A stretch of 64,000 bases of DNA, taken from assembly GCF_020687745.1 (NCBI RefSeq), contig NZ_JAJEWK010000006.1, forward strand, positions 124,001 through 188,000, in the 5' to 3' direction. A program made the position numbers and the translations under genes. The notes under the pieces were generated by a model. It worked only from the letters and a program-made list of their open reading frames with translations, was not told the origin of the DNA and ran no database searches. Source of the DNA: Chryseobacterium sp. MFBS3-17. Lineage in GTDB: Bacteria > Bacteroidota > Bacteroidia > Flavobacteriales > Weeksellaceae. Below are positions 1 through 64,000 of the stretch, one piece after another (the stretch's first letter is position 1; every line of letters starts with the position of its first letter).

Positions 1-2
1 AA

Positions 3-1331
3 AAAGAGTTTGTAGAAAAGACGGGCGAATGGATCAGTGTGCCGGTACGTCACAAAATTCAGCTTTTCGGGGAGACGTATCACCCCGATGCCATCTACGG
101 GTATTCCCTTACCATATCGTTTTTTATTGTAGTCTTATTATCTCCGTTCCTGTCTTCACTGGCAGATACCATCGGAAATAAAAAATCCTTCCTGCAGTTT
201 TTCTGTTATCTGGGTGCCACTTCATGTATGGGTTTGGCTATGTTTACGGGAATGCAGAATGTATTCCTTGGGTTGCTGTTCAGCATTATGGCGAGTGTGG
301 GATTCTGGGGCAGTCTGGTTTTTTATAATTCGTTTTTGCCGGATATTGCCACCCGCGACAAACAGGATGCCCTTTCGGCCAGAGGTTACGTGTACGGCTA
401 TATAGGTTCTGTGGTGTTGGTGGTTATTTGTCTTATCCTGATTATGGTGGTGGCAAAGGATGAGGAACAACGTCTGATCTATACCCGCATGAGTTTTCTG
501 CTGACCGGAGCCTGGTGGTTTGGATTTTCGCAGTACACCTTCCGTCATCTTCCGCAGTTCGGCATGGTGAAGGATCAGTTGCCGAAAGATCTGGTTTTGC
601 TCAATTATAAAAATATCTTTAAAAAGCATGAGGAACTGGGTGGTTTCTGGGTGGTTTTGAAAGATAATATCCGTTTTTATCTGGATGTAGCCAAAGAAAG
701 TTTCCGGGAGCTGTTCAAAGTAGGTAAAACCTTATTTGAAGATACCAACCTGAAGTTCTTCCTCTCCAGTTTTTTCTTTTACAGCGTGGGGATGCAGACC
801 ATTTTCCTCATGGCTACGCTCTTTGGCAAAAGTGAAATCAACCTGGATCAGGGCAAACTCATTGGTACTTTGCTGGTCATTCAGATTGAGGCCATCATCG
901 GGGCGATTATTTTTTCCAGATTATCCCGCAGAATCGGTAACAAAAATGTGATTTCCATAGCCATTGTATTATGGATTGTGGCGTGCCTTTCTGCCTATTT
1001 CCTGAATAAAGAGAATCCGTATGTAGAATATCAGTTTTATGGAGTGGCAGCCATTGTAGGCTTGGTGATGGGAGGATTGCAGGCCATGTCCCGGTCCACC
1101 TATTCCAAATTATTACCGGAAGAGAGTAATGATAATACCACCTATTTCAGTTTTTATGATGTGCTGGAGAAACTGGCGATTATACTGGGAACCTTCATTT
1201 TTGCCACATTGATCGAGAAATTCAACAATATGAGGTACGCAGCATTGTCCATGAGTGTTTTCTTTGCTGTGGGGTTGGTTTTAATCCGTTTCCTGAAAGT
1301 GAAAATGACCAGCAACCGTGATGTACTGTAA
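3..1331 (+). CDS. MFS transporter, UMF1-like (5' end outside window)
   Basis: This is a polytopic inner-membrane permease of the major facilitator superfamily, resembling the UMF1 (Atg22-like) group; the substrate is unknown. The frame is open from base 3, so the true start and first membrane segments lie outside the window; the GTG at 39 is internal. About ten hydrophobic segments are visible. The motif SRLSRRIGNKN near the middle of the second half resembles an MFS cytoplasmic-loop signature. The gene ends 106 bp before the GHMP kinase, which has its own promoter. The family call is from overall pattern and is fairly secure; the substrate cannot be inferred. Confidence 0.85.
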   Translation, partial: KEFVEKTGEWISVPVRHKIQLFGETYHPDAIYGYSLTISFFIVVLLSPFLSSLADTIGNKKSFLQFFCYLGATSCMGLAMFTGMQNVFLGLLFSIMASVGFWGSLVFYNSFLPDIATRDKQDALSARGYVYGYIGSVVLVVICLILIMVVAKDEEQRLIYTRMSFLLTGAWWFGFSQYTFRHLPQFGMVKDQLPKDLVLLNYKNIFKKHEELGGFWVVLKDNIRFYLDVAKESFRELFKVGKTLFEDTNLKFFLSSFFFYSVGMQTIFLMATLFGKSEINLDQGKLIGTLLVIQIEAIIGAIIFSRLSRRIGNKNVISIAIVLWIVACLSAYFLNKENPYVEYQFYGVAAIVGLVMGGLQAMSRSTYSKLLPEESNDNTTYFSFYDVLEKLAIILGTFIFATLIEKFNNMRYAALSMSVFFAVGLVLIRFLKVKMTSNRDVL

Positions 1332-1400
1332 TTTGAAAAATTAATAATTTTATGGCCCGGTTTATGCTGATATGTTAATGAAGATTTGAATCTGTTTTCG

Positions 1401-1408
1401 TATCTTTG
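1401..1408 (+). promoter_or_regulatory. Bacteroidota -7 box TATCTTTG
   Basis: This is a perfect TAnnTTTG match 30 bp before the GHMP kinase ATG. A TTTG at 1385-1388 is closer than the usual -33 spacing, so only the -7 element is convincing. Confidence 0.6.
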
Positions 1409-1437
1409 CCGCAACACACAACCAGACCAGACACAAG

Positions 1438-2364
1438 ATGACCAACCCTTTATTTTACGCGAAAATTCTGCTCTTCGGAGAGTACGGGATTATTGAAGAT
1501 TCTCAGGGATTGACGGTACCCTACAGTTTTTACAAAGGAACACTGAAGTTTTCTGAATCACAATCGGAATTTGAAGTGAAGTCTAATGGGCATCTGAATA
1601 AATATCTGACCTATCTGAAACAGCTGGAACTGCCCGCAGATTATACTTTGGATGTGGCTGCTTTTGAGCAGGATATCGCCGCCGGACTCTTTTTTGATTC
1701 CAATATTCCGCAGGGATATGGCGTGGGAAGCTCCGGGGCACTGGTGGCTGCTGTGTTTTCAAAATATTCACTGAAAAAATACAATCCGGAAACCATCTCC
1801 AAGGATGAACTGAAAGAACTGAAAAAAGTTTTCGGTTTGCTGGAAAGCTATTTTCATGGCAGGAGTTCCGGCATAGATCCGCTGATTTGCTTTATGAACC
1901 TTCCCATTCTCATAGAAAATAAAGAGAATGTAGATAAAGTTTCCATCCCAAAGGGCGAAACCGGAAAAGGAGCCATCTTCCTTATTGATTCCGGAATAAC
2001 CGGCGAAACCGGACCTATGGTTCAGATTTTCTTTGAAAAAATGAAGACCGAAGGTTTCCGCAAAACATTGAAGGAAGAGTTCATCCGTTATAACAATGCC
2101 TGTATTGATGCCTTTCTGAAAAAAGAAATGAATCCGTTTTTCCGCAACCTGAAGAATCTTTCTGTCTGGGCTTATGAACATTTTAAACCCATGATTCCGG
2201 AAGGGATTTACAATGCCTGGAAAAAAGGACTGGATACCAATGCATATTATCTGAAACTCTGCGGCAGCGGTGGTGGCGGGTATATTTTGGGGTTTACCAG
2301 AGATTACGCCAAAGCAGAGAAAATGCTCGATGGTTTTCAGAAAGAAGTAATTTACAGGTTTTAG
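1438..2364 (+). CDS. GHMP kinase (mevalonate kinase-like)
   Basis: This is a cytosolic ATP-dependent small-molecule kinase of the GHMP superfamily, probably acting in the mevalonate route to isoprenoids. The ATP-binding motif PQGYGVGSSGA is at residues 91-101, and the glycine-rich C-terminal motif KLCGSGGGGYILG is at about residue 273. At 308 residues it has the usual length for flavobacterial mevalonate kinase-like proteins. It is followed after 44 bp by a UbiA prenyltransferase, and that neighbour is the main support for an isoprenoid role. The exact substrate (mevalonate or phosphomevalonate) is not determinable here. Confidence 0.85.
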   Translation: MTNPLFYAKILLFGEYGIIEDSQGLTVPYSFYKGTLKFSESQSEFEVKSNGHLNKYLTYLKQLELPADYTLDVAAFEQDIAAGLFFDSNIPQGYGVGSSGALVAAVFSKYSLKKYNPETISKDELKELKKVFGLLESYFHGRSSGIDPLICFMNLPILIENKENVDKVSIPKGETGKGAIFLIDSGITGETGPMVQIFFEKMKTEGFRKTLKEEFIRYNNACIDAFLKKEMNPFFRNLKNLSVWAYEHFKPMIPEGIYNAWKKGLDTNAYYLKLCGSGGGGYILGFTRDYAKAEKMLDGFQKEVIYRF

Positions 2365-2408
2365 ACCGTTCCAATCCATAATTTCCGCCAAAAAATGACC
2401 GGCTGTTT

Positions 2409-3299
2409 ATGAAAAATCCCATCTTTTACAGAATTGTACAGTTGGTGGGCTTCATTGTAGGAGCGCGGGTTCTGGTGACGCTTTTATTGACCTTCGCACT
2501 CTATGTTTCCATTTTTTTTCTGTTTAATCAGGAAGAAAGTCTACGGCAGTTTGCTTTCGATTTCCGCATCCATGGCATTGTATTCTGCACGGTGCTCAGT
2601 ATTCTGGCCGGTGGCATCATCAATCAGTTTTATGACCGGGAGAAGGATCAGTTGGCCAAACCTTTCCGCTCCCGGGTACAAAGTTTCCTGAAGCAAAAGT
2701 ATTTTCTCTATGCCTATCTGCTTCTGAACGTGGTGTCCCTGGGCATTGCCGGACTCATTTCCTGGCGGGTTCTGGTATTTTTCCTCATCTATCAGTTTAT
2801 GATGTGGTTTTATAGTCACAAGCTCAGCAAAATACTGATTGTAAATAACTTTACATTCGTAGCGCTTACCCTCTATCCGTTTTTCGGGATGCTGGTCTAT
2901 TACCGTACGTTTTCCCTGAAAGTATTCATGATGGCAGCCTTTCTGTTCATCATGCTTTTACTGATAGATATCATAAAAGACATGCTCACCAAACGGGTGG
3001 ATTTCATCTTCGGGTACCGCACACTGCCCAATTTTTTCGGGGATCAGGTAAGCCGGAATATCGTGTTTTTTCTGCTGGCTACAGCATTTGGAGTTTCACT
3101 CGTAATTGCTGAATGGCTGGGCATCAGACGTATTTTGGGCTGGTATTTTCTGGGCGCTTTACCGTTATTTGTGACTGCAGTATTTCTCCTGAAAGACGGC
3201 AAAAGGAAATCTAAATTTATTGTACTCAATATATTCCGCCTTTGGATTTTTGCCGGTATTCTGGCCATGCTTGCAGACGGGATTATGATGAAGTACTGA
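2409..3299 (+). CDS. UbiA-family prenyltransferase
   Basis: This is an integral-membrane prenyltransferase that moves an isoprenyl chain onto an acceptor. The first Asp-rich motif NQFYDREKD (N72, D76, D80; NxxxDxxxD) and the second, DIIKD (D187, D191), are both present, along with eight or nine hydrophobic helices. Homologues in flavobacteria are often named geranylgeranylglycerol-phosphate geranylgeranyltransferase, but menaquinone or heme prenylation is possible. It follows the GHMP kinase on the same strand and is probably co-transcribed with it, so precursor supply and transfer may be coupled. Start ATG at 2409; no alternative start is needed. Confidence 0.85.
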   Translation: MKNPIFYRIVQLVGFIVGARVLVTLLLTFALYVSIFFLFNQEESLRQFAFDFRIHGIVFCTVLSILAGGIINQFYDREKDQLAKPFRSRVQSFLKQKYFLYAYLLLNVVSLGIAGLISWRVLVFFLIYQFMMWFYSHKLSKILIVNNFTFVALTLYPFFGMLVYYRTFSLKVFMMAAFLFIMLLLIDIIKDMLTKRVDFIFGYRTLPNFFGDQVSRNIVFFLLATAFGVSLVIAEWLGIRRILGWYFLGALPLFVTAVFLLKDGKRKSKFIVLNIFRLWIFAGILAMLADGIMMKY

Positions 3300-3328
3300 A
3301 ACCTCTTTTTTATAACGCCAACAATTAT

Positions 3329-3336
3329 TAAATTTG
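3329..3336 (+). promoter_or_regulatory. -7 box TAAATTTG before proline dehydrogenase
   Basis: TAnnTTTG match 20 bp before the ATG at 3356. No clear TTG is seen at the -33 position. Confidence 0.5.
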
Positions 3337-3355
3337 GCAAATAATTCCCGATATC

Positions 3356-4525
3356 ATGTCAATCTTTAACGATACTCAAATAGCATTTCAGGACAAATCT
3401 ACGGAGCAACTGAAAAAAGCGTACTGGATGTTTAAAACCATCGAACAGCCGGTTATTACCGATCTTGGAATCAAGATACTGAACTTCACCGTTCATAATA
3501 AATTTCCTTTTGTAGAAGGCATTGTCCGCAAGACTTTGTTTGAACAGTTTGTAGGAGGCGAGACCCGGGAAAAGAGCATGGAAGTGGTGAAACAACTCTT
3601 CAAAAGTCATATAGGCAGCATTTTTGATTATGCCATAGAAGGAAAAGAAGATGAAGTAACCTTTAACCATACCTGCGAAGAAATCAAGCAGAACATTAAG
3701 TTTGCTCAGGGAAATCCAGCAATTCCATTTGTGGTTTTCAAACCCACCGGCTTCGGGAGGTTTAAGCTTTATCAGGAAGTACAGGCCGGTGCGGCATTGA
3801 CTACTTCAGAGAAAGAAGAATGGAGCCGCGTGCGCAACCGTTATTATGAAGTATGCAAACTGGCTCATGAGCGCAATGTGGTCATCATGATTGATGCGGA
3901 AGAATCCTGGATTCAGACGGCTGTAGATGACCTGGTGAATGAAATGATGGCCGAATTCAATAAAGAAAAAGCGATCGTGTGGAATACCATACAAATGTAC
4001 CGTACCGGCCGGCTGGAGTATATGGCAGAAGATCTGAAGCGTGCCGAAAACGGAAATTACTTTATTGGTTATAAATTCGTAAGGGGAGCGTACATGGAAA
4101 AAGAAAGAGAGCGCGCCGCCGAAATGAAATACCCGGATCCCATACAACCTACAAAAGAAGCCACAGATCAGAATTTTAATGCAGCCATAGATTTTGTAAT
4201 GGCGCATCTGGACAAAGTTGCCGCGTTCTTCGGAACCCACAATGAAAAATCTACCGAACTGGTGATGGATAAGATGAAGGAAAAAGGTCTGGTGAATGAT
4301 GACCCGCGTATACACTTCGGTCAGCTGTACGGAATGAGCGATAATATCACTTATTTTCTGGGCGCACAGAAATATAATGCATCCAAGTATCTGCCGTACG
4401 GACCGGTAAAGGATGTGGTGCCTTACCTTACCCGCAGAGCACAGGAAAATACTTCTGTGGCAGGGCAGACAGGGCGCGAACTAATCTTAATCAGCAAAGA
4501 ATTGCAGAGAAGAAAAAACAGATAA
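3356..4525 (+). CDS. Proline dehydrogenase (monofunctional)
   Basis: FAD-dependent oxidation of L-proline to pyrroline-5-carboxylate, the first step of proline catabolism. The 389-residue protein is the stand-alone PRODH barrel with no P5C dehydrogenase domain. Signature segments are KFVRGAYMEKE (about 239-249) and KYLPYGPVKDVVPYLTRRAQ near the C-terminus, whose paired arginines bind the proline carboxylate in this family. No signal peptide; membrane association is not obvious. It is a single gene with its own promoter upstream and a hairpin terminator downstream. Confidence 0.93.
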   Translation: MSIFNDTQIAFQDKSTEQLKKAYWMFKTIEQPVITDLGIKILNFTVHNKFPFVEGIVRKTLFEQFVGGETREKSMEVVKQLFKSHIGSIFDYAIEGKEDEVTFNHTCEEIKQNIKFAQGNPAIPFVVFKPTGFGRFKLYQEVQAGAALTTSEKEEWSRVRNRYYEVCKLAHERNVVIMIDAEESWIQTAVDDLVNEMMAEFNKEKAIVWNTIQMYRTGRLEYMAEDLKRAENGNYFIGYKFVRGAYMEKERERAAEMKYPDPIQPTKEATDQNFNAAIDFVMAHLDKVAAFFGTHNEKSTELVMDKMKEKGLVNDDPRIHFGQLYGMSDNITYFLGAQKYNASKYLPYGPVKDVVPYLTRRAQENTSVAGQTGRELILISKELQRRKNR

Positions 4526-4541
4526 TACTCTGTTGAAATCC

Positions 4542-4583
4542 AAAGGAAGCGTTTCACGAATGGGGAACGCTTTCTTTATTTTA
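4542..4583 (+). terminator. Terminator after proline dehydrogenase
   Basis: A 12-bp stem (4542-4553 with 4566-4577, one G-U pair) and a 12-nt loop are followed by a T-rich stretch. It separates proline dehydrogenase from priA. Confidence 0.65.
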
Positions 4584-4585
4584 AT

Positions 4586-4593
4586 TAAATTTG
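4586..4593 (+). promoter_or_regulatory. -7 box TAAATTTG before priA
   Basis: TAnnTTTG match 30 bp before the TTG start of priA, directly after the preceding terminator. Confidence 0.5.
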
Positions 4594-4623
4594 TAAATTC
4601 CAATCTTTTCAAGACCATCAAAA

Positions 4624-7068
4624 TTGAATTTCGCCCAGATCATTCTTCCCCTCAATCTGAAAGGAACCTTCACCTATGCTGTTCCGGCCGAACTGATGCC
4701 TCAGATTCAGCCTGGGATGCGGGTATTGGTGACTTTCCGGGGCAATAAAATTTTTACAGGAATTGTCTTCAGTCTGCATCAGGATGAACCGGAAGGATTT
4801 ATACCCAAAGAGATCATCAGCATTTTGGATGAAATGCCCATTGTCCCTGCGGAACAACTGGACTTCTGGGTCTGGATTTCAGATTACTATCTCTGTAACC
4901 TGGGAGAAATATACCGTTTTTCATTTCCCGGATCTCTGAAACTGGAGAGCGAAACCTATCTGAAACAGAAAGCGAATGTGATGGTGGATTTTCAGATTCT
5001 GGATGCCAATGAAATGTATGTGATGCAGGCGCTGGAAGTACGGCAACTGATTAACCTCACTGAAATAGAAGCCTTTATACCGAAAAAGGAAATCATCAGA
5101 ACTATATCGTCACTCATTGATCTTCAATATATTGAGATAGATGAAAAAGTGGCCGAGAAGTATAAAGCCAAAGAAGTAGCGTATGTCCGCCTGAAGAACG
5201 AGGTCTTGAGCCACCAGCTGCCCGAAATTCTGACCCGGCTGAAACGCTCGCCAAAACAACAGGAACTTTTTTTATTGTTGCTGGAAAAACAAACCGAAGA
5301 ACCGGATGTGCCCATCAGGAAATCACAGTTATTTGCAGAAGGGAATTTTGCTCTGGGACAGTTGAAATCGTTAATTGAAAAAGGTCTTGCAGAAGAATAC
5401 TATCTTCAGCAGGATCGTTTGCAGAGTTATGAGGGCGAAAGGGAAGCACTGGAGGAACTCACCGAAGAACAGAAGAATGCCGTACAGTCCATAGATGAAG
5501 CCTTTGCAGAGCAAAAAAATGTTTTGTTGCATGGCGTAACCGGTTCGGGTAAAACCCATGTATACCTGGAAAAAATACAAGATACCATTGCTCAGGGCAG
5601 GAATGTACTTTTACTGTTGCCGGAAATATCACTTACCAAACAGATTGCACAGCGGCTGGAGAAAAAATATGGAACACAACTCGGCTACTATCATCAGAAA
5701 CTGACCGATTTCGAAAGGGTGGAAGTCTGGCGCAACGTGAAAAGCGGCAAAATCAGAATCCTGATTGGCACACGGGCAGCGCTTTTTCTTCCGTATCAGA
5801 ATCTGGGTTTAGTGATTGTGGACGAAGAGCATGATGCAGCATACCGGTCAAAAGATACAGCGCCTTATTTCAATGCGAAAGATTCCAGTCTGATGCTGGG
5901 CAGTTTGTATAATGCTCCCGTTATTTTAGGTTCGGCCACGCCTTCTGTAGAGAGCTACTGGCTGGCACAGAAAGGCAAACTGAAGTGGGTTCCGCTTACG
6001 CGGCGTTTCGGGGATGTTGCATTACCCAATTTTCTGATTATAGACCTGAAGGAGGCCCAGATGACCAAGAAACTCTACGGTAACTTCTCTCAGGAACTAC
6101 TGGAACTGCTGCAGCAAAATCTGGATCGTAAAAAACAAACCATGGTTCTGCATAACCGCCGTGGCTATGCCAACGTGGTGGAATGTGAAACCTGCGGATA
6201 TGTTTCTTACTGCAGTAACTGTGATGTGGTCATGACCTATCATAAATATGACAATCAGTTGAAATGCCATTATTGTGGTCACAAAACTTCAAGGCCGAAG
6301 GTATGTCCCAAGTGTACCTCAGAGAATCTGAACACCAAAGGTATAGGCGTAGAACAAATGCATGAGGAAATAGCTGCGCGGCTGCCTGAGGCAGAGACTG
6401 ACCGGATGGATGTGGATTCCATGCGACGGAAATTTGCCTACGAACGACTGTACGAAAAAATAGAAAACGGCGACACCGATATTGTAGTCGGCACGCAGAT
6501 GATTGCCAAAGGCCTGGATTTCGATGATATAGAACTGGTGGCCATTCCGCGGGCAGATCACATGCTGTATGTTCAGGATTTCCGGGCAGAAGAAAGGGCG
6601 TATCAGTTAATCACTCAGGTTTCCGGCAGGGCAGGCCGTGTTTCGGGAGAAGGATTGGTGGTCATTCAGACGTTTAATCCTCAGCATTTTATTTTTCAGT
6701 TGGTCAGGGAATCCAGTCCGCATAAAATTTATGAATATCTTCTTCAGGAACGAAAGAAATTTCACTATCCGCCGTTCACCAAAACCATACTCATAGAATT
6801 AAAGCACCGGCGCGAAGATAAGGTGGAACGGGCATCCCGATTTCTGGGTTCGGTGCTGCGCAAATTTTTGCCTCCGGAATGTGTGCTGGGGCCAGAAAAA
6901 TCTCCTGTAGCCAGAATCAATCTCCTATATCAGTATCAGATTCTGCTCAAGTTTCCACGTGGTAAAAAGTATAATGAATTCAAAAATTATATAACGAAAA
7001 GTCTGGAAGAATTCCAGGAAATCACCGCTTACCGAAGCATAAAACTCAGCATAATCGTTGATTTTTAA
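4624..7068 (+). CDS. priA: Primosomal protein N' (PriA helicase)
   Basis: This is a superfamily 2 DNA helicase that restarts stalled replication forks. Its 814 residues match the family. An N-terminal DNA-binding region is followed by Walker A GVTGSGKT (about 304-311), the DEEH box (about 400) and helicase motifs. The zinc-binding cysteines include CETCGYVSYCSNC and CHYCGHKTSRPKVCPKC (about 520-560). The C-terminal part carries ARINLLYQYQILLKFPRG, a segment typical of PriA. The start is TTG at 4624, giving NFAQIILPLNLKGTFTY, the usual PriA N-terminus; no ATG fits. Confidence 0.95.
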   Translation: MNFAQIILPLNLKGTFTYAVPAELMPQIQPGMRVLVTFRGNKIFTGIVFSLHQDEPEGFIPKEIISILDEMPIVPAEQLDFWVWISDYYLCNLGEIYRFSFPGSLKLESETYLKQKANVMVDFQILDANEMYVMQALEVRQLINLTEIEAFIPKKEIIRTISSLIDLQYIEIDEKVAEKYKAKEVAYVRLKNEVLSHQLPEILTRLKRSPKQQELFLLLLEKQTEEPDVPIRKSQLFAEGNFALGQLKSLIEKGLAEEYYLQQDRLQSYEGEREALEELTEEQKNAVQSIDEAFAEQKNVLLHGVTGSGKTHVYLEKIQDTIAQGRNVLLLLPEISLTKQIAQRLEKKYGTQLGYYHQKLTDFERVEVWRNVKSGKIRILIGTRAALFLPYQNLGLVIVDEEHDAAYRSKDTAPYFNAKDSSLMLGSLYNAPVILGSATPSVESYWLAQKGKLKWVPLTRRFGDVALPNFLIIDLKEAQMTKKLYGNFSQELLELLQQNLDRKKQTMVLHNRRGYANVVECETCGYVSYCSNCDVVMTYHKYDNQLKCHYCGHKTSRPKVCPKCTSENLNTKGIGVEQMHEEIAARLPEAETDRMDVDSMRRKFAYERLYEKIENGDTDIVVGTQMIAKGLDFDDIELVAIPRADHMLYVQDFRAEERAYQLITQVSGRAGRVSGEGLVVIQTFNPQHFIFQLVRESSPHKIYEYLLQERKKFHYPPFTKTILIELKHRREDKVERASRFLGSVLRKFLPPECVLGPEKSPVARINLLYQYQILLKFPRGKKYNEFKNYITKSLEEFQEITAYRSIKLSIIVDF

Positions 7069-7111
7069 CAATTTTTAACAAAGGTTAAAGTCTTTTACCA
7101 GTTTCAATTCA

Positions 7112-7140
7112 TTGATTTTCAACAATAATTTCTACTTTTG
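7112..7140 (+). promoter_or_regulatory. Promoter TTG-N18-TACTTTTG before dacB
   Basis: Both Bacteroidota elements are present: TTG at 7112-7114 and TACTTTTG at 7133-7140, 18 bp apart. The leader to the ATG at 7228 is about 80 nt, long for this genome. Confidence 0.7.
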
Positions 7141-7227
7141 GCCCGTTACGTATTTGGTCATTCAGATGTTTTATGTAATTTTAACCATAGAACATCAGAA
7201 TAATCAAACAGAAAAGTAGTAAAATTT

Positions 7228-8703
7228 ATGATGATTAACCTGAAAAAATATATAGCCGCGACCGCTTTTGCGATTTCGGGGTTTATTGCTGCGCAAATGA
7301 CCAACACTTCTGTGAAGCAATACCCGGTGATGTATGAAAACCAGTCCGGCAGTTTACCTTCGAGCAGTACCGCAACCGCAGAAAAAGTTGTACTTTCTGC
7401 CCGGGAACTGATTGATATTAACCTGAATACCATGATGAATGACCCTGTGCTGAAAAATGCGCACTGGGGATTCGTTATTTATGACCCGAAGACCAAAAAA
7501 GTAATTTCTTCATACAACGAAACTGATTCTTTTATCCCTGCATCCACTACAAAATTGCTTACTACAGAGACTGCTCTGAGTCTGCTGGGTGAGAAATTCA
7601 GATGGATTACCCAGCTGGAGCATTCCGGTGAGGTGGATGAAGACGGGGTGCTGAACGGTAATATCTACATTGTGGGAAGCGGCGATCCCTCCATCGGAAC
7701 GGGCAAAGCGGGCTCCAGCACTTATGGAACGATCAGTTCGGACTTTGTAGCGGCTATGAAGAACAGAGGCATCAAAAAAGTGAACGGTAATGTGATTGTT
7801 CAGAATGCGGTCTTCAAAGAAAACAAAATGGACTTTCTGCCGCAGAATATAGTATGGCTGGAACATCAGAATTACTATCTGCCGGTAGGAACCACAGCCA
7901 ACATTAACCCGGCAAATGAAAAGCTGATTGCCAAAAAAGCCAGCCCGTTTGATAAGAAAAATACGCGTTATTTCTATATCTCGCCTTATATCAATAAAAT
8001 GGTCTATGCTGAAAAATTTGACGGTGGCGCAATGACAACCAAACTTCCTAATGCACCGGTTTCTCTGGCCAATACCTTCCGTACAGCGCTGGTGAAAAAT
8101 GGAATTGCCGTGAGCGGAAAAGTAGAAACCAAAATGACTGACTCCGATCCGGAACCAAGAAATTTCATTACCTTTTATAAATCGCCCACACTGGCAGAAA
8201 TTGTACATGATACCAACCAGAGAAGTGACAATGCCTTGTCTGAATCACTGCTCAGAATGGTGGGATTCCAGAAAAAAGGCGATCAGTCGCTGGAATCGGG
8301 CAGAGAAGTAGTGGAAAATCATCTGCAAACCATCGGGTTTGATATGGAAGGACTCCATTATTTTGATGGAAGCGGATTGTCCCGCAACAATAAAGTAACC
8401 CCTATTGCTCAGGTAAAATACCTGACCGGAATTATGGGAACCAAATTCTATAAAACATTCTTTGATTCCCTGCCCATTGCGGGACAGACCGGAACCCTGA
8501 AGCGTTCTTTCCCCGGAGCCGGAAACGGACAGGTATTTGCCAAAACAGGTACCCTGAACAAAGTGAAAACCCTGGCCGGATACTTAAAAACCAATTCCGG
8601 GAAAACCCTGGTTTTCTCTTTGATGGTCAATAACTATTCTGGTTCTGTAGATCAGGTCAAAAACCGGATGGAACGGATTCTGGAACCGGTATATAATCTA
8701 TAG
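7228..8703 (+). CDS. dacB: D-alanyl-D-alanine carboxypeptidase/endopeptidase (PBP4 type)
   Basis: This is a periplasmic peptidoglycan peptidase of the S13 family that removes terminal D-Ala and cleaves D-Ala-meso-DAP cross-links. Residues 1-22 form a signal peptide ending AAQ. The three active-site motifs are present: STTK (106-109), SDN (about 332) and KTG in FAKTGTLNK (about 439). Length of 491 residues fits the family. A transcription terminator follows immediately. The second ATG (7231) could equally be the start, a difference of one residue. Confidence 0.93.
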   Translation: MMINLKKYIAATAFAISGFIAAQMTNTSVKQYPVMYENQSGSLPSSSTATAEKVVLSARELIDINLNTMMNDPVLKNAHWGFVIYDPKTKKVISSYNETDSFIPASTTKLLTTETALSLLGEKFRWITQLEHSGEVDEDGVLNGNIYIVGSGDPSIGTGKAGSSTYGTISSDFVAAMKNRGIKKVNGNVIVQNAVFKENKMDFLPQNIVWLEHQNYYLPVGTTANINPANEKLIAKKASPFDKKNTRYFYISPYINKMVYAEKFDGGAMTTKLPNAPVSLANTFRTALVKNGIAVSGKVETKMTDSDPEPRNFITFYKSPTLAEIVHDTNQRSDNALSESLLRMVGFQKKGDQSLESGREVVENHLQTIGFDMEGLHYFDGSGLSRNNKVTPIAQVKYLTGIMGTKFYKTFFDSLPIAGQTGTLKRSFPGAGNGQVFAKTGTLNKVKTLAGYLKTNSGKTLVFSLMVNNYSGSVDQVKNRMERILEPVYNL

Positions 8704-8740
8704 GTTGAACGTCCGTTATTAAATGTAAATTAAAATGAAG

Positions 8741-8767
8741 CCCTTCATATCGTGAAGGGTTTTTTTG
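8741..8767 (+). terminator. Terminator after dacB
   Basis: A perfect 7-bp stem CCCTTCA/TGAAGGG with a 5-nt loop is followed by about eight Ts. Confidence 0.85.
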
Positions 8768-8795
8768 TATCTTTATTCTCTATAAATTTTTCTGA

Positions 8796-10718
8796 ATGAA
8801 GCAAATATTTTTATGCTGTTTAACATTTATTTCGGCCGCTGTTTTTGCCCAAAATGCCCATGCAGACCACAGTCAGCTCGTGGCAAAGGAAGCAAAATCG
8901 CATGCGTATAAAATGCCTATCGGAAATGTGAATCCTAACACGCTTAACTATGATTTACGTTATCAGCGGCTGGATCTGATGCTGAATCCCGAAATGTACC
9001 AGATCAGCGGGAGTGTGACCTCGCATTTTATTCCCAATGCACCTGCGGCCGATATTTATTTTGACCTCACTACACAACTTACCGTCTCCCAGGTCACCCA
9101 TCATGGAAATCCCGTAGGGTTTCAGCAGTTGCCCGGAAATGAAGTCCGGGTATTATTTCATGCGCCGCTGGCGCCCAATGTGCTGGACTCGCTGACCATT
9201 CACTACTCCGGAGCACCGGCTATGGGTCAGAACGCATTTACCACCACTACACAGAATTCCGTCGCAGTACTTTCTACGCTTTCGGAACCCTATGGTGCAC
9301 AAGACTGGTTTCCCACCAAGCAAAGCCTTAATGATAAAATAGAAAAGTTTGATTTTAAAATCAATACTCCGGCGCAATATCATGTGGCAGCAAATGGTAC
9401 CCTGATGTCTGAAACCAACCTGCCCAACAACCGAAAACTTACCTTCTGGCGTACCCAGTATCCTATGGCAGCGTATCTGGCCGCTCTGGCCATCACCAAT
9501 TTTGACAAGACCACGGACGCGATTGGCAATCCGCCTTTTCCCTTTATCAACTATGTGTACCCGTCCACTACGGCAGACGCGGCAGAGATGGCCAATATAG
9601 AATGGACAAAACAAGCCATGACGTTATTCGAAACGCATTTTGGTCCTTATCCCTTCCGGAATGAGAAGTACGGGCACATGCAGTTTAGTTATGGCGGCGG
9701 CATGGAACATCAGACCATGTCCTCCATGGGATTCTTTTCCAGACAACTCATTGCTCATGAACTGGCTCACCAGTGGTTTGGAGACAAGGTGACCTGCGGC
9801 GCCTGGAATGATATCTGGCTGAATGAAGGTTTTGCCACTTTCGGCGAACATCTGGTCAATGAAAAATTGCTGATGAATCACAATCAGTTCATGAATTATC
9901 TGATGGGCCAGAAAGATTTCATTACCACGCTCCCTGGCGGAAGTTCTTATGTGGCCGATGCCAATCTTACCAGTGTAAATGCAATCTTCAACAGCAGACT
10001 GAGTTATGCAAAAGGCGGATACATTGTCCGGATGATGAAGTGGGTGCTCACAGACCCCGTGTTTTATCAGGCCATACAGGATTATCATCAAAGACCGGAA
10101 CTGGCCTATAATTATGTGCGCACGGCAGATCTTCAGACCTCACTGATGACTTCTACCGGCGTGGATTTTACTGAATTCTTCAATGACTGGGTGTATGGCC
10201 AGGGCTATCCTACCTATGACATCCGCTGGAAACAGGCTCCCGATCAAACGCTTATTCTGAAAGCGTCTCAGACCCAGAGTCACGCATCTGTTTCCTTTTT
10301 TGAAATGCCACTGCCGATCAGGGTGAATGGTGCTGGCGGACAGGTGGTATATCTGCGTCCGCAGCATACGGCAAATGATCAGTATTTCACGGCTCCGGTG
10401 AATTTCCAGGTGACCTCGGTTGAGTTCAATTACAATCATGATATTCTGGAAAAAAATTCCACAGTAACTCTTGACAATACCCTTGCTGCACAGGAAATAA
10501 GTGCTGATGCAGTAAGTCTCTATCCTGTTCCTGCAGGGAATGAATTGTTCTTCCGCGGTGTGAGCAGAAAAGCAGATTTCCGCATCTATTCTGCAGATGG
10601 TAAACTGGTAAAAGCCGGGACTTATATTCCAGAAAAAGCCATTCCGGTTTCAGAACTGACGCCCGGGAATTATGTGATTTCCATCACAGGGCGCAACTTT
10701 AAATTTACAAAGAAGTAA
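8796..10718 (+). CDS. M1-family metallopeptidase with T9SS sorting domain
   Basis: This is a secreted zinc aminopeptidase. A signal peptide (MKQIFLCCLTFISAAVFAQ) precedes an M1 N-terminal beta domain. The zinc site HELAHQW starts at H321, and the third ligand lies in WLNEGFATF 18 residues later. The last 75 residues (from about SADAVSLYPVPAGNELFF, ending GNYVISITGRNFKFTKK) are a type-A Por/T9SS C-terminal sorting domain, so the protein should cross the outer membrane and be released or anchored. At 640 residues it is shorter than the second M1 enzyme of this window, which lacks the sorting domain. Monocistronic, just after a terminator. Confidence 0.92.
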   Translation: MKQIFLCCLTFISAAVFAQNAHADHSQLVAKEAKSHAYKMPIGNVNPNTLNYDLRYQRLDLMLNPEMYQISGSVTSHFIPNAPAADIYFDLTTQLTVSQVTHHGNPVGFQQLPGNEVRVLFHAPLAPNVLDSLTIHYSGAPAMGQNAFTTTTQNSVAVLSTLSEPYGAQDWFPTKQSLNDKIEKFDFKINTPAQYHVAANGTLMSETNLPNNRKLTFWRTQYPMAAYLAALAITNFDKTTDAIGNPPFPFINYVYPSTTADAAEMANIEWTKQAMTLFETHFGPYPFRNEKYGHMQFSYGGGMEHQTMSSMGFFSRQLIAHELAHQWFGDKVTCGAWNDIWLNEGFATFGEHLVNEKLLMNHNQFMNYLMGQKDFITTLPGGSSYVADANLTSVNAIFNSRLSYAKGGYIVRMMKWVLTDPVFYQAIQDYHQRPELAYNYVRTADLQTSLMTSTGVDFTEFFNDWVYGQGYPTYDIRWKQAPDQTLILKASQTQSHASVSFFEMPLPIRVNGAGGQVVYLRPQHTANDQYFTAPVNFQVTSVEFNYNHDILEKNSTVTLDNTLAAQEISADAVSLYPVPAGNELFFRGVSRKADFRIYSADGKLVKAGTYIPEKAIPVSELTPGNYVISITGRNFKFTKK

Positions 10719-10781
10719 ACCAAATACACCCATTTAGACAAGGTTTTTTCTTATTTTAGCAATTCTAAAAATTAAGTAATA

Positions 10782-11975
10782 ATGATTTCTAAAAATTATC
10801 TGGAACAACTTCAGAACGAGCTGAATAATATTAAAAACGACGGCCTGTATAAAACAGAGCGCATCATTACCTCACAGCAATCTGCAGAGATTGAAGCGAA
10901 CGGTAAAAAACTTCTGAATTTTTGTGCCAATAATTACCTGGGTCTGTCAAATGATCCGGAAGTAATCAAAGCATCCCAGGATATGATAGCCAGTCATGGC
11001 TACGGAATGTCTTCTGTTCGTTTTATTTGTGGAACTCAGGATATTCACAAAGAACTGGAAGAGAAAATTTCCAAATTTTTGGGTATGGAAGATACCATTT
11101 TGTATGCCGCATGTTTTGATGCCAATGGCGGGGTTTTCGAACCGTTGTTCGGCGAGCAGGATGCCATTATTTCAGATGAACTGAATCATGCATCCATTAT
11201 AGACGGGGTGCGGTTATGCAAAGCGGCGCGCTACAGATATAAAAATAACAATATGGCGGATCTGGAGGCTCAGCTGATTGCTGCTTCAGAAAAGAACCAC
11301 CGTTTTAAAATCATCGTGACCGATGGTGTTTTTTCCATGGACGGAATCGTAGCAGACCTGAAAGGCGTTTGTGACCTTGCCGATAAGTATGATGCACTGG
11401 TCATGGTAGATGATTCCCATGCTACAGGTTTCATCGGGAAAACCGGTCGCGGAACCCATGAAGCCAGTGGCGTGATGGGCAGAGTGGATATCATCACTTC
11501 TACGCTGGGCAAGGCCTTGGGTGGTGCTCTGGGTGGATTTACCTCTGGTAAGAAAGAAATTATTGAGATGTTGAGACAGCGGTCCAGACCCTATCTGTTT
11601 TCCAACTCGCTTGCTCCCGGTATTGTAGGTGCAGCCATCAAAGTGCTGGATATGATTTCTGATGATACCACGAAACGTGACCGTGTCATGGAAAATGCAG
11701 AATATTTCAGAACCCAGATGAAAGCAAAAGGATTTGATATTCCTGATGGCGATGCGGCCATTGTTCCGGTAATGCTATACGATGCCAAACTCTCTCAGCA
11801 GATGGCAGAAAAACTGATGGATGAAGGGATTTACGTTATCGGATTCTTCTACCCGGTAGTGCCGAAGGAAAAAGCACGGATCAGAGTTCAGCTTTCCGCA
11901 GCACATACCCGCGCGCATCTGGATCAGGCCATCGCGGCATTTGAAAAAGTAGGAAAGGAATTAGGCGTGATTTAA
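10782..11975 (+). CDS. kbl: Glycine C-acetyltransferase (2-amino-3-ketobutyrate CoA ligase)
   Basis: This PLP-dependent alpha-oxoamine synthase cleaves 2-amino-3-ketobutyrate with CoA to glycine and acetyl-CoA, the second step of threonine degradation. The protein has 397 residues. It contains the AONS signatures [11 protein letters not shown] near the N-terminus, [15 protein letters not shown] (about 210) and the PLP lysine in [13 protein letters not shown] (about 244). No threonine dehydrogenase gene is adjacent in this window. A closely related enzyme such as serine palmitoyltransferase is a less likely alternative, given the near-canonical Kbl sequence. Confidence 0.92.
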
Positions 11976-12000
11976 TTTTTTTACCGTTAAAACCAACAGA

Positions 12001-12037
12001 AGTTGGCCGGATGACAAACATTCAGCCAACTTTTTTT
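12001..12037 (+). terminator. Terminator after kbl
   Basis: AGTTGGC at 12001-12007 pairs with GCCAACT at 12025-12031, and a run of seven Ts follows. An inner ATG/CAT pair shortens the loop. Confidence 0.75.
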
Positions 12038-12040
12038 AAT

Positions 12041-12048
12041 TATATTTG
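12041..12048 (+). promoter_or_regulatory. -7 box TATATTTG before the hemJ-gldFG unit
   Basis: TAnnTTTG match 16 bp before the ATG at 12065 and directly behind the kbl terminator. Confidence 0.6.
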
Positions 12049-12064
12049 CAGCTAAAATTTTAGG

Positions 12065-12610
12065 ATGCTTTACCTGATTTTAAAGGCCGTTCACATTATT
12101 TTTATGGTCAGCTATTTTGCCGGACTTTTCTATCTGGTGAGGTTGTTTGTCTATTATAAAGATACAGATGATTTTGCCAATGAAAAACAAATCATCCTCC
12201 GTGAGCAGTATGTTTTCATGCTCCGCAGATTGTGGAACATCATCCTGGCACCGGCGGGTATCATCATGCTTCTGAGCGGGATTACACTCATTATCCTGAA
12301 TCCCGGGCTGCTGAAATCTCCCTGGTTTCATCTGAAACTGACTTTCCTGTTGGGGCTTGCGGCGTACCACTTATGGTCATGGAAGAAGGTTTTGCAAATC
12401 AGGAACCTGAGCGGATTGTCTTTGCCCATTGCCAATATCAAACTCAGACAAGCCAATGAAATTGCAACATTCATCTTGTTCTTGGTGGTCTTTACGGTAA
12501 TTCTGAAGGCCTCCGTACTCACATACTGGTGGCAACTCGTGGCCGGATTTGTGATTCTGGTGGTTTTGATTATGATGATTGTAAAAATTGTGAATAAAAA
12601 CAAAAAATAA
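12065..12610 (+). CDS. CopD/HemJ-family membrane protein
   Basis: This inner-membrane protein of 181 residues has about five helices. The N-terminal run KAVHIIFMVSYFAGLFYLVR and the segment WFHLKLTFLLGLAAYHLW match HemJ, the oxygen-independent protoporphyrinogen IX oxidase of many bacteria; the conserved histidine (H10) and the HLK pair are present. HemJ would act late in heme synthesis. The CopD superfamily also contains copper-resistance proteins, so HemJ is the better but not the certain reading. It lies 39 bp before gldF and may share its transcript. Confidence 0.75.
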   Translation: MLYLILKAVHIIFMVSYFAGLFYLVRLFVYYKDTDDFANEKQIILREQYVFMLRRLWNIILAPAGIIMLLSGITLIILNPGLLKSPWFHLKLTFLLGLAAYHLWSWKKVLQIRNLSGLSLPIANIKLRQANEIATFILFLVVFTVILKASVLTYWWQLVAGFVILVVLIMMIVKIVNKNKK

Positions 12611-12649
12611 CCGGAGAACCCTCAGTGGTATTTCCGGATCCCTTGAACT

Positions 12650-13378
12650 ATGACAGCAATATTTAAAAAAGAACTGTGGAATTTTTTTGGAAACTGGAGT
12701 GCATGGATCATCATTGCGGCCTTTGGTTTGATCGGGACGCTGTTCCTGTTCTTCTTTGAAAATGATTTTAATATTTTCGACATCGGAAGTGCTACTTTGC
12801 AAAGCTACTTTGTACTGGCTCCCTGGTTGCTCATGTTCATCATACCTGCTATTTCCATGCGGTCACTGGCAGAGGAACAACAGGCCGGGACTTTGCAATG
12901 GCTTTTTGCGCAGCCGGTACGGATTTCAGAGATTGTGCTGGGCAAGTTTTTTGCCGTATGGGTAGTGGGGATTTTGTGTCTGCTGCCATCACTGATCTAT
13001 CTGTACACCGTTTACGTTTTGGGTGTTCCGGCAGGAAACATTGATCTGGGTGCCACCCTGGGGAGTTATTTCGGAATGGTGATTCTGATTGCCGTATTTG
13101 CTGCGGTAGGTATTCTGGCGTCTTCATTATCTCAGAATCAGATTATGGCCTATTTGCTGGGTGTTTTTATGTGCTTTATTCTGTATTTTGGTATTGAACA
13201 GCTGGCAAGTTATAAATTACTTGGCGGTGCAGATTATATCTTGTCGGGTCTCGGGTTTTATCAGCATTTTATCGGATTTACGCGGGGACTTATTGATCTT
13301 CGGGATGTGTGTTATTTCCTTCTGGTTATTGGCATAAGCTTGTATTTATCGGTCACTTTTGTTAAACGTAAAAAGTAA
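12650..13378 (+). CDS. gldF: Gliding motility ABC transporter permease GldF
   Basis: This is an ABC-2-type permease that forms, with GldG and the ATPase GldA, a transporter needed for gliding in some Bacteroidota. The 242-residue protein starts with TAIFKKELWNFFGNWSAW. It has six hydrophobic segments and the conserved MRSLAEEQQAGTLQWLFAQP stretch of ABC-2 permeases. It is followed directly by gldG (10 bp between stop and ATG), which is decisive for naming. The ATPase gene is not in this window. Presence of gldFG does not by itself prove that the organism glides. Confidence 0.9.
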   Translation: MTAIFKKELWNFFGNWSAWIIIAAFGLIGTLFLFFFENDFNIFDIGSATLQSYFVLAPWLLMFIIPAISMRSLAEEQQAGTLQWLFAQPVRISEIVLGKFFAVWVVGILCLLPSLIYLYTVYVLGVPAGNIDLGATLGSYFGMVILIAVFAAVGILASSLSQNQIMAYLLGVFMCFILYFGIEQLASYKLLGGADYILSGLGFYQHFIGFTRGLIDLRDVCYFLLVIGISLYLSVTFVKRKK

Positions 13379-13388
13379 TTTGAATCCC

Positions 13389-15044
13389 ATGAAAAAGAAG
13401 AATATTCTCTATGTTATTTTGGCTGTTATTCTGGTGCTGGGAGTAGCCGGTATATTCTCATTCCGGTTAGACCTCACTCAGGAAAAACGGTACACACTGT
13501 CAGAATCTTCAGAAAAAGTCATCCGTTCTGTGAAGAAACCGTTGATGGTAGAAGTGTACCTGGACGGTGATTTTCCGGCCAGTTTCAAGCAATTACAAAA
13601 CGAAACCCGCTTTATGCTGCAGGAATTCCGGAAGATGAATTCTAATATTGACTTTAAATTTATAGACCCCGTCAAAACCAAAATGCCCCAGGACACGCTG
13701 ATGGCGATGGGCATGGAACCCTCTGTTCTGCCGGATTTTAAAGACGGCGAAGTGCGGCAGATTGTCATGTATCCCTATGCAGTGCTGAAATATGAAGATT
13801 TTGGCAGTTCTATACCGCTCATCATTAACCAATCCGGGATTGATGCGGGAGAACAGTTGCAGAAATCTATTGAAAGTCTGGAATACAGCCTGGTGTCGAA
13901 TATAAAGGATATTATTCAGGATGAAAGAAAAAATGTAGGTATTCTGGTCAATCATGATGAACTGAGACCGGAAGCGTTTCAGGGATTCATGCAGATGACC
14001 ATGGAGAATTATAACACCGGACCGGTTATTCCTGAACTGGGAGATGAACTGTCTGAAGCAGATTTGCCGAAACTGAAACAGATGCAGGCGCTGGTAATTG
14101 CCAAACCGCGCAAGCCTTTTACCGACCAGGAAAAAGTGGTGCTGGATCAGTATATGATGAACGGCGGCCGTACACTGTGGATGATTGATGCAGTGAATGC
14201 AGAGATGGACACGCTTTTTCAGTCCAGAAAAATCATGGCTTATCCGATGGAGAATAATCTGAATGATTTTTTCTTCAATTACGGAATCCGGATCAACCCG
14301 GGACTGGTGAAGGACATGAAAAAATCTGCACTCATCCGTATTGTTTCCGGAGAAGTGGCCGGTAACCCCCAGTATAGCTCCTTTTTATGGCCTTATTTTC
14401 CATTGGGCATCGCCGAAACCAACCATGCGATTACGAAAAATATCAACCCTGTAAAATTTGAGTTCCCTACCGCTATTGACACCCTGGGAAGACCCGGCCT
14501 CAAAACTCACGTGCTGTTTGAAAGCAGTGACCGAACCTCAGTAAAACAGGTTCCGAATTACGTTTCCCTTTCAGAAATCGTGCGTACAGATTCTGTGGCC
14601 GCAGATGAAAAGCCTTCGGCACCCAAAATTTTTGCAGTAGCGGTGGAAGGAAAGTTCAAATCTGCATACGCCACCAGAAGTGAGGCAAATAGCTTCCCGG
14701 ATTTCAAAAAAGAAAGTGAGCACAACAGAATGATTGTAATCTCCGACGGCGACATAGGCCGGAATCAGATCGTGAAAGGCCAGCCTTTGCCCCTTGGCGA
14801 GGATTTACTCACCGGACAAACCTATGGCAATGAACAGTTTCTGCGTAATGCACTGGATTATTTGCTGGATGATGCTAATCTGATTGAACTGCGAAACCGC
14901 AACATAGAAGCCAGATTGCTGGACAGACAGCGCGTAAATGACGAAAGAACCAATTGGCAATGGTTCAATCTGCTGTTGCCACTGGGCATTACCGCCGCAT
15001 TCGGAGGCTTGTTTTTCTGGCTCAGAAAGCGGAAGTTTTCCTGA
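13389..15044 (+). CDS. gldG: Gliding motility ABC transporter component GldG
   Basis: This partner of GldF has one N-terminal anchor (MKKKNILYVILAVILVLG), a large periplasmic region and a C-terminal helix (WFNLLLPLGITAAFGGLFFWL) with a basic tail RKRKFS. The ATG at 13389 is preferred over the in-frame TTG at 13359, which would overlap the end of gldF. The 551 residues match GldG, including the DLTQEKRYTLSESS stretch typical of the family. The gene ends convergently with a DUF4268 gene 6 bp away, with no obvious terminator between them. Confidence 0.92.
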   Translation: MKKKNILYVILAVILVLGVAGIFSFRLDLTQEKRYTLSESSEKVIRSVKKPLMVEVYLDGDFPASFKQLQNETRFMLQEFRKMNSNIDFKFIDPVKTKMPQDTLMAMGMEPSVLPDFKDGEVRQIVMYPYAVLKYEDFGSSIPLIINQSGIDAGEQLQKSIESLEYSLVSNIKDIIQDERKNVGILVNHDELRPEAFQGFMQMTMENYNTGPVIPELGDELSEADLPKLKQMQALVIAKPRKPFTDQEKVVLDQYMMNGGRTLWMIDAVNAEMDTLFQSRKIMAYPMENNLNDFFFNYGIRINPGLVKDMKKSALIRIVSGEVAGNPQYSSFLWPYFPLGIAETNHAITKNINPVKFEFPTAIDTLGRPGLKTHVLFESSDRTSVKQVPNYVSLSEIVRTDSVAADEKPSAPKIFAVAVEGKFKSAYATRSEANSFPDFKKESEHNRMIVISDGDIGRNQIVKGQPLPLGEDLLTGQTYGNEQFLRNALDYLLDDANLIELRNRNIEARLLDRQRVNDERTNWQWFNLLLPLGITAAFGGLFFWLRKRKFS

Positions 15045-15050
15045 TGATCA

Positions 15051-15479
15051 TTAAACATCTTTGATGAAGTCTTCGTACTCGTAATAAAAGAGTTCGAAGG
15101 CTTCCATTTTTTGGACAAAAAATTCAAAGATTTCCTGCCACGTATTCTTATTGAAGACGGAGACGTTTTCCAGAGTCACCCAGATTCTTGAAATGACTTT
15201 CCCGTTTTCCAGCGTGTAGAATTCATCTTTAGAAAACTCACCAATGTACGCTTGAAGCATATCTTCCAGCGACCAGATTTTTTCATAATAGGCGTTCCGG
15301 AACAGTTCATCTTTCATTTCAATGTCCAGGGAAACCTCGGCTTTTTTGTGGTCTGCCGAGAATTTAAATGCCATATCCTTGATTTTTGTGTTGTACAGCA
15401 GCCATTTTCGGGGAAAGCTTTTGCCGAAAGCCGTCCAGAATTCCTGTTTGATTTGTCGTGCTTCTTCTTTTGAAAACAT
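15051..15479 (-). CDS. DUF4268 domain protein
   Basis: This cytosolic protein of 142 residues has no signal peptide or membrane helix and is rich in aromatic and acidic residues. The opening segment KEEARQIKQEFWTAFGKSFP and the phrase KWLLYNTKIKD are characteristic of the DUF4268 family, whose function is unknown. The gene is convergent with gldG and stands alone. Confidence 0.75.
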   Translation of the reverse strand: MFSKEEARQIKQEFWTAFGKSFPRKWLLYNTKIKDMAFKFSADHKKAEVSLDIEMKDELFRNAYYEKIWSLEDMLQAYIGEFSKDEFYTLENGKVISRIWVTLENVSVFNKNTWQEIFEFFVQKMEAFELFYYEYEDFIKDV

Positions 15480-15554
15480 AGAAATGAATTTGGTTCTCTG
15501 CGACGAACTTACGCATTATTTTGATGCACCGTCCGGTTTTTTCTGCTGATTTTG

Positions 15555-15562
15555 TATTTTTG
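15555..15562 (+). promoter_or_regulatory. -7 box TATTTTTG
   Basis: TAnnTTTG match 23 bp before the ATG of the monooxygenase-fold gene. No -33 TTG at proper spacing. Confidence 0.5.
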
Positions 15563-15585
15563 CCCACAAATAAACTGTTGGCCTT

Positions 15586-15879
15586 ATGAAAAATCTGCAC
15601 ATAGTTGCGCTGTTCCGGTTCAAAGAAAATGATCTGATGGATGCGCTTGAACTTTTAAAGAAACTGGTGATAGAAACCCGCAGGGAAGAAGGTTGTCTGC
15701 AGTATGATCTGGTGGAAGACAATGAGAATAAAGGCGTGTTTTTTATTACCGAACTTTGGGAGAGTGATGAATTACATTACCGCCACAGCACTTCTGAGCA
15801 TCTGCAATATTTCCGTATTCAGGCTCAGCCTATGATGGCCCGGCAAACAGAAGTCTATAAGGGCTATAAGACATTTTAA
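15586..15879 (+). CDS. Antibiotic biosynthesis monooxygenase (ABM) fold protein
   Basis: This small cytosolic ferredoxin-like alpha/beta barrel protein of 97 residues belongs to the ABM/YgiN superfamily of putative quinol monooxygenases. Family marks are REEGCLQYDL (36-45), the ELWES segment and the terminal EVYKGYKTF. Members act on quinols or are of unknown function; the substrate is not evident. It ends at a bidirectional hairpin shared with lipB on the other strand. Confidence 0.8.
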   Translation: MKNLHIVALFRFKENDLMDALELLKKLVIETRREEGCLQYDLVEDNENKGVFFITELWESDELHYRHSTSEHLQYFRIQAQPMMARQTEVYKGYKTF

Positions 15880-15882
15880 ACC

Positions 15883-15913
15883 AAAAAAGAGCAGATTTCT
15901 ACTGCTCTTTTTC
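15883..15913. terminator. Bidirectional terminator between the ABM gene and lipB
   Basis: AAAAAGAGCAG / CTGCTCTTTTT form an 11-bp stem with a 7-nt loop. A-runs and T-runs on both sides let it serve both strands. The lipB stop codon (15899-15901) sits inside the loop. Confidence 0.85.
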
Positions 15914-16630
15914 TATTGTTGCTTCAAAAACTTCGGTGAAGTGTTTCTGAATTGTAAGTTTCAGTTCTTCTGTTTCTTCTGAGGTAAATTCCCGTTCCAG
16001 TTCACGTTTCAGGGAAGTTACAGATTTATCCCGGATTCCGCAGGGAATGATATATTCAAAATACCGAAGATCGGTGTTTACATTCAGTGCAAAACCGTGC
16101 ATGGTGACCCATTTGGATGTTTTCACGCCCATGGCACAGATTTTCCGGGCGTAAGGTTTGCCCACATCCAGCCAGACTCCGGTTTCCCCTTCGCTGCGTT
16201 CGCCCTGTAGACCGTATTCTGCAATGGTGCGGATGATCACTTCTTCCAGGTTCCGCATGTACAGGTGAATGTCTGATTTGAAATTGTCCAGATCCAGTAC
16301 CGGATAACCCACAATCTGCCCGAATCCGTGATAGGTAATGTCGCCCCCGCGGTTGGTTTTTACAAATGTAGCGTTGATGTCTTTTAGCTTCTGCTCATTG
16401 GCCAGCATATTTTGCTCATCTCCGGATTTTCCCAGCGTGTACACATGCGGATGCTCCACAAAGAGAAGGTAATTAGGTGTTTCTTCATAGATCCCGTCGG
16501 TACGGTCACGGTTATTCAGCTTCAGGTCTATGATTTCCTGCATCAGCTTCTGTTGATATTCAAATGCCGGCATATAGTCCATAAGGCCAAGGTCGCGGAA
16601 AAGCAGGGTTTTATTTTGTGTAGTAGTCAT
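15899..16630 (-). CDS. lipB: Octanoyltransferase LipB
   Basis: Transfers octanoyl groups from ACP to lipoyl-dependent enzymes, the first committed step of lipoate synthesis. Family motifs are FVEHPHVYTLGKSGD, TNRGGDITYHGFGQIVGYPV (about 104-123), the catalytic lysine in the KICAMGVK segment (about 178) and MHGFALNVN. The ATG at 16630 (TTTQNKTLLFRDLG) gives a 243-residue protein; the earlier in-frame codon at 16660 would add ten residues without homology support. It follows pabA by 51 bp on the same strand. Confidence 0.94.
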   Translation of the reverse strand: MTTTQNKTLLFRDLGLMDYMPAFEYQQKLMQEIIDLKLNNRDRTDGIYEETPNYLLFVEHPHVYTLGKSGDEQNMLANEQKLKDINATFVKTNRGGDITYHGFGQIVGYPVLDLDNFKSDIHLYMRNLEEVIIRTIAEYGLQGERSEGETGVWLDVGKPYARKICAMGVKTSKWVTMHGFALNVNTDLRYFEYIIPCGIRDKSVTSLKRELEREFTSEETEELKLTIQKHFTEVFEATIEKEQ

Positions 16631-16681
16631 GTGATATTTTTGAAGGTCAAATTTAAGCATAATTTACCATGCAATGAATAG

Positions 16682-17248
16682 CTAATAGCACAGAAAGTTA
16701 GCCAGGATCTGTTTTCCTGCCGGTGTGAGGACGCTTTCCGGATGATATTGTACGCCGTGTACATCGTATATTTTATGTTGCAAAGACATGATCATACCCT
16801 CGTCATCTACCGAAGTTACTTCCAGAACATCAGGGAAACCGGCCGTATTCACCGCCCAGCTGTGGTACCGCCCGGCTTCAATCGTTTCCGGCAGGCCACG
16901 CAGCAGTTTACAATCTTTGATCCGGTGTGTGGGGGTGGCCACGCCATGATAGATTTTCCTGAGGTTCACCAGGCTGCCACCGAAAGCCTCGGCAATGGCC
17001 TGCTGTCCCAGACACACACCCAGAATGGATTTTACCGGGGCATACCTTTTAATTACATCCAATAAAATTCCTGCTTCAGAAGGCACTCCGGGCCCCGGCG
17101 ACAGAATAATCTTCTGAAAAGCACCGGCCTCTTCCAGAGAGATTTCATCATTCTTGGCCACCACTACATGATCTCCGGCAATTTCCCGGGTAAGTTGCAC
17201 CAGATTGTAGGTGAAACTGTCGTAATTATCCAGAATCAGAATTTTCAT
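16682..17248 (-). CDS. pabA: Aminodeoxychorismate/anthranilate synthase glutaminase subunit
   Basis: This class I glutamine amidotransferase delivers ammonia to a chorismate-using partner for p-aminobenzoate/folate or for tryptophan. LDNYDSFTYNL opens the protein. The nucleophile Cys is in LGVCLGQQAIAEAFGG (about 80), and the His-Glu pair is in YHPES near the C-terminus. With 188 residues it is a stand-alone subunit. PabA and TrpG cannot be separated by sequence alone; no trp or pabB genes are adjacent. lipB is immediately downstream. Confidence 0.88.
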   Translation of the reverse strand: MKILILDNYDSFTYNLVQLTREIAGDHVVVAKNDEISLEEAGAFQKIILSPGPGVPSEAGILLDVIKRYAPVKSILGVCLGQQAIAEAFGGSLVNLRKIYHGVATPTHRIKDCKLLRGLPETIEAGRYHSWAVNTAGFPDVLEVTSVDDEGMIMSLQHKIYDVHGVQYHPESVLTPAGKQILANFLCY

Positions 17249-17367
17249 TCCGCAAAAGTATAAAAAAGAACTGCTCAGAATGCGGATTTGATTCCGGAAG
17301 ACACAAATTGTGCCATGCGCTGCGCCTCAGGATTTATATTCCTGCTTAAAGCTTGATTTTTACCACC

Positions 17368-17395
17368 TTGGTATGGTGAAAATTCATTAAATTTG
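17368..17395 (+). promoter_or_regulatory. Promoter TTG-N17-TAAATTTG before lysS
   Basis: TTG at 17368-17370 and TAAATTTG at 17388-17395, 17 bp apart; 22 bp to the ATG. Confidence 0.7.
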
Positions 17396-17417
17396 CAATC
17401 TTAAAAAAAGCTACAAA

Positions 17418-19115
17418 ATGCAGTTATCAGAACAGGAAATAATCCGGAGAGAGAAGTTGGAAACCCTTCAGAAAATGGGAATAAATGCATTTCCTGCAGA
17501 AGAATTCAAGGTGAGTGACACCACCGCATCCATTAAAAAAGATTTTCAGGAGCATAAAACCGTACGCGTTGCCGGCCGTCTGATGAGCCGCCGTATTCAG
17601 GGAAAAGCGAGCTTCGCTGAACTTCAGGATTCCGAAGGCAGAATACAGGTGTACTTTAACCGCGATGAGATCTGTTCGGGTGAAGATAAGACGTTGTATA
17701 ACGAGGTTTACAAGCACCTTCTGGATATAGGCGATATCATAGGGATAGACGGGGAACTGTTTACCACGCAGGTGGGAGAACCTACGATTATGGTGAAAAG
17801 TTTCACATTGCTTTCCAAAGCACTTCGTCCACTGCCACAGCCCAGAACCGATGAAAACGGAGTGGTGCATGATGCCTTTAATGATCCGGAGCAGAGATAC
17901 AGACAACGTTATGTAGATCTTACTGTAAATCCGCATGTGAAGGAGGTTTTTGTAAAAAGAACCAAATTGTTTAATGCGATGCGGACGTTCTTTAATGATG
18001 CCGGATATTTCGAAGTGGAAACACCGATTTTGCAAGCGATTCCGGGCGGTGCTGCAGCCAGACCGTTTGTGACGCATCACAATGCGCTGGATATTCCTCT
18101 GTATCTGAGAATTGCCAATGAATTATACCTGAAAAGACTTATTGTAGGTGGATTTGACGGCGTATATGAATTTTCCAAAAACTTCCGAAACGAGGGGATG
18201 GACCGCACGCATAATCCGGAATTTACAGCGATGGAAATTTACGTTGCCTACAAAGATTATCACTGGATGATGGATTTTACCGAGCAATTACTGGAGTTCT
18301 GCGCGGTACAGGTAAACGGAACTGCAGAATCTCAGTTCGGGGAGCATACCATCAACTGGAAAGCGCCATATCCGCGGATTTCTATGACGGAAGCGATTCA
18401 GAAATTTACCGGTTTTGATATCACCGGGAAAACGGAGCAGGAACTGTATGATTTTGCCAAATCGATAGGAATTGATGTAGATGAAACCATGGGTAAAGGC
18501 AAACTGATAGATGAAATATTCGGTGAAAAATGTGAAGGCAATTTTATTCAGCCTACATTTATCACGGATTATCCCATAGAAATGTCACCATTAACGAAAA
18601 AACACCGCAGCAAAGAAGGGCTCACAGAGCGTTTTGAACTGATGGTTTGCGGTAAAGAAATTGCCAATGCATATTCTGAGCTCAATGATCCCATTGACCA
18701 ACGCGAGCGTTTCGAGGAGCAACTGAAACTTTCTGAAAAAGGCGATGACGAGGCCATGTTCATTGACCACGATTTCCTCAGAGCACTGGAGTATGGCATG
18801 CCGCCTACATCCGGACTGGGAATCGGCATGGACCGGTTGATCATGTTCCTTACCAATATTGCCAGCATACAGGAGGTGTTATTCTTCCCGCAGATGAAAC
18901 CGGAGAAACAAACTCCACAGGTAGAGCTGGGCGAAGATGAAAAAGTGATTCTCGAAATTCTGAATGCGCAGTCCGAACCCATGTTGTTGTCCGAAGTGAA
19001 GGAGAGAAGCCAGCTTTCAGGAAAGAAATGGGATAAGGCTTCGAAGAATTTATCCAAAAACAACCTGGTGAAAGTGGAAAAAACCGACGATGCTCTGCTG
19101 ATGAAGCTCGCATAA
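17418..19115 (+). CDS. lysS: Lysine--tRNA ligase (class II) with C-terminal extension
   Basis: Charges tRNA-Lys with lysine. An N-terminal OB-fold anticodon-binding domain (about 50-150) is followed by the class II catalytic core, with RNEGMDRTHNPEFTAMEIY (motif 2, about 256-274) and GLGIGMDRLIMFLTN (motif 3, about 472). The protein has 565 residues, against about 500 in most bacteria. The extra 60 C-terminal residues (from about LGEDEKVILEIL) are predicted helical and look like a small winged-helix add-on. A terminator follows. Confidence 0.95.
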   Translation: MQLSEQEIIRREKLETLQKMGINAFPAEEFKVSDTTASIKKDFQEHKTVRVAGRLMSRRIQGKASFAELQDSEGRIQVYFNRDEICSGEDKTLYNEVYKHLLDIGDIIGIDGELFTTQVGEPTIMVKSFTLLSKALRPLPQPRTDENGVVHDAFNDPEQRYRQRYVDLTVNPHVKEVFVKRTKLFNAMRTFFNDAGYFEVETPILQAIPGGAAARPFVTHHNALDIPLYLRIANELYLKRLIVGGFDGVYEFSKNFRNEGMDRTHNPEFTAMEIYVAYKDYHWMMDFTEQLLEFCAVQVNGTAESQFGEHTINWKAPYPRISMTEAIQKFTGFDITGKTEQELYDFAKSIGIDVDETMGKGKLIDEIFGEKCEGNFIQPTFITDYPIEMSPLTKKHRSKEGLTERFELMVCGKEIANAYSELNDPIDQRERFEEQLKLSEKGDDEAMFIDHDFLRALEYGMPPTSGLGIGMDRLIMFLTNIASIQEVLFFPQMKPEKQTPQVELGEDEKVILEILNAQSEPMLLSEVKERSQLSGKKWDKASKNLSKNNLVKVEKTDDALLMKLA

Positions 19116-19140
19116 ACCCAAAAAATAAACCCGTAAAGAC

Positions 19141-19179
19141 CACCCCGGAAAGCTTTAACTTTTCAGGGGTGTTTTTTTG
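19141..19179 (+). terminator. Terminator after lysS
   Basis: CACCCCGGAAAG pairs with CTTTTCAGGGGTG (one bulge and a mismatch) and is followed by a seven-T run. Confidence 0.8.
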
Positions 19180-19307
19180 TGGAAAACTTTGATTTCTTTA
19201 GCATTCGTTAACTTTCTAATCTCGAAAAAAATCACGATATTTGTAAGTCTTTTTACGAAAAATAATTATAAAAAAGTTCCCGGTCACAAGCCGGGAGCCA
19301 CAGTTAA

Positions 19308-21245
<1,938 letters not shown>

Positions 21246-21269
21246 TTTCTTTGCATGATACATCATCAA

Positions 21270-21294
21270 CCGTCCGCTTTTGGACGGTTTTTTG
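21270..21294 (+). terminator. Terminator after gyrB
   Basis: CCGTCC (21270-21275) and GGACGG (21282-21287) flank a 6-nt loop, then a T run. Confidence 0.85.
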
Positions 21295-21320
21295 CTTTTT
21301 ACCCTTAAAATTTTTTTAAC

Positions 21321-22130
21321 ATGAGAATTTTTCTGATATTTTTCTTTTTTTCGCTCACAATCCTTACGGGGTGCAAAAAATCTGCATCCGAAAATGCACA
21401 GTTGCTCGCCGCCGACAGTTCAGCAATCGCTCATAATCAGTCGGAAATTGTTACCGTAGATTCCCTCATTGTACATGATTCTTCACGTGTGGCTCCCACG
21501 CTCATGCTGGAATACCGTAAGAAAGTATTGCTGTTCAGCGGACTGGACAAACCGGTACAGGATAGTTTGTATCAATTTGAACTTTTTCAGGAAATACCGT
21601 ACCCCGGTGAGTATAATGCAGCAATTATAGGAGGTCTGGTGCGGGAACGGATGCAGTCCTACTTCCGTCAGGATCAGGATGAGACAGATCCGTACATTTC
21701 TGACTATCCTCAGACCTGGAATGAAAATTCGGAGATGAATGTATTTTCAGACCGCAACGGATTTCTCACCATTATCTATACCGGTCACGGATACAGTGGC
21801 GGTGCCCACGGATACGCCTATGAGCAGTACAAAGTTGCCGATTACCGCAATCAAAAAATGGTACAAATTCATGATATTGCAGATGTTTCGAAGGTCAACT
21901 GGAATGATTTGCTTCTGAAAAACATCGGAAGCAGAAAGGAAGAACTTTTTGAACCGGCCACGCTCACCTATACAGAAAACTTCTATTTTGATGACAAGTC
22001 CCTGAATTTTGTGTACGGCCAATACGAGATTGCACCCTATGTTTCCGGAATTATCGAGATTAAAATTCCCTATTCGCAACTGGGAGACGCATTAAAGCCG
22101 GAATTTAAACAAAGAATGCAAATTAAATAA
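21321..22130 (+). CDS. DUF3298-type lipoprotein
   Basis: This is a secreted lipoprotein of 269 residues. The signal peptide ends in the lipobox LTGC (C18). The segment IYTGHGYSGGAHGYAYEQY (about 155-173) is the hallmark of the DUF3298/RsiV-like fold, and the acidic, aromatic C-terminus fits. Function in the family is unclear; some members bind lysozyme or act as anti-sigma factor sensors, but no sigma factor is adjacent here. It is followed after 36 bp by a lipid kinase. Confidence 0.8.
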   Translation: MRIFLIFFFFSLTILTGCKKSASENAQLLAADSSAIAHNQSEIVTVDSLIVHDSSRVAPTLMLEYRKKVLLFSGLDKPVQDSLYQFELFQEIPYPGEYNAAIIGGLVRERMQSYFRQDQDETDPYISDYPQTWNENSEMNVFSDRNGFLTIIYTGHGYSGGAHGYAYEQYKVADYRNQKMVQIHDIADVSKVNWNDLLLKNIGSRKEELFEPATLTYTENFYFDDKSLNFVYGQYEIAPYVSGIIEIKIPYSQLGDALKPEFKQRMQIK

Positions 22131-22166
22131 TGGTTCACACGTGGCTGAAACTTTTTGCTTAGTTTT

Positions 22167-23024
22167 ATGGCCGTGCAACAAGTCGCTTTCATCATCAATC
22201 CGAAGTCTGCCCGTGGTAATCACGGGGAATTTCTCCGTAAACTGAATCTCTTCTGGGAAAATCCGCTATGCTGTATTTCCCAAAGCAAGGAGGAAACCGC
22301 AGATTTTATACAAACTCACTGGGAACGCGTCAATATTTTTGTAGCTGTAGGTGGTGACGGTACCATATCTTCAGTGGCTGAAAATCTGGTTCATTCAGAA
22401 AAAATTCTGGCGGTATATCCTGCGGGCTCCGGAAATGGTTTTGCCCGGGAAGCCGGATTCAGTAAGAATCTGAATCAACTTTTGCGTAAAATAAAACAAA
22501 GGAATTTCCAGAGGGTAGATACGCTTTTGGTGAATGATTTTTTCTTTGTGAATATGGCCGGCGCCGGATATGTGGGGACCGTAGTGAAGGAGTTTGAGAA
22601 AACCAACCGGGGTTTCCGGAATTATATCAAAGTGTGCCTGCAGACGTACTTTTCATTTAACCCCGTTACCGTCACTTTTGACAAAGATACGCACCCGGAA
22701 TGGAGCGGAGATTATCTTATGGTCAATATAGCCAACACCCGGCAATACGGCAATAATGCTTTTATAGCGCCACATGCAGATTTTGCAGACGGTCTGGCCA
22801 CCATTGTGCTGGTGAAGAAGTTTCCGCTGTGGTATGCGCCGATATTTGCCGGTCGTCTGTTCCGTAAAAAATTAAAAGATGACCGTTTTGTCAAGTCTTT
22901 TCATTCCGCAGATATTCAGCTCAGCGTAACATCTTCGGCCTGGCATACCGATGGTGAGTTCCGGCATATTGAATCGCCGGTTCATATTAAAGTTTTGCCG
23001 GCAAGTCTGAAAATACTGGTTTAA
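22167..23024 (+). CDS. Diacylglycerol kinase-family lipid kinase
   Basis: ATP-dependent phosphorylation of a lipid or sphingoid base (DAGK catalytic, YegS/LCB5 superfamily). The nucleotide site VAVGGDGTISSVAENL (about 59-74) and the YPAGSGNGFARE segment (about 91-102) are present. The ATG at 22167 (AVQQVAFIINPKSARG) is preferred over the upstream in-frame TTG at 22155. The stop codon overlaps the stop codon of the convergent DUF4199 gene by three bases. The substrate cannot be decided from sequence. Confidence 0.88.
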   Translation: MAVQQVAFIINPKSARGNHGEFLRKLNLFWENPLCCISQSKEETADFIQTHWERVNIFVAVGGDGTISSVAENLVHSEKILAVYPAGSGNGFAREAGFSKNLNQLLRKIKQRNFQRVDTLLVNDFFFVNMAGAGYVGTVVKEFEKTNRGFRNYIKVCLQTYFSFNPVTVTFDKDTHPEWSGDYLMVNIANTRQYGNNAFIAPHADFADGLATIVLVKKFPLWYAPIFAGRLFRKKLKDDRFVKSFHSADIQLSVTSSAWHTDGEFRHIESPVHIKVLPASLKILV

Positions 23025-23515
23025 ATCACCGACGATTTTTTGCTTCTTAAAAAAATCATCACGATCGCAGTGGTTACTATTCCCATCAGCAAAGCTCCGA
23101 TGGCGCCCTGTTTTGCATAATTATCATAATTGAACTGGGCTTCGGCCTCGGCTGTCGTCTGGAAATAGCCTATTTCTACAGACCGTTTAATGACATTGGT
23201 GAAATATTCCGGTGAAATCACAAAAGAGGTAATCCACTGCGCTCCCGGACTCAGTATCGCAATGAAAACGGATAAGATGATTCCACAGATCAGTCCTTGC
23301 TTGTAAGTCATATGACCCTTATAGAAATTTTTCTTCTTGTCTTTCAGTGCCAGTACCATCATCAGAATAGCCGGAATGGCAAACAGATTGGTAAGGTACA
23401 TGTGGTAATCCAGGTAGTGGTCATGCAGGCCTGTGGCTTTTTCCAGGACCATCCACAATAAGCCTGCTGCTGTAAAGATAATGGCCCATTTCAGTTCAAC
23501 AGATAGATTTTTCAT
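23021..23515 (-). CDS. DUF4199 membrane protein
   Basis: This inner-membrane protein of 164 residues has four hydrophobic segments. The N-terminal KNLSVELKWAIIFTAAGLLW and the TYKQGLICGIILSVFIAILSP stretch are the DUF4199 pattern; the function is unknown. The ATG at 23515 is preferred. An in-frame ATG at 23557 overlaps the stop of the upstream YciI gene (ATGA) and adds 14 poorly conserved residues, but would allow translational coupling. Convergent with the lipid kinase with a 3-bp stop-to-stop overlap. Confidence 0.78.
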   Translation of the reverse strand: MKNLSVELKWAIIFTAAGLLWMVLEKATGLHDHYLDYHMYLTNLFAIPAILMMVLALKDKKKNFYKGHMTYKQGLICGIILSVFIAILSPGAQWITSFVISPEYFTNVIKRSVEIGYFQTTAEAEAQFNYDNYAKQGAIGALLMGIVTTAIVMIFLRSKKSSVI

Positions 23516-23553
23516 CGTTAATAGATTTTGATTTTTTGATAAAATTATTGCAC

Positions 23554-23910
23554 TCATCCGCCATTAAACGGATCAAAAGGAGCAATTTCTGTCTTAAAAG
23601 TTTTGTGAATAATGGCAGCGTCTGCATGAATCAATTCTGAAGCAGCGGTCTCATGATCTGCTTTCAGAATAAGCATTCCAGTATCCGAAAATCTGCCACC
23701 AATCAGAATAATTTGTTTCTTTCTGAGTTCCGAAAGATGCTGAGAATGCTCCCGGAAGAATGCTTGTTCATGGGTGGGTTTGCTGTGATTCCACGCTTCA
23801 CCGGTGGTGTAGTGTACAAGGAAGTACTGCGGTTCAGATGACTGTTTTTTTTCCTGTGCATAGCTTATGCTGCAGATGGTGGTAAAGAGAAAAATCAAGA
23901 TGGTTTTCAT
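23554..23910 (-). CDS. Secreted YciI-family protein
   Basis: This is a dimeric alpha-beta barrel protein of the YCII superfamily, here with a signal peptide (KTILIFLFTTICSISYAQ), which most YciI proteins lack. The core phrase FREHSQHLSELRKKQIILIGG and a GMLILKAD strand match the fold. The start is ATG at 23910; another ATG two codons earlier (23916) is equally possible. It precedes the DUF4199 gene and is probably co-transcribed. The function is unknown; an enzymatic role in the envelope is only a guess. Confidence 0.75.
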   Translation of the reverse strand: MKTILIFLFTTICSISYAQEKKQSSEPQYFLVHYTTGEAWNHSKPTHEQAFFREHSQHLSELRKKQIILIGGRFSDTGMLILKADHETAASELIHADAAIIHKTFKTEIAPFDPFNGG

Positions 23911-23980
23911 AAACATAATCTACAATGCATTCAATAGCAAAGGTACGACAGTTTTGACTGTTTTCACTTTTCCTGTGTAA

Positions 23981-24016
23981 AGAAAAACTCAACTTTTCAG
24001 TGTGAAAAGTTGAGTT
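23981..24016 (-). terminator. Strong terminator of the btuB-like gene
   Basis: A perfect 14-bp stem (23986-23999 with 24003-24016) closes a 3-nt loop, followed on the minus strand by TTTTCTTT. Confidence 0.85.
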
Positions 24017-24030
24017 CTTAATGGTCAGAT

Positions 24031-25932
24031 TCAGAAACGATAACTGAATCCTGCGGTATAGTTCCGCTTTTTGGTGTTGAACCCGGCAATGTCTGTATAG
24101 GATTCATTAAAAAGGTTTCCCACATTGGCAAAAAGTTCAAAGGAACTCCAAAATTTCTGATTGATATTCAGATTGAAGAGGTGATAGGGTGCCAGTTCCA
24201 CATCCACGCGCTCAAACATTTCATTGAAGTAATAATCTGCACGTTTGGATGTAAACATGTGGCTCAGCGTAATTCTGGTGTTTTCTGCCGGCAGGATTTC
24301 CAGATAGGAATTCACGCGTTGTTTTGGCTGACGCAAGCGGGTGTCTTCATTTTCCTTTTCCACAAAACTGAAATTTCCACCTAGTTTCAGAAAGGGCAGC
24401 ACCTGATAATCCGCACTGATTTCGAATCCTTTAATCTCGTTTTCATCCACATTGACGAAACTTCCGGTGTAATCCGGATTCAGGACATAGGCAAAGGCAT
24501 CTTCCTCACTGGTGATAAATACACTGGCATTGACCACGATGCTGCGGTCTTTTTTGCCGGCACTCAGCTCAATTTCGTGAGTGGCATTGGTTTCGGGCTT
24601 CAGGTCAAAATTAGGCAGCGTGTAGGGTAGGGTTCCGAAATTCTGGTAAAGGGTAGGCGCTATTAAGGCTGTGGCAAATGAATAGCCGGCTTTAAAATAG
24701 AGATTGGCAGTCTCGTGCAGATAATAAGGATGTATGCTGTACACCAGATGGTTGCCTGCTTTGGAATGCTCAGTCATTCTGGCGCCGGCGTTCAGGTGTA
24801 ATCCTTTGTAACGGGCATTCATCTGTGCAAAAACATCTGCATTATGAACTGCAGTTTCGTCTTTCAGTAAACCGTCTTCCATTTCCGTTCCACCCCAGGG
24901 CAATGCTTTGGAACCCATTTTCCGGCTTTCATACTGTACACCGGCTGTAAAAGTCAGATATGGATTTATCGTGTATTGATTATAAAGTTCGGCAAAAAAA
25001 TCCTGTCCTTCATAGAAATATTCGTTGCGGTAATTTCCGCCTGCGAACCCCTGAATCAACCGTTCATTGGTGCTGTAGCGCGTATTCAGGATTACCTGGC
25101 CTTGTTTGTATCTGAACTCAGCATGCGCACCGGTGTAGAATTGTTCATCATCTCCGCGTTCCAGTCCGTCGGTATACGCGCCATAATCGTAATTAAAAAA
25201 ATGATGATTCCACCCGGTTTGCACATGGGCTTTAAACTGTTCGCCACGATAGCCGAGGACCGCACCCACATTTTGTTTTTCAAAACCGTCTTTTTCAAAA
25301 TTATCGCCGGTGGCTGCAGACATCCCTTCGGATTTCTCATTAAATCCGGTAATTTGGTAGGTAAAACCCTTAATATTTCCGTTTATACGGGCATTTTGGG
25401 CATAAGTCCCGTATGAGCCTGCCCGGGCAGCAACCACTCCTTCAATTTTTTTGGTGGCGTTGTTCAGCGTTTTGATATTGATGACCGCTTGGGTAGCGTT
25501 AGAGCCATAAAGTACCGAAGATGCACCGGATAACATCTCGATGCTTTCTATGTTTTCCAGAGCCATGAGTCTTAGGTCCATGGCATTGTAATCATTGCCG
25601 GTGGCGTCTTTCAGCGGGATGCCGTCTATGAGAATCAGAATATTGGCCAGTTTACCCCCACGGATTTTGGCAGATTTGGGCTCGGGTCCGTTGTTGAAAT
25701 TGCCTACAATATGCACCCCCGAAATTTGTTGCAGGACTTCAGGGAGAGGTTGACCTTTGAATTTTTCCAGATCTTTGCGGGTCAGGAGTTTTACATTTTT
25801 TCCGGTTTTGTACAGTTCTTCGGAAACTTTAGAGGCTACAGTAACCTCTTCAATCAGGGCTTCTTGCTGTTGGGCATGCATTTGTGAATAAACGACAAGC
25901 AGGGCTCCAACCAAAATGACTTTTCTGTTCAT
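24031..25932 (-). CDS. btuB: TonB-dependent vitamin B12 receptor (BtuB-like)
   Basis: This is an outer-membrane beta-barrel receptor that imports cobalamin with energy from TonB. The signal peptide starts at the ATG 25932 (NRKVILVGALLVVYSQMHAQ). It is followed by a TonB-box-like segment (EEVTVAS), a plug domain (about 45-160, with IRGGKLANILILIDGIPLKD) and a 22-strand-type barrel ending in an aromatic residue (AGFSYRF). The cobalamin assignment rests on the riboswitch directly upstream, not on the barrel sequence. The longer frame to 26031 would run into the leader and is rejected. Confidence 0.9.
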   Translation of the reverse strand: MNRKVILVGALLVVYSQMHAQQQEALIEEVTVASKVSEELYKTGKNVKLLTRKDLEKFKGQPLPEVLQQISGVHIVGNFNNGPEPKSAKIRGGKLANILILIDGIPLKDATGNDYNAMDLRLMALENIESIEMLSGASSVLYGSNATQAVINIKTLNNATKKIEGVVAARAGSYGTYAQNARINGNIKGFTYQITGFNEKSEGMSAATGDNFEKDGFEKQNVGAVLGYRGEQFKAHVQTGWNHHFFNYDYGAYTDGLERGDDEQFYTGAHAEFRYKQGQVILNTRYSTNERLIQGFAGGNYRNEYFYEGQDFFAELYNQYTINPYLTFTAGVQYESRKMGSKALPWGGTEMEDGLLKDETAVHNADVFAQMNARYKGLHLNAGARMTEHSKAGNHLVYSIHPYYLHETANLYFKAGYSFATALIAPTLYQNFGTLPYTLPNFDLKPETNATHEIELSAGKKDRSIVVNASVFITSEEDAFAYVLNPDYTGSFVNVDENEIKGFEISADYQVLPFLKLGGNFSFVEKENEDTRLRQPKQRVNSYLEILPAENTRITLSHMFTSKRADYYFNEMFERVDVELAPYHLFNLNINQKFWSSFELFANVGNLFNESYTDIAGFNTKKRNYTAGFSYRF

Positions 25933-26040
25933 TAGAAATTGAGTTAAAGTTTGCTTACCGGAAAAATAAAGCAGGGGGATCTGAAATACAGCGTGTTTCA
26001 GAATCCGACTTTTCCTCCGAAAGCGATTCATAATTAATGT

Positions 26041-26178
26041 ATTTCAGTAAGGTCTCCTGACTTTCACACTTTCTGCGCCTTCCCGCCGTTGGGCAGTGAC
26101 ATTCTGCAGAAAATACAGTGGTGATTTACAGTTGCGGGGACAGTTCACGATTTTCACGCGATTCCCTTTTCTGAAACT
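26041..26178 (-). ncRNA. Cobalamin riboswitch
   Basis: On the minus strand the element holds the class hallmarks in order: GGGAATCGCGTG, CTGTCCCCGCAACTGTAA, GGCGGGAAGGC and GTCAGGAGACC. Outer P1 halves GTTTCAG (26171-26177) and CTGAAAT (26041-26047) close the structure. It lies 108 nt upstream of the btuB-like ATG. It should bind adenosyl- or hydroxocobalamin and repress the receptor when B12 is plentiful. The intervening 108 nt would contain the expression platform; I see no strong terminator there, so control of translation initiation is the likelier mode (inference). Confidence 0.95.
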
Positions 26179-26182
26179 TCGG

Positions 26183-26212
26183 CAAAGATAAGGTTTCCGC
26201 TCTTATGTACAA
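26183..26212 (-). promoter_or_regulatory. Promoter TTG-N19-TATCTTTG of the riboswitch/btuB transcript
   Basis: Minus-strand TTG (26210-26212) and TATCTTTG (26183-26190) are 19 bp apart, placing the start site at about 26178, exactly at the riboswitch 5' end. Confidence 0.8.
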
Positions 26213-26322
26213 TCACTTTCTCCGGAGAGATTTTTAATTCCTTCGGAATGCAGTTTTGTAAGAGGCAACTGCAGTTTTGGATTAATGAAAAGTATTCTTC
26301 TCGGATGTAGAAAGATGGAATG

Positions 26323-26802
26323 TTACAGAAAACTCGAATCAAAAGAAAAAGGCAGTAAATCCCGTACGGAACCGGTCCTGAAAATTTTTCCTTTTACGGC
26401 TGCAAAATACAGTTCAATGGGTTCCGTTTGCCGGTTTTCATACTCCAGTACAGATTGCCTGCAGGCTCCACAAGGCGGCGTAGCCACAGATTGTTCACCG
26501 TTTTCCGGACCACCGATAACGAACATTTTTTTGATCTGTGCATCGGGATAATTGGCCGAACTCCAGAAGATTGTGGTCCGCTCAGCACAAAGGCCGGAAG
26601 GGTAGGCGGCATTTTCCTGATTGCTTCCGGTGATGATTTCCCCATTGTCCAAAAGCAGGGCACAGCCTACCAGAAATTTGGAATATGGTGCATATGCTTT
26701 CAGCCTTGCCTTTGCAGCTGCCTCATACAGGCGTCGGGTTTCTGCATCAAGAGCATCATGATTTTCGAACACATGGTAATGAATGTGAAGTTCTTTCTCC
26801 AT
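26323..26802 (-). CDS. cdd: Cytidine deaminase
   Basis: Zinc-dependent deamination of cytidine and deoxycytidine to (deoxy)uridine in pyrimidine salvage. The catalytic motifs are NAAYPSGLCAERTTIF (His replaced by Cys in CAE, as in tetrameric enzymes) and PCGACRQSVLE about 35 residues later. The residues APYSKFLVGCALLLDNG match the substrate-binding N-terminal part. The protein is 159 residues long. Upstream on its strand is the AT-rich remnant zone; a TATCTTTA-like promoter is close to the start. Confidence 0.93.
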   Translation of the reverse strand: MEKELHIHYHVFENHDALDAETRRLYEAAAKARLKAYAPYSKFLVGCALLLDNGEIITGSNQENAAYPSGLCAERTTIFWSSANYPDAQIKKMFVIGGPENGEQSVATPPCGACRQSVLEYENRQTEPIELYFAAVKGKIFRTGSVRDLLPFSFDSSFL

Positions 26803-26999
26803 TTTTTAAATTGGAAAGTAAAGATAAACTTTTATTTTAAAGTTTTCTAGAAAAAGCTGTGTCGTTTGAATACAAAGCTTTTATAGAGCTAATCAAAGAA
26901 GTCCGGTAACAGTGTTTATTAGTTTGCTTTTCAAGGTGTTTACGTTCGTAGAGGATATATCCAAAATTTAAATTTCATAACCTAATATTTATGTAATAC
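26803..26999. other. AT-rich stretch without recognisable gene
   Basis: No coding frame that I can recognise and no clear repeat. It begins the degenerate zone that continues to about 27960. Confidence 0.6.
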
Positions 27000-27221
27000 C
27001 TATTCTTTATATGTGCTTTGAATAGTCCTAGCTGTTGATTTTAAATCATCAATCAATGCTTGAGGTTTTAGTACTTTAAGATTTTCACCAAAGGATAAAA
27101 GTTCCTACCCATACCATCTGTTTTTGAATTCTTTCAGCGCATACGGTACTACTAATCATTCAGTTAATTCATCTTCCCGTCCAGTGTATTGGCTATATCC
27201 CAGAGCTGTAGCCTTACTATT
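27000..27221 (-). pseudogene. Remnant of a WYL-domain transcriptional regulator
   Basis: Only the C-terminal 70 or so codons remain. Read on the minus strand, the frame gives VVPYALKEFKNRWYG, a stop, then LSFGENLKVLKPQALIDDLK, a clear WYL core with its WCX tail. Two in-frame stops (TGA before LVVPY and TAG after RWYG) and the missing N-terminus show that it is dead. WYL proteins are ligand-sensing regulators often linked to DNA damage or phage defence, but nothing intact is left to infer a target. Confidence 0.75.
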
Positions 27222-27435
27222 TTTTCTGTTCTTCTGATATTAAAATAAGCATTATTTGATTAGGGATTTAATATCCTTTATGATCTATTAAAATAGCAAA
27301 CTTTTCGATTCTAAACATTATGCTTGCTATAAAAATGATGGATATTTAGATTGGTAAACTTACTGTACAATTTGTATGTACATTTCTTTATTGAGAATGA
27401 TGTCATTTGTTATAACTTTCTACCTTTCTTATTCC
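27222..27435. other. Degenerate AT-rich spacer
   Basis: No gene recognised. Short frames contain stops in all readings that might extend the WYL or relaxase remnants. Confidence 0.5.
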
Positions 27436-27654
27436 TCATCCAAATAGCAAACTGTTCTTCCTCGTAGTCTTCGCCTTGTCGAAATTGTACATCGTTTCCA
27501 AATCCCGACAGATTGCCATGGAACGTGGATGGTCGTCATCATCGAGTATTTTCTTACCGTCAATGCCTGCGCAGATTAAAATGATGTATATATGTGTGCG
27601 GTCAATATCCGTATGTTTGAAAATAATATCCGTCTGCTTGCCGAAACTCATTAC
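27436..27654 (-). pseudogene. Fragment of a conjugative relaxase (MobB/TraI type of Bacteroidota)
   Basis: About 70 codons correspond to the catalytic histidine region of relaxases from Bacteroidota conjugative elements. FGKQTDIIFKHTDIDRTHIY matches the family pattern G-GKQPY-VFKH-DI-R-HIHIV, followed by DGKKI and RSMAICRDLETMYNF. The usual HIHIV has become HIYII, changing one metal-ligand histidine. The N-terminus (catalytic Tyr) and the C-terminus are both missing. It abuts the catalase remnant on the opposite strand, so it marks an old mobile-element insertion or deletion junction. Confidence 0.7.
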
Positions 27655-27955
27655 CGGGGACATTCCTGCAGATGGAAATCCTGAGGATGATCATTCCTTG
27701 AAACCGGTGTTTCCTATGGATGAAGCTCCATCAGTAAGTATGGTTCACAAATTTCCCAATCATGTCAAAGCTAAAAGGATTGCCATTTTGGTGGTTGATG
27801 GTATGAATGATGAAGTGTTGACTGATCTGCAAAAATTTCTTTGCGAAAAAGACGCTATGGTACAGATAATCGGAATACCGCAATGCTTTGTGAAATTCCG
27901 TTCCTGTGATCAATATCCGGTAGATCGCAGTATGTTCACCGCTTCTTTGGCATAG
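27650..27955 (+). pseudogene. C-terminal fragment of a large-subunit catalase
   Basis: About 100 codons resemble the flavodoxin/GATase-like C-terminal domain of clade-2 (HPII-type) catalases. SVSMVHKFPNHVKAKRIAIL leads into VDGMNDEVLTDLQKFLCEKD, VQIIG and PVDRSMFTAS. The heme domain is absent, and the frame stops (TAG) where the family continues into YDAV-PGG; downstream codons CDAI hint at the lost continuation. No active catalase can be made. The in-frame sequence left of about 27650 belongs to the opposite-strand relaxase remnant. Confidence 0.7.
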
Positions 27956-27998
27956 TGTGATGCCATTACCTGCTTACGCCATAAATAGTAGTATCAAA

Positions 27999-28027
27999 GG
28001 GGTTTCTGTACAGAAATCCCTTTTTTT
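27999..28027 (+). terminator. Hairpin terminator
   Basis: A 10-bp stem (27999-28008 with 28011-28020, one G-U pair) is followed by seven Ts. It follows the catalase remnant and may be its surviving terminator. Confidence 0.7.
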
Positions 28028-28042
28028 ATGCAGGTTGTTTCG

Positions 28043-28050
28043 TACCTTTG
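28043..28050 (+). promoter_or_regulatory. -7 box TACCTTTG
   Basis: TAnnTTTG match 24 bp before the ATG of the Old Yellow Enzyme gene. Confidence 0.55.
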
Positions 28051-28074
28051 TGTGATTCCATAAAAAATAGTTAG

Positions 28075-29121
28075 ATGCTGTATACTCCTGTTCAGTTCAG
28101 AAATTTAGAAATAGTAAACCGCTGGGTCATGTCGCCCATGTGTATGTATTCTGCCGAAAGTGGCGTGCCAACTGATTTTCACTATGTGCATTACGGAAGC
28201 CGGGCACAGGGTGGTACCGGACTTTTAATGGTGGAAGCTACGGGTGTGGTGCCGGCAGGCCGCATTACCCATGGCTGTACAGGATTATGGAATGAGGAGC
28301 AAACTTCCTCATTCAGAAAGATTGTAGATTTTATACATACCCGTTCTGAAAGTAAAATCGGAATTCAGCTGGCGCATGCCGGCCGTAAAGCATCAACTTG
28401 GAACGGAAAGCAACTCCCGCTGAATGAAGGCTGGGAAACAGTGGCAGCTTCTGCAATTCCCTATATGGAAGGCGAACGGATTCCTCATGAACTGAGTCTG
28501 ACAGAAATTGCTGCTCTTGTTCAAAGTTTTCAGGATGCAGCAGTGCGTGCGCTTGAAGCCGGATTTGACGTGATTGAAATTCATGCGGCACATGGTTATC
28601 TGTTGCATCAGTTCTTGTCGCCATTATCCAATATCCGTACAGATGATTATGGCGGCAGTTTTGAAAACAGATGTCGGTTTCTGTTGGAGGTGGTAGATGC
28701 AGTGAATGAAGTGCTGGATGATGACCATCCTTTGTTTGTGCGGATCTCTGCTACCGAATATGCCGAAAACGGTTGGGATCTGGAGGAGAGCGTACGGCTG
28801 GCAAATTTGCTTAAAGAAAGGAAAGTAGATTTGGTGGATGTATCCAGTGGCGGGAATATTCATGGTGCCAGAATTTCGGTGTTCGATGGGTACCAGGTAC
28901 CATTTGCGGCAAGAATCCGGAAAGAGGCCGGCATTGCGACCGGTGCAGTGGGGCTGATTACTGATGCCAAACAGGCCGAAGAAATACTGCAGGCCGGAGA
29001 TGCCGATCTTATTTTTGTGGCCCGCGAAATCCTGCGCAATCCTTACCTGGCGATACAGGGTGCCTTTCAGATGGATGCAGAATGCCCGTTTCCCGAGCAG
29101 TACAGCAGAGCAAGGAAATAA
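28075..29121 (+). CDS. NADH:flavin oxidoreductase, Old Yellow Enzyme family (YqjM/NamA-like)
   Basis: This is an FMN-dependent ene-reductase with a TIM-barrel fold. NRWVMSPMCMYSAESGVPTD (about 15-34) carries the flavin-site Cys typical of YqjM-type enzymes. GIQLAHAGRK (about 99) and the substrate-binding pair in EIHAAHGYLLHQFLSP (about 167-182) follow. Near the end, LIFVAREILRNPYL binds FMN phosphate. The protein is 348 residues. It reduces activated C=C bonds or xenobiotics; the physiological substrate is unknown. Confidence 0.93.
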   Translation: MLYTPVQFRNLEIVNRWVMSPMCMYSAESGVPTDFHYVHYGSRAQGGTGLLMVEATGVVPAGRITHGCTGLWNEEQTSSFRKIVDFIHTRSESKIGIQLAHAGRKASTWNGKQLPLNEGWETVAASAIPYMEGERIPHELSLTEIAALVQSFQDAAVRALEAGFDVIEIHAAHGYLLHQFLSPLSNIRTDDYGGSFENRCRFLLEVVDAVNEVLDDDHPLFVRISATEYAENGWDLEESVRLANLLKERKVDLVDVSSGGNIHGARISVFDGYQVPFAARIRKEAGIATGAVGLITDAKQAEEILQAGDADLIFVAREILRNPYLAIQGAFQMDAECPFPEQYSRARK

Positions 29122-29133
29122 AAATTTGTGATA

Positions 29134-29403
29134 ATGGATCTGGAAGCATATATGTGGACTTGTCCAAGCAAAAAGTATCTGGGCATTGAATGTTTCGGGT
29201 GTGGAGCGCAGCGGGCATTGGTCTTGTTGCTGGAAGGGGAGTTTGCAGCGGCGTTTCAGTTGTTTCCAGCCATTTACACGCTGATTCCGTTGCTGGCTGT
29301 TTTTATCATCAATATTTTCAGTAAGAAAAATTATACCCGGATCATTCTGATTCTGATTGCGGTGAACCTGGCCGTCATCTTTATTTCTTATTTTCTGAGG
29401 TGA
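29134..29403 (+). CDS. DUF2752 membrane protein
   Basis: This small inner-membrane protein of 89 residues has two hydrophobic helices. The Cys pattern CPSKKYLGIECFGCGAQRA (residues about 10-28) is the DUF2752 hallmark; the function is unknown. The ATG at 29134 is chosen over the GTG at 29128, which would add two residues. The gene lies 12 bp after the Old Yellow Enzyme stop and is likely co-transcribed. Confidence 0.8.
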   Translation: MDLEAYMWTCPSKKYLGIECFGCGAQRALVLLLEGEFAAAFQLFPAIYTLIPLLAVFIINIFSKKNYTRIILILIAVNLAVIFISYFLR

Positions 29404-29430
29404 AAAAAACCGCAACTTAGAAAGTTGCGG
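29403..29430 (-). terminator. Terminator of the DUF4136 gene
   Basis: A perfect 9-bp stem CCGCAACTT/AAGTTGCGG with a 3-nt loop is followed on the minus strand by seven Ts. It may also slow plus-strand transcripts from DUF2752. Confidence 0.8.
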
Positions 29431-29451
29431 CTGAATTTTGTGCAAAAATAT

Positions 29452-29976
29452 TTATCGTTTCGGCGGATAATCTGCCATAATTTCTGATACGATTTTCGGA
29501 ATCTGTTTTTGCTTGGCTTTCGGTGAGTCTACAGAAATTCCGCTCCCGATTCCCTGCCATACCAGCTTGTTGGATGAAGCTTCTATCAGATCCACAATCA
29601 GCGCACCTTCATTGTAATTGGAAGACCAGGTTCTGCTCATTCCTACTCCCCAGCCAAAAGGTCCGCCCCAGCCATACATGCCGTAAGGACTACTTCTGTT
29701 AATGTCCCGTATTTTTTTATGATTGGCTTTCACATTCACGATCAGATCCGGATTATCGGCAACAGTAAGACCTTTGAGCTGAAGTTGTCTGGAAACTTCA
29801 TTCAGCACGCGGTCCTTGTCAATATCGTTCAGCTTTAAATCATCAATGCGCAGTTTGTAGGTTTTATAATTGCTGAAACTGGCCGTTTCGGCATAGTCTG
29901 AGCGGACATTAAATGCGCTGCAGGATGTGAGACCAAGCGTGGCAGATGCCAAAAGGAGAAAAAATACTTTTTTCAT
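29452..29976 (-). CDS. DUF4136 lipoprotein
   Basis: This is an envelope lipoprotein of 174 residues. The signal peptide ends LTSC (C19). FSNYKTYKL and a glycine/tryptophan-rich patch (YGMYGWGGPFGWGVGMSRTW, about 97-116) are followed by GALIVDLIEASSNKLVWQG, the conserved DUF4136 C-terminal strand pair. The function is unknown. It is downstream of a DUF5522 gene by 7 bp on the same strand. Confidence 0.85.
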   Translation of the reverse strand: MKKVFFLLLASATLGLTSCSAFNVRSDYAETASFSNYKTYKLRIDDLKLNDIDKDRVLNEVSRQLQLKGLTVADNPDLIVNVKANHKKIRDINRSSPYGMYGWGGPFGWGVGMSRTWSSNYNEGALIVDLIEASSNKLVWQGIGSGISVDSPKAKQKQIPKIVSEIMADYPPKR

Positions 29977-29983
29977 GATCTTT

Positions 29984-30163
<180 letters not shown>

Positions 30164-30187
30164 TTAAATGCAAATGACTGAAAATTT

Positions 30188-30195
30188 TATCTTTG
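30188..30195 (+). promoter_or_regulatory. -7 box TATCTTTG abutting a start codon
   Basis: Perfect TAnnTTTG ending only four bases before the ATG at 30200, so the transcript would start at or next to the initiation codon. Confidence 0.6.
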
Positions 30196-30199
30196 CCCT

Positions 30200-30529
30200 A
30201 TGATTATTGTCTGGCAATGGCTTCTCAAAAGTACGAAAATTTCGGGCATTACGCTCTTTCCCTTTATTATTCTGCGGAAAGTTCAGGACCGGGACAATGA
30301 AGTTCTGCTCAATCACGAGCGGATACACCTCCGCCAGCAACTGGAACTTCTGGTGGTTTTTTTCTACCTGTGGTATGTAATTGAGTACTATTACTGGTTT
30401 TTCCGCTTACGGGATTCCTATATGGCCTACCGGTATATTTCTTTTGAGCGCGAAGCATTTGCCAAAGAAACCGAGCTCAGTTACCTGAAAAAGCGAAAAC
30501 TTTGGAGCTTCTGGAAGTATATAGGTTGA
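30200..30529 (+). CDS. Membrane-associated hypothetical protein with HERIHLRQQ motif
   Basis: This 109-residue conserved protein of flavobacteria has no assigned function. An N-terminal hydrophobic/basic stretch (SGITLFPFIILRK) is followed by the His-rich segment NHERIHLRQQLELL (HExxH-like: H-E-R-I-H, residues 39-43), a hydrophobic helix, and FEREAFAKETE. The HExxH followed by a downstream E-x-E cluster resembles a minimal zinc-peptidase helix, but 109 residues is very short and I do not call it a protease. The -7 box sits four bases before the ATG. Confidence 0.7.
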   Translation: MIIVWQWLLKSTKISGITLFPFIILRKVQDRDNEVLLNHERIHLRQQLELLVVFFYLWYVIEYYYWFFRLRDSYMAYRYISFEREAFAKETELSYLKKRKLWSFWKYIG

Positions 30530-30664
30530 ACAGCCACAGTGAGCATCTCTTTTTATTGTGAAAACATTCGTGTTCATGGTAAAAATCACTGATATCCCAC
30601 AGTTTTTATTCAATTTTTGGCCGAAACCGGGTGTTTAATAAAAATATTTTCCCAAATTTGTCTC

Positions 30665-31579
30665 ATGAGAATTCCGGAAATTGAAATACCGGTCGTTCAG
30701 ATTCCTGTGCCGGGAACTGTGAAACTCTTTATGAAAAGGGAAGACCTCATTCACCCCGAAATTTCAGGAAATAAGTTCTGGAAACTCTTCTACAACATCA
30801 GTCAGTACCAGCCTCAGCATCGTGAAAATCCTTTGCTGATTACCTTTGGCGGTGCCTATTCCAATCATATTGCTGCTGTATCTGCCCTGGGCCGGCTTGC
30901 CGGGATTCCAGCATTAGGTATCATCCGCGGCGAGGAGCTGGAGTACCGGTGGTTCCATAATCCCACGCTGCAGTACGCGCACGAAAACGAAATGAAGTTC
31001 CGCTTTGTGACGCGGGCAGAATACCGGGATAAGGAAACGCTGACCCTTCTGCTGCAAGAGCAGTTCCCGGAGGCGCTCATTATTCCCGAAGGAGGCACTA
31101 ATGAAGCGGCGGTACAGGGGGTGCAACATATGCTGAATGAGCAAACGAAAAGATTTGATTATCTTTGCACCGCTGTCGGAACAGGCGGAACAGTGGCCGG
31201 ACTGGCGAAATTTGCAGCGGCCGGGCAGCGGGTTATCGGTTATAAAACAGTAGCAGATCAGTCACTGGAAAGGAAAGTGCAGAGTCTTGCTGGCACAGAC
31301 CGTTTTGAACTGATTGATGCCACTTTTGGAGGTTATGGTAAAATATCTGACGAAATTATCCGTTTTATCAATGATTTTGATGAAGAATACGGGATTCTTA
31401 TGGATCCGGTGTACACTGGGAAAATGATGGCCATAATTTTTAAGCAAATAGAAAGTGGTTATTTCCCGGATGGCAGCAGCGTTCTGGCATTTCATACCGG
31501 CGGTCTTCAGGGTATAGAAGGCGCAAATGAGTTGCTGAGGAAACAGAAAAGACAAGAAATAAAAGTAGTAAAAAGTTGA
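30665..31579 (+). CDS. ACC deaminase/D-cysteine desulfhydrase-family PLP enzyme
   Basis: This is a fold type II PLP enzyme of 304 residues. MKREDLIHPEISGNKFWK (about 22-39) holds the PLP lysine in GNKFWK. FGGAYSNHIAAVSALG (about 66) binds phosphate or substrate. VGTGGTVAGLAKF (about 172) is the PLP phosphate loop. Family members release ammonia from D-cysteine or 1-aminocyclopropane-1-carboxylate; D-cysteine desulfhydrase is more common in this phylum. The ATG at 30665 fits; the upstream in-frame codon at 30617 lacks homologous sequence. Confidence 0.87.
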   Translation: MRIPEIEIPVVQIPVPGTVKLFMKREDLIHPEISGNKFWKLFYNISQYQPQHRENPLLITFGGAYSNHIAAVSALGRLAGIPALGIIRGEELEYRWFHNPTLQYAHENEMKFRFVTRAEYRDKETLTLLLQEQFPEALIIPEGGTNEAAVQGVQHMLNEQTKRFDYLCTAVGTGGTVAGLAKFAAAGQRVIGYKTVADQSLERKVQSLAGTDRFELIDATFGGYGKISDEIIRFINDFDEEYGILMDPVYTGKMMAIIFKQIESGYFPDGSSVLAFHTGGLQGIEGANELLRKQKRQEIKVVKS

Positions 31580-31592
31580 AAAACAATTAAAT

Positions 31593-32654
31593 ATGATCAG
31601 GATATTTTATGCTTTTGCATTAATGATTTCATCAAATTTTTTTGCACAGACATGGTCAACAGACGAACAGTATATCCAGAGATTTGCTCCGCTGGCGGTA
31701 GAGGAAATGGAAAAATATAAAATTCCTGCTTCTATAAAACTGGCGCAGGGACTGCTGGAAACCGGCGGCGGACAAAGCAGGCTGGCCCGGGAAGGTAAAA
31801 ACCATTTCGGCATTAAATGTAAGGAAGAATGGACGGGAAAAACCATGCGTCATAATGATGATGCACCCAATGAATGCTTCCGCGTGTATGATGACCCCAG
31901 ACAAAGCTACGAAGATCACTCCAGGTTTCTGGCAGAGCGCAAATATTACGTGAATCTTTTCAAACTGGACATCAAGGATTATAAAGGATGGGCGCACGGT
32001 CTGAAGAAAGCCGGTTACGCAACCAATCCCCGTTATGCCTATATTCTGATTTCCCTTATAGAGCGACACCAGCTGTATGAGTTCGATCATGTGGATTCTA
32101 AAACGGTGCGGTATGCTCTAATGAAGAAGTACCCGGAACTGGAAAATGACCGTGAGTTTATGGCATCTGCCAATCCGGTGAAAGAACGTGCCGGAAAAGC
32201 GGAAAGCAAAACCATAAAAGTCCGCAATGATGTGGCAGCCTACGTGGCACAGCAAAGAAAAGAAGATGACCGACAGTCCGGTACCCGGGCCGATATGCTG
32301 AGTACAGTTTTGATGAAAAATCACCCGAACGGAGGAATTAAATATCTGGTGGTGCCGGCAGACATGTCGCTGCAACTGATTGCAGACAAATATGGAATTC
32401 CGGAAAACCGTCTGCAGAAGTGGAATGACCTGCGGACTGCGCGGGTAAAGAAAAATGACATTATTTTCCTGGAGCCTAAAGGCAATGAAGGAAGTATCCC
32501 GGCATATAAAGCAGAAAGAGGTGAGGATATGCACTCCATCTCTCAGAAATTCGGGATCCGCCTGGATAAACTGTACGCCAAAAACCGTATGGAAGAAGGC
32601 AAACAGCCCAAGGCCGGAGATCTGATCTTCCTGCAGGGACGAAAGCCAAGATAA
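31593..32654 (+). CDS. Secreted glucosaminidase with two LysM domains
   Basis: This is a peptidoglycan hydrolase of the FlgJ/LytG glucosaminidase family (GH73). A signal peptide (IRIFYAFALMISSNFFAQ) precedes the catalytic domain at residues about 30-165: SIKLAQGLLETGGGQSRLA with the catalytic Glu, NHFGIKCKEEW and FRVYDDPRQSYEDHSRFL. Two LysM repeats follow (about 250-295 and 303-350). They begin LVVPADMSLQLIADKYGIP and YKAERGEDMHSISQKFGI and serve to bind glycan. It is 13 bp after the PLP enzyme and 40 bp before hemL. Confidence 0.9.
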   Translation: MIRIFYAFALMISSNFFAQTWSTDEQYIQRFAPLAVEEMEKYKIPASIKLAQGLLETGGGQSRLAREGKNHFGIKCKEEWTGKTMRHNDDAPNECFRVYDDPRQSYEDHSRFLAERKYYVNLFKLDIKDYKGWAHGLKKAGYATNPRYAYILISLIERHQLYEFDHVDSKTVRYALMKKYPELENDREFMASANPVKERAGKAESKTIKVRNDVAAYVAQQRKEDDRQSGTRADMLSTVLMKNHPNGGIKYLVVPADMSLQLIADKYGIPENRLQKWNDLRTARVKKNDIIFLEPKGNEGSIPAYKAERGEDMHSISQKFGIRLDKLYAKNRMEEGKQPKAGDLIFLQGRKPR

Positions 32655-32694
32655 ACACCCATCCCGAGAATCAAACTAAAAAAATTACAATCCA

Positions 32695-33978
32695 ATGACC
32701 TATCAAAGAAGTTCTGCGCTGTTTACGGAAGCGCAGCGCTATATTCCCGGTGGTGTAAACTCACCGGTTCGTGCGTTTAAATCTGTGGGCGGAGTGCCCG
32801 TATTTATGAAATCTGCAAATGGTGCTTACCTTACAGACGAAGATGACCGTACGTATGTAGACTATATTAACTCCTGGGGACCGGCCATTTTGGGACACAC
32901 TCATCCCGCAGTGCTGGAAGCGATTCAGAAGCAGGCCGAAAAAGGTTTTTCCTTTGGAACTCCTACCGAACTGGAAACTGAAATTGCAAAATTCATTGTA
33001 GAGAATGTTCCCAATATAGACCAGATCCGGATGGTGTCTTCCGGTACAGAAGCCTGCATGAGCTCCATACGACTGGCACGAGGTTATACCCGCCGCGATA
33101 AAATCATCAAATTTGAAGGATGCTACCACGGACATTCCGATTCATTTCTGATTAAAGCAGGAAGTGGTGCGGCCACTTTTGGAAATCCCAATTCACCGGG
33201 CGTCACGCAAGGAACTGCCAAGGATACCCTCCTGGCACGCTATAACGATATAGAGCAGGTGCAGGATTTATTCCGTCATAACACCGGCGAGATTGCGGCC
33301 GTCATCATTGAGCCGGTAGCCGGGAATATGGGCTGTGTGCTGCCGGAACATCATTTTCTGCAGAAACTCCGTGAATTATGTGATGAAAATGGTGCACTGC
33401 TGATATTTGATGAGGTGATGACCGGTTTCAGGCTTGCTTTTGGCGGTGCACAGGAGCTTTTCGGTGTACAGGCAGATCTGGTCACTTACGGAAAAGTAAT
33501 AGGCGGAGGACTGCCGGTGGGTGCGTTTGCCGGACGAAACGAAATTATGGATCATCTGGCTCCCAAAGGCGCCGTATATCAGGCCGGTACCCTCAGTGGA
33601 AATCCGCTGGCCATGCGCGCCGGACTGGAAACGCTGAAACTCATCAAAGAAGATGCGAATTTCTTTCAGAAAATCAATAAGACCACTGAAACGCTTGATT
33701 TCGAAATCGGGAAGATTTTAAATGAAAAAGGCATTCAGCACCGCATCAACAGAAAAGGTTCTATGATGAGTGTGTTTTTCCACATCAGCGCAGTTTCCGA
33801 TTTTGATCAGGCTCAGCAGGCGAACCATTCATTGTTCAACAATTTCTTTCATCAACTGCTGAAAAACGGAATCTACCTGCCGCCTAGCGGTTATGAAACC
33901 TGGTTCATCAGCGCTGCCATTACGGAGACGGAAATGGACAAAACACTGGATGCTGTCCGTAAGTTTGAGTATTCCTGA
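32695..33978 (+). CDS. hemL: Glutamate-1-semialdehyde 2,1-aminomutase
   Basis: This PLP enzyme isomerises glutamate-1-semialdehyde to 5-aminolevulinate in heme synthesis by the C5 route. It has 427 residues. Diagnostic stretches are [18 protein letters not shown] near the N-terminus, [18 protein letters not shown] (about 118), [19 protein letters not shown] (about 232) and [17 protein letters not shown] with the PLP lysine (about 265). It is followed by a terminator. No other C5-pathway gene is in this window apart from a distant HemJ-like gene. Confidence 0.96.
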
Positions 33979-34010
33979 TGAGGCTGTTTATGCTTAAATA
34001 AAATGAATAA

Positions 34011-34045
34011 AACCCCGGACTTAATGAAGTTTGGGGTTTCTTTTT
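34011..34045 (+). terminator. Terminator after hemL
   Basis: A 12-bp stem (34011-34022 with 34027-34038, two G-U pairs) with a 4-nt loop is followed by TTCTTTTT. Confidence 0.75.
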
Positions 34046-34104
34046 GCTTGCAGCTTATTATTTCATGATGTAATGCGATTATTCCTGAAATGTGATGATG
34101 AACA

Positions 34105-34130
34105 CAAAAAAACGCCCGGTTTTGCCGGAC
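34105..34130 (-). terminator. Terminator of the small secreted protein gene
   Basis: A 6-bp stem (34114-34119 with 34125-34130, one G-U pair) is followed by a T run on the minus strand. Confidence 0.65.
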
Positions 34131-34154
34131 AGTTGAAAGTTTGTATGCGGGTAT

Positions 34155-34538
34155 TTACCTCGCTGCAATGGCAATTTTTACGGGCATTACATAAGTGTAC
34201 GGAAGTTCGCGCTCGTCATCAAAACGGTACATCAGTCCGGTAAGGATGGAGGTAAGTTCCTCACGGATGAGTTTGCATTTTCCTTCGGCATGTACATTGG
34301 TTATTTTTCCGTCTTTGCTTACGTTAAATTTAACCAGATTATCAGTGATGCCTTCTGCCATACCATCCTGAGTATAGTCAAACTGTGCAGCAATCAGTTG
34401 TCTGAGGTCTGCAAAGCCATCGTTCTGATAAATCTGAACCTCCTGAATCAGGTTTTTCTGTTGTGCATTGAGGTTGGTAAGTCCCATAAGCAGCATAACT
34501 GCGAGGGCTCCAAGGGTTTTTATGGCTGAATTTTTCAT
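34155..34538 (-). CDS. Secreted protein with TonB C-terminal-like fold
   Basis: This 127-residue periplasmic protein has a signal peptide ending in NLNAQQ (about residue 27). The second half, VKFNVSKDGKITNVHAEGKC followed by a helix (REELTSILTGLMYRF) and PYTYVMPVKIAIAAR, has the strand-helix-strand order and the P-Y-x-x-x-P-V signature of TonB C-terminal domains. It lacks the TonB membrane anchor and Pro-rich linker. Whether it touches TonB-dependent receptors is unknown, but such genes are near (34728-38468). Single gene. Confidence 0.65.
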   Translation of the reverse strand: MKNSAIKTLGALAVMLLMGLTNLNAQQKNLIQEVQIYQNDGFADLRQLIAAQFDYTQDGMAEGITDNLVKFNVSKDGKITNVHAEGKCKLIREELTSILTGLMYRFDDERELPYTYVMPVKIAIAAR

Positions 34539-34663
34539 GTGATGTTTGTTAAAGGTTTAATAAATTATATTGAATATAAGAACAAATGTAATGAATTTAC
34601 ATTGAATTAACAAACTGTTCACATTAAGTTAACATTGGAAATTTCTATATCAACAATCGTTAC

Positions 34664-34690
34664 AAAAAAGCACCGGATTTCTCCGGCGCT
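34664..34690 (-). terminator. Terminator of the beta-helix lipoprotein gene
   Basis: A 9-bp stem (34669-34677 with 34682-34690, one G-U pair) with a GAAA tetraloop is followed by six Ts on the minus strand. Confidence 0.8.
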
Positions 34691-34727
34691 CTCGTTAATA
34701 TAAATAAAAGTAAGATATGGTTTTCTG

Positions 34728-35888
34728 TTAGAAGATTCCGGACCATCCTGTTGCCCAAGATGGCAGGCTAACTCCTTCTCCGGCACCGGTAGCAGCTGCA
34801 TTTTCTGTAAAGGTATTCGGAAGCACAGCTACAGAAGCGCCTGCAGAATTCTTCGCAGAAGCCTGGTTGGTCACATTGATGAATCTTACATTGTTGATTT
34901 TTCCACCACCGTTAAAATAGTTTACGGTTGCATCATGCTCCAGGTTGATTCCTGTAGTCCATCCTGAAAGTACGATATTGTCAAAGTTTCCGTGAGATCC
35001 TACGCGGATTTTCATCCCGTCTGCTTCACCTGTGGTAGCTCCAATGAATGTTGCATTCTTGATGGTTGGGTTGGATCTTGGATTGGCATCGTTGTCATTG
35101 GAATTATTGTCAGCTTCAATTCCTCTGTTTCCGGTATTGTCTGCTCTTCTTTTGGTATAGATTCCGCTTACGGTTCCGTTCCATCCTTCAGTCCAGTCGA
35201 ATGCATCATCTTCGTTTCCTACAGATACAATATTGGTAGCGTTTACTGTTCCACCGAAGAATTCAATTCCGTCATCAGATCCGTTTACCAGGGCCACGTT
35301 GTTGATTACGGTTCCGTTTCCTACTCCGAACAGAGAAAGACCATTAAATTCTTTGTCTGCAGTGAAGATGGCACCGGCATATTCCACTCTCAGGAATTCC
35401 AGTTTTCCGGAGTTGTCATCCACAATGTTTCCACCATATGTAGCATTACCCACTTCAGAAGAAGCGGTAGTTCCTTTGTTGATCGGTGCACGTCCGCAGA
35501 TTACCAAACCGCCCCATGCTCCCGGAGTTGCATTGGTAGCTGTCATTACTACAGGTGCAGATGCGGTACCGTTTACAAAGATCTGTCCGCCTTGTTCTAC
35601 GGTGATGAACGCCGAAGTTCCGCCTGTAGCTTCAATTCTGGTTCCTGCAGGAATAATCAGTTTACCGCCGTTTTTTACAGAAAGAGCACCGGTAAGTTTA
35701 TACACTTTGGCAGGGTCTAATGTAAGGGTAGTTCCGTTGGTAATGTCTCCCTTGAAGTTTGCAGGGTCAAAAGTTCCGTTGGGTGTTTCAATGATCGGGT
35801 CGTCTGTACTTCCGCAAGATTGTACGGTGAAAACTGTAGTAGCTACTGTTAATGCTAATGCCAATACTTTCAGTTGGTTCTTTTTCAT
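34728..35888 (-). CDS. Beta-helix lipoprotein, partner of the TonB-dependent receptor
   Basis: This predicted surface lipoprotein has 386 residues. The signal peptide ends VQSC (C25), and the mature start CGSTDDP is acidic, which in Flavobacteriia is compatible with outer-surface export. The rest is glycine/asparagine-rich with regularly repeated short strands (GGKLIIPAGTRIEA, GGQIFVNGTAS, GDDGIEFFGGTVNATNI), the look of a right-handed parallel beta-helix. It contains no T9SS domain and no recognisable catalytic set. It lies 39 bp downstream of a TonB-dependent receptor, in the place where SusD-like partners usually sit, suggesting a ligand-capture role (inference). Confidence 0.75.
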   Translation of the reverse strand: MKKNQLKVLALALTVATTVFTVQSCGSTDDPIIETPNGTFDPANFKGDITNGTTLTLDPAKVYKLTGALSVKNGGKLIIPAGTRIEATGGTSAFITVEQGGQIFVNGTASAPVVMTATNATPGAWGGLVICGRAPINKGTTASSEVGNATYGGNIVDDNSGKLEFLRVEYAGAIFTADKEFNGLSLFGVGNGTVINNVALVNGSDDGIEFFGGTVNATNIVSVGNEDDAFDWTEGWNGTVSGIYTKRRADNTGNRGIEADNNSNDNDANPRSNPTIKNATFIGATTGEADGMKIRVGSHGNFDNIVLSGWTTGINLEHDATVNYFNGGGKINNVRFINVTNQASAKNSAGASVAVLPNTFTENAAATGAGEGVSLPSWATGWSGIF

Positions 35889-35927
35889 AATTCAATTTTT
35901 AGATTGTTAATTAGATTTATTTTAGTG

Positions 35928-38468
35928 TTAAAATTCATAAGAAAAGCCGAGTCCGGCATTCAGTCCTTTTTTATATTGTTTTACAATGACATCGCCATTG
36001 GTGTTTTGCTGTGTTCTGGTAAAGCTGGGATTCAGCAGGTTTTTACCGCTTACGGAAATGCCCAGTCCGTTGCTCAGTTTATAGCGGAAGGTCGCATCCA
36101 GCAGGTTGATGGCTTCATCTACCAGATTTCCCTTGCTGTCATATCCCAGTGCGTAGATGTTATCTGAAATATGGGAATAAGACATCACGAAGTCTATAGA
36201 ATTGCGGTCCCATTTCTGCTCCCAGCCCAGGTTGATGTTGGCCAGGAAGTCTGATGCGCCCTGCATTTTGTCTTCGGATTTAATGAAGGATACAGATACC
36301 TGGGAGTTCGGGTTCTCATTCAGGACTTTGTCTGCATCCAGCTTCTGGCTCGTATTGAGGTAGGTGGCGTTCAGGAAGGTGTAGATTCTGGAATTTCCGG
36401 CGTTATACAGGTCTTTTCTGATTTCTGCTTCCACACCATAGATCGCCCCGGAGTCGCCTGCGTTTACAAAGGATACTGTATTGGCAGATGAATTCACGGT
36501 GACTCTGGATATAGGATTCTGGATGTATTTCCCAAAAGCGGTAATGGAGATGAGTTCATTCCTTTTCGGGAACCATTCCCATTTCAGGTCTGCATTATAG
36601 TTGTCTGAAGGATTCAGATCCACGTTTCCGAAACTTGCTTCGTCTACTTCTTCATATTCAAACGGTGCCAGTTCCAGCAGCAGCGGTGTCGTATAGGTCT
36701 TGGATGCGGAAAATCTGAAGTTCTGGCGGTCATTCAGGCTGTATTTCATATTCAGCGCCGGCAGAATTTTGGCATAGGACTTTTCTACTTTTCCACTTTT
36801 AATATTGGTGTCGTAGAGAATGTTCTGCTTCAGGTGATCATATCTCACACCCAACTGAGCCGTGAAACGGTCGCCTGCTTTATAGTCCACATTGGCAAAT
36901 CCCGCATGATTGTTTACTTCAGATTCATAATACATGGGATTAAGGGCCATGGCATCCGATCCTACGATACCGCGGAAGGTTCTGATGTCAAAGAATGACC
37001 CTGACTGGTAATTCTGATAATTGAAGAATGTTCCGTAGTCATCCGGCGTTACGAAATAGTTGCCCTGCGCCAGTTTTACGCGGAAGTTGTATTGTGTGGC
37101 TTTGAAATCTGAATTTTTATAGCGTCCCTGGTAGCCAAGGGTGACTTTAAACTGATCATTGATCTGGTAATCTCCGTGAAGGTCGCCCACGAAGTCATTT
37201 TCCAGGAGCTGGTCATAATATCTGTGGTTAGCCCCCGCGTTACTCGCTACAAAGTGGTGGATACCGGTCTGGTTATTGTATACAGAGATATTCTGCTGTC
37301 GGTCTGGTCTGCGGCTGTCCAGTCTGTTGTAGCCGGCGTTCCAGTACAGTGTGAAAGGATCAGAAATGCTGTGTTCGCCGCTCAGCTGGTTGATCCAGAG
37401 GTCATTGGTTTTATAACCTGCCCGGCGCAGAAATGCAGTTTCATTTTCTCGGTCTTCATTGGTATCGCGTACATAGCCTTCAAAGAAGGTGAGTTTTTGC
37501 TCGGTAGTATGAATGAAATTGGTGGTGGCCTTTACCGTATGATTTGGGTTGATGCGGTAGTTCAGGTTCAGCAATCCTGTACTATTGGTATCATACGAGT
37601 ATTCCTGTACATAAAGGTCCTTTAACAAAGATCCGCCACTGTCTGCCGAACGTACCGGTCCTTCCACGAAATTATAGTCATTGTCAAAGCTTCCGAATCC
37701 GAACAAGCTCAGTTTTCCCTGCTCACCAACGTTAAAGCTGCGTCCGAAGTCTATTCCCAGCGAAGAATTGATGGGCGTATTCACATCTTCATTTCTCCAT
37801 GTGGTAGGGAAGGCGTAGCCGTATTGTGCAATGGCTGCATTAGATGGCTTGTTAATCTGTTTTGATCCTAAAAAGTTGGGACCGTTTTGCAGATAGAAAT
37901 TGGGTTTCTGAAACGCATTGAAATTTACAGAAGATCCCAGATTTACTTTGAAATAAGGTTTTCCGGTATATACCTTGGATACAATATTGACATTGGCTCC
38001 GGACATATCTCCCCACAGGTTAGGGTTGTACACTTTTTCCAGACCTACATAGTCTATCATATCTGTTTTAATGATACTGAGGTCTATATTTTTAAAGAGG
38101 GGATCATTAGACGGAATCGGAAGCCCGTTCATGGTAGTAGAGTTGCTGCGGTCTCCCAGTCCGCGGATGAATACCTGGCCGCTGCCTTCTTGTTTCTGGG
38201 CGCCTGTGGCCTTGGTTACGGCTACGGAAACATCGCCCACACCTTGTTTTTCCAGTTGTACAGAACCTACACGTTCTATGACTTCTACCGCTCTGCGCTG
38301 CAGGCTGATGATGTTGCTTTCTGAACCCTTATTGGTACTTCCCTGCAGAACCACACCTTCTATTACTTTCTCTTTCTTGATGGTGTCCTGGTCTGTGGTT
38401 TGCGAGTAAAACATTGATGTTGAGCCTGTTAAAAACAACACGGCAATGCTTAATTTCGTTCTTTTCAT
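35928..38468 (-). CDS. TonB-dependent receptor of the two-component-linked locus
   Basis: This outer-membrane receptor has 846 residues. A signal peptide (KRTKLSIAVLFLTGSTSMFYSQ) is followed by a short segment KVIEGVVLQGS, a plug domain (about 60-170, with GQVFIRGLGDRSNSTTMNGL) and a large barrel ending GLGFSYEF. It lacks the N-terminal carboxypeptidase-like domain of SusC proteins. The partner lipoprotein is downstream. Divergent to it are a response regulator and a histidine kinase, and the 192-bp gap between them contains a repeat like a Pho box. The substrate is unknown; a phosphate-containing ligand is a hypothesis. Confidence 0.88.
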   Translation of the reverse strand: MKRTKLSIAVLFLTGSTSMFYSQTTDQDTIKKEKVIEGVVLQGSTNKGSESNIISLQRRAVEVIERVGSVQLEKQGVGDVSVAVTKATGAQKQEGSGQVFIRGLGDRSNSTTMNGLPIPSNDPLFKNIDLSIIKTDMIDYVGLEKVYNPNLWGDMSGANVNIVSKVYTGKPYFKVNLGSSVNFNAFQKPNFYLQNGPNFLGSKQINKPSNAAIAQYGYAFPTTWRNEDVNTPINSSLGIDFGRSFNVGEQGKLSLFGFGSFDNDYNFVEGPVRSADSGGSLLKDLYVQEYSYDTNSTGLLNLNYRINPNHTVKATTNFIHTTEQKLTFFEGYVRDTNEDRENETAFLRRAGYKTNDLWINQLSGEHSISDPFTLYWNAGYNRLDSRRPDRQQNISVYNNQTGIHHFVASNAGANHRYYDQLLENDFVGDLHGDYQINDQFKVTLGYQGRYKNSDFKATQYNFRVKLAQGNYFVTPDDYGTFFNYQNYQSGSFFDIRTFRGIVGSDAMALNPMYYESEVNNHAGFANVDYKAGDRFTAQLGVRYDHLKQNILYDTNIKSGKVEKSYAKILPALNMKYSLNDRQNFRFSASKTYTTPLLLELAPFEYEEVDEASFGNVDLNPSDNYNADLKWEWFPKRNELISITAFGKYIQNPISRVTVNSSANTVSFVNAGDSGAIYGVEAEIRKDLYNAGNSRIYTFLNATYLNTSQKLDADKVLNENPNSQVSVSFIKSEDKMQGASDFLANINLGWEQKWDRNSIDFVMSYSHISDNIYALGYDSKGNLVDEAINLLDATFRYKLSNGLGISVSGKNLLNPSFTRTQQNTNGDVIVKQYKKGLNAGLGFSYEF

Positions 38469-38535
38469 TACTTTTCTTTGCTTGATTTCTTTCAGTGCAA
38501 AGGTTGGAAGATTGGCTGTAATTGCTGTTTCGGGA

Positions 38536-38553
38536 GTTTTAATTTTGTTTTAA
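38536..38553. promoter_or_regulatory. Candidate operator: direct repeat GTTTTAA-N4-GTTTTAA
   Basis: Two identical 7-mers start exactly 11 bp apart (38536 and 38547), the spacing of PhoB-type half-sites recognised by OmpR-family regulators. It sits 68-85 bp upstream of the TonB receptor start and 108-125 bp upstream of the divergent OmpR-family regulator gene. The sequence is AT-rich, so chance occurrence cannot be excluded. Confidence 0.5.
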
Positions 38554-38660
38554 CTTTAAATGAACCAATCACGCCGTATATTAAGTTTATGTAAATAATC
38601 TGTTCTATGCAGTGCAATGCATTAATTTTCCTTAATTTTGAAAGGATATTCATATAGATA

Positions 38661-39338
38661 ATGACTGGTAAGAAAATTTTATTGATTGATGATGAACAGG
38701 ATATTCTGGAAATCCTGTCCTACAATTTGGAAAAAGAAGGGTATGAAGTGCATACCGCAAATAACGGTAATGACGGCATTAAACTGGCAAAGGAAATCAT
38801 TCCGGATTTGATTTTGCTGGACGTGATGATGCCCGAAAAAGACGGTATAGAAACCTGCCAGGAAATGAGGCAAAGCAAATCCCTGCAAAAAACCCTCATT
38901 GTATTCCTTTCGGCCAGAAGCGAAGAGTTTTCCCAGCTTGCAGGCTATCAGGCCGGTGGCAATGATTATATTGTAAAGGTCATCAAGCCGAAAGTGCTCA
39001 TCTCTAAGGTAAATGCCTTGCTGCAATTGACATCTCAGGTCAATGACAGTTCCAAACTGATTGAAATAGGAGACCTTATTATAGACCGGGATAATTTTAA
39101 AGTATCCAAGAACGGACAGCCGTTCCTGCTCCCCAAGAAAGAATTTGATTTGCTGTATCTGCTGGCATCTAATACTGACAAAGTGTTTAAAAGAGAAGAA
39201 ATTCTGGAGAAAGTCTGGGGAAATGATGTGATTGTGGGTGAAAGAACCATAGATGTCCACATCCGGAGGCTTCGGGAAAAACTGGGCATTAACGCCATAC
39301 AAACCCTGAAGGGAATTGGTTACAAACTCATTGTTTAA
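38661..39338 (+). CDS. OmpR-family response regulator (PhoB-like)
   Basis: This is a transcription factor of 225 residues. The receiver domain (5-120) has the acidic pocket in LIDDEQD and the phospho-acceptor Asp in LILLDVMMPEKDG (D54). The conserved Lys is in NDYIVKVIKP, where the residue after Lys is Val instead of the near-invariant Pro. The C-terminal winged helix (about 130-225) ends EKVWGNDVIVGERTIDVHIR with the recognition helix. Its kinase is 32 bp downstream. PhoB/PhoR-like is the best family name; phosphate as the signal is inference. Confidence 0.88.
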   Translation: MTGKKILLIDDEQDILEILSYNLEKEGYEVHTANNGNDGIKLAKEIIPDLILLDVMMPEKDGIETCQEMRQSKSLQKTLIVFLSARSEEFSQLAGYQAGGNDYIVKVIKPKVLISKVNALLQLTSQVNDSSKLIEIGDLIIDRDNFKVSKNGQPFLLPKKEFDLLYLLASNTDKVFKREEILEKVWGNDVIVGERTIDVHIRRLREKLGINAIQTLKGIGYKLIV

Positions 39339-39370
39339 GGACATATCTTCATTAACAGAAAATACATCCT

Positions 39371-40435
39371 TTGAAATTTCAGATTCTTAGTTTCCTGGCC
39401 TCACTGTTCATTACAGTGTTGATGATTCTGGTGGTTATGATTTTTAACATATCACAGGAACATCTGCGTACCAATACCCTTACCTTTTATTTTGCTGTCG
39501 GGTTTGCTGTACTCATTATGCTGGTGGTCAATTATTTCGTGCTGGAGTACCTCCTTGGCTATTACAAAAGAAAACAGATCCGCCACATCAGTACACGGCT
39601 GCCGGATGAGGTAATGCCGGTAGATGAAAGCGCCATGAGCTTCAGTCAGCTGGGTGAGATTGTTTCTGAACTGTCTCAGAAAAACGCCATAGAAATCGAT
39701 ACCATGAAGGACATGGAGACTTACCGGAAGGAATACATTGGCAATATCTCTCACGAACTGAAGACGCCCCTGTTTTCCATTCAGGGGTATGTGGAAACAC
39801 TGCTGGACGGCGGGGTAGAGAATCTGGCCATCCGGGACAAGTATCTGGAACGCATTGATAAGTCGGTAGAGCGGTTGCTGGATATTGTGAAAGATCTGGA
39901 TATGCTGAATCAGTTCGAAACTGGTGAAATCAGCCTCCATATTTCCAGGTTCGACATCAACGCGCTGGTGCGGGAAATTATGGATATGCTGGAAATGGAT
40001 GCCGAGCGCAGCGGTGCAAAACTGCAGTTACAGACCACCCACCAAATGCTTTTTGTGAATGCCGACGTGCAGAAAATAGCGCAGGTACTCATTAACCTTA
40101 TTTCCAATGCCATCCATTATTCCAACCGGGACCATGCGCAGATCACCGTAAAAACAAGTGTGCTTCGCCGGAAAGTGCTGGTGGAAGTCATCGATAACGG
40201 AATGGGCATCAAGGCAGAAGTTCTGCCCAGAATTTTCGAACGTTTTTACCGGGTAGAAACCTCACGCAGCAGGAGGGAAGGTGGCTCCGGTCTGGGACTG
40301 TCTATTGTGAAGCATATTCTGGAAGCTCATAATGAAACCATTATCGTAAACAGCGTCTATCTGGAAGGAACTACCTTCTCTTTTATGCTGGAAAAACATG
40401 CAAGCCAGGCGGGCAATTTAGCAAAAACTTTTTAA
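39371..40435 (+). CDS. Sensor histidine kinase (PhoR-like)
   Basis: This membrane kinase of 354 residues is the partner of the preceding regulator. Two transmembrane helices (about 5-25 and 38-62) leave only a very short extracytoplasmic loop, so it is unlikely to bind a periplasmic ligand directly, a PhoR-like design. The H box is YIGNISHELKTPLFSIQGYV (His about 129). The ATPase domain has N (NLISNAIHYSN), G1 (VIDNGMGI), F (IFERFYRV) and G2 (GGSGLGLSIVK). The start is TTG at 39371; no ATG or GTG fits. Confidence 0.88.
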   Translation: MKFQILSFLASLFITVLMILVVMIFNISQEHLRTNTLTFYFAVGFAVLIMLVVNYFVLEYLLGYYKRKQIRHISTRLPDEVMPVDESAMSFSQLGEIVSELSQKNAIEIDTMKDMETYRKEYIGNISHELKTPLFSIQGYVETLLDGGVENLAIRDKYLERIDKSVERLLDIVKDLDMLNQFETGEISLHISRFDINALVREIMDMLEMDAERSGAKLQLQTTHQMLFVNADVQKIAQVLINLISNAIHYSNRDHAQITVKTSVLRRKVLVEVIDNGMGIKAEVLPRIFERFYRVETSRSRREGGSGLGLSIVKHILEAHNETIIVNSVYLEGTTFSFMLEKHASQAGNLAKTF

Positions 40436-40456
40436 TAAAAAAGATTTTAAAAATTT

Positions 40457-40484
40457 TTGAAGATACTTACAATTGCTATCTTTG
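40457..40484 (+). promoter_or_regulatory. Promoter TTG-N17-TATCTTTG
   Basis: TTG at 40457-40459 and TATCTTTG at 40477-40484, 17 bp apart, 44 bp before the ATG at 40529. Confidence 0.7.
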
Positions 40485-40528
40485 TACGGAATTTTTAACC
40501 CCATTAACAGCATTCAATAATAAGTAAA

Positions 40529-41113
40529 ATGGTTTATAAGATCCGTGTTATTTTAGACGCCAAAGACAATATCTTCCGCGATATTGAAATCAAAGGAAAA
40601 CAAACCCTCTGGAACCTTCATTTGGGAATCAAAAGTGCATTCAGTTTGCAGGGAGATGAGTTGTCTGCGTTCAATATTCTGGAAAGCGACGGCACCATCG
40701 TAAAATCTGTTCCCCTGGAAGACATGTCTGATGACGGCGACGGAGAAATTATGTCTGATGTGTACATTGATGAAGCTTTCGAAGCAGAAGGAGACCGCTC
40801 CCAGTTTCAGTACGGACTCCTGGATTTATGGGAGTTTTTCTGTGAACTGGTGGAAATTCATGATGATAAACCGGCTGTAAATTATCCCATTACGGTATTC
40901 CGCTTTGGCAATGCACCGCTGAAAGCGCCCGGAAAAAGTGGTGGCAGCGGCAATGGAAGAAAAGCAACACTTCTAATGGCAGATGGGGTAGATGATTTTG
41001 CTTTTGATGGCGGTTTTGACGATGATGAGTTTCTGGATGCAGATGATGACTTTGATGACGGAACTGATGATTACGCCGATGATGCTTATGATGACGGCGA
41101 CGATGATTTATAA
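40529..41113 (+). CDS. Plasmid pRiA4b ORF-3-family protein with Asp-rich tail
   Basis: This cytosolic protein of 194 residues has a core (1-130) matching the pRiA4b ORF-3 (IS1096 TnpR-like) fold: YKIRVILDAKDNIFRDIEIK, TLWNLHLGIKSAFSL and a DGDGEIMSDVYIDEAF stretch. The last 40 residues (from about DGVDDFAFDGGFDDDEF) are mostly aspartate with interspersed F, Y and A, an unusual acidic tail. There is no sign that it belongs to a mobile element. The function is unknown. A good promoter and a terminator make it monocistronic. Confidence 0.85.
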   Translation: MVYKIRVILDAKDNIFRDIEIKGKQTLWNLHLGIKSAFSLQGDELSAFNILESDGTIVKSVPLEDMSDDGDGEIMSDVYIDEAFEAEGDRSQFQYGLLDLWEFFCELVEIHDDKPAVNYPITVFRFGNAPLKAPGKSGGSGNGRKATLLMADGVDDFAFDGGFDDDEFLDADDDFDDGTDDYADDAYDDGDDDL

Positions 41114-41118
41114 ATTTT

Positions 41119-41142
41119 ACCCTGAAATTTCAGGGTTTTTTT
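41119..41142 (+). terminator. Terminator, 18-bp palindrome
   Basis: ACCCTGAAATTTCAGGGT is a perfect palindrome followed by seven Ts. Confidence 0.8.
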
Positions 41143-41188
41143 ATGGCCGGGATTCAAGCCAAATCATTAAGTTTGTAAAAATTTTAAA

Positions 41189-42544
41189 ATGAAAAAAGGC
41201 ATTTTTATCGCTTTGCTGGGTCTCGGAATTCTGGCAGCGTGCACCTCTCCTTCAAGAAAGAATACCATGAAATCACCCGAAGACTGGAAACATACCACCA
41301 ATATTTACGAAGTTAACATCCGTCAGTACACCCCCGAAGGAACTTTCCGTGCTTTTGAGGCCCACCTGCCGCGTTTGCGGGATATGGGCGTGGAAACCCT
41401 ATGGCTGATGCCGGTGACGCCCATTGCCCAGAAGAATAAAAAAGGGACACTGGGAAGTCAGTATGCCGCGCAGGATTATACCAGCATCAATCCGGAATTC
41501 GGGACCATGGAAGATTTTAAGCATCTGGTGAGCGAGGCTCACAAACTGGGCTTTAATGTCATCATAGACTGGGTGGCCAATCATACGGGCTGGGATCATA
41601 CCTGGACCAGAACCAATCCGGATTTCTATCTGAAAGATCCGGAGACCAATGACTTTCAGATCGCCTCGGGCATGGATGATATTATAGAACTGGATTACAG
41701 CAATCCCAAAATGCGTGCGGCCATGATTGATGCCATGAAATTTTGGGTCCGGGAGACCAATATAGACGGTTTCCGCTGCGATCTCGCTGCATGGGTAGAA
41801 GTGGATTTCTGGGAAGAAGCGCGTCCGAAGGTTGAAGAACTGAAACCTTTGTTCTGGCTGGGTGAGTTTGATGAGCTGGACCAACCGGAATACGGCAAAG
41901 TATTCGATGCCAGCTATATCTGGAACTGGATGCACAAAACCCGGGATTTTAATGAAGGCAAAGCGTCACTGGCAGACCTTAAGTCATTGCTTCAGCGGTA
42001 TTCTGACATTGGAGATGAGTCCATGCGTGCCTGGTTTACCTCTAATCATGATGAAAATACATGGAACGGTACCGAATACGAAAAGTATGGAATTTATGCC
42101 AGATCTCTGGCCGTATTTTCGGTGACCTGGAATGGGGTGCCTCTTATCTATAACGGGCAGGAGCTGCCACTGGAAAATAAAAGACTGGAATTTTTTGAAA
42201 AAGATCCCATTCCGTGGACAGAAAAAACGGATTTGCATGATTTCTATAAAACGCTGCTGAACTTAAAATCCACCAATTCCGCATTACGCGGCGGGGATCC
42301 GCAGGTGACTACATTTTTGGTAAAGACGACTGCAGATGACCAACTTCTGATTTACCTTCGCAAAAATGGCAAAGATGAGGTGCTCACCATCCTCAATATG
42401 TCTAAAGAGGCTGTGCAATTCAACATTACCGATGCACAGGTGGCCGGCACATTTAAAGATATTTTCACGAAATCGGAACGGGATTTTTCTGCAGATAAAT
42501 CGTTCAGCCTGCAGCCTGGCGGCTATGCGGTATATGCTAAATAA
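41189..42544 (+). CDS. GH13 alpha-amylase-family lipoprotein
   Basis: This glycoside hydrolase acts on alpha-glucans or related sugars. The signal peptide ends LAAC (C18), so it is membrane-anchored. The GH13 regions are all visible: DWVANHTGWD (region I, about 129), GFRCDLAAWV with the nucleophile Asp (about 197), WLGEFDELD with the acid/base Glu (about 230) and SNHDENTWN with the stabiliser Asp (about 290). The 451 residues contain the barrel and a small C-terminal beta domain. No Sus-type genes are adjacent. The next gene overlaps its stop codon (TAATG). Confidence 0.9.
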   Translation: MKKGIFIALLGLGILAACTSPSRKNTMKSPEDWKHTTNIYEVNIRQYTPEGTFRAFEAHLPRLRDMGVETLWLMPVTPIAQKNKKGTLGSQYAAQDYTSINPEFGTMEDFKHLVSEAHKLGFNVIIDWVANHTGWDHTWTRTNPDFYLKDPETNDFQIASGMDDIIELDYSNPKMRAAMIDAMKFWVRETNIDGFRCDLAAWVEVDFWEEARPKVEELKPLFWLGEFDELDQPEYGKVFDASYIWNWMHKTRDFNEGKASLADLKSLLQRYSDIGDESMRAWFTSNHDENTWNGTEYEKYGIYARSLAVFSVTWNGVPLIYNGQELPLENKRLEFFEKDPIPWTEKTDLHDFYKTLLNLKSTNSALRGGDPQVTTFLVKTTADDQLLIYLRKNGKDEVLTILNMSKEAVQFNITDAQVAGTFKDIFTKSERDFSADKSFSLQPGGYAVYAK

Positions 42545-42993
42545 TGGTCCGTATGGATAAATCTGAATTGCTGAATCACGTCCGCAATCATTTAGATGCG
42601 AAAGCGGGCAAGTTACAGTCACTCATTCACGAAACCCGTATGTCCAACAATGATACGAAGTCGTCTATGGGCGATAAATACGAGACCGGACGTGAAATGC
42701 TGCAGCAGGAAATCAATCATCTGCAACTTCAGCTGAATGAAATACTGAGGCAGTGTGAATCCCTGAAAGGAATTACAGACAAGCCTTCAGCAGAAGCCGG
42801 CAGAGGGACATTGGTACAAACCGGACAAGGCTGGTTTTACATTGCAGTCTCTTTAGGTGAAATACGTTTTCAGGAGCATAAAATATTTGTAATTTCCGCT
42901 GAAAGTCCTTTGGCAATGGCCATGCTGGGGAAAAAACAGGGAGATCAGTTCTCCGTAAACGGAATCAGTCACCGGCTCTTATCAGTCATTTAA
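42544..42993 (+). CDS. GreA/GreB C-terminal-like domain protein
   Basis: This cytosolic protein has 149 residues. Its N-terminal half forms a coiled-coil-like helix (SMGDKYETGREMLQQEINHL). The second half, from QTGQGWFYIAVSLGEIRF to ESPLAMAMLGKKQGDQFSVN, resembles the FKBP-like C-terminal domain of Gre factors. Homologues are sometimes misnamed 3-oxoacyl-ACP synthase. An RNA-polymerase-related role is plausible but unproven. The start ATG at 42544 overlaps the stop of the amylase gene (TAATG); an ATG at 42553 is an alternative. Confidence 0.72.
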   Translation: MVRMDKSELLNHVRNHLDAKAGKLQSLIHETRMSNNDTKSSMGDKYETGREMLQQEINHLQLQLNEILRQCESLKGITDKPSAEAGRGTLVQTGQGWFYIAVSLGEIRFQEHKIFVISAESPLAMAMLGKKQGDQFSVNGISHRLLSVI

Positions 42994-43027
42994 TTTTCGT
43001 TAATTTGCATTTAGAAATTGCCCCCTC

Positions 43028-43822
43028 ATGAAAAACTATTTGGATCTCCTTCAGCACATCAAAGACCACGGAACAGATAAAACCGACCGCACCGGTACCG
43101 GTACACGAAGTATTTTCGGGTATCAGCTCCGGTTCGATCTCAGCAAGGGATTTCCACTGGTAACGACTAAAAAAGTGCATCTGAAGTCCATTATTCACGA
43201 GCTTTTATGGTTCATTAAGGGCGATACCAATGTCAAATATCTCAATGATCACGGCGTGTCCATCTGGGATGAGTGGGCAGATGAACGGGGAGATCTGGGT
43301 CCTGTGTACGGCGCACAATGGCGCAGCTGGCGCGGGGCAGATAATCAGGTGGTAGATCAGTTCAGGGATGTAATAGAACAGATTAAAACCAATCCGGATT
43401 CCCGCCGTCTCATTGTTTCCGCCTGGAATGCTGCCGAGATTCCCAATATGGCACTGGCCCCCTGCCATGCGATGTTTCAGTTTTATGTAGCCGGTGGAAA
43501 ATTGTCCCTGCAACTGTACCAGCGCAGCGCCGATGTTTTTCTGGGCGTTCCTTTTAATATTGCCAGCTACGCATTACTGCTGATGATGGTAGCCCAGGTC
43601 TGTGATCTGGAAGTGGGCGATTATGTACACAGTTTCGGCGATGTTCACATTTACAACAACCATTTCGAGCAGGTAGAAAGACAGCTGGCCCGCGATCCGC
43701 GTCCGCTTCCGGAAATGAAACTGAATCCGGATATCAGAAATATCTTTGATTTCACCTTTGAAGACTTCACGCTGGAAGGCTACGACCCGCATCCCGGAAT
43801 CAAAGCGCCGGTGGCGGTGTAA
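43028..43822 (+). CDS. thyA: Thymidylate synthase
   Basis: Methylates dUMP to dTMP with methylenetetrahydrofolate. It has 264 residues, the standard length. Motifs are [18 protein letters not shown] (about 22-39), the catalytic Cys in [13 protein letters not shown] (about 146), the phosphate-binding [20 protein letters not shown] region, and [20 protein letters not shown]. It is complete to the C-terminal PVAV. No dihydrofolate reductase gene follows in this window. Confidence 0.97.
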
Positions 43823-43871
43823 AACTACTTTTGTTGCTGCTTTCTGTAACGATTATCTGCTTTTTAATACT

Positions 43872-43879
43872 TATTTTTG
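43872..43879 (+). promoter_or_regulatory. -7 box TATTTTTG
   Basis: TAnnTTTG match 18 bp before the ATG at 43898. Confidence 0.5.
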
Positions 43880-43897
43880 AAAGCTTAAGATTACGTT

Positions 43898-45214
43898 ATG
43901 AAGAAAATGACCTCTGCACTCGCATTGTTTATGCTGATTTTTTCAGCGGCCCAGTCTTTTGATACCACCAAAATGAACGCCTTTATGAAGGCACTGGATG
44001 ATCATCAGAAATTTATGGGAGCAGTGGCTGTAGCCAAAGACGGCAATGTCATCTACCAGAATGCCATTGGCTTTGCTGATGCAGAAACGCAGCTTAAGAA
44101 CAAACCGGATACTAAATTCCGCATCGGCTCCATCAGCAAAACCTTTACTGCCGTATTGGTTCTGAAAGCCGCCGAAAATCAGAAACTCAGCCTGACCGAT
44201 CCGCTTTCTAAATTTTTCCCCCAAGTGAAAAATTCAGAGAAAATAACCATCGAACAACTCCTGAATCACCGCAGCGGAATTTTTAATGTGACCAATCGCC
44301 CGGATTATCTGATGTGGAATCAGAAACCCGCCACAGAAGCGGAAATGGTAAACCGTATCGTGGAATCCGGCAGCGCTTCTGAGCCCGGAACAAAAACCGA
44401 TTACAGCAATTCCAACTACATACTGCTTACCTATATCCTGGAAAAAGTTCACGGAAAGCCTTTTGCAAAAATCCTGGAGCAGCAGATTACCAAACCGCTG
44501 AAACTTAACAATACCTATTACGGGGGCAAGATTAACCCTGCAAAAAATGAGGCACATTCTTACAGCCTTTCTGGAACACTAACGAAAGAGAGCCAGACCG
44601 ATATGTCTGTTCCTGCAGGAGCAGGAGCTCTGGTGTCCAGTACCCATGATCTTGTGAAATTTGCCGGCGCTTTGTTTGAGGGTAAACTGCTGAAACCTGA
44701 AACACTGGCAGCCATGATGAAGATGACTGACGGTTATGGCTACGGACTTTTTATGGTTCCCTTTAACGGCCATATCGGCTACGGACACAATGGCGGTATC
44801 GACGGGTTTCAGTCTGCTTTATACTACTTTGCGGACAGCAAAACTGCATTTGTAATGCTCTCCAACGGATCTATTTTTGATAATAACAAAATTTCCGTCG
44901 CTGCACTCAGCGGTGCTTACGGACAAGATATCACTGTTCCGGACTTTACATCGGTCAGTGTAAGCCAAGAAGATTTGCAGAAACTTACCGGTGTCTATGC
45001 GTCCGCTCAGATTCCTTTGAAAATAGAGGTTCGTGCCAAAGACGGCCAACTCTTTGCACAGGCCACCGGCCAAAACGAGTTTCCGCTGGATGCAAAAAGT
45101 GCCACGGTATTTGGTTTTGATACCGCCGGAATTGAACTCGTATTCAAACCGGAAAAAGGGGAAATGACTCTGAACCAGTCCGGCATGTCGTTTCTCTTTA
45201 CCAAAGAAAAATAA
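43898..45214 (+). CDS. Secreted serine hydrolase, class C beta-lactamase family
   Basis: This is a periplasmic penicillin-recognising enzyme of family S12. The signal peptide ends SAAQS (about residue 20). Active-site elements are SISK in RIGSISKTFTAV (about 79), YSN in KTDYSNSNYILL (about 168) and a GHNGGIDG segment in place of the KTG box (about 297). A C-terminal domain of about 100 residues follows. Members act as peptidases, esterases or beta-lactamases; resistance cannot be inferred. It precedes the M1 peptidase by 42 bp. Confidence 0.85.
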   Translation: MKKMTSALALFMLIFSAAQSFDTTKMNAFMKALDDHQKFMGAVAVAKDGNVIYQNAIGFADAETQLKNKPDTKFRIGSISKTFTAVLVLKAAENQKLSLTDPLSKFFPQVKNSEKITIEQLLNHRSGIFNVTNRPDYLMWNQKPATEAEMVNRIVESGSASEPGTKTDYSNSNYILLTYILEKVHGKPFAKILEQQITKPLKLNNTYYGGKINPAKNEAHSYSLSGTLTKESQTDMSVPAGAGALVSSTHDLVKFAGALFEGKLLKPETLAAMMKMTDGYGYGLFMVPFNGHIGYGHNGGIDGFQSALYYFADSKTAFVMLSNGSIFDNNKISVAALSGAYGQDITVPDFTSVSVSQEDLQKLTGVYASAQIPLKIEVRAKDGQLFAQATGQNEFPLDAKSATVFGFDTAGIELVFKPEKGEMTLNQSGMSFLFTKEK

Positions 45215-45256
45215 GTCTGAAATTTCCATTTAGTTGCTTAATAATACAATCTCAAT

Positions 45257-47767
45257 ATGAAGAAACTCATTCTTTCCATCAGTTTACTGGGCATTCTTTT
45301 CACAGGTCAGATCGGTGCACAGACCGAGACCAGCGGAAGGGAAACCGTGTACAGGCAGTCTCATACCAAAACTACCGAACTGAAACATACCAAACTGAAG
45401 GTTAATTTTGACTATCAGAAAGAGCAGATGAACGGCGAAGCGTGGCTCACGGCTGCTCCCTATTTTTATCCTACAGATTCGCTGGTGCTGAACGCCAAAG
45501 CGATGTTGATTCATGAAGTATCCCTGGATAAAAACGGGTTGAAATCTCCCCTGAAATATGACTACACCCGTGATATTTTGAAAATTCATCTGGATAAAAC
45601 CTATAACCGCAATCAGGATTACACGGTGTACATTAAATATACCGCCCGTCCCAATGAAGTAAAACAAGAGGGAAGCGCCGCCATTACCGATGCCAAAGGC
45701 CTCTATTTCATCAATGCTCAGGGAAAAGATCCCGATAAACCGACACAAATCTGGACTCAGGGAGAAACGGAATCCAGTTCGGTATGGTTTCCTACTATCG
45801 ATAAACCCAATATGAAAACCACACAGGAAATTTATATGACGGTACCCGACAAATACGTCACGCTTTCCAACGGTTATCTGAAATCTTCAGTGAAGGAATC
45901 CGGCGGGCTGCGCACAGACCACTGGGTGCTGGACAAAAAACACGCCCCTTATCTCTTTTTTATGGGGGTGGGTGAGTATGCTGTTGTAAAAGACAAATGG
46001 AGAAATATTCCGGTGGATTATTATGTGGAAAAAGAATACGAGCCGTATGCGAAGGAAATTTTCGGGAACACCCCGGAAATGATTGAGTTCTTTTCCAAAA
46101 TTCTGAAATACGATTATCCGTGGAATAAGTATGCCCAGATTACCGCCAGAGATTATGTAAGTGGTGCAATGGAAAATACCACAGCGGTTCTTCATATGGA
46201 ACGGGCACAGCAGAAACCCGGTGATCTGATTGATGAAAACAAATGGGAAGATGTGATTGCCCACGAAGCTTTTCACCACTGGTTTGGCAATATTGTGACT
46301 GCTGAAAGCTGGAGCAATCTTACCGTAAACGAGTCTTTTGCCAATTATTCCGAATACCTGTGGAACGAACACAAGTATGGGAGAGATCATGCTGATTATA
46401 CCCTGATGCGGGCCCGCGAAACCTATTTTCGTGATCCGCTGAATGTCTCCAAAGATCTGGTGCGTTTCCAGTATCATTCCCGTGAAGATATGTTTGATGG
46501 GGTTTCCTATAACAAAGGCGGATCTATTTTGCACATGTTGCGGCACTACCTGGGAGATGAAGCCTTCTACGGCGGACTTCATGATTATCTGAAGACCAAT
46601 GAATACGGAACCGGCGAAGCACATCAGCTGAGACTCTCACTGGAAAAAGTCTCCGGAAAGGATCTGAACTGGTTCTTCAATCAATGGTTTTTTGGCAGCG
46701 GTCATCCGAAACTGTCTTATACAACGACTTATGAACCGGTGAAAAAAGAAGTGACGGTCACCATCAGCCAGACCCAGTCCGGAGCTAAATTTCAGTTTCC
46801 GCTGGCCATGGATCTTTATGAAAACGGGAAGCCCCTCAGAAAAAATGTCTGGGTAAATGCTCAGGATAAAAATTACTTTACATTCCCGGCGGGCAAAAAT
46901 CCGGAATTCATCAATATCAATCCGGATGGACTGTTGCTGGGAGAGTTTACAGATCAGAAAACGCCCGAGCAGCTTTTCACCCAATATAGCCAGTCTAAAG
47001 AGTTTTACAGCCGCTATGGTGCTGTAGAGAAGGCTGCAGAAGATAAAACCGGCAATGCTGCCTCGCTGAAAGTGCTGACCGCAGCCTTGAAGGACAGCCA
47101 TTTCAGAATCCGGATGAAAGCCCTCAGCGGACTGGATCTGACACGGCAGGATCATGCGAAGGCCACACTTAGCGAAGTAGAAAAGCTGGCATCTTCAGAC
47201 CCGAAAACTTTGGTACAGTCGGCGGCAATTGCGGCACTGGCCAAAATGAAGGATAAGAAGTATATTCCGTTATTTGAGAAAGGAATGAATGCGGTATCCA
47301 ATTCGGTGAAAGGGAGTTCACTACTGGGTCTGGCACAGGCCGATCCGTCAAAAGTTCCTGCAATGGCCGATAAAGTAGAGCTCGAGAATGCAGATGAGGA
47401 GCTGCTGAATCTGTTGCTCCCGGTTATTGTAAAAAATAAAATTGAAAAACAGATGCCTGCTATTGCGCAGATTGCTGCATTTTATCCGTTTGTGAAGTTT
47501 CAGGATCCTGCGCTGGGTGCGGTAGCAGAGGAAGGTTTCAACTGGATTATGAATTCGGATCATCTGAAAGCGACTCAGAATGTGACGCAGATTCTTACCC
47601 AGGTAAAAAGCCAGCTGGGTGATAATCCGCAGGCCAAAATGATGATTGTGCAAATGCTTCGCGATGGTCTGGCCAAAAAAATGGCCGTGCTGAAAGCCAA
47701 CCCGTCGTCTACGACCATAAATATGCAGATAGACGCTATTAACCAGGCGATTGAAGCGTATAAATAA
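45257..47767 (+). CDS. M1-family zinc aminopeptidase with HEAT-like C-terminus
   Basis: This secreted or periplasmic aminopeptidase has 836 residues. A signal peptide (KKLILSISLLGILFTGQIGA) is followed by the N-terminal beta domain, the exopeptidase motif GAMENTTAV (about 309) and the zinc site HEAFHHW (H336, H340), with the Glu ligand in VNESFANYSEYLW. Residues from about 600 to the end are helical repeats (KALSGLDLTRQDHAKATLSE, AAIAALAKMKDKKYIPLFEK), typical of the M1 C-terminal domain. Unlike the M1 gene at 8796 it lacks a T9SS domain. A strong terminator follows. Confidence 0.93.
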   Translation: MKKLILSISLLGILFTGQIGAQTETSGRETVYRQSHTKTTELKHTKLKVNFDYQKEQMNGEAWLTAAPYFYPTDSLVLNAKAMLIHEVSLDKNGLKSPLKYDYTRDILKIHLDKTYNRNQDYTVYIKYTARPNEVKQEGSAAITDAKGLYFINAQGKDPDKPTQIWTQGETESSSVWFPTIDKPNMKTTQEIYMTVPDKYVTLSNGYLKSSVKESGGLRTDHWVLDKKHAPYLFFMGVGEYAVVKDKWRNIPVDYYVEKEYEPYAKEIFGNTPEMIEFFSKILKYDYPWNKYAQITARDYVSGAMENTTAVLHMERAQQKPGDLIDENKWEDVIAHEAFHHWFGNIVTAESWSNLTVNESFANYSEYLWNEHKYGRDHADYTLMRARETYFRDPLNVSKDLVRFQYHSREDMFDGVSYNKGGSILHMLRHYLGDEAFYGGLHDYLKTNEYGTGEAHQLRLSLEKVSGKDLNWFFNQWFFGSGHPKLSYTTTYEPVKKEVTVTISQTQSGAKFQFPLAMDLYENGKPLRKNVWVNAQDKNYFTFPAGKNPEFININPDGLLLGEFTDQKTPEQLFTQYSQSKEFYSRYGAVEKAAEDKTGNAASLKVLTAALKDSHFRIRMKALSGLDLTRQDHAKATLSEVEKLASSDPKTLVQSAAIAALAKMKDKKYIPLFEKGMNAVSNSVKGSSLLGLAQADPSKVPAMADKVELENADEELLNLLLPVIVKNKIEKQMPAIAQIAAFYPFVKFQDPALGAVAEEGFNWIMNSDHLKATQNVTQILTQVKSQLGDNPQAKMMIVQMLRDGLAKKMAVLKANPSSTTINMQIDAINQAIEAYK

Positions 47768-47785
47768 GACTTGAAAACAAGAATG

Positions 47786-47817
47786 AAAGCTGCCGCAGAA
47801 AGGCAGCTTTTTTTTTA
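47786..47817 (+). terminator. Terminator after the second M1 peptidase
   Basis: An 8- to 9-bp stem AAAGCTGCC/GGCAGCTTT with a 7-nt loop is followed by more than seven Ts. Confidence 0.85.
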
Positions 47818-47895
47818 GCGTGGCAACTTACAGTGGGGAAGCATAGTTGTACAGCGTTACAGTGATTTTTTGTGTTCATCACGCATCTGACGTCC

Positions 47896-47928
47896 ATAAA
47901 AAAAGGAATTTCCGAAGAAACTCCTTTT
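47896..47928 (-). terminator. UUCG-tetraloop terminator of the cysteine synthase gene
   Basis: On the minus strand an 11-bp stem (47917-47927 with 47902-47912, one G-U pair) closes a TTCG loop, followed by a T run. Confidence 0.8.
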
Positions 47929-47950
47929 AAAGATAATGAAGTGAGAGGTT

Positions 47951-48931
47951 TTACAACCATCCCATTTCCTCCATCCATTCATCGTTATAGATTTTTCCCA
48001 CATACCGGGAACCGTGGTCATGCAGCAGTACGATAATGATGTCGTCCTTTTTAAACTGATCTTTCATTTGAACCAGGGCAGAAATGGCACTTCCGGCCGA
48101 ATATCCGCAGAATATTCCTTCTTCTTTGGCAAGTTTGCGGGCATAGATGGCGCCGTCCTTATCGGTTACTTTTTCAAAGTGGTCAATGACATCCATGTCG
48201 TAGTTTTCCGGTAGAATATCTTCGCCGATGCCCTCTGTAATGTAGGTGTAGGCATTTTCCAGGTTTACCTCTCCGGTTTCATGGACTTCTTTCAGAATAG
48301 AACCATAAGTATCCACGCCGATTACCTGTATTTCCGGATTTTTTTCTTTAAAGAATTTTCCACAACCTGTGATGGTTCCTCCGGTGCCGGCACCCACCAT
48401 GAAATGGGTCAGTTTTCCTTCGGTTTGTTCCCAGATTTCAGGTGCGGTTTGTTCGTAATGTGCCTGGCGGTTAGACAGATTGTCATACTGGTTTACATAC
48501 CATGCATTGGGTGTTTCTTCGGTCAGGCGTTTTGCGGTCTGGTAATAGGAGCGCGGGTCGGTAGGCTTTACATCAGTTGGGCATACAATTACTTCGGCGC
48601 CCACAGCTCTCAGGATGTCGCATTTTTCTTTGGACTGCTTGGAGTTGGTTACGAAAATACATTTATAGCCTTTTACGATAGCGGCCAGTGCCAGACCCAT
48701 ACCGGTGTTGCCGGATGTTCCTTCTATAATGGTCCCGCCCGGTTTCAGCCGTCCGTCTTGTTCGGCATCCTCAATCATCTTCAGCGCCATACGGTCTTTT
48801 ACGGAATTTCCGGGGTTGAAGGTTTCTACTTTGGCCAGTACCAGAGCAGGGAAGTCTTCTCCCAACACTTTGTTCAGTTTTACAAGCGGCGTGTTGCCGA
48901 TGGTTTCCAGAATATTTTCTGCGTATTTCAT
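47951..48931 (-). CDS. Cysteine synthase/cystathionine beta-synthase-family enzyme
   Basis: This PLP enzyme of fold type II has 326 residues. NPGNSVKDRMALKMIEDAE (about 39-57) holds the PLP lysine. EGTSGNTGMGLALAA binds substrate carboxylate, and GAGTGGTITGCGKFFKEKNP (about 182) binds phosphate. The stretch WYVNQYDNLSNRQAHYEQTA is closer to cystathionine beta-synthases than to CysK, but the regulatory CBS pair is absent. It either makes cysteine from O-acetylserine or condenses homocysteine with serine; sequence alone leaves both open. Confidence 0.87.
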   Translation of the reverse strand: MKYAENILETIGNTPLVKLNKVLGEDFPALVLAKVETFNPGNSVKDRMALKMIEDAEQDGRLKPGGTIIEGTSGNTGMGLALAAIVKGYKCIFVTNSKQSKEKCDILRAVGAEVIVCPTDVKPTDPRSYYQTAKRLTEETPNAWYVNQYDNLSNRQAHYEQTAPEIWEQTEGKLTHFMVGAGTGGTITGCGKFFKEKNPEIQVIGVDTYGSILKEVHETGEVNLENAYTYITEGIGEDILPENYDMDVIDHFEKVTDKDGAIYARKLAKEEGIFCGYSAGSAISALVQMKDQFKKDDIIIVLLHDHGSRYVGKIYNDEWMEEMGWL

Positions 48932-49036
48932 TATTGTATATTTATGGTTCAGCAGTTTGCCTGTGCTTCCTGCCGTTTTGTTTTAAAAATTAAATTGTTC
49001 TTACTATTGCATGCATCTCAAACATTTTCCTGCTCA

Positions 49037-50266
49037 TTAGTTATACTTGATCGATTTTACCGGTGAAATTTTGCTGATGAGATAACTTGGAAATATCAGT
49101 GCAAATGCAGAAATCAGAAGAATTCCTCCCGAAATCAGGAGTGGAATCATCGGATTCAGATCCACGGGTACTACACTTACGTAATAATTTTCAGGATTCA
49201 GGGTAATGATACCAAAGAAATGTTGCAGCGTAAGCAATCCCAGCCCGATGATATTTCCCAGAACAAGTCCCGGAATCATGATCAGCAGGGTATAGTTGAT
49301 GAAAATCGCCCGGATTTGCCCGTTGTGTGCTCCCAGCGTTTTCAGTAATCCGATGGAATTGGTTCGCTCAATAATCAGAATCAGCAGCACCATAATGATG
49401 TTAATGACCACTACAATGAGCATAATGATGATGATGACTGCAATATTATTGTCAAAAATATTAATCCAGTCCACAATCTGGGGATAGCGGTCTGTCGCCT
49501 TTTCCACATAATTTTTAATGCCTACCAGCGCTTCTATTTCGGGGGTATCTTTGTCAATGTCATTTACATTTTTCAGGAATACATCAATGCCACCTACGGC
49601 ATCCTTTTCCATATCCAGAATCCGCCGCACATGGTTGATGTCTCCTATAATAAACTGATCATCAATCATTTTGATATCTGTTTTATAGATTCCGGACACT
49701 TCAAATTTCCGGTAAATAATCCGGTCTTCGCCGCGGGAAAAAACAGCTACGATGCTGTCTTTGGTTTTCAGGTGCAGGTCCTGGGCAATTTTTTCAGACA
49801 AAACCACGCCGCTGTTGTAACCCTCTTCGGTGATTTTTGGGGTGCTCCCTTCGGTCAGAAATTTTTCAAAGCGCTCGTGGTCAAAATCTTTACCGACACC
49901 TTTGAAGATGATTCCTGCGAAATCGTGCTCATTTCTGAGGATTCCGGTTGCCGTGGCATAATTCTGGATTTTGGCTACATCCGGAAGTGCACTGATCTGT
50001 TTGGTCTTTAGACCCTGTTTGTCCAGCACAGAGGAATCATAGGAAGAATTGGATCTTTTGGATTTGATGTTAATGTGCCCGTTGAAATCGGCCATCCGAA
50101 GTTTAATGGCTTCTTTGGATCCGAAACCTACAGACACCGTAATGAGCGAAACAATGACACCCAGAGCCACAGACAGCCTTCCGATGAAGATGATAATCCG
50201 TGAGAGATTATTTTTGTTATCTTTGGAAAAAGCTATTTTTTTAGAAAAATATATTGGAAATTTCAA
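49037..50266 (-). CDS. FtsX/LolCE-type ABC transporter permease
   Basis: This inner-membrane permease has 409 residues in the MacB/LolE layout. TM1 is at about 25-50 (RIIIFIGRLSVALGVIVSLI), a periplasmic domain follows (about 55-260), and three C-terminal helices belong to the FtsX domain (VIIIIMLIVVVINIIMVLLI, NYTLLIMIPGLVLGNIIGLG, LLISGGILLISAFALIF). It may serve lipoprotein release. The TTG at 50266 (KFPIYFSKKIAFSKDN) is the likely start, since the ATG at 50287 would reach into the divergent gene. No ATPase gene is adjacent. Confidence 0.83.
   Translation of the reverse strand: MKFPIYFSKKIAFSKDNKNNLSRIIIFIGRLSVALGVIVSLITVSVGFGSKEAIKLRMADFNGHINIKSKRSNSSYDSSVLDKQGLKTKQISALPDVAKIQNYATATGILRNEHDFAGIIFKGVGKDFDHERFEKFLTEGSTPKITEEGYNSGVVLSEKIAQDLHLKTKDSIVAVFSRGEDRIIYRKFEVSGIYKTDIKMIDDQFIIGDINHVRRILDMEKDAVGGIDVFLKNVNDIDKDTPEIEALVGIKNYVEKATDRYPQIVDWINIFDNNIAVIIIIMLIVVVINIIMVLLILIIERTNSIGLLKTLGAHNGQIRAIFINYTLLIMIPGLVLGNIIGLGLLTLQHFFGIITLNPENYYVSVVPVDLNPMIPLLISGGILLISAFALIFPSYLISKISPVKSIKYN
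50218..50225 (+). promoter_or_regulatory. -7 box TATCTTTG inside the divergent permease gene
   Basis: TAnnTTTG 45 bp before the DUF1343/NamZ start, lying within codons of the opposite-strand permease. Confidence 0.55.
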
Positions 50267-50270
50267 GCCT

Positions 50271-51464
50271 ATGGATTTAAATGCCAAAATTAAAGATTTA
50301 CTTTTTATTTGCCTAATCTTTTTAGGAATAACCCAACTCAGTGCACATGAAAATCAACACGAAGGTTTCCTTACCGGTGCAGACCAGCCAGAGTTGTATC
50401 TTCCGCTCCTGAAGGGCAAAACCATAGGGGTGGTGACCAATCAGACCGGTTTGTTAAAGGACCGGACCCATCTTGTCGATTTTCTGGTGAAGAATAAGAT
50501 ACAAATCAAAACCATTTTTGCTCCGGAACATGGCTTCCGTGGTGAGGCAGATGCCGGCGAGCATGTAAAAAACGGGGTAGACACCAAAACGGGAATTCCC
50601 ATTGTTTCCCTGTATGGCAGTAATAAAAAACCTACGGCAGCACAGCTGAAGGGGCTGGATCTGGTACTGTTTGATATTCAGGATGTAGGCGTGCGTTTCT
50701 ATACCTATATTTCCACACTCACCTATGTGATGGAAGCAGGTGCGGAGAATCATGTGGAAGTAGTGGTGCTGGACAGGCCCAATCCGCACGATGGCTATAC
50801 CGACGGCCCGGTGCTGAAATCCGGCTTTACTTCTTTTGTAGGCATGCATAAAGTACCTGTGGTATACGGACTTACCATAGGTGAATACGGAAAAATGGTC
50901 AATGGTGAAAAGTGGCTGAAGAACGGGGTGCAGGCTCAGTACACGGTAATTCCGATGAAAGATTACCATAAAAACAAGCGCTACGGCATGCTGGAAAGAC
51001 CTTCGCCCAACCTACCGAATGATTTGTCGGTCAATCTGTATCCGAGCCTTTGTTTCTTTGAAGGAACCCAGGTGTCGGTAGGGCGGGGAACTGCTTTGCC
51101 GTTTCAGATTTATGGTTCACCCTGGACCCGGGATTTGCCTTATCAGTTTACTCCGAAACCTACCGCAGGCGCCAAGGATCCTTTCCTGAACGGTAAATTG
51201 TGCTACGGCGAAAACTTATCCCGGCACAAAGGTGATTTGCGCCAATTGGATCTGGGATATTTGCTGAATGCTTATGCCCATTATAAAAATCCACAGCAGA
51301 ATTTCTTCCTGAAAAATCTGTTTTTTGATAAACTTGCGGGAACCGACGCATTGCGGAAGCAGATTGTTGCCGGGAAATCTGAATATGAAATCCGGAATTC
51401 CTGGAAAAAGGATCTGCAGGACTTTGAGAAAATCAGGGTAAAATACGTCATCTATCCGCATTAA
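50271..51464 (+). CDS. DUF1343/NamZ-type exo-beta-N-acetylmuramidase
   Basis: This secreted cell-wall recycling enzyme belongs to the family now known as NamZ (GH171), which releases terminal MurNAc. It has 397 residues with an N-terminal hydrophobic signal (about 8-24, ending LSAHE). Family stretches are GVVTNQTGLLKDRTHLVDFL (about 55), FAPEHGFRGEADAGE (about 84), DIQDVGVRFYTYISTLTYVM (about 137) and DRPNPHDGYTDGPVL (about 167). The start ATG at 50271 lies four bases from the start of the divergent permease. An aspartic protease gene follows by 18 bp. Confidence 0.88.
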   Translation: MDLNAKIKDLLFICLIFLGITQLSAHENQHEGFLTGADQPELYLPLLKGKTIGVVTNQTGLLKDRTHLVDFLVKNKIQIKTIFAPEHGFRGEADAGEHVKNGVDTKTGIPIVSLYGSNKKPTAAQLKGLDLVLFDIQDVGVRFYTYISTLTYVMEAGAENHVEVVVLDRPNPHDGYTDGPVLKSGFTSFVGMHKVPVVYGLTIGEYGKMVNGEKWLKNGVQAQYTVIPMKDYHKNKRYGMLERPSPNLPNDLSVNLYPSLCFFEGTQVSVGRGTALPFQIYGSPWTRDLPYQFTPKPTAGAKDPFLNGKLCYGENLSRHKGDLRQLDLGYLLNAYAHYKNPQQNFFLKNLFFDKLAGTDALRKQIVAGKSEYEIRNSWKKDLQDFEKIRVKYVIYPH

Positions 51465-51482
51465 TAGTTAAAACTGACTATC

Positions 51483-52634
51483 ATGAGATTTTTAGCTGCC
51501 TTTATTCTGTTTCTGATTTCAACGGTTGTTTCCGGCCAGAACGGATTCAGCGTGGGGCATATTGAACCCAAACAGTTTTATGAAGAAATTCCGTTCGAGT
51601 CTGCCAGTGGATTGCCATTGGTAAAAGTCATATACGAGGGTGCCGAACGGGTGTTTCTCTTTGATACAGGTGCGCAGAATGTTCTATTTGAAGAGCCGCA
51701 AAATGCAAAAAACGAGCAGCGTGCACGTATTGAAGATTCCAATCTCAATTCCCGGGAGGCGAAACTGGTCCATCATCAAAGTTTCCGGCTGGGCAATATC
51801 CATTTTACGGAGCAGGCGTTTCTGGTCAGTACCGCAGAAGATAATTTCATGAAAGACTGTCTGCATATTTATGGAATCATTGGCAGTAATGCGGTGCGGA
51901 ATGCCGCTGTAAAAATTGACTATTCACAGCAGAAGATCATCATTGCAGATGATGTGAAAAAGATTTCAACCGCCGGATTTTCGGATTATAAAATGGAAAA
52001 AACGGTAAAGCATGCTGTTTATCCTTATCTGACGCTAACCTATGATGCAGACAAGCGGGTAGAAGTGGCATACCTTATCGATACCGGTTTTACTTCAGGG
52101 ATAGACCTGACCCCGAAAGCCTATGAGGTGCTGAAAGCCAATGGCGGCATCAGATCAGAAGAAAAAGGAACCGGGATTTCGGCGCTGGGTTTGTACGGGG
52201 CGAATCAGAATGCAGATTTGCTGCGGGTGACCACCGTACCGGTAAAAATAGGCAATGCAGTCATTGAAAATCATGTGATCCGGGTTTCTGAAAGTCAGGA
52301 TTCCAAGCTGGGTTATGAAGTACTGAGATTGCTGGATCCAATCATTGACTTTAAGCGAAATAAAATTTATCTGAAAAACACGATAGGCCGGCCAGATTTT
52401 CCCGCCGAAGAACACATCAGCATCATTTATCGTGATGGCAAAACGGTGGTTTCTTCACTGTGGGGCTATCTGATGAATCAGGCAGCCGTAGGTGATGAAG
52501 TATTGGAAATCAACGGGCAACAACTGCAGGTGGCTTCTCTTTGTGATGTGATTTTGCAGCGACCCGTTAACGGGTGGAAGACGGTGAAACTGAAGTCTGC
52601 AGACGGAAAAGTGAAGGTGTTGCAGAGAAATTAA
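51483..52634 (+). CDS. Secreted retropepsin-like aspartic protease with PDZ-like end
   Basis: This 383-residue protein has a signal peptide (RFLAAFILFLISTVVSGQ). Two half-barrels carry the catalytic motifs FDTGAQN (about 60) and IDTGFTSG (about 200), each followed by a hydrophobic strand; IYGIIGSNAVRN is the usual flap/core segment. The last 70 residues (VGDEVLEINGQQLQVASL) look like a degenerate PDZ domain. It is 18 bp after the NamZ-like gene, so both may be expressed together. The substrate is unknown. Its stop codon abuts the stop of the convergent small gene. Confidence 0.83.
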   Translation: MRFLAAFILFLISTVVSGQNGFSVGHIEPKQFYEEIPFESASGLPLVKVIYEGAERVFLFDTGAQNVLFEEPQNAKNEQRARIEDSNLNSREAKLVHHQSFRLGNIHFTEQAFLVSTAEDNFMKDCLHIYGIIGSNAVRNAAVKIDYSQQKIIIADDVKKISTAGFSDYKMEKTVKHAVYPYLTLTYDADKRVEVAYLIDTGFTSGIDLTPKAYEVLKANGGIRSEEKGTGISALGLYGANQNADLLRVTTVPVKIGNAVIENHVIRVSESQDSKLGYEVLRLLDPIIDFKRNKIYLKNTIGRPDFPAEEHISIIYRDGKTVVSSLWGYLMNQAAVGDEVLEINGQQLQVASLCDVILQRPVNGWKTVKLKSADGKVKVLQRN

Positions 52635-52838
52635 TTAATCAAAATCATGATGCGTATCATCTTTGCGGTTGCGGTACACAAACCACATCCCGATGGTGAG
52701 TCCCATCACACCGGCTACAGCCGTCATCAGCGCACGCTGCATTTTATCTTCCGCCGGGTTGCCGATGTAATTCATCAGGAATAAAATCAGAAAAGTGATG
52801 GCAGCCACCACCAGATATTTGGTGCTTTTTATATTCAT
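52635..52838 (-). CDS. Small two-helix membrane protein
   Basis: This 67-residue hypothetical protein has two hydrophobic helices (VVAAITFLILFLMNYIG and MTAVAGVMGLTIGMWFV), an RNRK stop-transfer segment and an acidic/His tail DDTHHDFD. Its start overlaps the stop of the DUF3575 gene by four bases, so it is the last gene of a three-gene operon. I do not recognise a family. Confidence 0.7.
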   Translation of the reverse strand: MNIKSTKYLVVAAITFLILFLMNYIGNPAEDKMQRALMTAVAGVMGLTIGMWFVYRNRKDDTHHDFD

Positions 52839-53458
52839 TTGAAAAGTTTATAAGAGATCATGAGGCCGCCGCGGTACGGAATCCATTCACCGCTGCGGTT
52901 CCATTTGCGCGTGGTTTCTTCATCATAGCGGATGTTCAGATATTTATGAAAACCCTGATAAAAAGATGCATTGTAGCCAATGCCCAGGTAAAAATCCAGG
53001 TTCAGACGTTCGTTTATTTGATGCTGATAACCGCCCACCGCACCGACCAGAAAGGAAAATCCGTCCTGATACAAATCGCGGGTGTTGTATACCGGAGAAT
53101 TTTCAGTGAACTGATAAGGCATGTCGTTCCAGTAGTTCCATTTTTGCATAATGAACCGGGTGGCGGTTACATTGGCACCTACATACCATTTGCTAAAGGC
53201 TTCATCAAAATAATAACGGCCGTCTGCCCCCAGCATATACATTTGCGCATAATGCCCCAGAAATGATTTCCACGGCGACACAAAGAGATCCGCCTGTACC
53301 GTGTACTGCGGTGCAATCTGATATTCAATGCCTGCATTGAGCATTCCTACGGGAAGAAAGAGTGCGTTGGCTTTCAGGTAGAAATCCGGCGTTTCCTTTT
53401 CCTGCGCAGCGCAAAGGAAAAGGGATAAAAATGCAGATGTCAGCAGTAATTTCTTCAA
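52835..53458 (-). CDS. DUF3575 outer-membrane-type protein
   Basis: This 207-residue protein has a signal peptide (KKLLLTSAFLSLFLCAAQ) and alternating strands rich in aromatic residues, ending GGLMISYKLFK. It contains the DUF3575 phrases KANALFLPVGMLNAGIEY and VQADLFVSPWKSF. Members are predicted small beta-barrels of unknown function. It lies between the thioredoxin-TPR gene (2 bp upstream) and the two-helix gene (4-bp overlap). Confidence 0.8.
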   Translation of the reverse strand: MKKLLLTSAFLSLFLCAAQEKETPDFYLKANALFLPVGMLNAGIEYQIAPQYTVQADLFVSPWKSFLGHYAQMYMLGADGRYYFDEAFSKWYVGANVTATRFIMQKWNYWNDMPYQFTENSPVYNTRDLYQDGFSFLVGAVGGYQHQINERLNLDFYLGIGYNASFYQGFHKYLNIRYDEETTRKWNRSGEWIPYRGGLMISYKLFK

Positions 53459-53460
53459 AA

Positions 53461-54633
53461 TTATTTCAGTTCCTCTAAAAGTTTTTCAGCGGCAATGGCA
53501 TCGGCTTTGGCAGCTTTGGCCAAGTTGGCAGAAGCTTCAGCATATATCCTTGCTTCAGGCAGTTTTCCGGAACGCTGGTACAGTTTTGCCAGGATATAGG
53601 TATTTTCCGAAGTTTCCCTTTGCTGCACAGATTTTTCTGCCCACATTTCTGCGGTTTTCAGTGCCTTTTTATCGGTAGCTTTATCAGCAAATACCCATGC
53701 GGCTTTCAGCAGTTCGTTTTGGTCAAAGTTCTCACCACTTGCGTAGTATTCCAGTGCAGTTTTTTCGTAGGCCGGGTAGTTATCCGTTTGCTCGTAGTGG
53801 TTCAGTTTCAGCAGGTTCAGGGTACGCTTTGCGATTTCAGGCCCTACCAGCGCTTCGGCTTCTTTCAGGAAAAAAGCTTCTTTCACCGTCTTGGTTTGTG
53901 GGTCTATGGCATTTTGGGTCAGTTTCTGGAGTTTCAGATGATTGTCAAACTCTACAAAAGTCTGCTCCGGGAAATGCTGGCTCAGCGCCTGGCGGTTTTT
54001 CTGAAACACGGCATAGTTGGGATCATCCACAGATTTCACACAGAACAGCAGATAGTGAACTTCGTCTTTCGTGAATTCGGCAGATTTTTTATGCTGAAAA
54101 TAACGTTCAGATGCTTTTTTAGCAAAATCATAGTCAGAAGTGGCATACAGTTTTATAATGTTGGTCAGGAATTCCGGATCTTTCTCGCCTTTGTCAAAAC
54201 GTTCACGCATGGAGCCGATGTTGGCCAGGGCGGCATGTGCTTCCTTGCCCACTTCCAGAAAAGTACTTTCGGCCAGATAGCCGTAGTTGCGGGAGATCAG
54301 TTGGCCGTCACCATTCAGAAAAAGATAAGTAGGATAGGAGTTTACGCCGTATTTCTGAGCGATTTCACGACCTTCGCCCTTTTCCATGTCAAATTTCCCG
54401 TTTATAAAGGTGCTGTTATAATAATTCCCGACTGATTTCTGGGAAAACACATTTTTATCCATCAGTTTGCAGGGGCCGCACCACGAGGCCATGGCGTCTA
54501 TGAAGACCAGTTTATTTTCTTTTTTCGCGTTGGCCAGAAGGTCCTGAAAGCCGCTCGTCTGAAATTGAATTCCATCCTGAGCTTGCATCAGAAAAGAGAA
54601 AAGCAGGCAAAAAATCAACCCTGTATTTTTCAT
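53461..54633 (-). CDS. Secreted thioredoxin-fold protein with TPR-like C-terminus
   Basis: This periplasmic protein has 390 residues. The signal peptide ends MQAQD (about residue 19). A thioredoxin domain follows (about 25-140) with the CxxC site in ASWCGPCKLMDKNVF (about 50-64) and the cis-Pro in GVNSYPTYLF (about 96). The remainder is helical, ending in a tetratricopeptide-like stretch (NTYILAKLYQRSGKLPEARI). It probably reduces or isomerises thiols of an unknown envelope client. First gene of the operon with the DUF3575 and two-helix genes. Confidence 0.85.
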   Translation of the reverse strand: MKNTGLIFCLLFSFLMQAQDGIQFQTSGFQDLLANAKKENKLVFIDAMASWCGPCKLMDKNVFSQKSVGNYYNSTFINGKFDMEKGEGREIAQKYGVNSYPTYLFLNGDGQLISRNYGYLAESTFLEVGKEAHAALANIGSMRERFDKGEKDPEFLTNIIKLYATSDYDFAKKASERYFQHKKSAEFTKDEVHYLLFCVKSVDDPNYAVFQKNRQALSQHFPEQTFVEFDNHLKLQKLTQNAIDPQTKTVKEAFFLKEAEALVGPEIAKRTLNLLKLNHYEQTDNYPAYEKTALEYYASGENFDQNELLKAAWVFADKATDKKALKTAEMWAEKSVQQRETSENTYILAKLYQRSGKLPEARIYAEASANLAKAAKADAIAAEKLLEELK

Positions 54634-55048
54634 GCTACATTCAAAATTTAAGCAACGAAGATAATCAATTTTTTTATTTTTTCAGGAGCACAGCGCATTT
54701 CCCGTTCGTTCACCCGGCCCACCTGCTCTCCGCTATTACTCCTCCAGCTGCCCCACGGTTGAAACCGTGGGGCAACTGTGCGGGGTAGCCGCTGCGATCA
54801 GGGCTATGTTGGGGTTTGGACTTTCGGGTGAGGGGAAGTGGATTTTGGGAATAGAAAAAGGCGAGTTGCCCCGCCTTGAATGTTTTCACAACGGAATAAT
54901 CCTTATTGTGAATTGCTTTAAAAATTATTATTTCAAAGATAACAATTAATTCTATATAGACAAGAGTGTTGATGTTTTGTTTCGATTTTTTCCCTAATTT
55001 TAGGAATTAATAAAAAAACATGTTAACGATGAAATGAATACTTGGTCT
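54634..55048. other. Gene-free stretch at the left edge of the AT-rich island
   Basis: No gene that I can support. It holds one strong palindrome (54749-54774), a weaker hairpin near 54854-54875, and an abrupt fall in GC content at about 54900, where the accessory island begins. Confidence 0.6.
54749..54774. repeat. Strong intergenic palindrome (REP-like)
   Basis: TGCCCCACGGTT and AACCGTGGGGCA form a 12-bp perfect stem with a GA loop. There is no T tail on either side, so it does not look like a terminator. Palindromes of this GC-rich type are often repeated intergenically in flavobacteria, but only one copy was seen in this window. Confidence 0.6.
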
Positions 55049-55534
55049 TCAATTCTTTCTTGAACAAAGTCCAAAAGGAATCGCTCCCGCCATTTCCCAT
55101 AAGGCTTTGTGATAAGTATAACCGATAGAATTTTCAGAGTCGTCTTTTTCATAGAATATTGCTGTTCTACATAAATATGCAATCTGATCTTTTGTCGGTT
55201 GTTTAGCTTCAGGCAAAAGATATTCAGCTTTTGGTTTTCCGGTGTTTTTATCAAACTCTACCATTCGGTCTGTAACGCCATCTTTCAGTGGGTAGACAAT
55301 GTAATCATCCCCTATACCTTTCCAAAACAGTGCTTCTTTTACCGTGTAATCGCATTTTCCGTAATTTTCTTTCCATAGGACTTTGTTGTTTTCATCGGTT
55401 TTGGTTAAATACAAAGTTGCGTTTTCACAACTGAAAACAGTTTTAGTTTTGCCTGATGTTTCCAACACCGCCAACTGTTGTGCAGTTGCTGATAAACTCA
55501 AACAAACTGCAATAATATTTAATAGCCATTTCAT
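55049..55534 (-). CDS. Secreted hypothetical protein, 3'-degenerate paralogue of its neighbour
   Basis: This 161-residue protein has a signal peptide (KWLLNIIAVCLSLSATAQQ). I recognise no family. Residues 117-152 align without a gap to residues of the next gene (55553): both end SIGY-Y---LW--AGA-P, with 17 of 36 identities. After AGAIP the frame ends GLCSRKN, but the +1 frame reads LLDFVQERIEDQ, matching LDFVQKRIYQAN of the neighbour about 70 residues further on. So a deletion with frameshift has truncated this copy. The first 150 residues may still be expressed. Confidence 0.7.
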   Translation of the reverse strand: MKWLLNIIAVCLSLSATAQQLAVLETSGKTKTVFSCENATLYLTKTDENNKVLWKENYGKCDYTVKEALFWKGIGDDYIVYPLKDGVTDRMVEFDKNTGKPKAEYLLPEAKQPTKDQIAYLCRTAIFYEKDDSENSIGYTYHKALWEMAGAIPFGLCSRKN

Positions 55535-55552
55535 GATTAAACTTTTTTACTG

Positions 55553-56413
55553 TTATTTATAACTTTCGGCTTTTTGCAGCCAGTTTTCTGAATGTTTACC
55601 ACCGGCACGAACAATTGCATCATACACCGCTTGATATTCTATAAGCAAAGGCTCTGGTTTTGGGACTTGTCTATTGGCTTGATAAATTCTTTTTTGCACA
55701 AAATCCAAAACCGTTAATCCATCTTTTTCATCTATAAAATCAAAATCAACTTTGTAAGCAATGGCTAATTCCCGTACAAAACGAATCCCCGATGTATCCA
55801 TGGCATGTTTGGCAACACTTAAATCATCGGTATCGCGAGTTCCTGTCGAGGGACAGCGCAGTTCTTTTTTATACTTATTCCAATAGCGTTGTACTTTTAC
55901 TCTGCCTACTTCAGTTGGGTCAATTCTAGGTTTTGCACCGGCTAATTTCCATAAAGTGTTTTGGTAATTATAGCCTATGGACATTTCAGAAACGTCTTGT
56001 TCTGGTTTCATTAAGTCGATACAAAGTGGCGATACTGAAGTAGGGGTTGGCGCAGGCGCATTGGCAATCTCTTGTAAAATTTGTTGCAAATAAGTGATTT
56101 CCTTTCCTTTTTTAGTCAGCCATTGCTGTAAAAAATCAGCATCTTCCTGGCTGAGCTGGACTTTATCTTTCGGGTTCGAAGCGGTATATTTTTTAGGATT
56201 TGTATTTTTTACAAAATTTCGAGCTTCTGCACCGTTAGCCAAATTCATCATATCATAAAACAGTATCCATTCTTCGTAGGTGGTTTCGGTTTTAATGATA
56301 GCAGCCATTTCCAAAAAATATTCTGGCGTTATCAACGGATTAGGCTCTTTGGAATGGGCATATGCAGAATTCCAACCTAATAATAATGCAAATAGTAATA
56401 AAATATTTTTCAT
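55553..56413 (-). CDS. Secreted hypothetical protein (intact member of the pair)
   Basis: This 286-residue protein has a signal peptide (KNILLLFALLLGWNSAYA). No family is recognised. An N-terminal helical part (about 25-115) is followed by a Pro-rich linker (APAPTPTSVSP) and the SIGYNYQNTLWKLAGAKP motif shared with the neighbour. The C-terminal half (IDEKDGLTVLDFVQKRI) resembles a single ankyrin-type turn, D-G-T-LD. It lies 11 bp after the small cytosolic gene and 18 bp before the paralogue. Location periplasmic or extracellular. Confidence 0.75.
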   Translation of the reverse strand: MKNILLLFALLLGWNSAYAHSKEPNPLITPEYFLEMAAIIKTETTYEEWILFYDMMNLANGAEARNFVKNTNPKKYTASNPKDKVQLSQEDADFLQQWLTKKGKEITYLQQILQEIANAPAPTPTSVSPLCIDLMKPEQDVSEMSIGYNYQNTLWKLAGAKPRIDPTEVGRVKVQRYWNKYKKELRCPSTGTRDTDDLSVAKHAMDTSGIRFVRELAIAYKVDFDFIDEKDGLTVLDFVQKRIYQANRQVPKPEPLLIEYQAVYDAIVRAGGKHSENWLQKAESYK

Positions 56414-56424
56414 GTTTTTTACTT

Positions 56425-56844
56425 TTAATCTTTTTCAAAAGAACCCGTTTCTAAATAATTGACAATTTCGTCCACAGATGTATCAAAATAACCAGCTTTT
56501 TCTTCGTCGTATAAGTTTTTCCAATGCACAAAACCAAACTCGTAATCGGGTAATTCGCAGTGATCGTCTTTAAGTTGTGTGGTGCTGTTTCGCAAAGCGG
56601 CTTCGGCAATAGGAATATGCAATATTTCTTTTAATCCGTTAGGATGCTGAGGATTTTGAATATTCACATTGAGTATAGCAATATGAATAATATTTCCTAC
56701 ATGCGTATAGTGTTCTATTTTGGTAATTTTTATGGTAGATTCTTCCTCGCCAGGGCGGGTGTGGTAGTGCCATTCTTGTCCGACTTTGAACTCGGGTTGT
56801 GGTTTTTCTCTTTCGGTTTTTTTGAATAGATTGAAGAGGCTCAT
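56425..56844 (-). CDS. Small cytosolic hypothetical protein
   Basis: This is the only member of the six-gene cluster without a signal peptide. The 139-residue, acidic protein begins SLFNLFKKTEREKPQPEFKV. Its phrases EWHYHTRPGEEESTIKITKI, ILHIPIAEAAL and AGYFDTSVDEIVNYLE suggest a compact beta-rich domain. Small cytosolic proteins next to secreted ones can be immunity factors, but nothing here proves a toxin, so I leave the function open. Confidence 0.7.
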   Translation of the reverse strand: MSLFNLFKKTEREKPQPEFKVGQEWHYHTRPGEEESTIKITKIEHYTHVGNIIHIAILNVNIQNPQHPNGLKEILHIPIAEAALRNSTTQLKDDHCELPDYEFGFVHWKNLYDEEKAGYFDTSVDEIVNYLETGSFEKD

Positions 56845-56868
56845 ATTGTTTCGTTGTCGCTTTAAAAT

Positions 56869-56896
56869 CCTTTCAGTGTTCCGAACGCTGAAAAGG
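56869..56896. other. Imperfect hairpin between cluster genes
   Basis: CCTTTCAGTGTT and AACGCTGAAAAGG pair with one G-U and one bulge. It lies in the 130-bp gap before the cytosolic gene; it could be a weak terminator or an mRNA-processing hairpin. No T run follows. Confidence 0.45.
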
Positions 56897-56974
56897 TTAA
56901 AAACAAATAATTTCTTTATGTTGTTACCGAACTAAAAAGTTCATAGGGTAGTGGGGCGGGGGCTATTTTTTTAT

Positions 56975-58093
56975 CTAACACCCGTTACAGCTATAAAAAT
57001 GAACATACACTTCGTACCATTTATTTCTTTTGTATGTTTCCTCTTTAAGTTCCACACGAATCCTGCCTATTTTTTTCTTGTTTGCTTTTTCTATGGACAA
57101 AGGCGTATTGGGGGTAGTCAAATAAAAGTAAAACTCCATGTTGTTTTCCTTAATTCCCTCACGTATCAATCCATTATCAAGACTTTCTGTGAGTTCTTTA
57201 GCAATTTCATTATATTTTTGTTTTGCCAAATTATAATCTTTATCCATGAGAATTGTATATTTATAAAGTATCAGCCCCGAAGAATACACGACATTTGAGA
57301 CAAAATTATTTGATTTTTCAATTTTTCGTTTTAGGGGTAACTCATAGTAATTGTTATTAATTTCATATTTAGTCTCCATAATTTCTTCATTTTTTGGTTT
57401 ATCGAAAGTATTCATAACAGTAACACCGTACCGTTCACCAAATGATTCAACAAACTTCACCTGTCTATGAAAATCCTCTTCCACCAATTTCCCTTCGTAA
57501 GCTAAAACTGATTGCGGATATTTTTTGTAAAAGTCGTAGGGTTTTAAGGATTGGTACTCTTCCCAATGTCTTCTTGTTTCTGTTTCTGTTAATAATCCTT
57601 TGTGTACTTTATAAACATTTATGAGATGATACAATGCATCCAACAATTTTTTTCCGTCATTTTCGGTTTCAAAATAAAATGTAACCGGATAGCCAAATAT
57701 CAATTTTTCCGCTCCGTTGCTATTTTCATCGTAAGTTATTCTTTTGTGTACAGATTCATAACCGTCAATAAAATAAATCACAACCCTATCATCTTTTAGT
57801 ATCAAAGATTCAACTTTAGCCAAATCAAAATCCTCAAATATATAAAGTACATCTTGGTGATAATATCCAACTGAAGCTAAACTATTATGGCTATACACCT
57901 GAAAAGCATCTTTGTTTATATTGATAACACCTAAATCATAGTTGAATTTTACGGTTTTACCATTCATTTTTACCAATATTGCGGAAATAGTTTTTGAAAA
58001 ATCATCTAATTTCTCATACGGTATCGGTTCTTTCTGCGCGAATGCAAAATGTGCTAGCGCCAGAAATAATAAGGTAAGTATTTTTGCTTTCAT
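56975..58093 (-). CDS. Secreted hypothetical protein ending CNGC
   Basis: This 372-residue protein has a signal peptide (KAKILTLLFLALAHFAFAQ). No known domain is recognised. It is rich in Tyr, Lys and Asp, with predicted alternating strands in the first 150 residues (SLASVGYYHQDVLYIFEDFD, DDRVVIYFIDGYESV) and helices later. The last residues FYSCNGC contain the only cysteines, possibly a disulfide. It begins 6 bp after the preceding gene of the cluster and is clearly co-transcribed with it. Confidence 0.75.
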   Translation of the reverse strand: MKAKILTLLFLALAHFAFAQKEPIPYEKLDDFSKTISAILVKMNGKTVKFNYDLGVININKDAFQVYSHNSLASVGYYHQDVLYIFEDFDLAKVESLILKDDRVVIYFIDGYESVHKRITYDENSNGAEKLIFGYPVTFYFETENDGKKLLDALYHLINVYKVHKGLLTETETRRHWEEYQSLKPYDFYKKYPQSVLAYEGKLVEEDFHRQVKFVESFGERYGVTVMNTFDKPKNEEIMETKYEINNNYYELPLKRKIEKSNNFVSNVVYSSGLILYKYTILMDKDYNLAKQKYNEIAKELTESLDNGLIREGIKENNMEFYFYLTTPNTPLSIEKANKKKIGRIRVELKEETYKRNKWYEVYVHFYSCNGC

Positions 58094-58099
58094 GATTTC

Positions 58100-58501
58100 T
58101 TATTTTTCAAATTCTATAAACGCTATAAATTTAACAAGTCCTGTACAGCTACGCACTCGGTTCGGAAATCCTTCTTGTTTATTGGTGATTTTGGGAGTTT
58201 TGTAGTACCATCCAAATCTTACCAATTTGGCATAACGATTTTCGTACAATTTATCTTTTATCCACTTTTGGGCAGCTTCATCGGTATTGGAAACTAATCT
58301 TTTTTTATCCCCACACGAGCTTACGCCTTTCCAAAAAGCAGATAATTCTGATTCTATTCTTAGTACTTTATTAGGATCTATATCTACGTCTTTATAGCTT
58401 AGAGATTTTTCCAGATACATTTTATCGTCTAATAATGTCTCCTGCCCAAAAGCCATCCCCGCAAAAACAAGTAATATTATGGTAAATAATGTTGTTTTCA
58501 T
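58100..58501 (-). CDS. Small secreted hypothetical protein
   Basis: This 133-residue protein has a signal peptide (KTTLFTIILLVFAGMAFGQ). The mature part includes FWKGVSSCGDKKRL, RFGWYYKTP and a second Cys in RVRSCTGLVKFIAFIEFEK, so one disulfide is possible. No family recognised. It sits 12 bp after the first gene of the cluster and 6 bp before the next. Confidence 0.75.
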   Translation of the reverse strand: MKTTLFTIILLVFAGMAFGQETLLDDKMYLEKSLSYKDVDIDPNKVLRIESELSAFWKGVSSCGDKKRLVSNTDEAAQKWIKDKLYENRYAKLVRFGWYYKTPKITNKQEGFPNRVRSCTGLVKFIAFIEFEK

Positions 58502-58513
58502 GATTTTATGGAT

Positions 58514-59536
58514 TTAGTTGTTAAATGTTTTGAATTTTTTATCCCGTAAATCAAAATATAAATCATATCCTGATTTATAATAAAGTATAGCCAAAATATT
58601 CTCTTGACCAACATTATCTATTTCCGTTTGATTTTTACGTTCACTGATTCTATTTTTATACGGTAAAAATCCTGTTGTCTTTGGCCTAAATATTTCTTCA
58701 GAAGAATATTCCTTTTTAGTCTTAGCATCATAGACTATATATTTATAATAACTATCTCTGTATTTAGTTCCAAAATAACCATTCTTGATTTCAGAACTAG
58801 TATTGACAGGAACTATTAAAAGGAAGTAATTATTTCCACAATAAGACAAACTAATTATATCTCTTTCCAAAAATAATTTTTCTCCTTTTGAATTAATCAA
58901 ATTATCAATACTCTGATAACCACTATTACTATTCGCTTGATAGCCAATATTTAATTTATTTGATATCATATAGACATTAGGAAGCATGTCTTCTTGCTGT
59001 ACAGCATCGCCAGAAAAATAATAAGGAAAATCAGACAAATATGCATTTGTTACCGTAAGAATTGTGGCATTTGTTTTATCAACTAACATATATGAGTCTT
59101 CGTCTCCTTTAATTATTTTCAACCGTTCTTTTGTTGTCTTATTACTATTAGATGTAATTGAAGTCTTTTTTACATTTTCCTTTGTCGATGATGTAACCAA
59201 TGTTGCATTTACCGGTTTGTTTTTTTCGTTTTGCTGTCTTTGTTTTTCGGCTGCTTCTTTGGCTTTGCGCTCGTTATCGGCTTTGGTTTTGGCTACTAAG
59301 GCATCAGCCCGTCTTTTATCTTCGGCTCGTTTTGCCTTGTCTTCTTTGTCTTTTTTTTCGGAACATACTTTGCAAACTTCATAAGCATTTACACGACCAC
59401 CCACAGGAGTATTTTTAAATGTAGAATATTTGCATCCAATGGCTTTTACGTTATGCGATTGTGCATAGGTTTGTGTAAAAAGCCCCACAAACAAGAGTAA
59501 CAAAGCTACCAATCCTAAATTTGTAATTGTTTTCAT
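58514..59536 (-). CDS. Secreted hypothetical protein with coiled-coil segment
   Basis: This is the first gene of the six-gene cluster; 340 residues from the ATG at 59536 (KTITNLGLVALLLLFVGLFT), 11 residues inside the longest frame. The signal peptide ends YAQS. A Cys-containing region follows (IGCKYSTF, VCKVCSEKK), then a charged helix of about 50 residues (AKTKADNERKAKEAAEKQRQ) likely to be coiled coil, and a C-terminal strand-rich half. No family is recognised. A TAATTTTG promoter lies just upstream. Confidence 0.75.
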   Translation of the reverse strand: MKTITNLGLVALLLLFVGLFTQTYAQSHNVKAIGCKYSTFKNTPVGGRVNAYEVCKVCSEKKDKEDKAKRAEDKRRADALVAKTKADNERKAKEAAEKQRQQNEKNKPVNATLVTSSTKENVKKTSITSNSNKTTKERLKIIKGDEDSYMLVDKTNATILTVTNAYLSDFPYYFSGDAVQQEDMLPNVYMISNKLNIGYQANSNSGYQSIDNLINSKGEKLFLERDIISLSYCGNNYFLLIVPVNTSSEIKNGYFGTKYRDSYYKYIVYDAKTKKEYSSEEIFRPKTTGFLPYKNRISERKNQTEIDNVGQENILAILYYKSGYDLYFDLRDKKFKTFNN

Positions 59537-59566
59537 GATAAATTTTTTAAATGTTAATAGCTTTAA

Positions 59567-59574
59567 CAAAATTA
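59567..59574 (-). promoter_or_regulatory. -7 box TAATTTTG of the secreted-protein cluster
   Basis: Minus-strand TAnnTTTG, 30 bp before the ATG at 59536. No TTG is found at the -33 spacing, so a regulator may be needed. Confidence 0.5.
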
Positions 59575-59600
59575 AATGTATTATTTTTTACAGGAAATAG

Positions 59601-59618
59601 CTACATATAGCTATGTAG
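59601..59618. promoter_or_regulatory. Palindrome CTACATA-N4-TATGTAG, candidate operator
   Basis: A perfect 7-bp inverted repeat with a 4-nt centre lies between the cluster promoter (minus) and the truncated regulator gene (plus). The position fits an operator of a dimeric regulator such as a LuxR-type protein. Confidence 0.45.
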
Positions 59619-59665
59619 TTAACGTTTTTGACACCAATTTCAAAACCTAAATACCTTTAAGTGAA

Positions 59666-59830
59666 ATGGAAAAAATTAACAAACTCCGTGACATTTGGGA
59701 AAACATACCTAAAGGTGTAACCGAACAGATAGATCTTTCACAAAAAGAAGTTATCAATCATTACATAGATGTCTTTCATTTTGGAGATTACTTGTACGGA
59801 GGAAAAAGACAGCGACATCATCCAATGTAA
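59666..59830 (+). pseudogene. N-terminal fragment of a PAS/LuxR-type regulator
   Basis: Only 54 codons are present, starting EKINKLRDIWENIPKGV and ending HFGDYLYGGKRQRHHPM. The first 45 residues have the look of the N-terminus of flavobacterial PAS-LuxR regulators, in which a PAS domain would begin right after VFHFGDYLY. There the sequence switches, at about 59797-59803, into the middle of a recombinase gene in another frame. The sensor and DNA-binding parts are gone. The assignment rests on memory of the family and is moderate. Confidence 0.5.
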
Positions 59831-60186
59831 TGCTGTTGGATATTCCTAAAATGATTATCGAAAAGTATACAGGACTATCTAAGGACGGCAAGGTTTTTCC
59901 TGTTCCGTCTAACAGCTACTGCAACGATAGATTAAGTGCAATATCCGAACAAATCGACTGCCTTAAAGAAAAGAAAGTAACCTTTCATTTGGCACGACAT
60001 ACGTTTGCTACGTTGTTTTTGAGCGAGGGCGTTCCGTTGGAGAGTTTGAGGAAAATGTTAGGGCATAAAAACATTGCCACAACACAGATTTATGCAAAGA
60101 TACTCAACGAGAAAGTTGGTAAGGATATGCAAAAGGTATCGCATAAATTCAAAGGTTTAGAACGCTCTTTTGTTTCGCAATTATGA
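59803..60186 (+). pseudogene. C-terminal half of a tyrosine recombinase/integrase
   Basis: The frame is open from KKTATSSNVMLLDIPKMIIE. It retains HLARHTFATLFLSEGVPLES (the H-x-x-R box) and MLGHKNIATTQIYAKI (the H and the nucleophile Tyr). The first catalytic Arg and the SAM-like DNA-binding domain are missing, so it cannot recombine. An ATG at 59830 could still start a 118-residue product. It is joined to the regulator fragment without a gap. It is the main sign that the island arrived through a mobile element. A hairpin terminator follows. Confidence 0.85.
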
Positions 60187-60206
60187 AACCAATAAAGCGA
60201 TTAAAG

Positions 60207-60239
60207 AAAGTTAATGCAGTTTTTGCATTGACTTTTTTT
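60207..60239 (+). terminator. Terminator after the recombinase fragment
   Basis: A 12-bp stem (60207-60218 with 60224-60235, one G-U pair) and 5-nt loop are followed by Ts. Confidence 0.75.
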
Positions 60240-60282
60240 AGTATTTTAGCTACTTGGTAATATTTATAACATTGAATTGATT

Positions 60283-61296
60283 ATGAAAAAGACTTTTTTA
60301 GCATTCTTAGTAGCTCAATTATTGTTCGCATGTAATAACAATAAAAATGAAGAGAAGCAAACGAGCAAACAAGAAACCATTGATGTGACAACAGAGAGTA
60401 GTGGTGAGGAGAGCCTTACTTCAAAAGATACTAAATTTGATATTAATACTATACCGATTTCCACAGAAGCCATTGGAGATTTCCCATTTTTTACCGCTCC
60501 CGAAGGTGCTAAATACATCAACAAACCAAAAGTAAAGGATTTTGATTTTATCGTATTCGTTACGCCTGACAGTATCTATGAAGTTGAAGGAAAAACTTTT
60601 AGATCCCACGTTCACAAAGACAGGGATAGCGATGTTGAAATAAGCGGGAGATATTTAAATAAAAGTTTTGAGGATGCGATTTTAAATGCTGGAGGATTAA
60701 AGGTTTTTGAAGGGAACTTAACAAAGGAACAGAAAGACAAATATAAGGAACTTGCCACCTATGCAGGAAGCAATGGTAGCTTGGATGTTTGGAACGAGGT
60801 AGTTGCAATGTATGTGATCAGAAGAAATGATGGGAATGTTTATATTGCTATGGAAAAAGGTGGAGGGAGCAGTACTTCCATACAAATTGTACAGGAAAAA
60901 GCTTTTAAGCAAACCATAAAGAAAATCACGTCAGACGATATTGTAAAAGACTTAAACGAGAAAGGTAAATCGATTCTTTATATCAATTTTGACATAGATA
61001 AATCCGACATTAAGCCTGATGGAAAAGAAGTAGTAGACCAAATCGCGAAAGCATTGCAACAGGACGCTTCTTTAAAAATTGCTATCGAAGGGCATACCGA
61101 TAATACCGGTGATGCGGCACATAATAAAAAACTTTCCGACAATAGAGCAAACGCTGTTATGCAATTTTTAATCACCGCAGGGATAGATAAATCCCGTTTG
61201 ACCGCTAAAGGATTTGGAGCAGAAAAACCCTTGCTTGCCAATGATTCGGAGGAAAACAAAGCCAAAAACAGAAGAGTAGAACTTGTAAAACTTTGA
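60283..61296 (+). CDS. OmpA-family lipoprotein
   Basis: This outer-membrane lipoprotein has 337 residues. The signal peptide ends LFAC (C17 from the ATG at 60283), and the mature N-terminus is acidic and Asn-rich (CNNNKNEEK). An uncharacterised domain (about 50-215) follows. The last 115 residues form an OmpA peptidoglycan-binding domain: INFDIDKSDIKPDGKEVVDQ, IEGHTDNTGDAAHNKKLSDN with the meso-DAP-binding Asp and Arg pattern, and NRRVELVKL. It probably ties the outer membrane to the wall. The next lipoprotein gene starts 8 bp after its stop. Confidence 0.88.
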   Translation: MKKTFLAFLVAQLLFACNNNKNEEKQTSKQETIDVTTESSGEESLTSKDTKFDINTIPISTEAIGDFPFFTAPEGAKYINKPKVKDFDFIVFVTPDSIYEVEGKTFRSHVHKDRDSDVEISGRYLNKSFEDAILNAGGLKVFEGNLTKEQKDKYKELATYAGSNGSLDVWNEVVAMYVIRRNDGNVYIAMEKGGGSSTSIQIVQEKAFKQTIKKITSDDIVKDLNEKGKSILYINFDIDKSDIKPDGKEVVDQIAKALQQDASLKIAIEGHTDNTGDAAHNKKLSDNRANAVMQFLITAGIDKSRLTAKGFGAEKPLLANDSEENKAKNRRVELVKL

Positions 61297-61304
61297 TAAA
61301 TATT

Positions 61305-61982
61305 ATGAATGTTCAAAGCAGTAAATATACTATGATACCAACAATCTTTACCAGACTTAACAAGCTATTGGTTTTGTCATTTTCGTTAGTGGTACTTACA
61401 CTACTGTGTGCTTGTAGTACGAATGACGATAAAGAGCCAACAGAAACATCAGGTTCGGATGTTCGGTTGAAACATCTTGTTACTGCTAATCAAGTTGCAA
61501 ACTTGCTTGGAGAACATATGCAGGGATACGAGATACAGGGAGAAGGTAATTTCACAAATGAAGGAAATTATCCGGCAATACCGCATATCTATTATTATAC
61601 AGTCAATTTTAAAAAAGACATTAATGATTATGTATATGGTTGGCGTTCCATCAAGGCACAGACTGGAATGGGAAAAGATACAAAGGATGAGATATTGGCA
61701 ATGTTCTCCGATATGGAGGAAGTTGCTGATGGAAGATTAGGGAAAGCGCCTTATGAGAACGTATTTGCCCTGCGTTACAGGAATAATGAAAAAGGTGATT
61801 GGCGGTACGAGCTGTACATTAGGCTTGCCCATATCAATAATCAGGACAACCAAGTGATTGCATTGTCCGGAACTTTTGGCCCCGCTTCAAATCCTGAACA
61901 TGAAGCAATCGCTCCAGAACCGATGAACAGTCATGATGCGGTGTCAGCTATGTTGGCTTTGGTCGAACCTGTGTCCAATTAA
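61305..61982 (+). CDS. Hypothetical lipoprotein
   Basis: This 225-residue protein has a late lipobox LLCAC (Cys about 37 from the ATG at 61305; a start at 61332 would give a more normal signal length). The mature start is CSTNDDKEP. No domain is recognised; the body (HIYYYTVNFKKDINDYVYGW, RYELYIRLAHINNQDNQVIA) appears beta-rich. It follows the OmpA-like gene closely and is probably co-transcribed. The frame before 61305 starts with TTG inside the previous stop and is unlikely. Confidence 0.7.
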   Translation: MNVQSSKYTMIPTIFTRLNKLLVLSFSLVVLTLLCACSTNDDKEPTETSGSDVRLKHLVTANQVANLLGEHMQGYEIQGEGNFTNEGNYPAIPHIYYYTVNFKKDINDYVYGWRSIKAQTGMGKDTKDEILAMFSDMEEVADGRLGKAPYENVFALRYRNNEKGDWRYELYIRLAHINNQDNQVIALSGTFGPASNPEHEAIAPEPMNSHDAVSAMLALVEPVSN

Positions 61983-62048
61983 AAAACTATTGTTGTCGCC
62001 ATACTGTTGTCCCATTTGCCCGGACAATCGATGTTTCTCCGGTCGGTA

Positions 62049-62758
62049 TTACGGAACTTCCGGGCCGGAATCCATATTGTATTTTTTGCCGTCTGCTGGG
62101 ATAACCTTCAGGAACCAATGGCTGTTCCCGGATGCCGGTGCATGGAAATAATCCGAGCCGAGCAGTAAAAATTTATCATCAGGAGAAAATTCACCGAATG
62201 CTTCGTCTCCATTACTATCGGTAACCTGCACAAGGTTACTTCCATTAGCATCCATCAAAAAGATATGTTTATTGATATACATGCTGATTTTCTGTCCATT
62301 GTTGCTTATCCTTACATTTCCCCATTTTTCGTAATTCATCTCTTTCACCAACGTCAGGTTATTATAAGGTGGGGCAGATCTTAGAAGCTTGTTTTGAAAG
62401 CGAACCAAAATATTATTATCAGGCAACCAATACGCATCGTCGCTTGTTGAGAAGGGTTCATCTCCGATTCCGGTCATCTCATATTTGATATCACCATCCA
62501 TATCCATAATGGTTATCCCATTATCAGCATCTGGAGCGACCAGAATCATCGAGTTGTCAAATGAAATTTTACCCGTATTTCTGGTGCTGTTCCCGTTGCG
62601 TGGAACGTACTCAAATGATTTGATAATTTGATCATTTGCCGTGTTGACAATGGTAAAGAGATTACGGTCATATGTCCCTGACTCTCTCGTGGAGACAATA
62701 CGGAGTTATCCATCTCTGCTCAAATCCCAGCCCACCGTACTATAGGCGCTATAGGAAA
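62049..62758 (-). pseudogene. TolB/WD40-like propeller protein, 5' truncated with nonsense codon
   Basis: Read on the minus strand, the frame gives YSAYSTVGWDLSRDG, a TAA (62706-62708), then LRIVSTRESGTYDRNLFTIV and a run of propeller blades: ITIMDMDGDIKYEM, DDAYWLPDNNIL, GNVRISNNGQKIS, HIFLMDANGSNLVQVTD and AFGEFSPDDKFLLLGSD. The stop replaces what is probably a Gln codon (DG-Q-LRIV). The 5' end of the gene, including any signal peptide, is lost at the tRNA-Phe side. The ATG at 62549 could give a 166-residue remnant. Confidence 0.7.
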
Positions 62759-62790
62759 TTCACCCATCCTCACAAAAGTGATAAAAACCA

Positions 62791-62816
62791 AAAAAGCCCG
62801 AAAAATCGGGCTTTTT
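62791..62816 (-). terminator. Terminator of tRNA-Phe
   Basis: AAAAAGCCCGA/TCGGGCTTTTT pair around a short loop immediately downstream of the tRNA 3' end, with a T run on the minus strand; nearly symmetric, so it may act both ways. Confidence 0.85.
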
Positions 62817-62817
62817 G

Positions 62818-62890
62818 TGGTTCCTCCAGGAATCGAACCAGGGACACACGGATTTTCAATCCGTTGCTCTACCAACTGAGCTAAGGAACC
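62818..62890 (-). tRNA. tRNA-Phe (GAA)
   Basis: 73 nt on the minus strand. The acceptor stem is GGTTCCT/AGGAACC, with discriminator A at 62818. A D-arm (AGCTCAGTTGGTAGAGC) follows. The anticodon stem ACGGA/TCCGT has loop TTGAAAA, so the anticodon is GAA (plus-strand 62855-62857). The T-arm is CCTGGTTCGATTCCTGG. CCA is not encoded. It marks the right end of the AT-rich island, a common integration site for mobile elements. Confidence 0.97.
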
Positions 62891-62971
62891 ATTGCTTCGT
62901 TGTTTAAAGTGGTGCAAAAGTAATATGTTTTTCCTTACAATGCAAGCGTTTTCGGGAATTTTATGCGTTTT

Positions 62972-64000
62972 TTACTGAACCTCCTGATTTTCAACTTTAT
63001 TATTTTCCTGCTCCTTGCGGATTTCCTCACTCAGTTCCTCCAGCACCGGCTTGATGGTGCTCTCCGGAAGGTCGCTGATGCGTATGTACATCAAACCGTC
63101 TATGGCATCATTGAAATTCGGATCTACATTAAATGCAACCACCTTCGCGTTTTGTTTGATGTATTTCTTAATCAGCACCGGCAGCCGCAGTTCGGGCTCC
63201 AGATCGTCTATGATTTTATCCAGTTTATTCAGGTCGGCCTGCAGATCGTCCAGAAAAATATGCTTATCCCGGTCCCGCAGCTTGATTTTAAACTCGTGCT
63301 TCGGGTGTATATACTGCGCCACAGCAGAATCGTAGTAATGGGAGCGCATGAATTCTATAATCAGCGATTTGGAAAAATCTGAAAATTTATCAGAAATACT
63401 CACGCCTCCCATCAGGAATTTGTGATCCGGATTCCGCAGGCATACATGTACAATTCCCCGCCAGAGCAAAAACAATGGCAGCGGTTTCATCTGATATTCC
63501 GGCAGGATATAAGCCCGCCCCATCTCAATGACTTTCCGGAAAAACGGATGCAGTTCCTGGTCAAATTCAAAAAGTGAACTGGTGTAGAACCCTGCTACGC
63601 CGTGCTTTTTCATAATTTCCTTGCCCAGCCCCATGCGGTAGGCACCTACCAGCTTGCCGGCTTCACTGTCCCACAGAAATAAATGGTAATAATGCTGGTC
63701 ATATTCATCCAGATCATAGGGCAGATTGCTGCCTTCTCCAATCTGGCGGAAGGTGAGTTCGCGCTGCCGGCCTATTTCCCGCATGATGGAAGGGATTTCC
63801 TGATAACTGCAGAAATACACTTCGTAGTTTCCGTTGCAGAAAAACAGCTTGTCATGGGCTTTCAGGTATTCAATCTCTTTTTTCAGGTCTTCCTGCGGGG
63901 TTTCCTCTATGATGTTCTGAATGATATTAGCGTCTTTCAGCAGGGGGAATTTCAGGGAAAGATTGGGCAGTTTCAGAATGTCCGGCAGTGATTTTCTTCT
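62972..64000 (-). CDS. Lysophospholipid acyltransferase/GNAT-family protein (5' end outside window)
   Basis: The frame runs off the right edge (open from 64000, LPDILKLPNLSLKFPLLKD); the GTG at 63820 is internal. The visible 340 or so residues match the OlsB-like acyltransferase half of the large flavobacterial PlsC-plus-GNAT proteins: REIGRQRELTFRQIGEGS, DEYDQHYYHLFLWD, GAYRMGLG and GGVSISDKFSDFSKSLIIEF. The PlsC half would lie beyond the window. It may acylate lipids such as ornithine or glycine lipids. The C-terminus is charged (EEIRKEQENNKVENQ). Confidence 0.82.
   Translation of the reverse strand, partial: RRKSLPDILKLPNLSLKFPLLKDANIIQNIIEETPQEDLKKEIEYLKAHDKLFFCNGNYEVYFCSYQEIPSIMREIGRQRELTFRQIGEGSNLPYDLDEYDQHYYHLFLWDSEAGKLVGAYRMGLGKEIMKKHGVAGFYTSSLFEFDQELHPFFRKVIEMGRAYILPEYQMKPLPLFLLWRGIVHVCLRNPDHKFLMGGVSISDKFSDFSKSLIIEFMRSHYYDSAVAQYIHPKHEFKIKLRDRDKHIFLDDLQADLNKLDKIIDDLEPELRLPVLIKKYIKQNAKVVAFNVDPNFNDAIDGLMYIRISDLPESTIKPVLEELSEEIRKEQENNKVENQEVQ

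Follow-up and report, generated by a model that had tools for sequence, protein, structure and literature searches.

A probable phosphate-starvation uptake unit in Weeksellaceae pairs a TonB-dependent transporter with a predicted beta-helix surface lipoprotein

Four adjacent genes in the window, the 64,000-nucleotide stretch of Chryseobacterium sp. MFBS3-17 DNA analysed here, probably form a Weeksellaceae-type phosphate-starvation uptake unit, in which a regulator and its kinase would act on 11-bp repeats and a TonB-dependent transporter (TBDT) and a surface lipoprotein would form an importing pair. It is likely that the TBDT is of a PhoB-type, phosphate-starvation-induced kind with a beta-helix partner; that the lipoprotein serves as a lid which collects ligand, in the manner of XusB or BtuG, is suggested by analogy and is somewhat less likely. 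The kinase and regulator genes run divergently from the TBDT and lipoprotein genes, which is the gene order of the PUSIV type. An earlier note, made from the letters of the sequence, had described an uptake pair with a beta-helix capture protein switched on by the adjacent regulators; the four genes are real and occupy the span it gave, 34728-40435 (Table 1), and its interpretation as a whole is partly supported. The four-gene arrangement and its phosphate response are already published for a relative, Flavobacterium johnsoniae. New here are the breadth of the TBDT-lipoprotein pairing, the near-invariant acidic set on the lipoprotein beta-helix, the cassette change behind a conserved regulator, the 11-bp direct repeats before both operons, kept where the pairs are separated, and the finding that the published Riemerella 'PhoPR' is a different system.

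Table 1. Features of the locus, with positions in the window and the basis of each assignment
Feature	Position	Strand	Basis
Small exported protein, 127 aa, weakly TonB C-terminal-like	34155..34538	-	ORFs, relatives
Four 11-bp units ahead of the small-protein gene; score 17.8 at 34615-34634	34591..34634	-	
Terminator-like hairpin and T run, between lipoprotein and small protein	34664..34690	-	by eye
Surface lipoprotein, ElpS/FII-like, predicted right-handed beta-helix, 386 aa	34728..35888	-	ORFs, model, alignment
TBDT, plug and barrel, without N-terminal CarboxypepD_reg, 846 aa	35928..38468	-	ORFs, Pfam
Box 1, 11-bp units TTTTAATTTTG TTTTAACTTTA AATGAACCA, assigned to the TBDT promoter	38537..38567	+	unlinked relatives (inferred)
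Box 2, two 11-bp units TATTAAGTTTA TGTAAATAA, score 8.1 (low), attributed to regulator autoregulation	38579..38598	+	
TAATTTTG, -7-element-like, ahead of the regulator	38633..38640	+	by eye
OmpR/PhoB-like response regulator, 225 aa	38661..39338	+	ORFs, Pfam, NCBIfam
PhoR/PnpS-like histidine kinase, 354 aa, TTG start, two membrane segments	39371..40435	+	ORFs, Pfam, NCBIfam

For the lipoprotein, nothing in Pfam came near its cut-off and NCBIfam gave no match, hence there is no SusD domain, and a search of its sequence against the PDB returned matches at chance level. A structural model computed from 53 sequences (the window protein and 52 relatives from named records) reached a mean pLDDT of 91.0 and a pTM of 0.87 and consists almost wholly of strands. 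Because Foldseek alone gave no match for this model at E 0.001, the assignment of the fold depends on this model together with a VIA re-alignment of Foldseek's candidate structures, in which NosD, AlgG and AlgE4 gave Z of about 23 over 261-276 residues and an exopolygalacturonase Z 21.4 over 260 residues. The predicted right-handed beta-helix is well supported on this basis, and the suggestion that such a lipoprotein takes the position normally held by SusD was borne out. The fold by itself implies no function.

C25 and 27 other columns, including D206, D227 and D228, are invariant over the 53 lipoprotein sequences, and E145, D158, E169, E180, D205, D206, E209, D227, D228, D231, E234, E258 and D260 are acidic in more than 90% of aligned members. 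The model places each of the pairs D205/D206 and D227/D228 immediately ahead of a strand, at a distance of 22 residues from one another, and from this spacing and position we infer that the acidic residues would form a stacked ladder along one edge of the helix. The lipobox reads ...VQSC, and at least two acidic residues occur within seven positions after its cysteine in 45 of the 53 lipoproteins. Acidic residues behind the lipobox cysteine are a surface-export signal in Bacteroidota, and those of the window family would fit export of this kind. The features of the ElpS/FII family, namely a lipobox cysteine, a homologous beta-helix domain and conserved DD motifs, are all found in the window lipoprotein.

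The TBDT has the plug and barrel of a TonB-dependent receptor (PF07715, 30 bits against a cut-off of 23.9; PF00593, 97.9 bits against 27); the SusC-type CarboxypepD_reg domain is absent, as had been claimed. In a scan of seven relatives' TBDTs, PF13715/PF13620 was present in the five longer proteins (899-956 aa) and absent from the two shorter ones (832 and 871 aa), and TBDT lengths over all loci fall into two groups. On the strength of the length groups and the domain scan, the N-terminal domain seems to have been lost in the window's TBDT group.

The regulator has receiver and winged-helix domains and the kinase has HisKA and HATPase domains in Pfam. Against the PhoB models, the regulator scores 204 bits for TIGR02154 (cut-off 296.2) and 195.4-195.9 bits for NF053854 (cut-off 270), a Bacteroidota PhoB model for which it ranks best in its own genome, the next protein reaching 169.4 bits. 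The kinase scores 245.9 bits against PnpS (cut-off 400) and 223.5 bits against PhoR (cut-off 334.2). Such sub-cut-off scores would count against reading the locus as a phosphate-uptake unit. Two hydrophobic segments of the kinase, located by eye, enclose a loop of about 10 residues, and neither a PAS nor a periplasmic domain is among its Pfam matches, in agreement with the earlier description of a kinase with almost no extracytoplasmic sensor. Because it has almost no sensor, the kinase would read phosphate status probably through partners such as PstSCAB. A PstS-PstC-PstA-PstB operon is present elsewhere in the same genome; no phoU was seen among the ORFs of at least 150 aa listed around it, and the genome gave no PF07396 match for the OprP-type porin that adjoins PhoBR in F. 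johnsoniae.

Of the 197 genomes sampled from the family, 183 encode the lipoprotein, which makes chance occurrence of the gene untenable, and a profile search found it in 142 of 246 genomes of the order. To describe its surroundings, one classification rule was applied to 140 loci: 40 from the family and 20 from the order, hand-picked along the rankings, and the best 80 named loci from the scan of a genome collection. Among these hand-picked or best-ranked loci, the lipoprotein gene lies directly behind a TBDT gene in 134 of 140 (40/40 family, 19/20 order and 75 of the best 80 named loci); of the five named-locus exceptions, three are located where a contig ends (L180, L181, L218), and the other two (L184, L187) show longer gaps. 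All four genes, whose co-occurrence had been proposed as a check, are found together in 30/40 family, 15/20 order and 24 of the best 80 named loci. A regulator without a kinase in range was met in one family locus, no order locus and three of the best 80 named loci, and 48 of these 80 hold the lipoprotein and TBDT alone within the fetched stretch. The PUSIV-type order recurs in L149-L154 and in named Flavobacterium species (e.g. L175, L177, L178).

Nine of the 40 family loci have no neighbouring regulator; eight of these nine genomes encode an 80-85% identical regulator elsewhere, and the ninth (G070) has none better than 38% identity. No divergent PhoB-like regulator stands by the pair of Bacteroides fragilis Q1F2 (L219) within the fetched stretch, and several Bacteroidales loci without a neighbouring PhoB-like regulator count against the phosphate-uptake reading.

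Relatives of the lipoprotein also occur on 21 plasmid records, and in all four that were opened (Aureibacter, Indioceanicola, Pseudoalteromonas and Alteromonas) the lipoprotein-like gene adjoins a TBDT gene. On the Indioceanicola plasmid the lipoprotein-like gene and TBDT are followed by type II secretion (gsp) genes, a context also reported for cc0170-cc0171 of Caulobacter (PMC2996285). The annotation of Alteromonas macleodii pBGP9 begins with phoB and phoR, continues with the substrate-binding protein of a phosphate ABC transporter and an oxygenase, and then lists the lipoprotein-like gene and the TBDT, an order which also speaks for the phosphate link suggested earlier. The window and Indioceanicola lipoproteins are 40% identical over 259 columns, with DDGIE, DDxxDWTxGW and RGIEADN kept, and the window TBDT is 22-23% identical to the cross-phylum TBDTs over most of its length. 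With a TBDT as neighbour in both Bacteroidota and Proteobacteria, these former orphan exoproteins become one partner of a likely transport pair whose ligand can be tested.

The TBDT-regulator intergenic regions of the window and 31 relatives (32 regions) contain many TTAA and TGAA units at 11-bp spacing. TTAA pairs at 11 bp were counted 49 times against 2.9 expected from dinucleotide shuffles, all other distances from 5 to 19 gave at most 8, and distances 20, 22 and 31 gave 12, 21 and 25; these counts yield no probability, as orthologous regions are not independent. TTAA pairs with a final C at 11 bp number 10 on the regulator's strand and 0 on the other. A weight matrix was built from these sites, with seeds picked at 11-bp spacing so that it cannot retest the period. 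Scanning the 64-kb window with this matrix gave five sites above 11.5, two of which are training sites in the TBDT-regulator intergenic region. The other three lie behind the kinase (40445), at 21303 and before the small gene; the last is outside the training set and has the best score of the window, and its counterparts upstream of the small gene's six orthologs reach best scores of 9.0 to 11.8. The Bacteroidota -7 element is TAnnTTTG, which the octamer ahead of the regulator fits.

Genomes in which the two pairs are unlinked allow the promoters to be scored separately. TBDT promoters there score 12.2-14.9 (8/8); the regulator promoters come to 14.3 or more in 6/7, the other one scoring 9.8. 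Among 82 control promoters, two score 12 or higher, a cut picked after the scores were known. Mann-Whitney comparison with the controls gave p 2e-6 and 8e-6, with six of the eight genomes belonging to the same genus; the regulator-promoter set leaves out L264 and L265 (G070, no ortholog). Most regulators in these genomes keep a box-2 type repeat at about -80 and the TBDTs carry repeats of their own, and from these positions box 2 is taken to be the regulator's and box 1 the TBDT's. In G070, a single genome, the TBDT promoter is without the repeat (score 5.7). Repeats in both promoters lend support to the proposed link between the pair and the adjacent regulator.

A search of the whole genome with the motif pattern gave 82 matches at up to one mismatch and 74 for the reversed control. 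The pattern is not enriched, and prediction of a genome-wide regulon from it was rejected as uninformative; the missing excess would count against a large regulon. Eight matches in the genome are exact: one before the small gene, six at unrelated or unclear genes, and one 35-52 bp before the ATG of an alkaline phosphatase (L098), which scores below 8 with the matrix despite the exact pattern. In a scan that left out L094, a site of at least 12 lay near the gene start in 1 of 14 PstS-like loci (L082, 12.9) and about 0.2 kb upstream in 2 of 7 alkaline phosphatase loci (L097, 12.5; L099, 14.0), and the upstream region of the genome's own pstSCAB showed no clear repeat. In a limited literature search for a Bacteroidota Pho box, the only ones found were putative Pho boxes predicted near plcP gene clusters of marine bacteria, in a study with a flavobacterium among its strains (PMC4796936); the words 'Pho box' and 'promoter' are absent from the F. 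johnsoniae study (PMC8115612). A candidate Pho-type operator would allow regulon prediction in Bacteroidota.

Co-inheritance of the four genes was followed in 69 of 141 loci, namely the ones where the regulator is divergent and the lipoprotein is shorter than 460 aa. Sequence identities correlate (Spearman) at 0.904 between lipoprotein and TBDT and at 0.887 between regulator and kinase, and at 0.203 between lipoprotein and regulator and 0.365 between TBDT and regulator. Regulators are more than 80% identical in 522 locus pairs, which are not independent of each other. Within this set, TBDT and lipoprotein are both at least 50% identical in 277 pairs; a TBDT below 38% goes with a lipoprotein below 45% in 184 and with one of at least 50% in 0; a TBDT of at least 50% goes with a lipoprotein below 45% in 5, and 56 pairs fall between. 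The clearest example is the congener G035 (L044), which shares with the window 91% identity in the regulator and 87% in hemL, but 29% in the TBDT and 37% in the lipoprotein; for hemL and the regulator its DNA identity is mostly 0.72-0.86, and over roughly 34.0-38.3 kb it drops to about 0.2-0.6. In another congener, G004 (L053), DNA identity stays near 0.7 through the lipoprotein and TBDT. Across cassette types, TBDT identity to the window's copy spans 26-75%. By these comparisons, TBDT and lipoprotein appear to move between species together while the regulator beside them is conserved, even within the window's genus, and joint exchange is as expected if both share a ligand or an interface. Such exchange behind a fixed regulator offers a clean system for studying change of receptor specificity.

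The small gene downstream of the lipoprotein has no match in L044 and so goes with the cassette in that comparison; its product accompanies the cassette in some relatives. TonB_2 was matched by 2 of 7 members of its family (best E 0.00065) and not by the window member, and the best TonB-type match in a PDB profile search had E 0.15, so that the possible likeness to a TonB C-terminal domain is a weak hint. A single-sequence structure model of the small protein was useless (pLDDT 45.2).

We propose that the PhoB-like regulator and PhoR-like kinase act on the direct repeats in the shared intergenic region, where the regulator may bind boxes 1 and 2. Box 2 would provide autoregulation of the regulator, and box 1 would switch on the divergent TBDT-lipoprotein operon. 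The TBDT and the surface lipoprotein would then act as a pair: the lipoprotein would gather a phosphorus-bearing ligand at the surface, perhaps via a metal on its acidic residues, and hand it to the TBDT for TonB-driven import. We know of no ligand for such a pair. A further and tentative possibility, which we put at less than even, is that phosphorus uptake is modular, a stacked, metal-binding carboxylate ladder on the lipoprotein gripping phosphorylated ligands by way of bound cations, and receptor and lipoprotein being swapped as a single specificity cassette behind a fixed, PhoB-controlled promoter. If true, species could retune which organic phosphorus they take and leave the switch unchanged.

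The main rival to this proposal sees in the lipoprotein not a capture lid but an enzyme, a surface beta-helix hydrolase or lyase that frees a phosphate-bearing fragment, or a helper of secreted phosphatases, with the TBDT importing the product. Among the folds nearest to it, many belong to carbohydrate-active beta-helices (AlgG, AlgE4, polygalacturonases), and near-invariant acidic residues recur on successive coils; the conserved acidic residues and the enzyme-rich fold neighbours keep an enzymatic or phosphatase-assisting role in play. The authors of the Flavobacterium study proposed that these lipoproteins bind or hydrolyse plant glycans (PMC8115612). Overexpression of the Caulobacter protein ElpS was reported to raise alkaline phosphatase in supernatants, but refolded and immunoprecipitated ElpS had no phosphatase activity in the experiments described (PMC2996285). 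The window lipoprotein matches no Pfam enzyme family, its constant pairing with a TBDT would in our judgement be unusual for a free enzyme, and NosD, part of an ABC transporter complex, comes first in the VIA re-alignment, with a lead too slight for a ranking. We consider the enzyme or helper reading rather unlikely.

It could also be that the pair serves a metal, glycan or vitamin and that, in Flavobacteriales, phosphate control is incidental, a local product of gene order. The 48 of the best 80 named loci whose pair lacks a divergent PhoB-like regulator in the fetched stretch would fit this, as would cassettes that differ so widely that their ligands may differ too. However, separate phosphate links in F. 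johnsoniae, in Caulobacter and in the Alteromonas gene order argue against it, and the F. johnsoniae TBDT was among those reported to respond to Pi depletion alone, iron and nitrogen limitation having served as controls (PMC8115612), so we regard a ligand unrelated to phosphate as very unlikely. The remaining doubt concerns the repeats, which might be sites for a different OmpR-family regulator, or noise in AT-rich DNA, the adjacent regulator not controlling the TBDT operon. The pattern has no genome-wide excess, and a different regulator, that of Riemerella, was reported to bind an ArcA-like TTTAACA motif (PMC9603813), which would make such repeats unspecific. Yet they stand at both promoters in unlinked genomes and are missing in the sole genome without the regulator, and the best match of the window sits before the neighbouring small gene; we judge it quite unlikely that they are sites of this kind or noise.

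The phosphate-starvation uptake unit proposed here has the same gene order as F. johnsoniae PUSIV, which comprises PhoR Fjoh_0543, PhoB 0544, TBDT 0545 and the pectin-lyase-like lipoprotein FII 0546; on Pi depletion, the reported transcriptome FC values of these genes are 0.76, 3.06, 8.02 and 9.91, taken here as log2 in view of the threshold that the paper states (PMC8115612). The earlier guess at phosphate limitation was largely right in the light of this locus, which is strongly induced when Pi is depleted. FI, FII and FIII are reported to be strongly induced in Pi-starved Flavobacterium and to share 31-36% identity at 50-54% coverage with the Caulobacter low-Pi lipoprotein (PMC8115612). An N-terminal PF13715 is reported for Fjoh_0545, whereas it is absent in the window TBDT. 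Against L149-L154, which are presumed to be Flavobacterium, the window proteins are 39-46% (kinase), 54-56% (regulator), 40-42% (TBDT) and 48-51% (lipoprotein) identical. Orthology between the window locus and PUSIV is presumed via gene order and other Flavobacterium species.

In Caulobacter crescentus, ElpS (CC0170) is described as strongly induced in Pi-starved cells and as a surface lipoprotein that is later cleaved and released; loss of elpS left phosphatase activity unchanged, the TBDT CC0171 was constitutive by RT-PCR and dispensable for ElpS production (both 'data not shown'), and the authors took the co-occurrence of elpS and TBDT genes as a sign of interaction (PMC2996285). By analogy, the constitutive TBDT, the unchanged phosphatase activity and the release of ElpS would count against a phosphate-uptake pair. 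The two systems are alike in having a phosphate-starvation surface lipoprotein with a TBDT neighbour, and proteobacterial lipoproteins in an ElpS-like context align with the window protein, which appears to resemble ElpS, the link to CC0170 and to the Fjoh genes running via gene order and relatives. They differ in that the Caulobacter order is lipoprotein then TBDT, by type II secretion genes, and in that ElpS is shed by proteolysis; the Indioceanicola relative is longer, with 956 aa and two domain copies.

Riemerella anatipestifer PhoPR (RAYM_RS09735/09740) is an OmpR-type regulator with a kinase (PMC5399024, PMC9603813). It was rejected as a counterpart of the window locus, its regulator being about 91% identical to another regulator of the window genome and about 31% to this one, as expected of a different, non-orthologous two-component system; the Riemerella genomes compared are presumed ones, the published forward primer matching exactly in 3 of 6 and the reverse primer in 1 of those 3.

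SusCD and PusCD likewise pair a TBDT with, or place it before, a surface lipoprotein gene, but the window pair has no SusD domain or helical fold and no SusC-type N-terminal domain. BtuBG reportedly consists of a TBDT with a surface lipoprotein, BtuG, for vitamin B12. XusB is described as a beta-propeller lipoprotein for siderophores that sits on the TBDT XusA. Both are precedents for a TBDT with a lipoprotein lid other than SusD, and the window pair differs from them in its predicted beta-helix and its phosphate link.

The small exported protein encoded next to the beta-helix lipoprotein gene shows a weak likeness to the TonB C-terminal domain. Orthologs of this protein were found behind the lipoprotein gene in 6 of the 40 hand-picked Weeksellaceae family loci, with identities of 40-52%. 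Upstream of the small-protein gene lies the top-scoring 11-bp repeat in the window, and the repeats preceding the six orthologs score 9.0-11.8, below the window copy. In the source genome, an exact match to the motif pattern was located upstream of a gene encoding an alkaline phosphatase (PF00245); as judged by eye, this match is not clearly common to the alkaline phosphatase orthologs.

Positions of the small-protein gene and of the additional motif match
Feature	Location	Strand	Remark
Small exported protein	window 34155-34538	(-)	
Exact motif-pattern match	source genome C2:23709-23726 (locus L121)		35-52 bp upstream of alkaline phosphatase ATG

A published primer links the "PhoP" of Riemerella anatipestifer to the two-component system of loci L249, L250, and L251 (genomes G066, G076, and G052). 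With the source genome's second OmpR-type regulator (L253), this system shares ~91% identity; it does not correspond to the PhoB-like regulator beside the TonB-dependent transporter (TBDT). The PhoPR label used in Riemerella anatipestifer papers may be misleading.

A second beta-helix lipoprotein copy, tandem or fused, follows a single TBDT at six loci (L196, L198, L200, L054, L055, and L070), and Chryseobacterium sp. Leaf201 (L170) carries two lipoproteins differing in type. The Alteromonas macleodii plasmid pBGP9 (L267) clusters phoB, phoR, and a phosphate-binding protein gene with a TBDT and a gene resembling that of ElpS, the Caulobacter phosphate-starvation surface lipoprotein.
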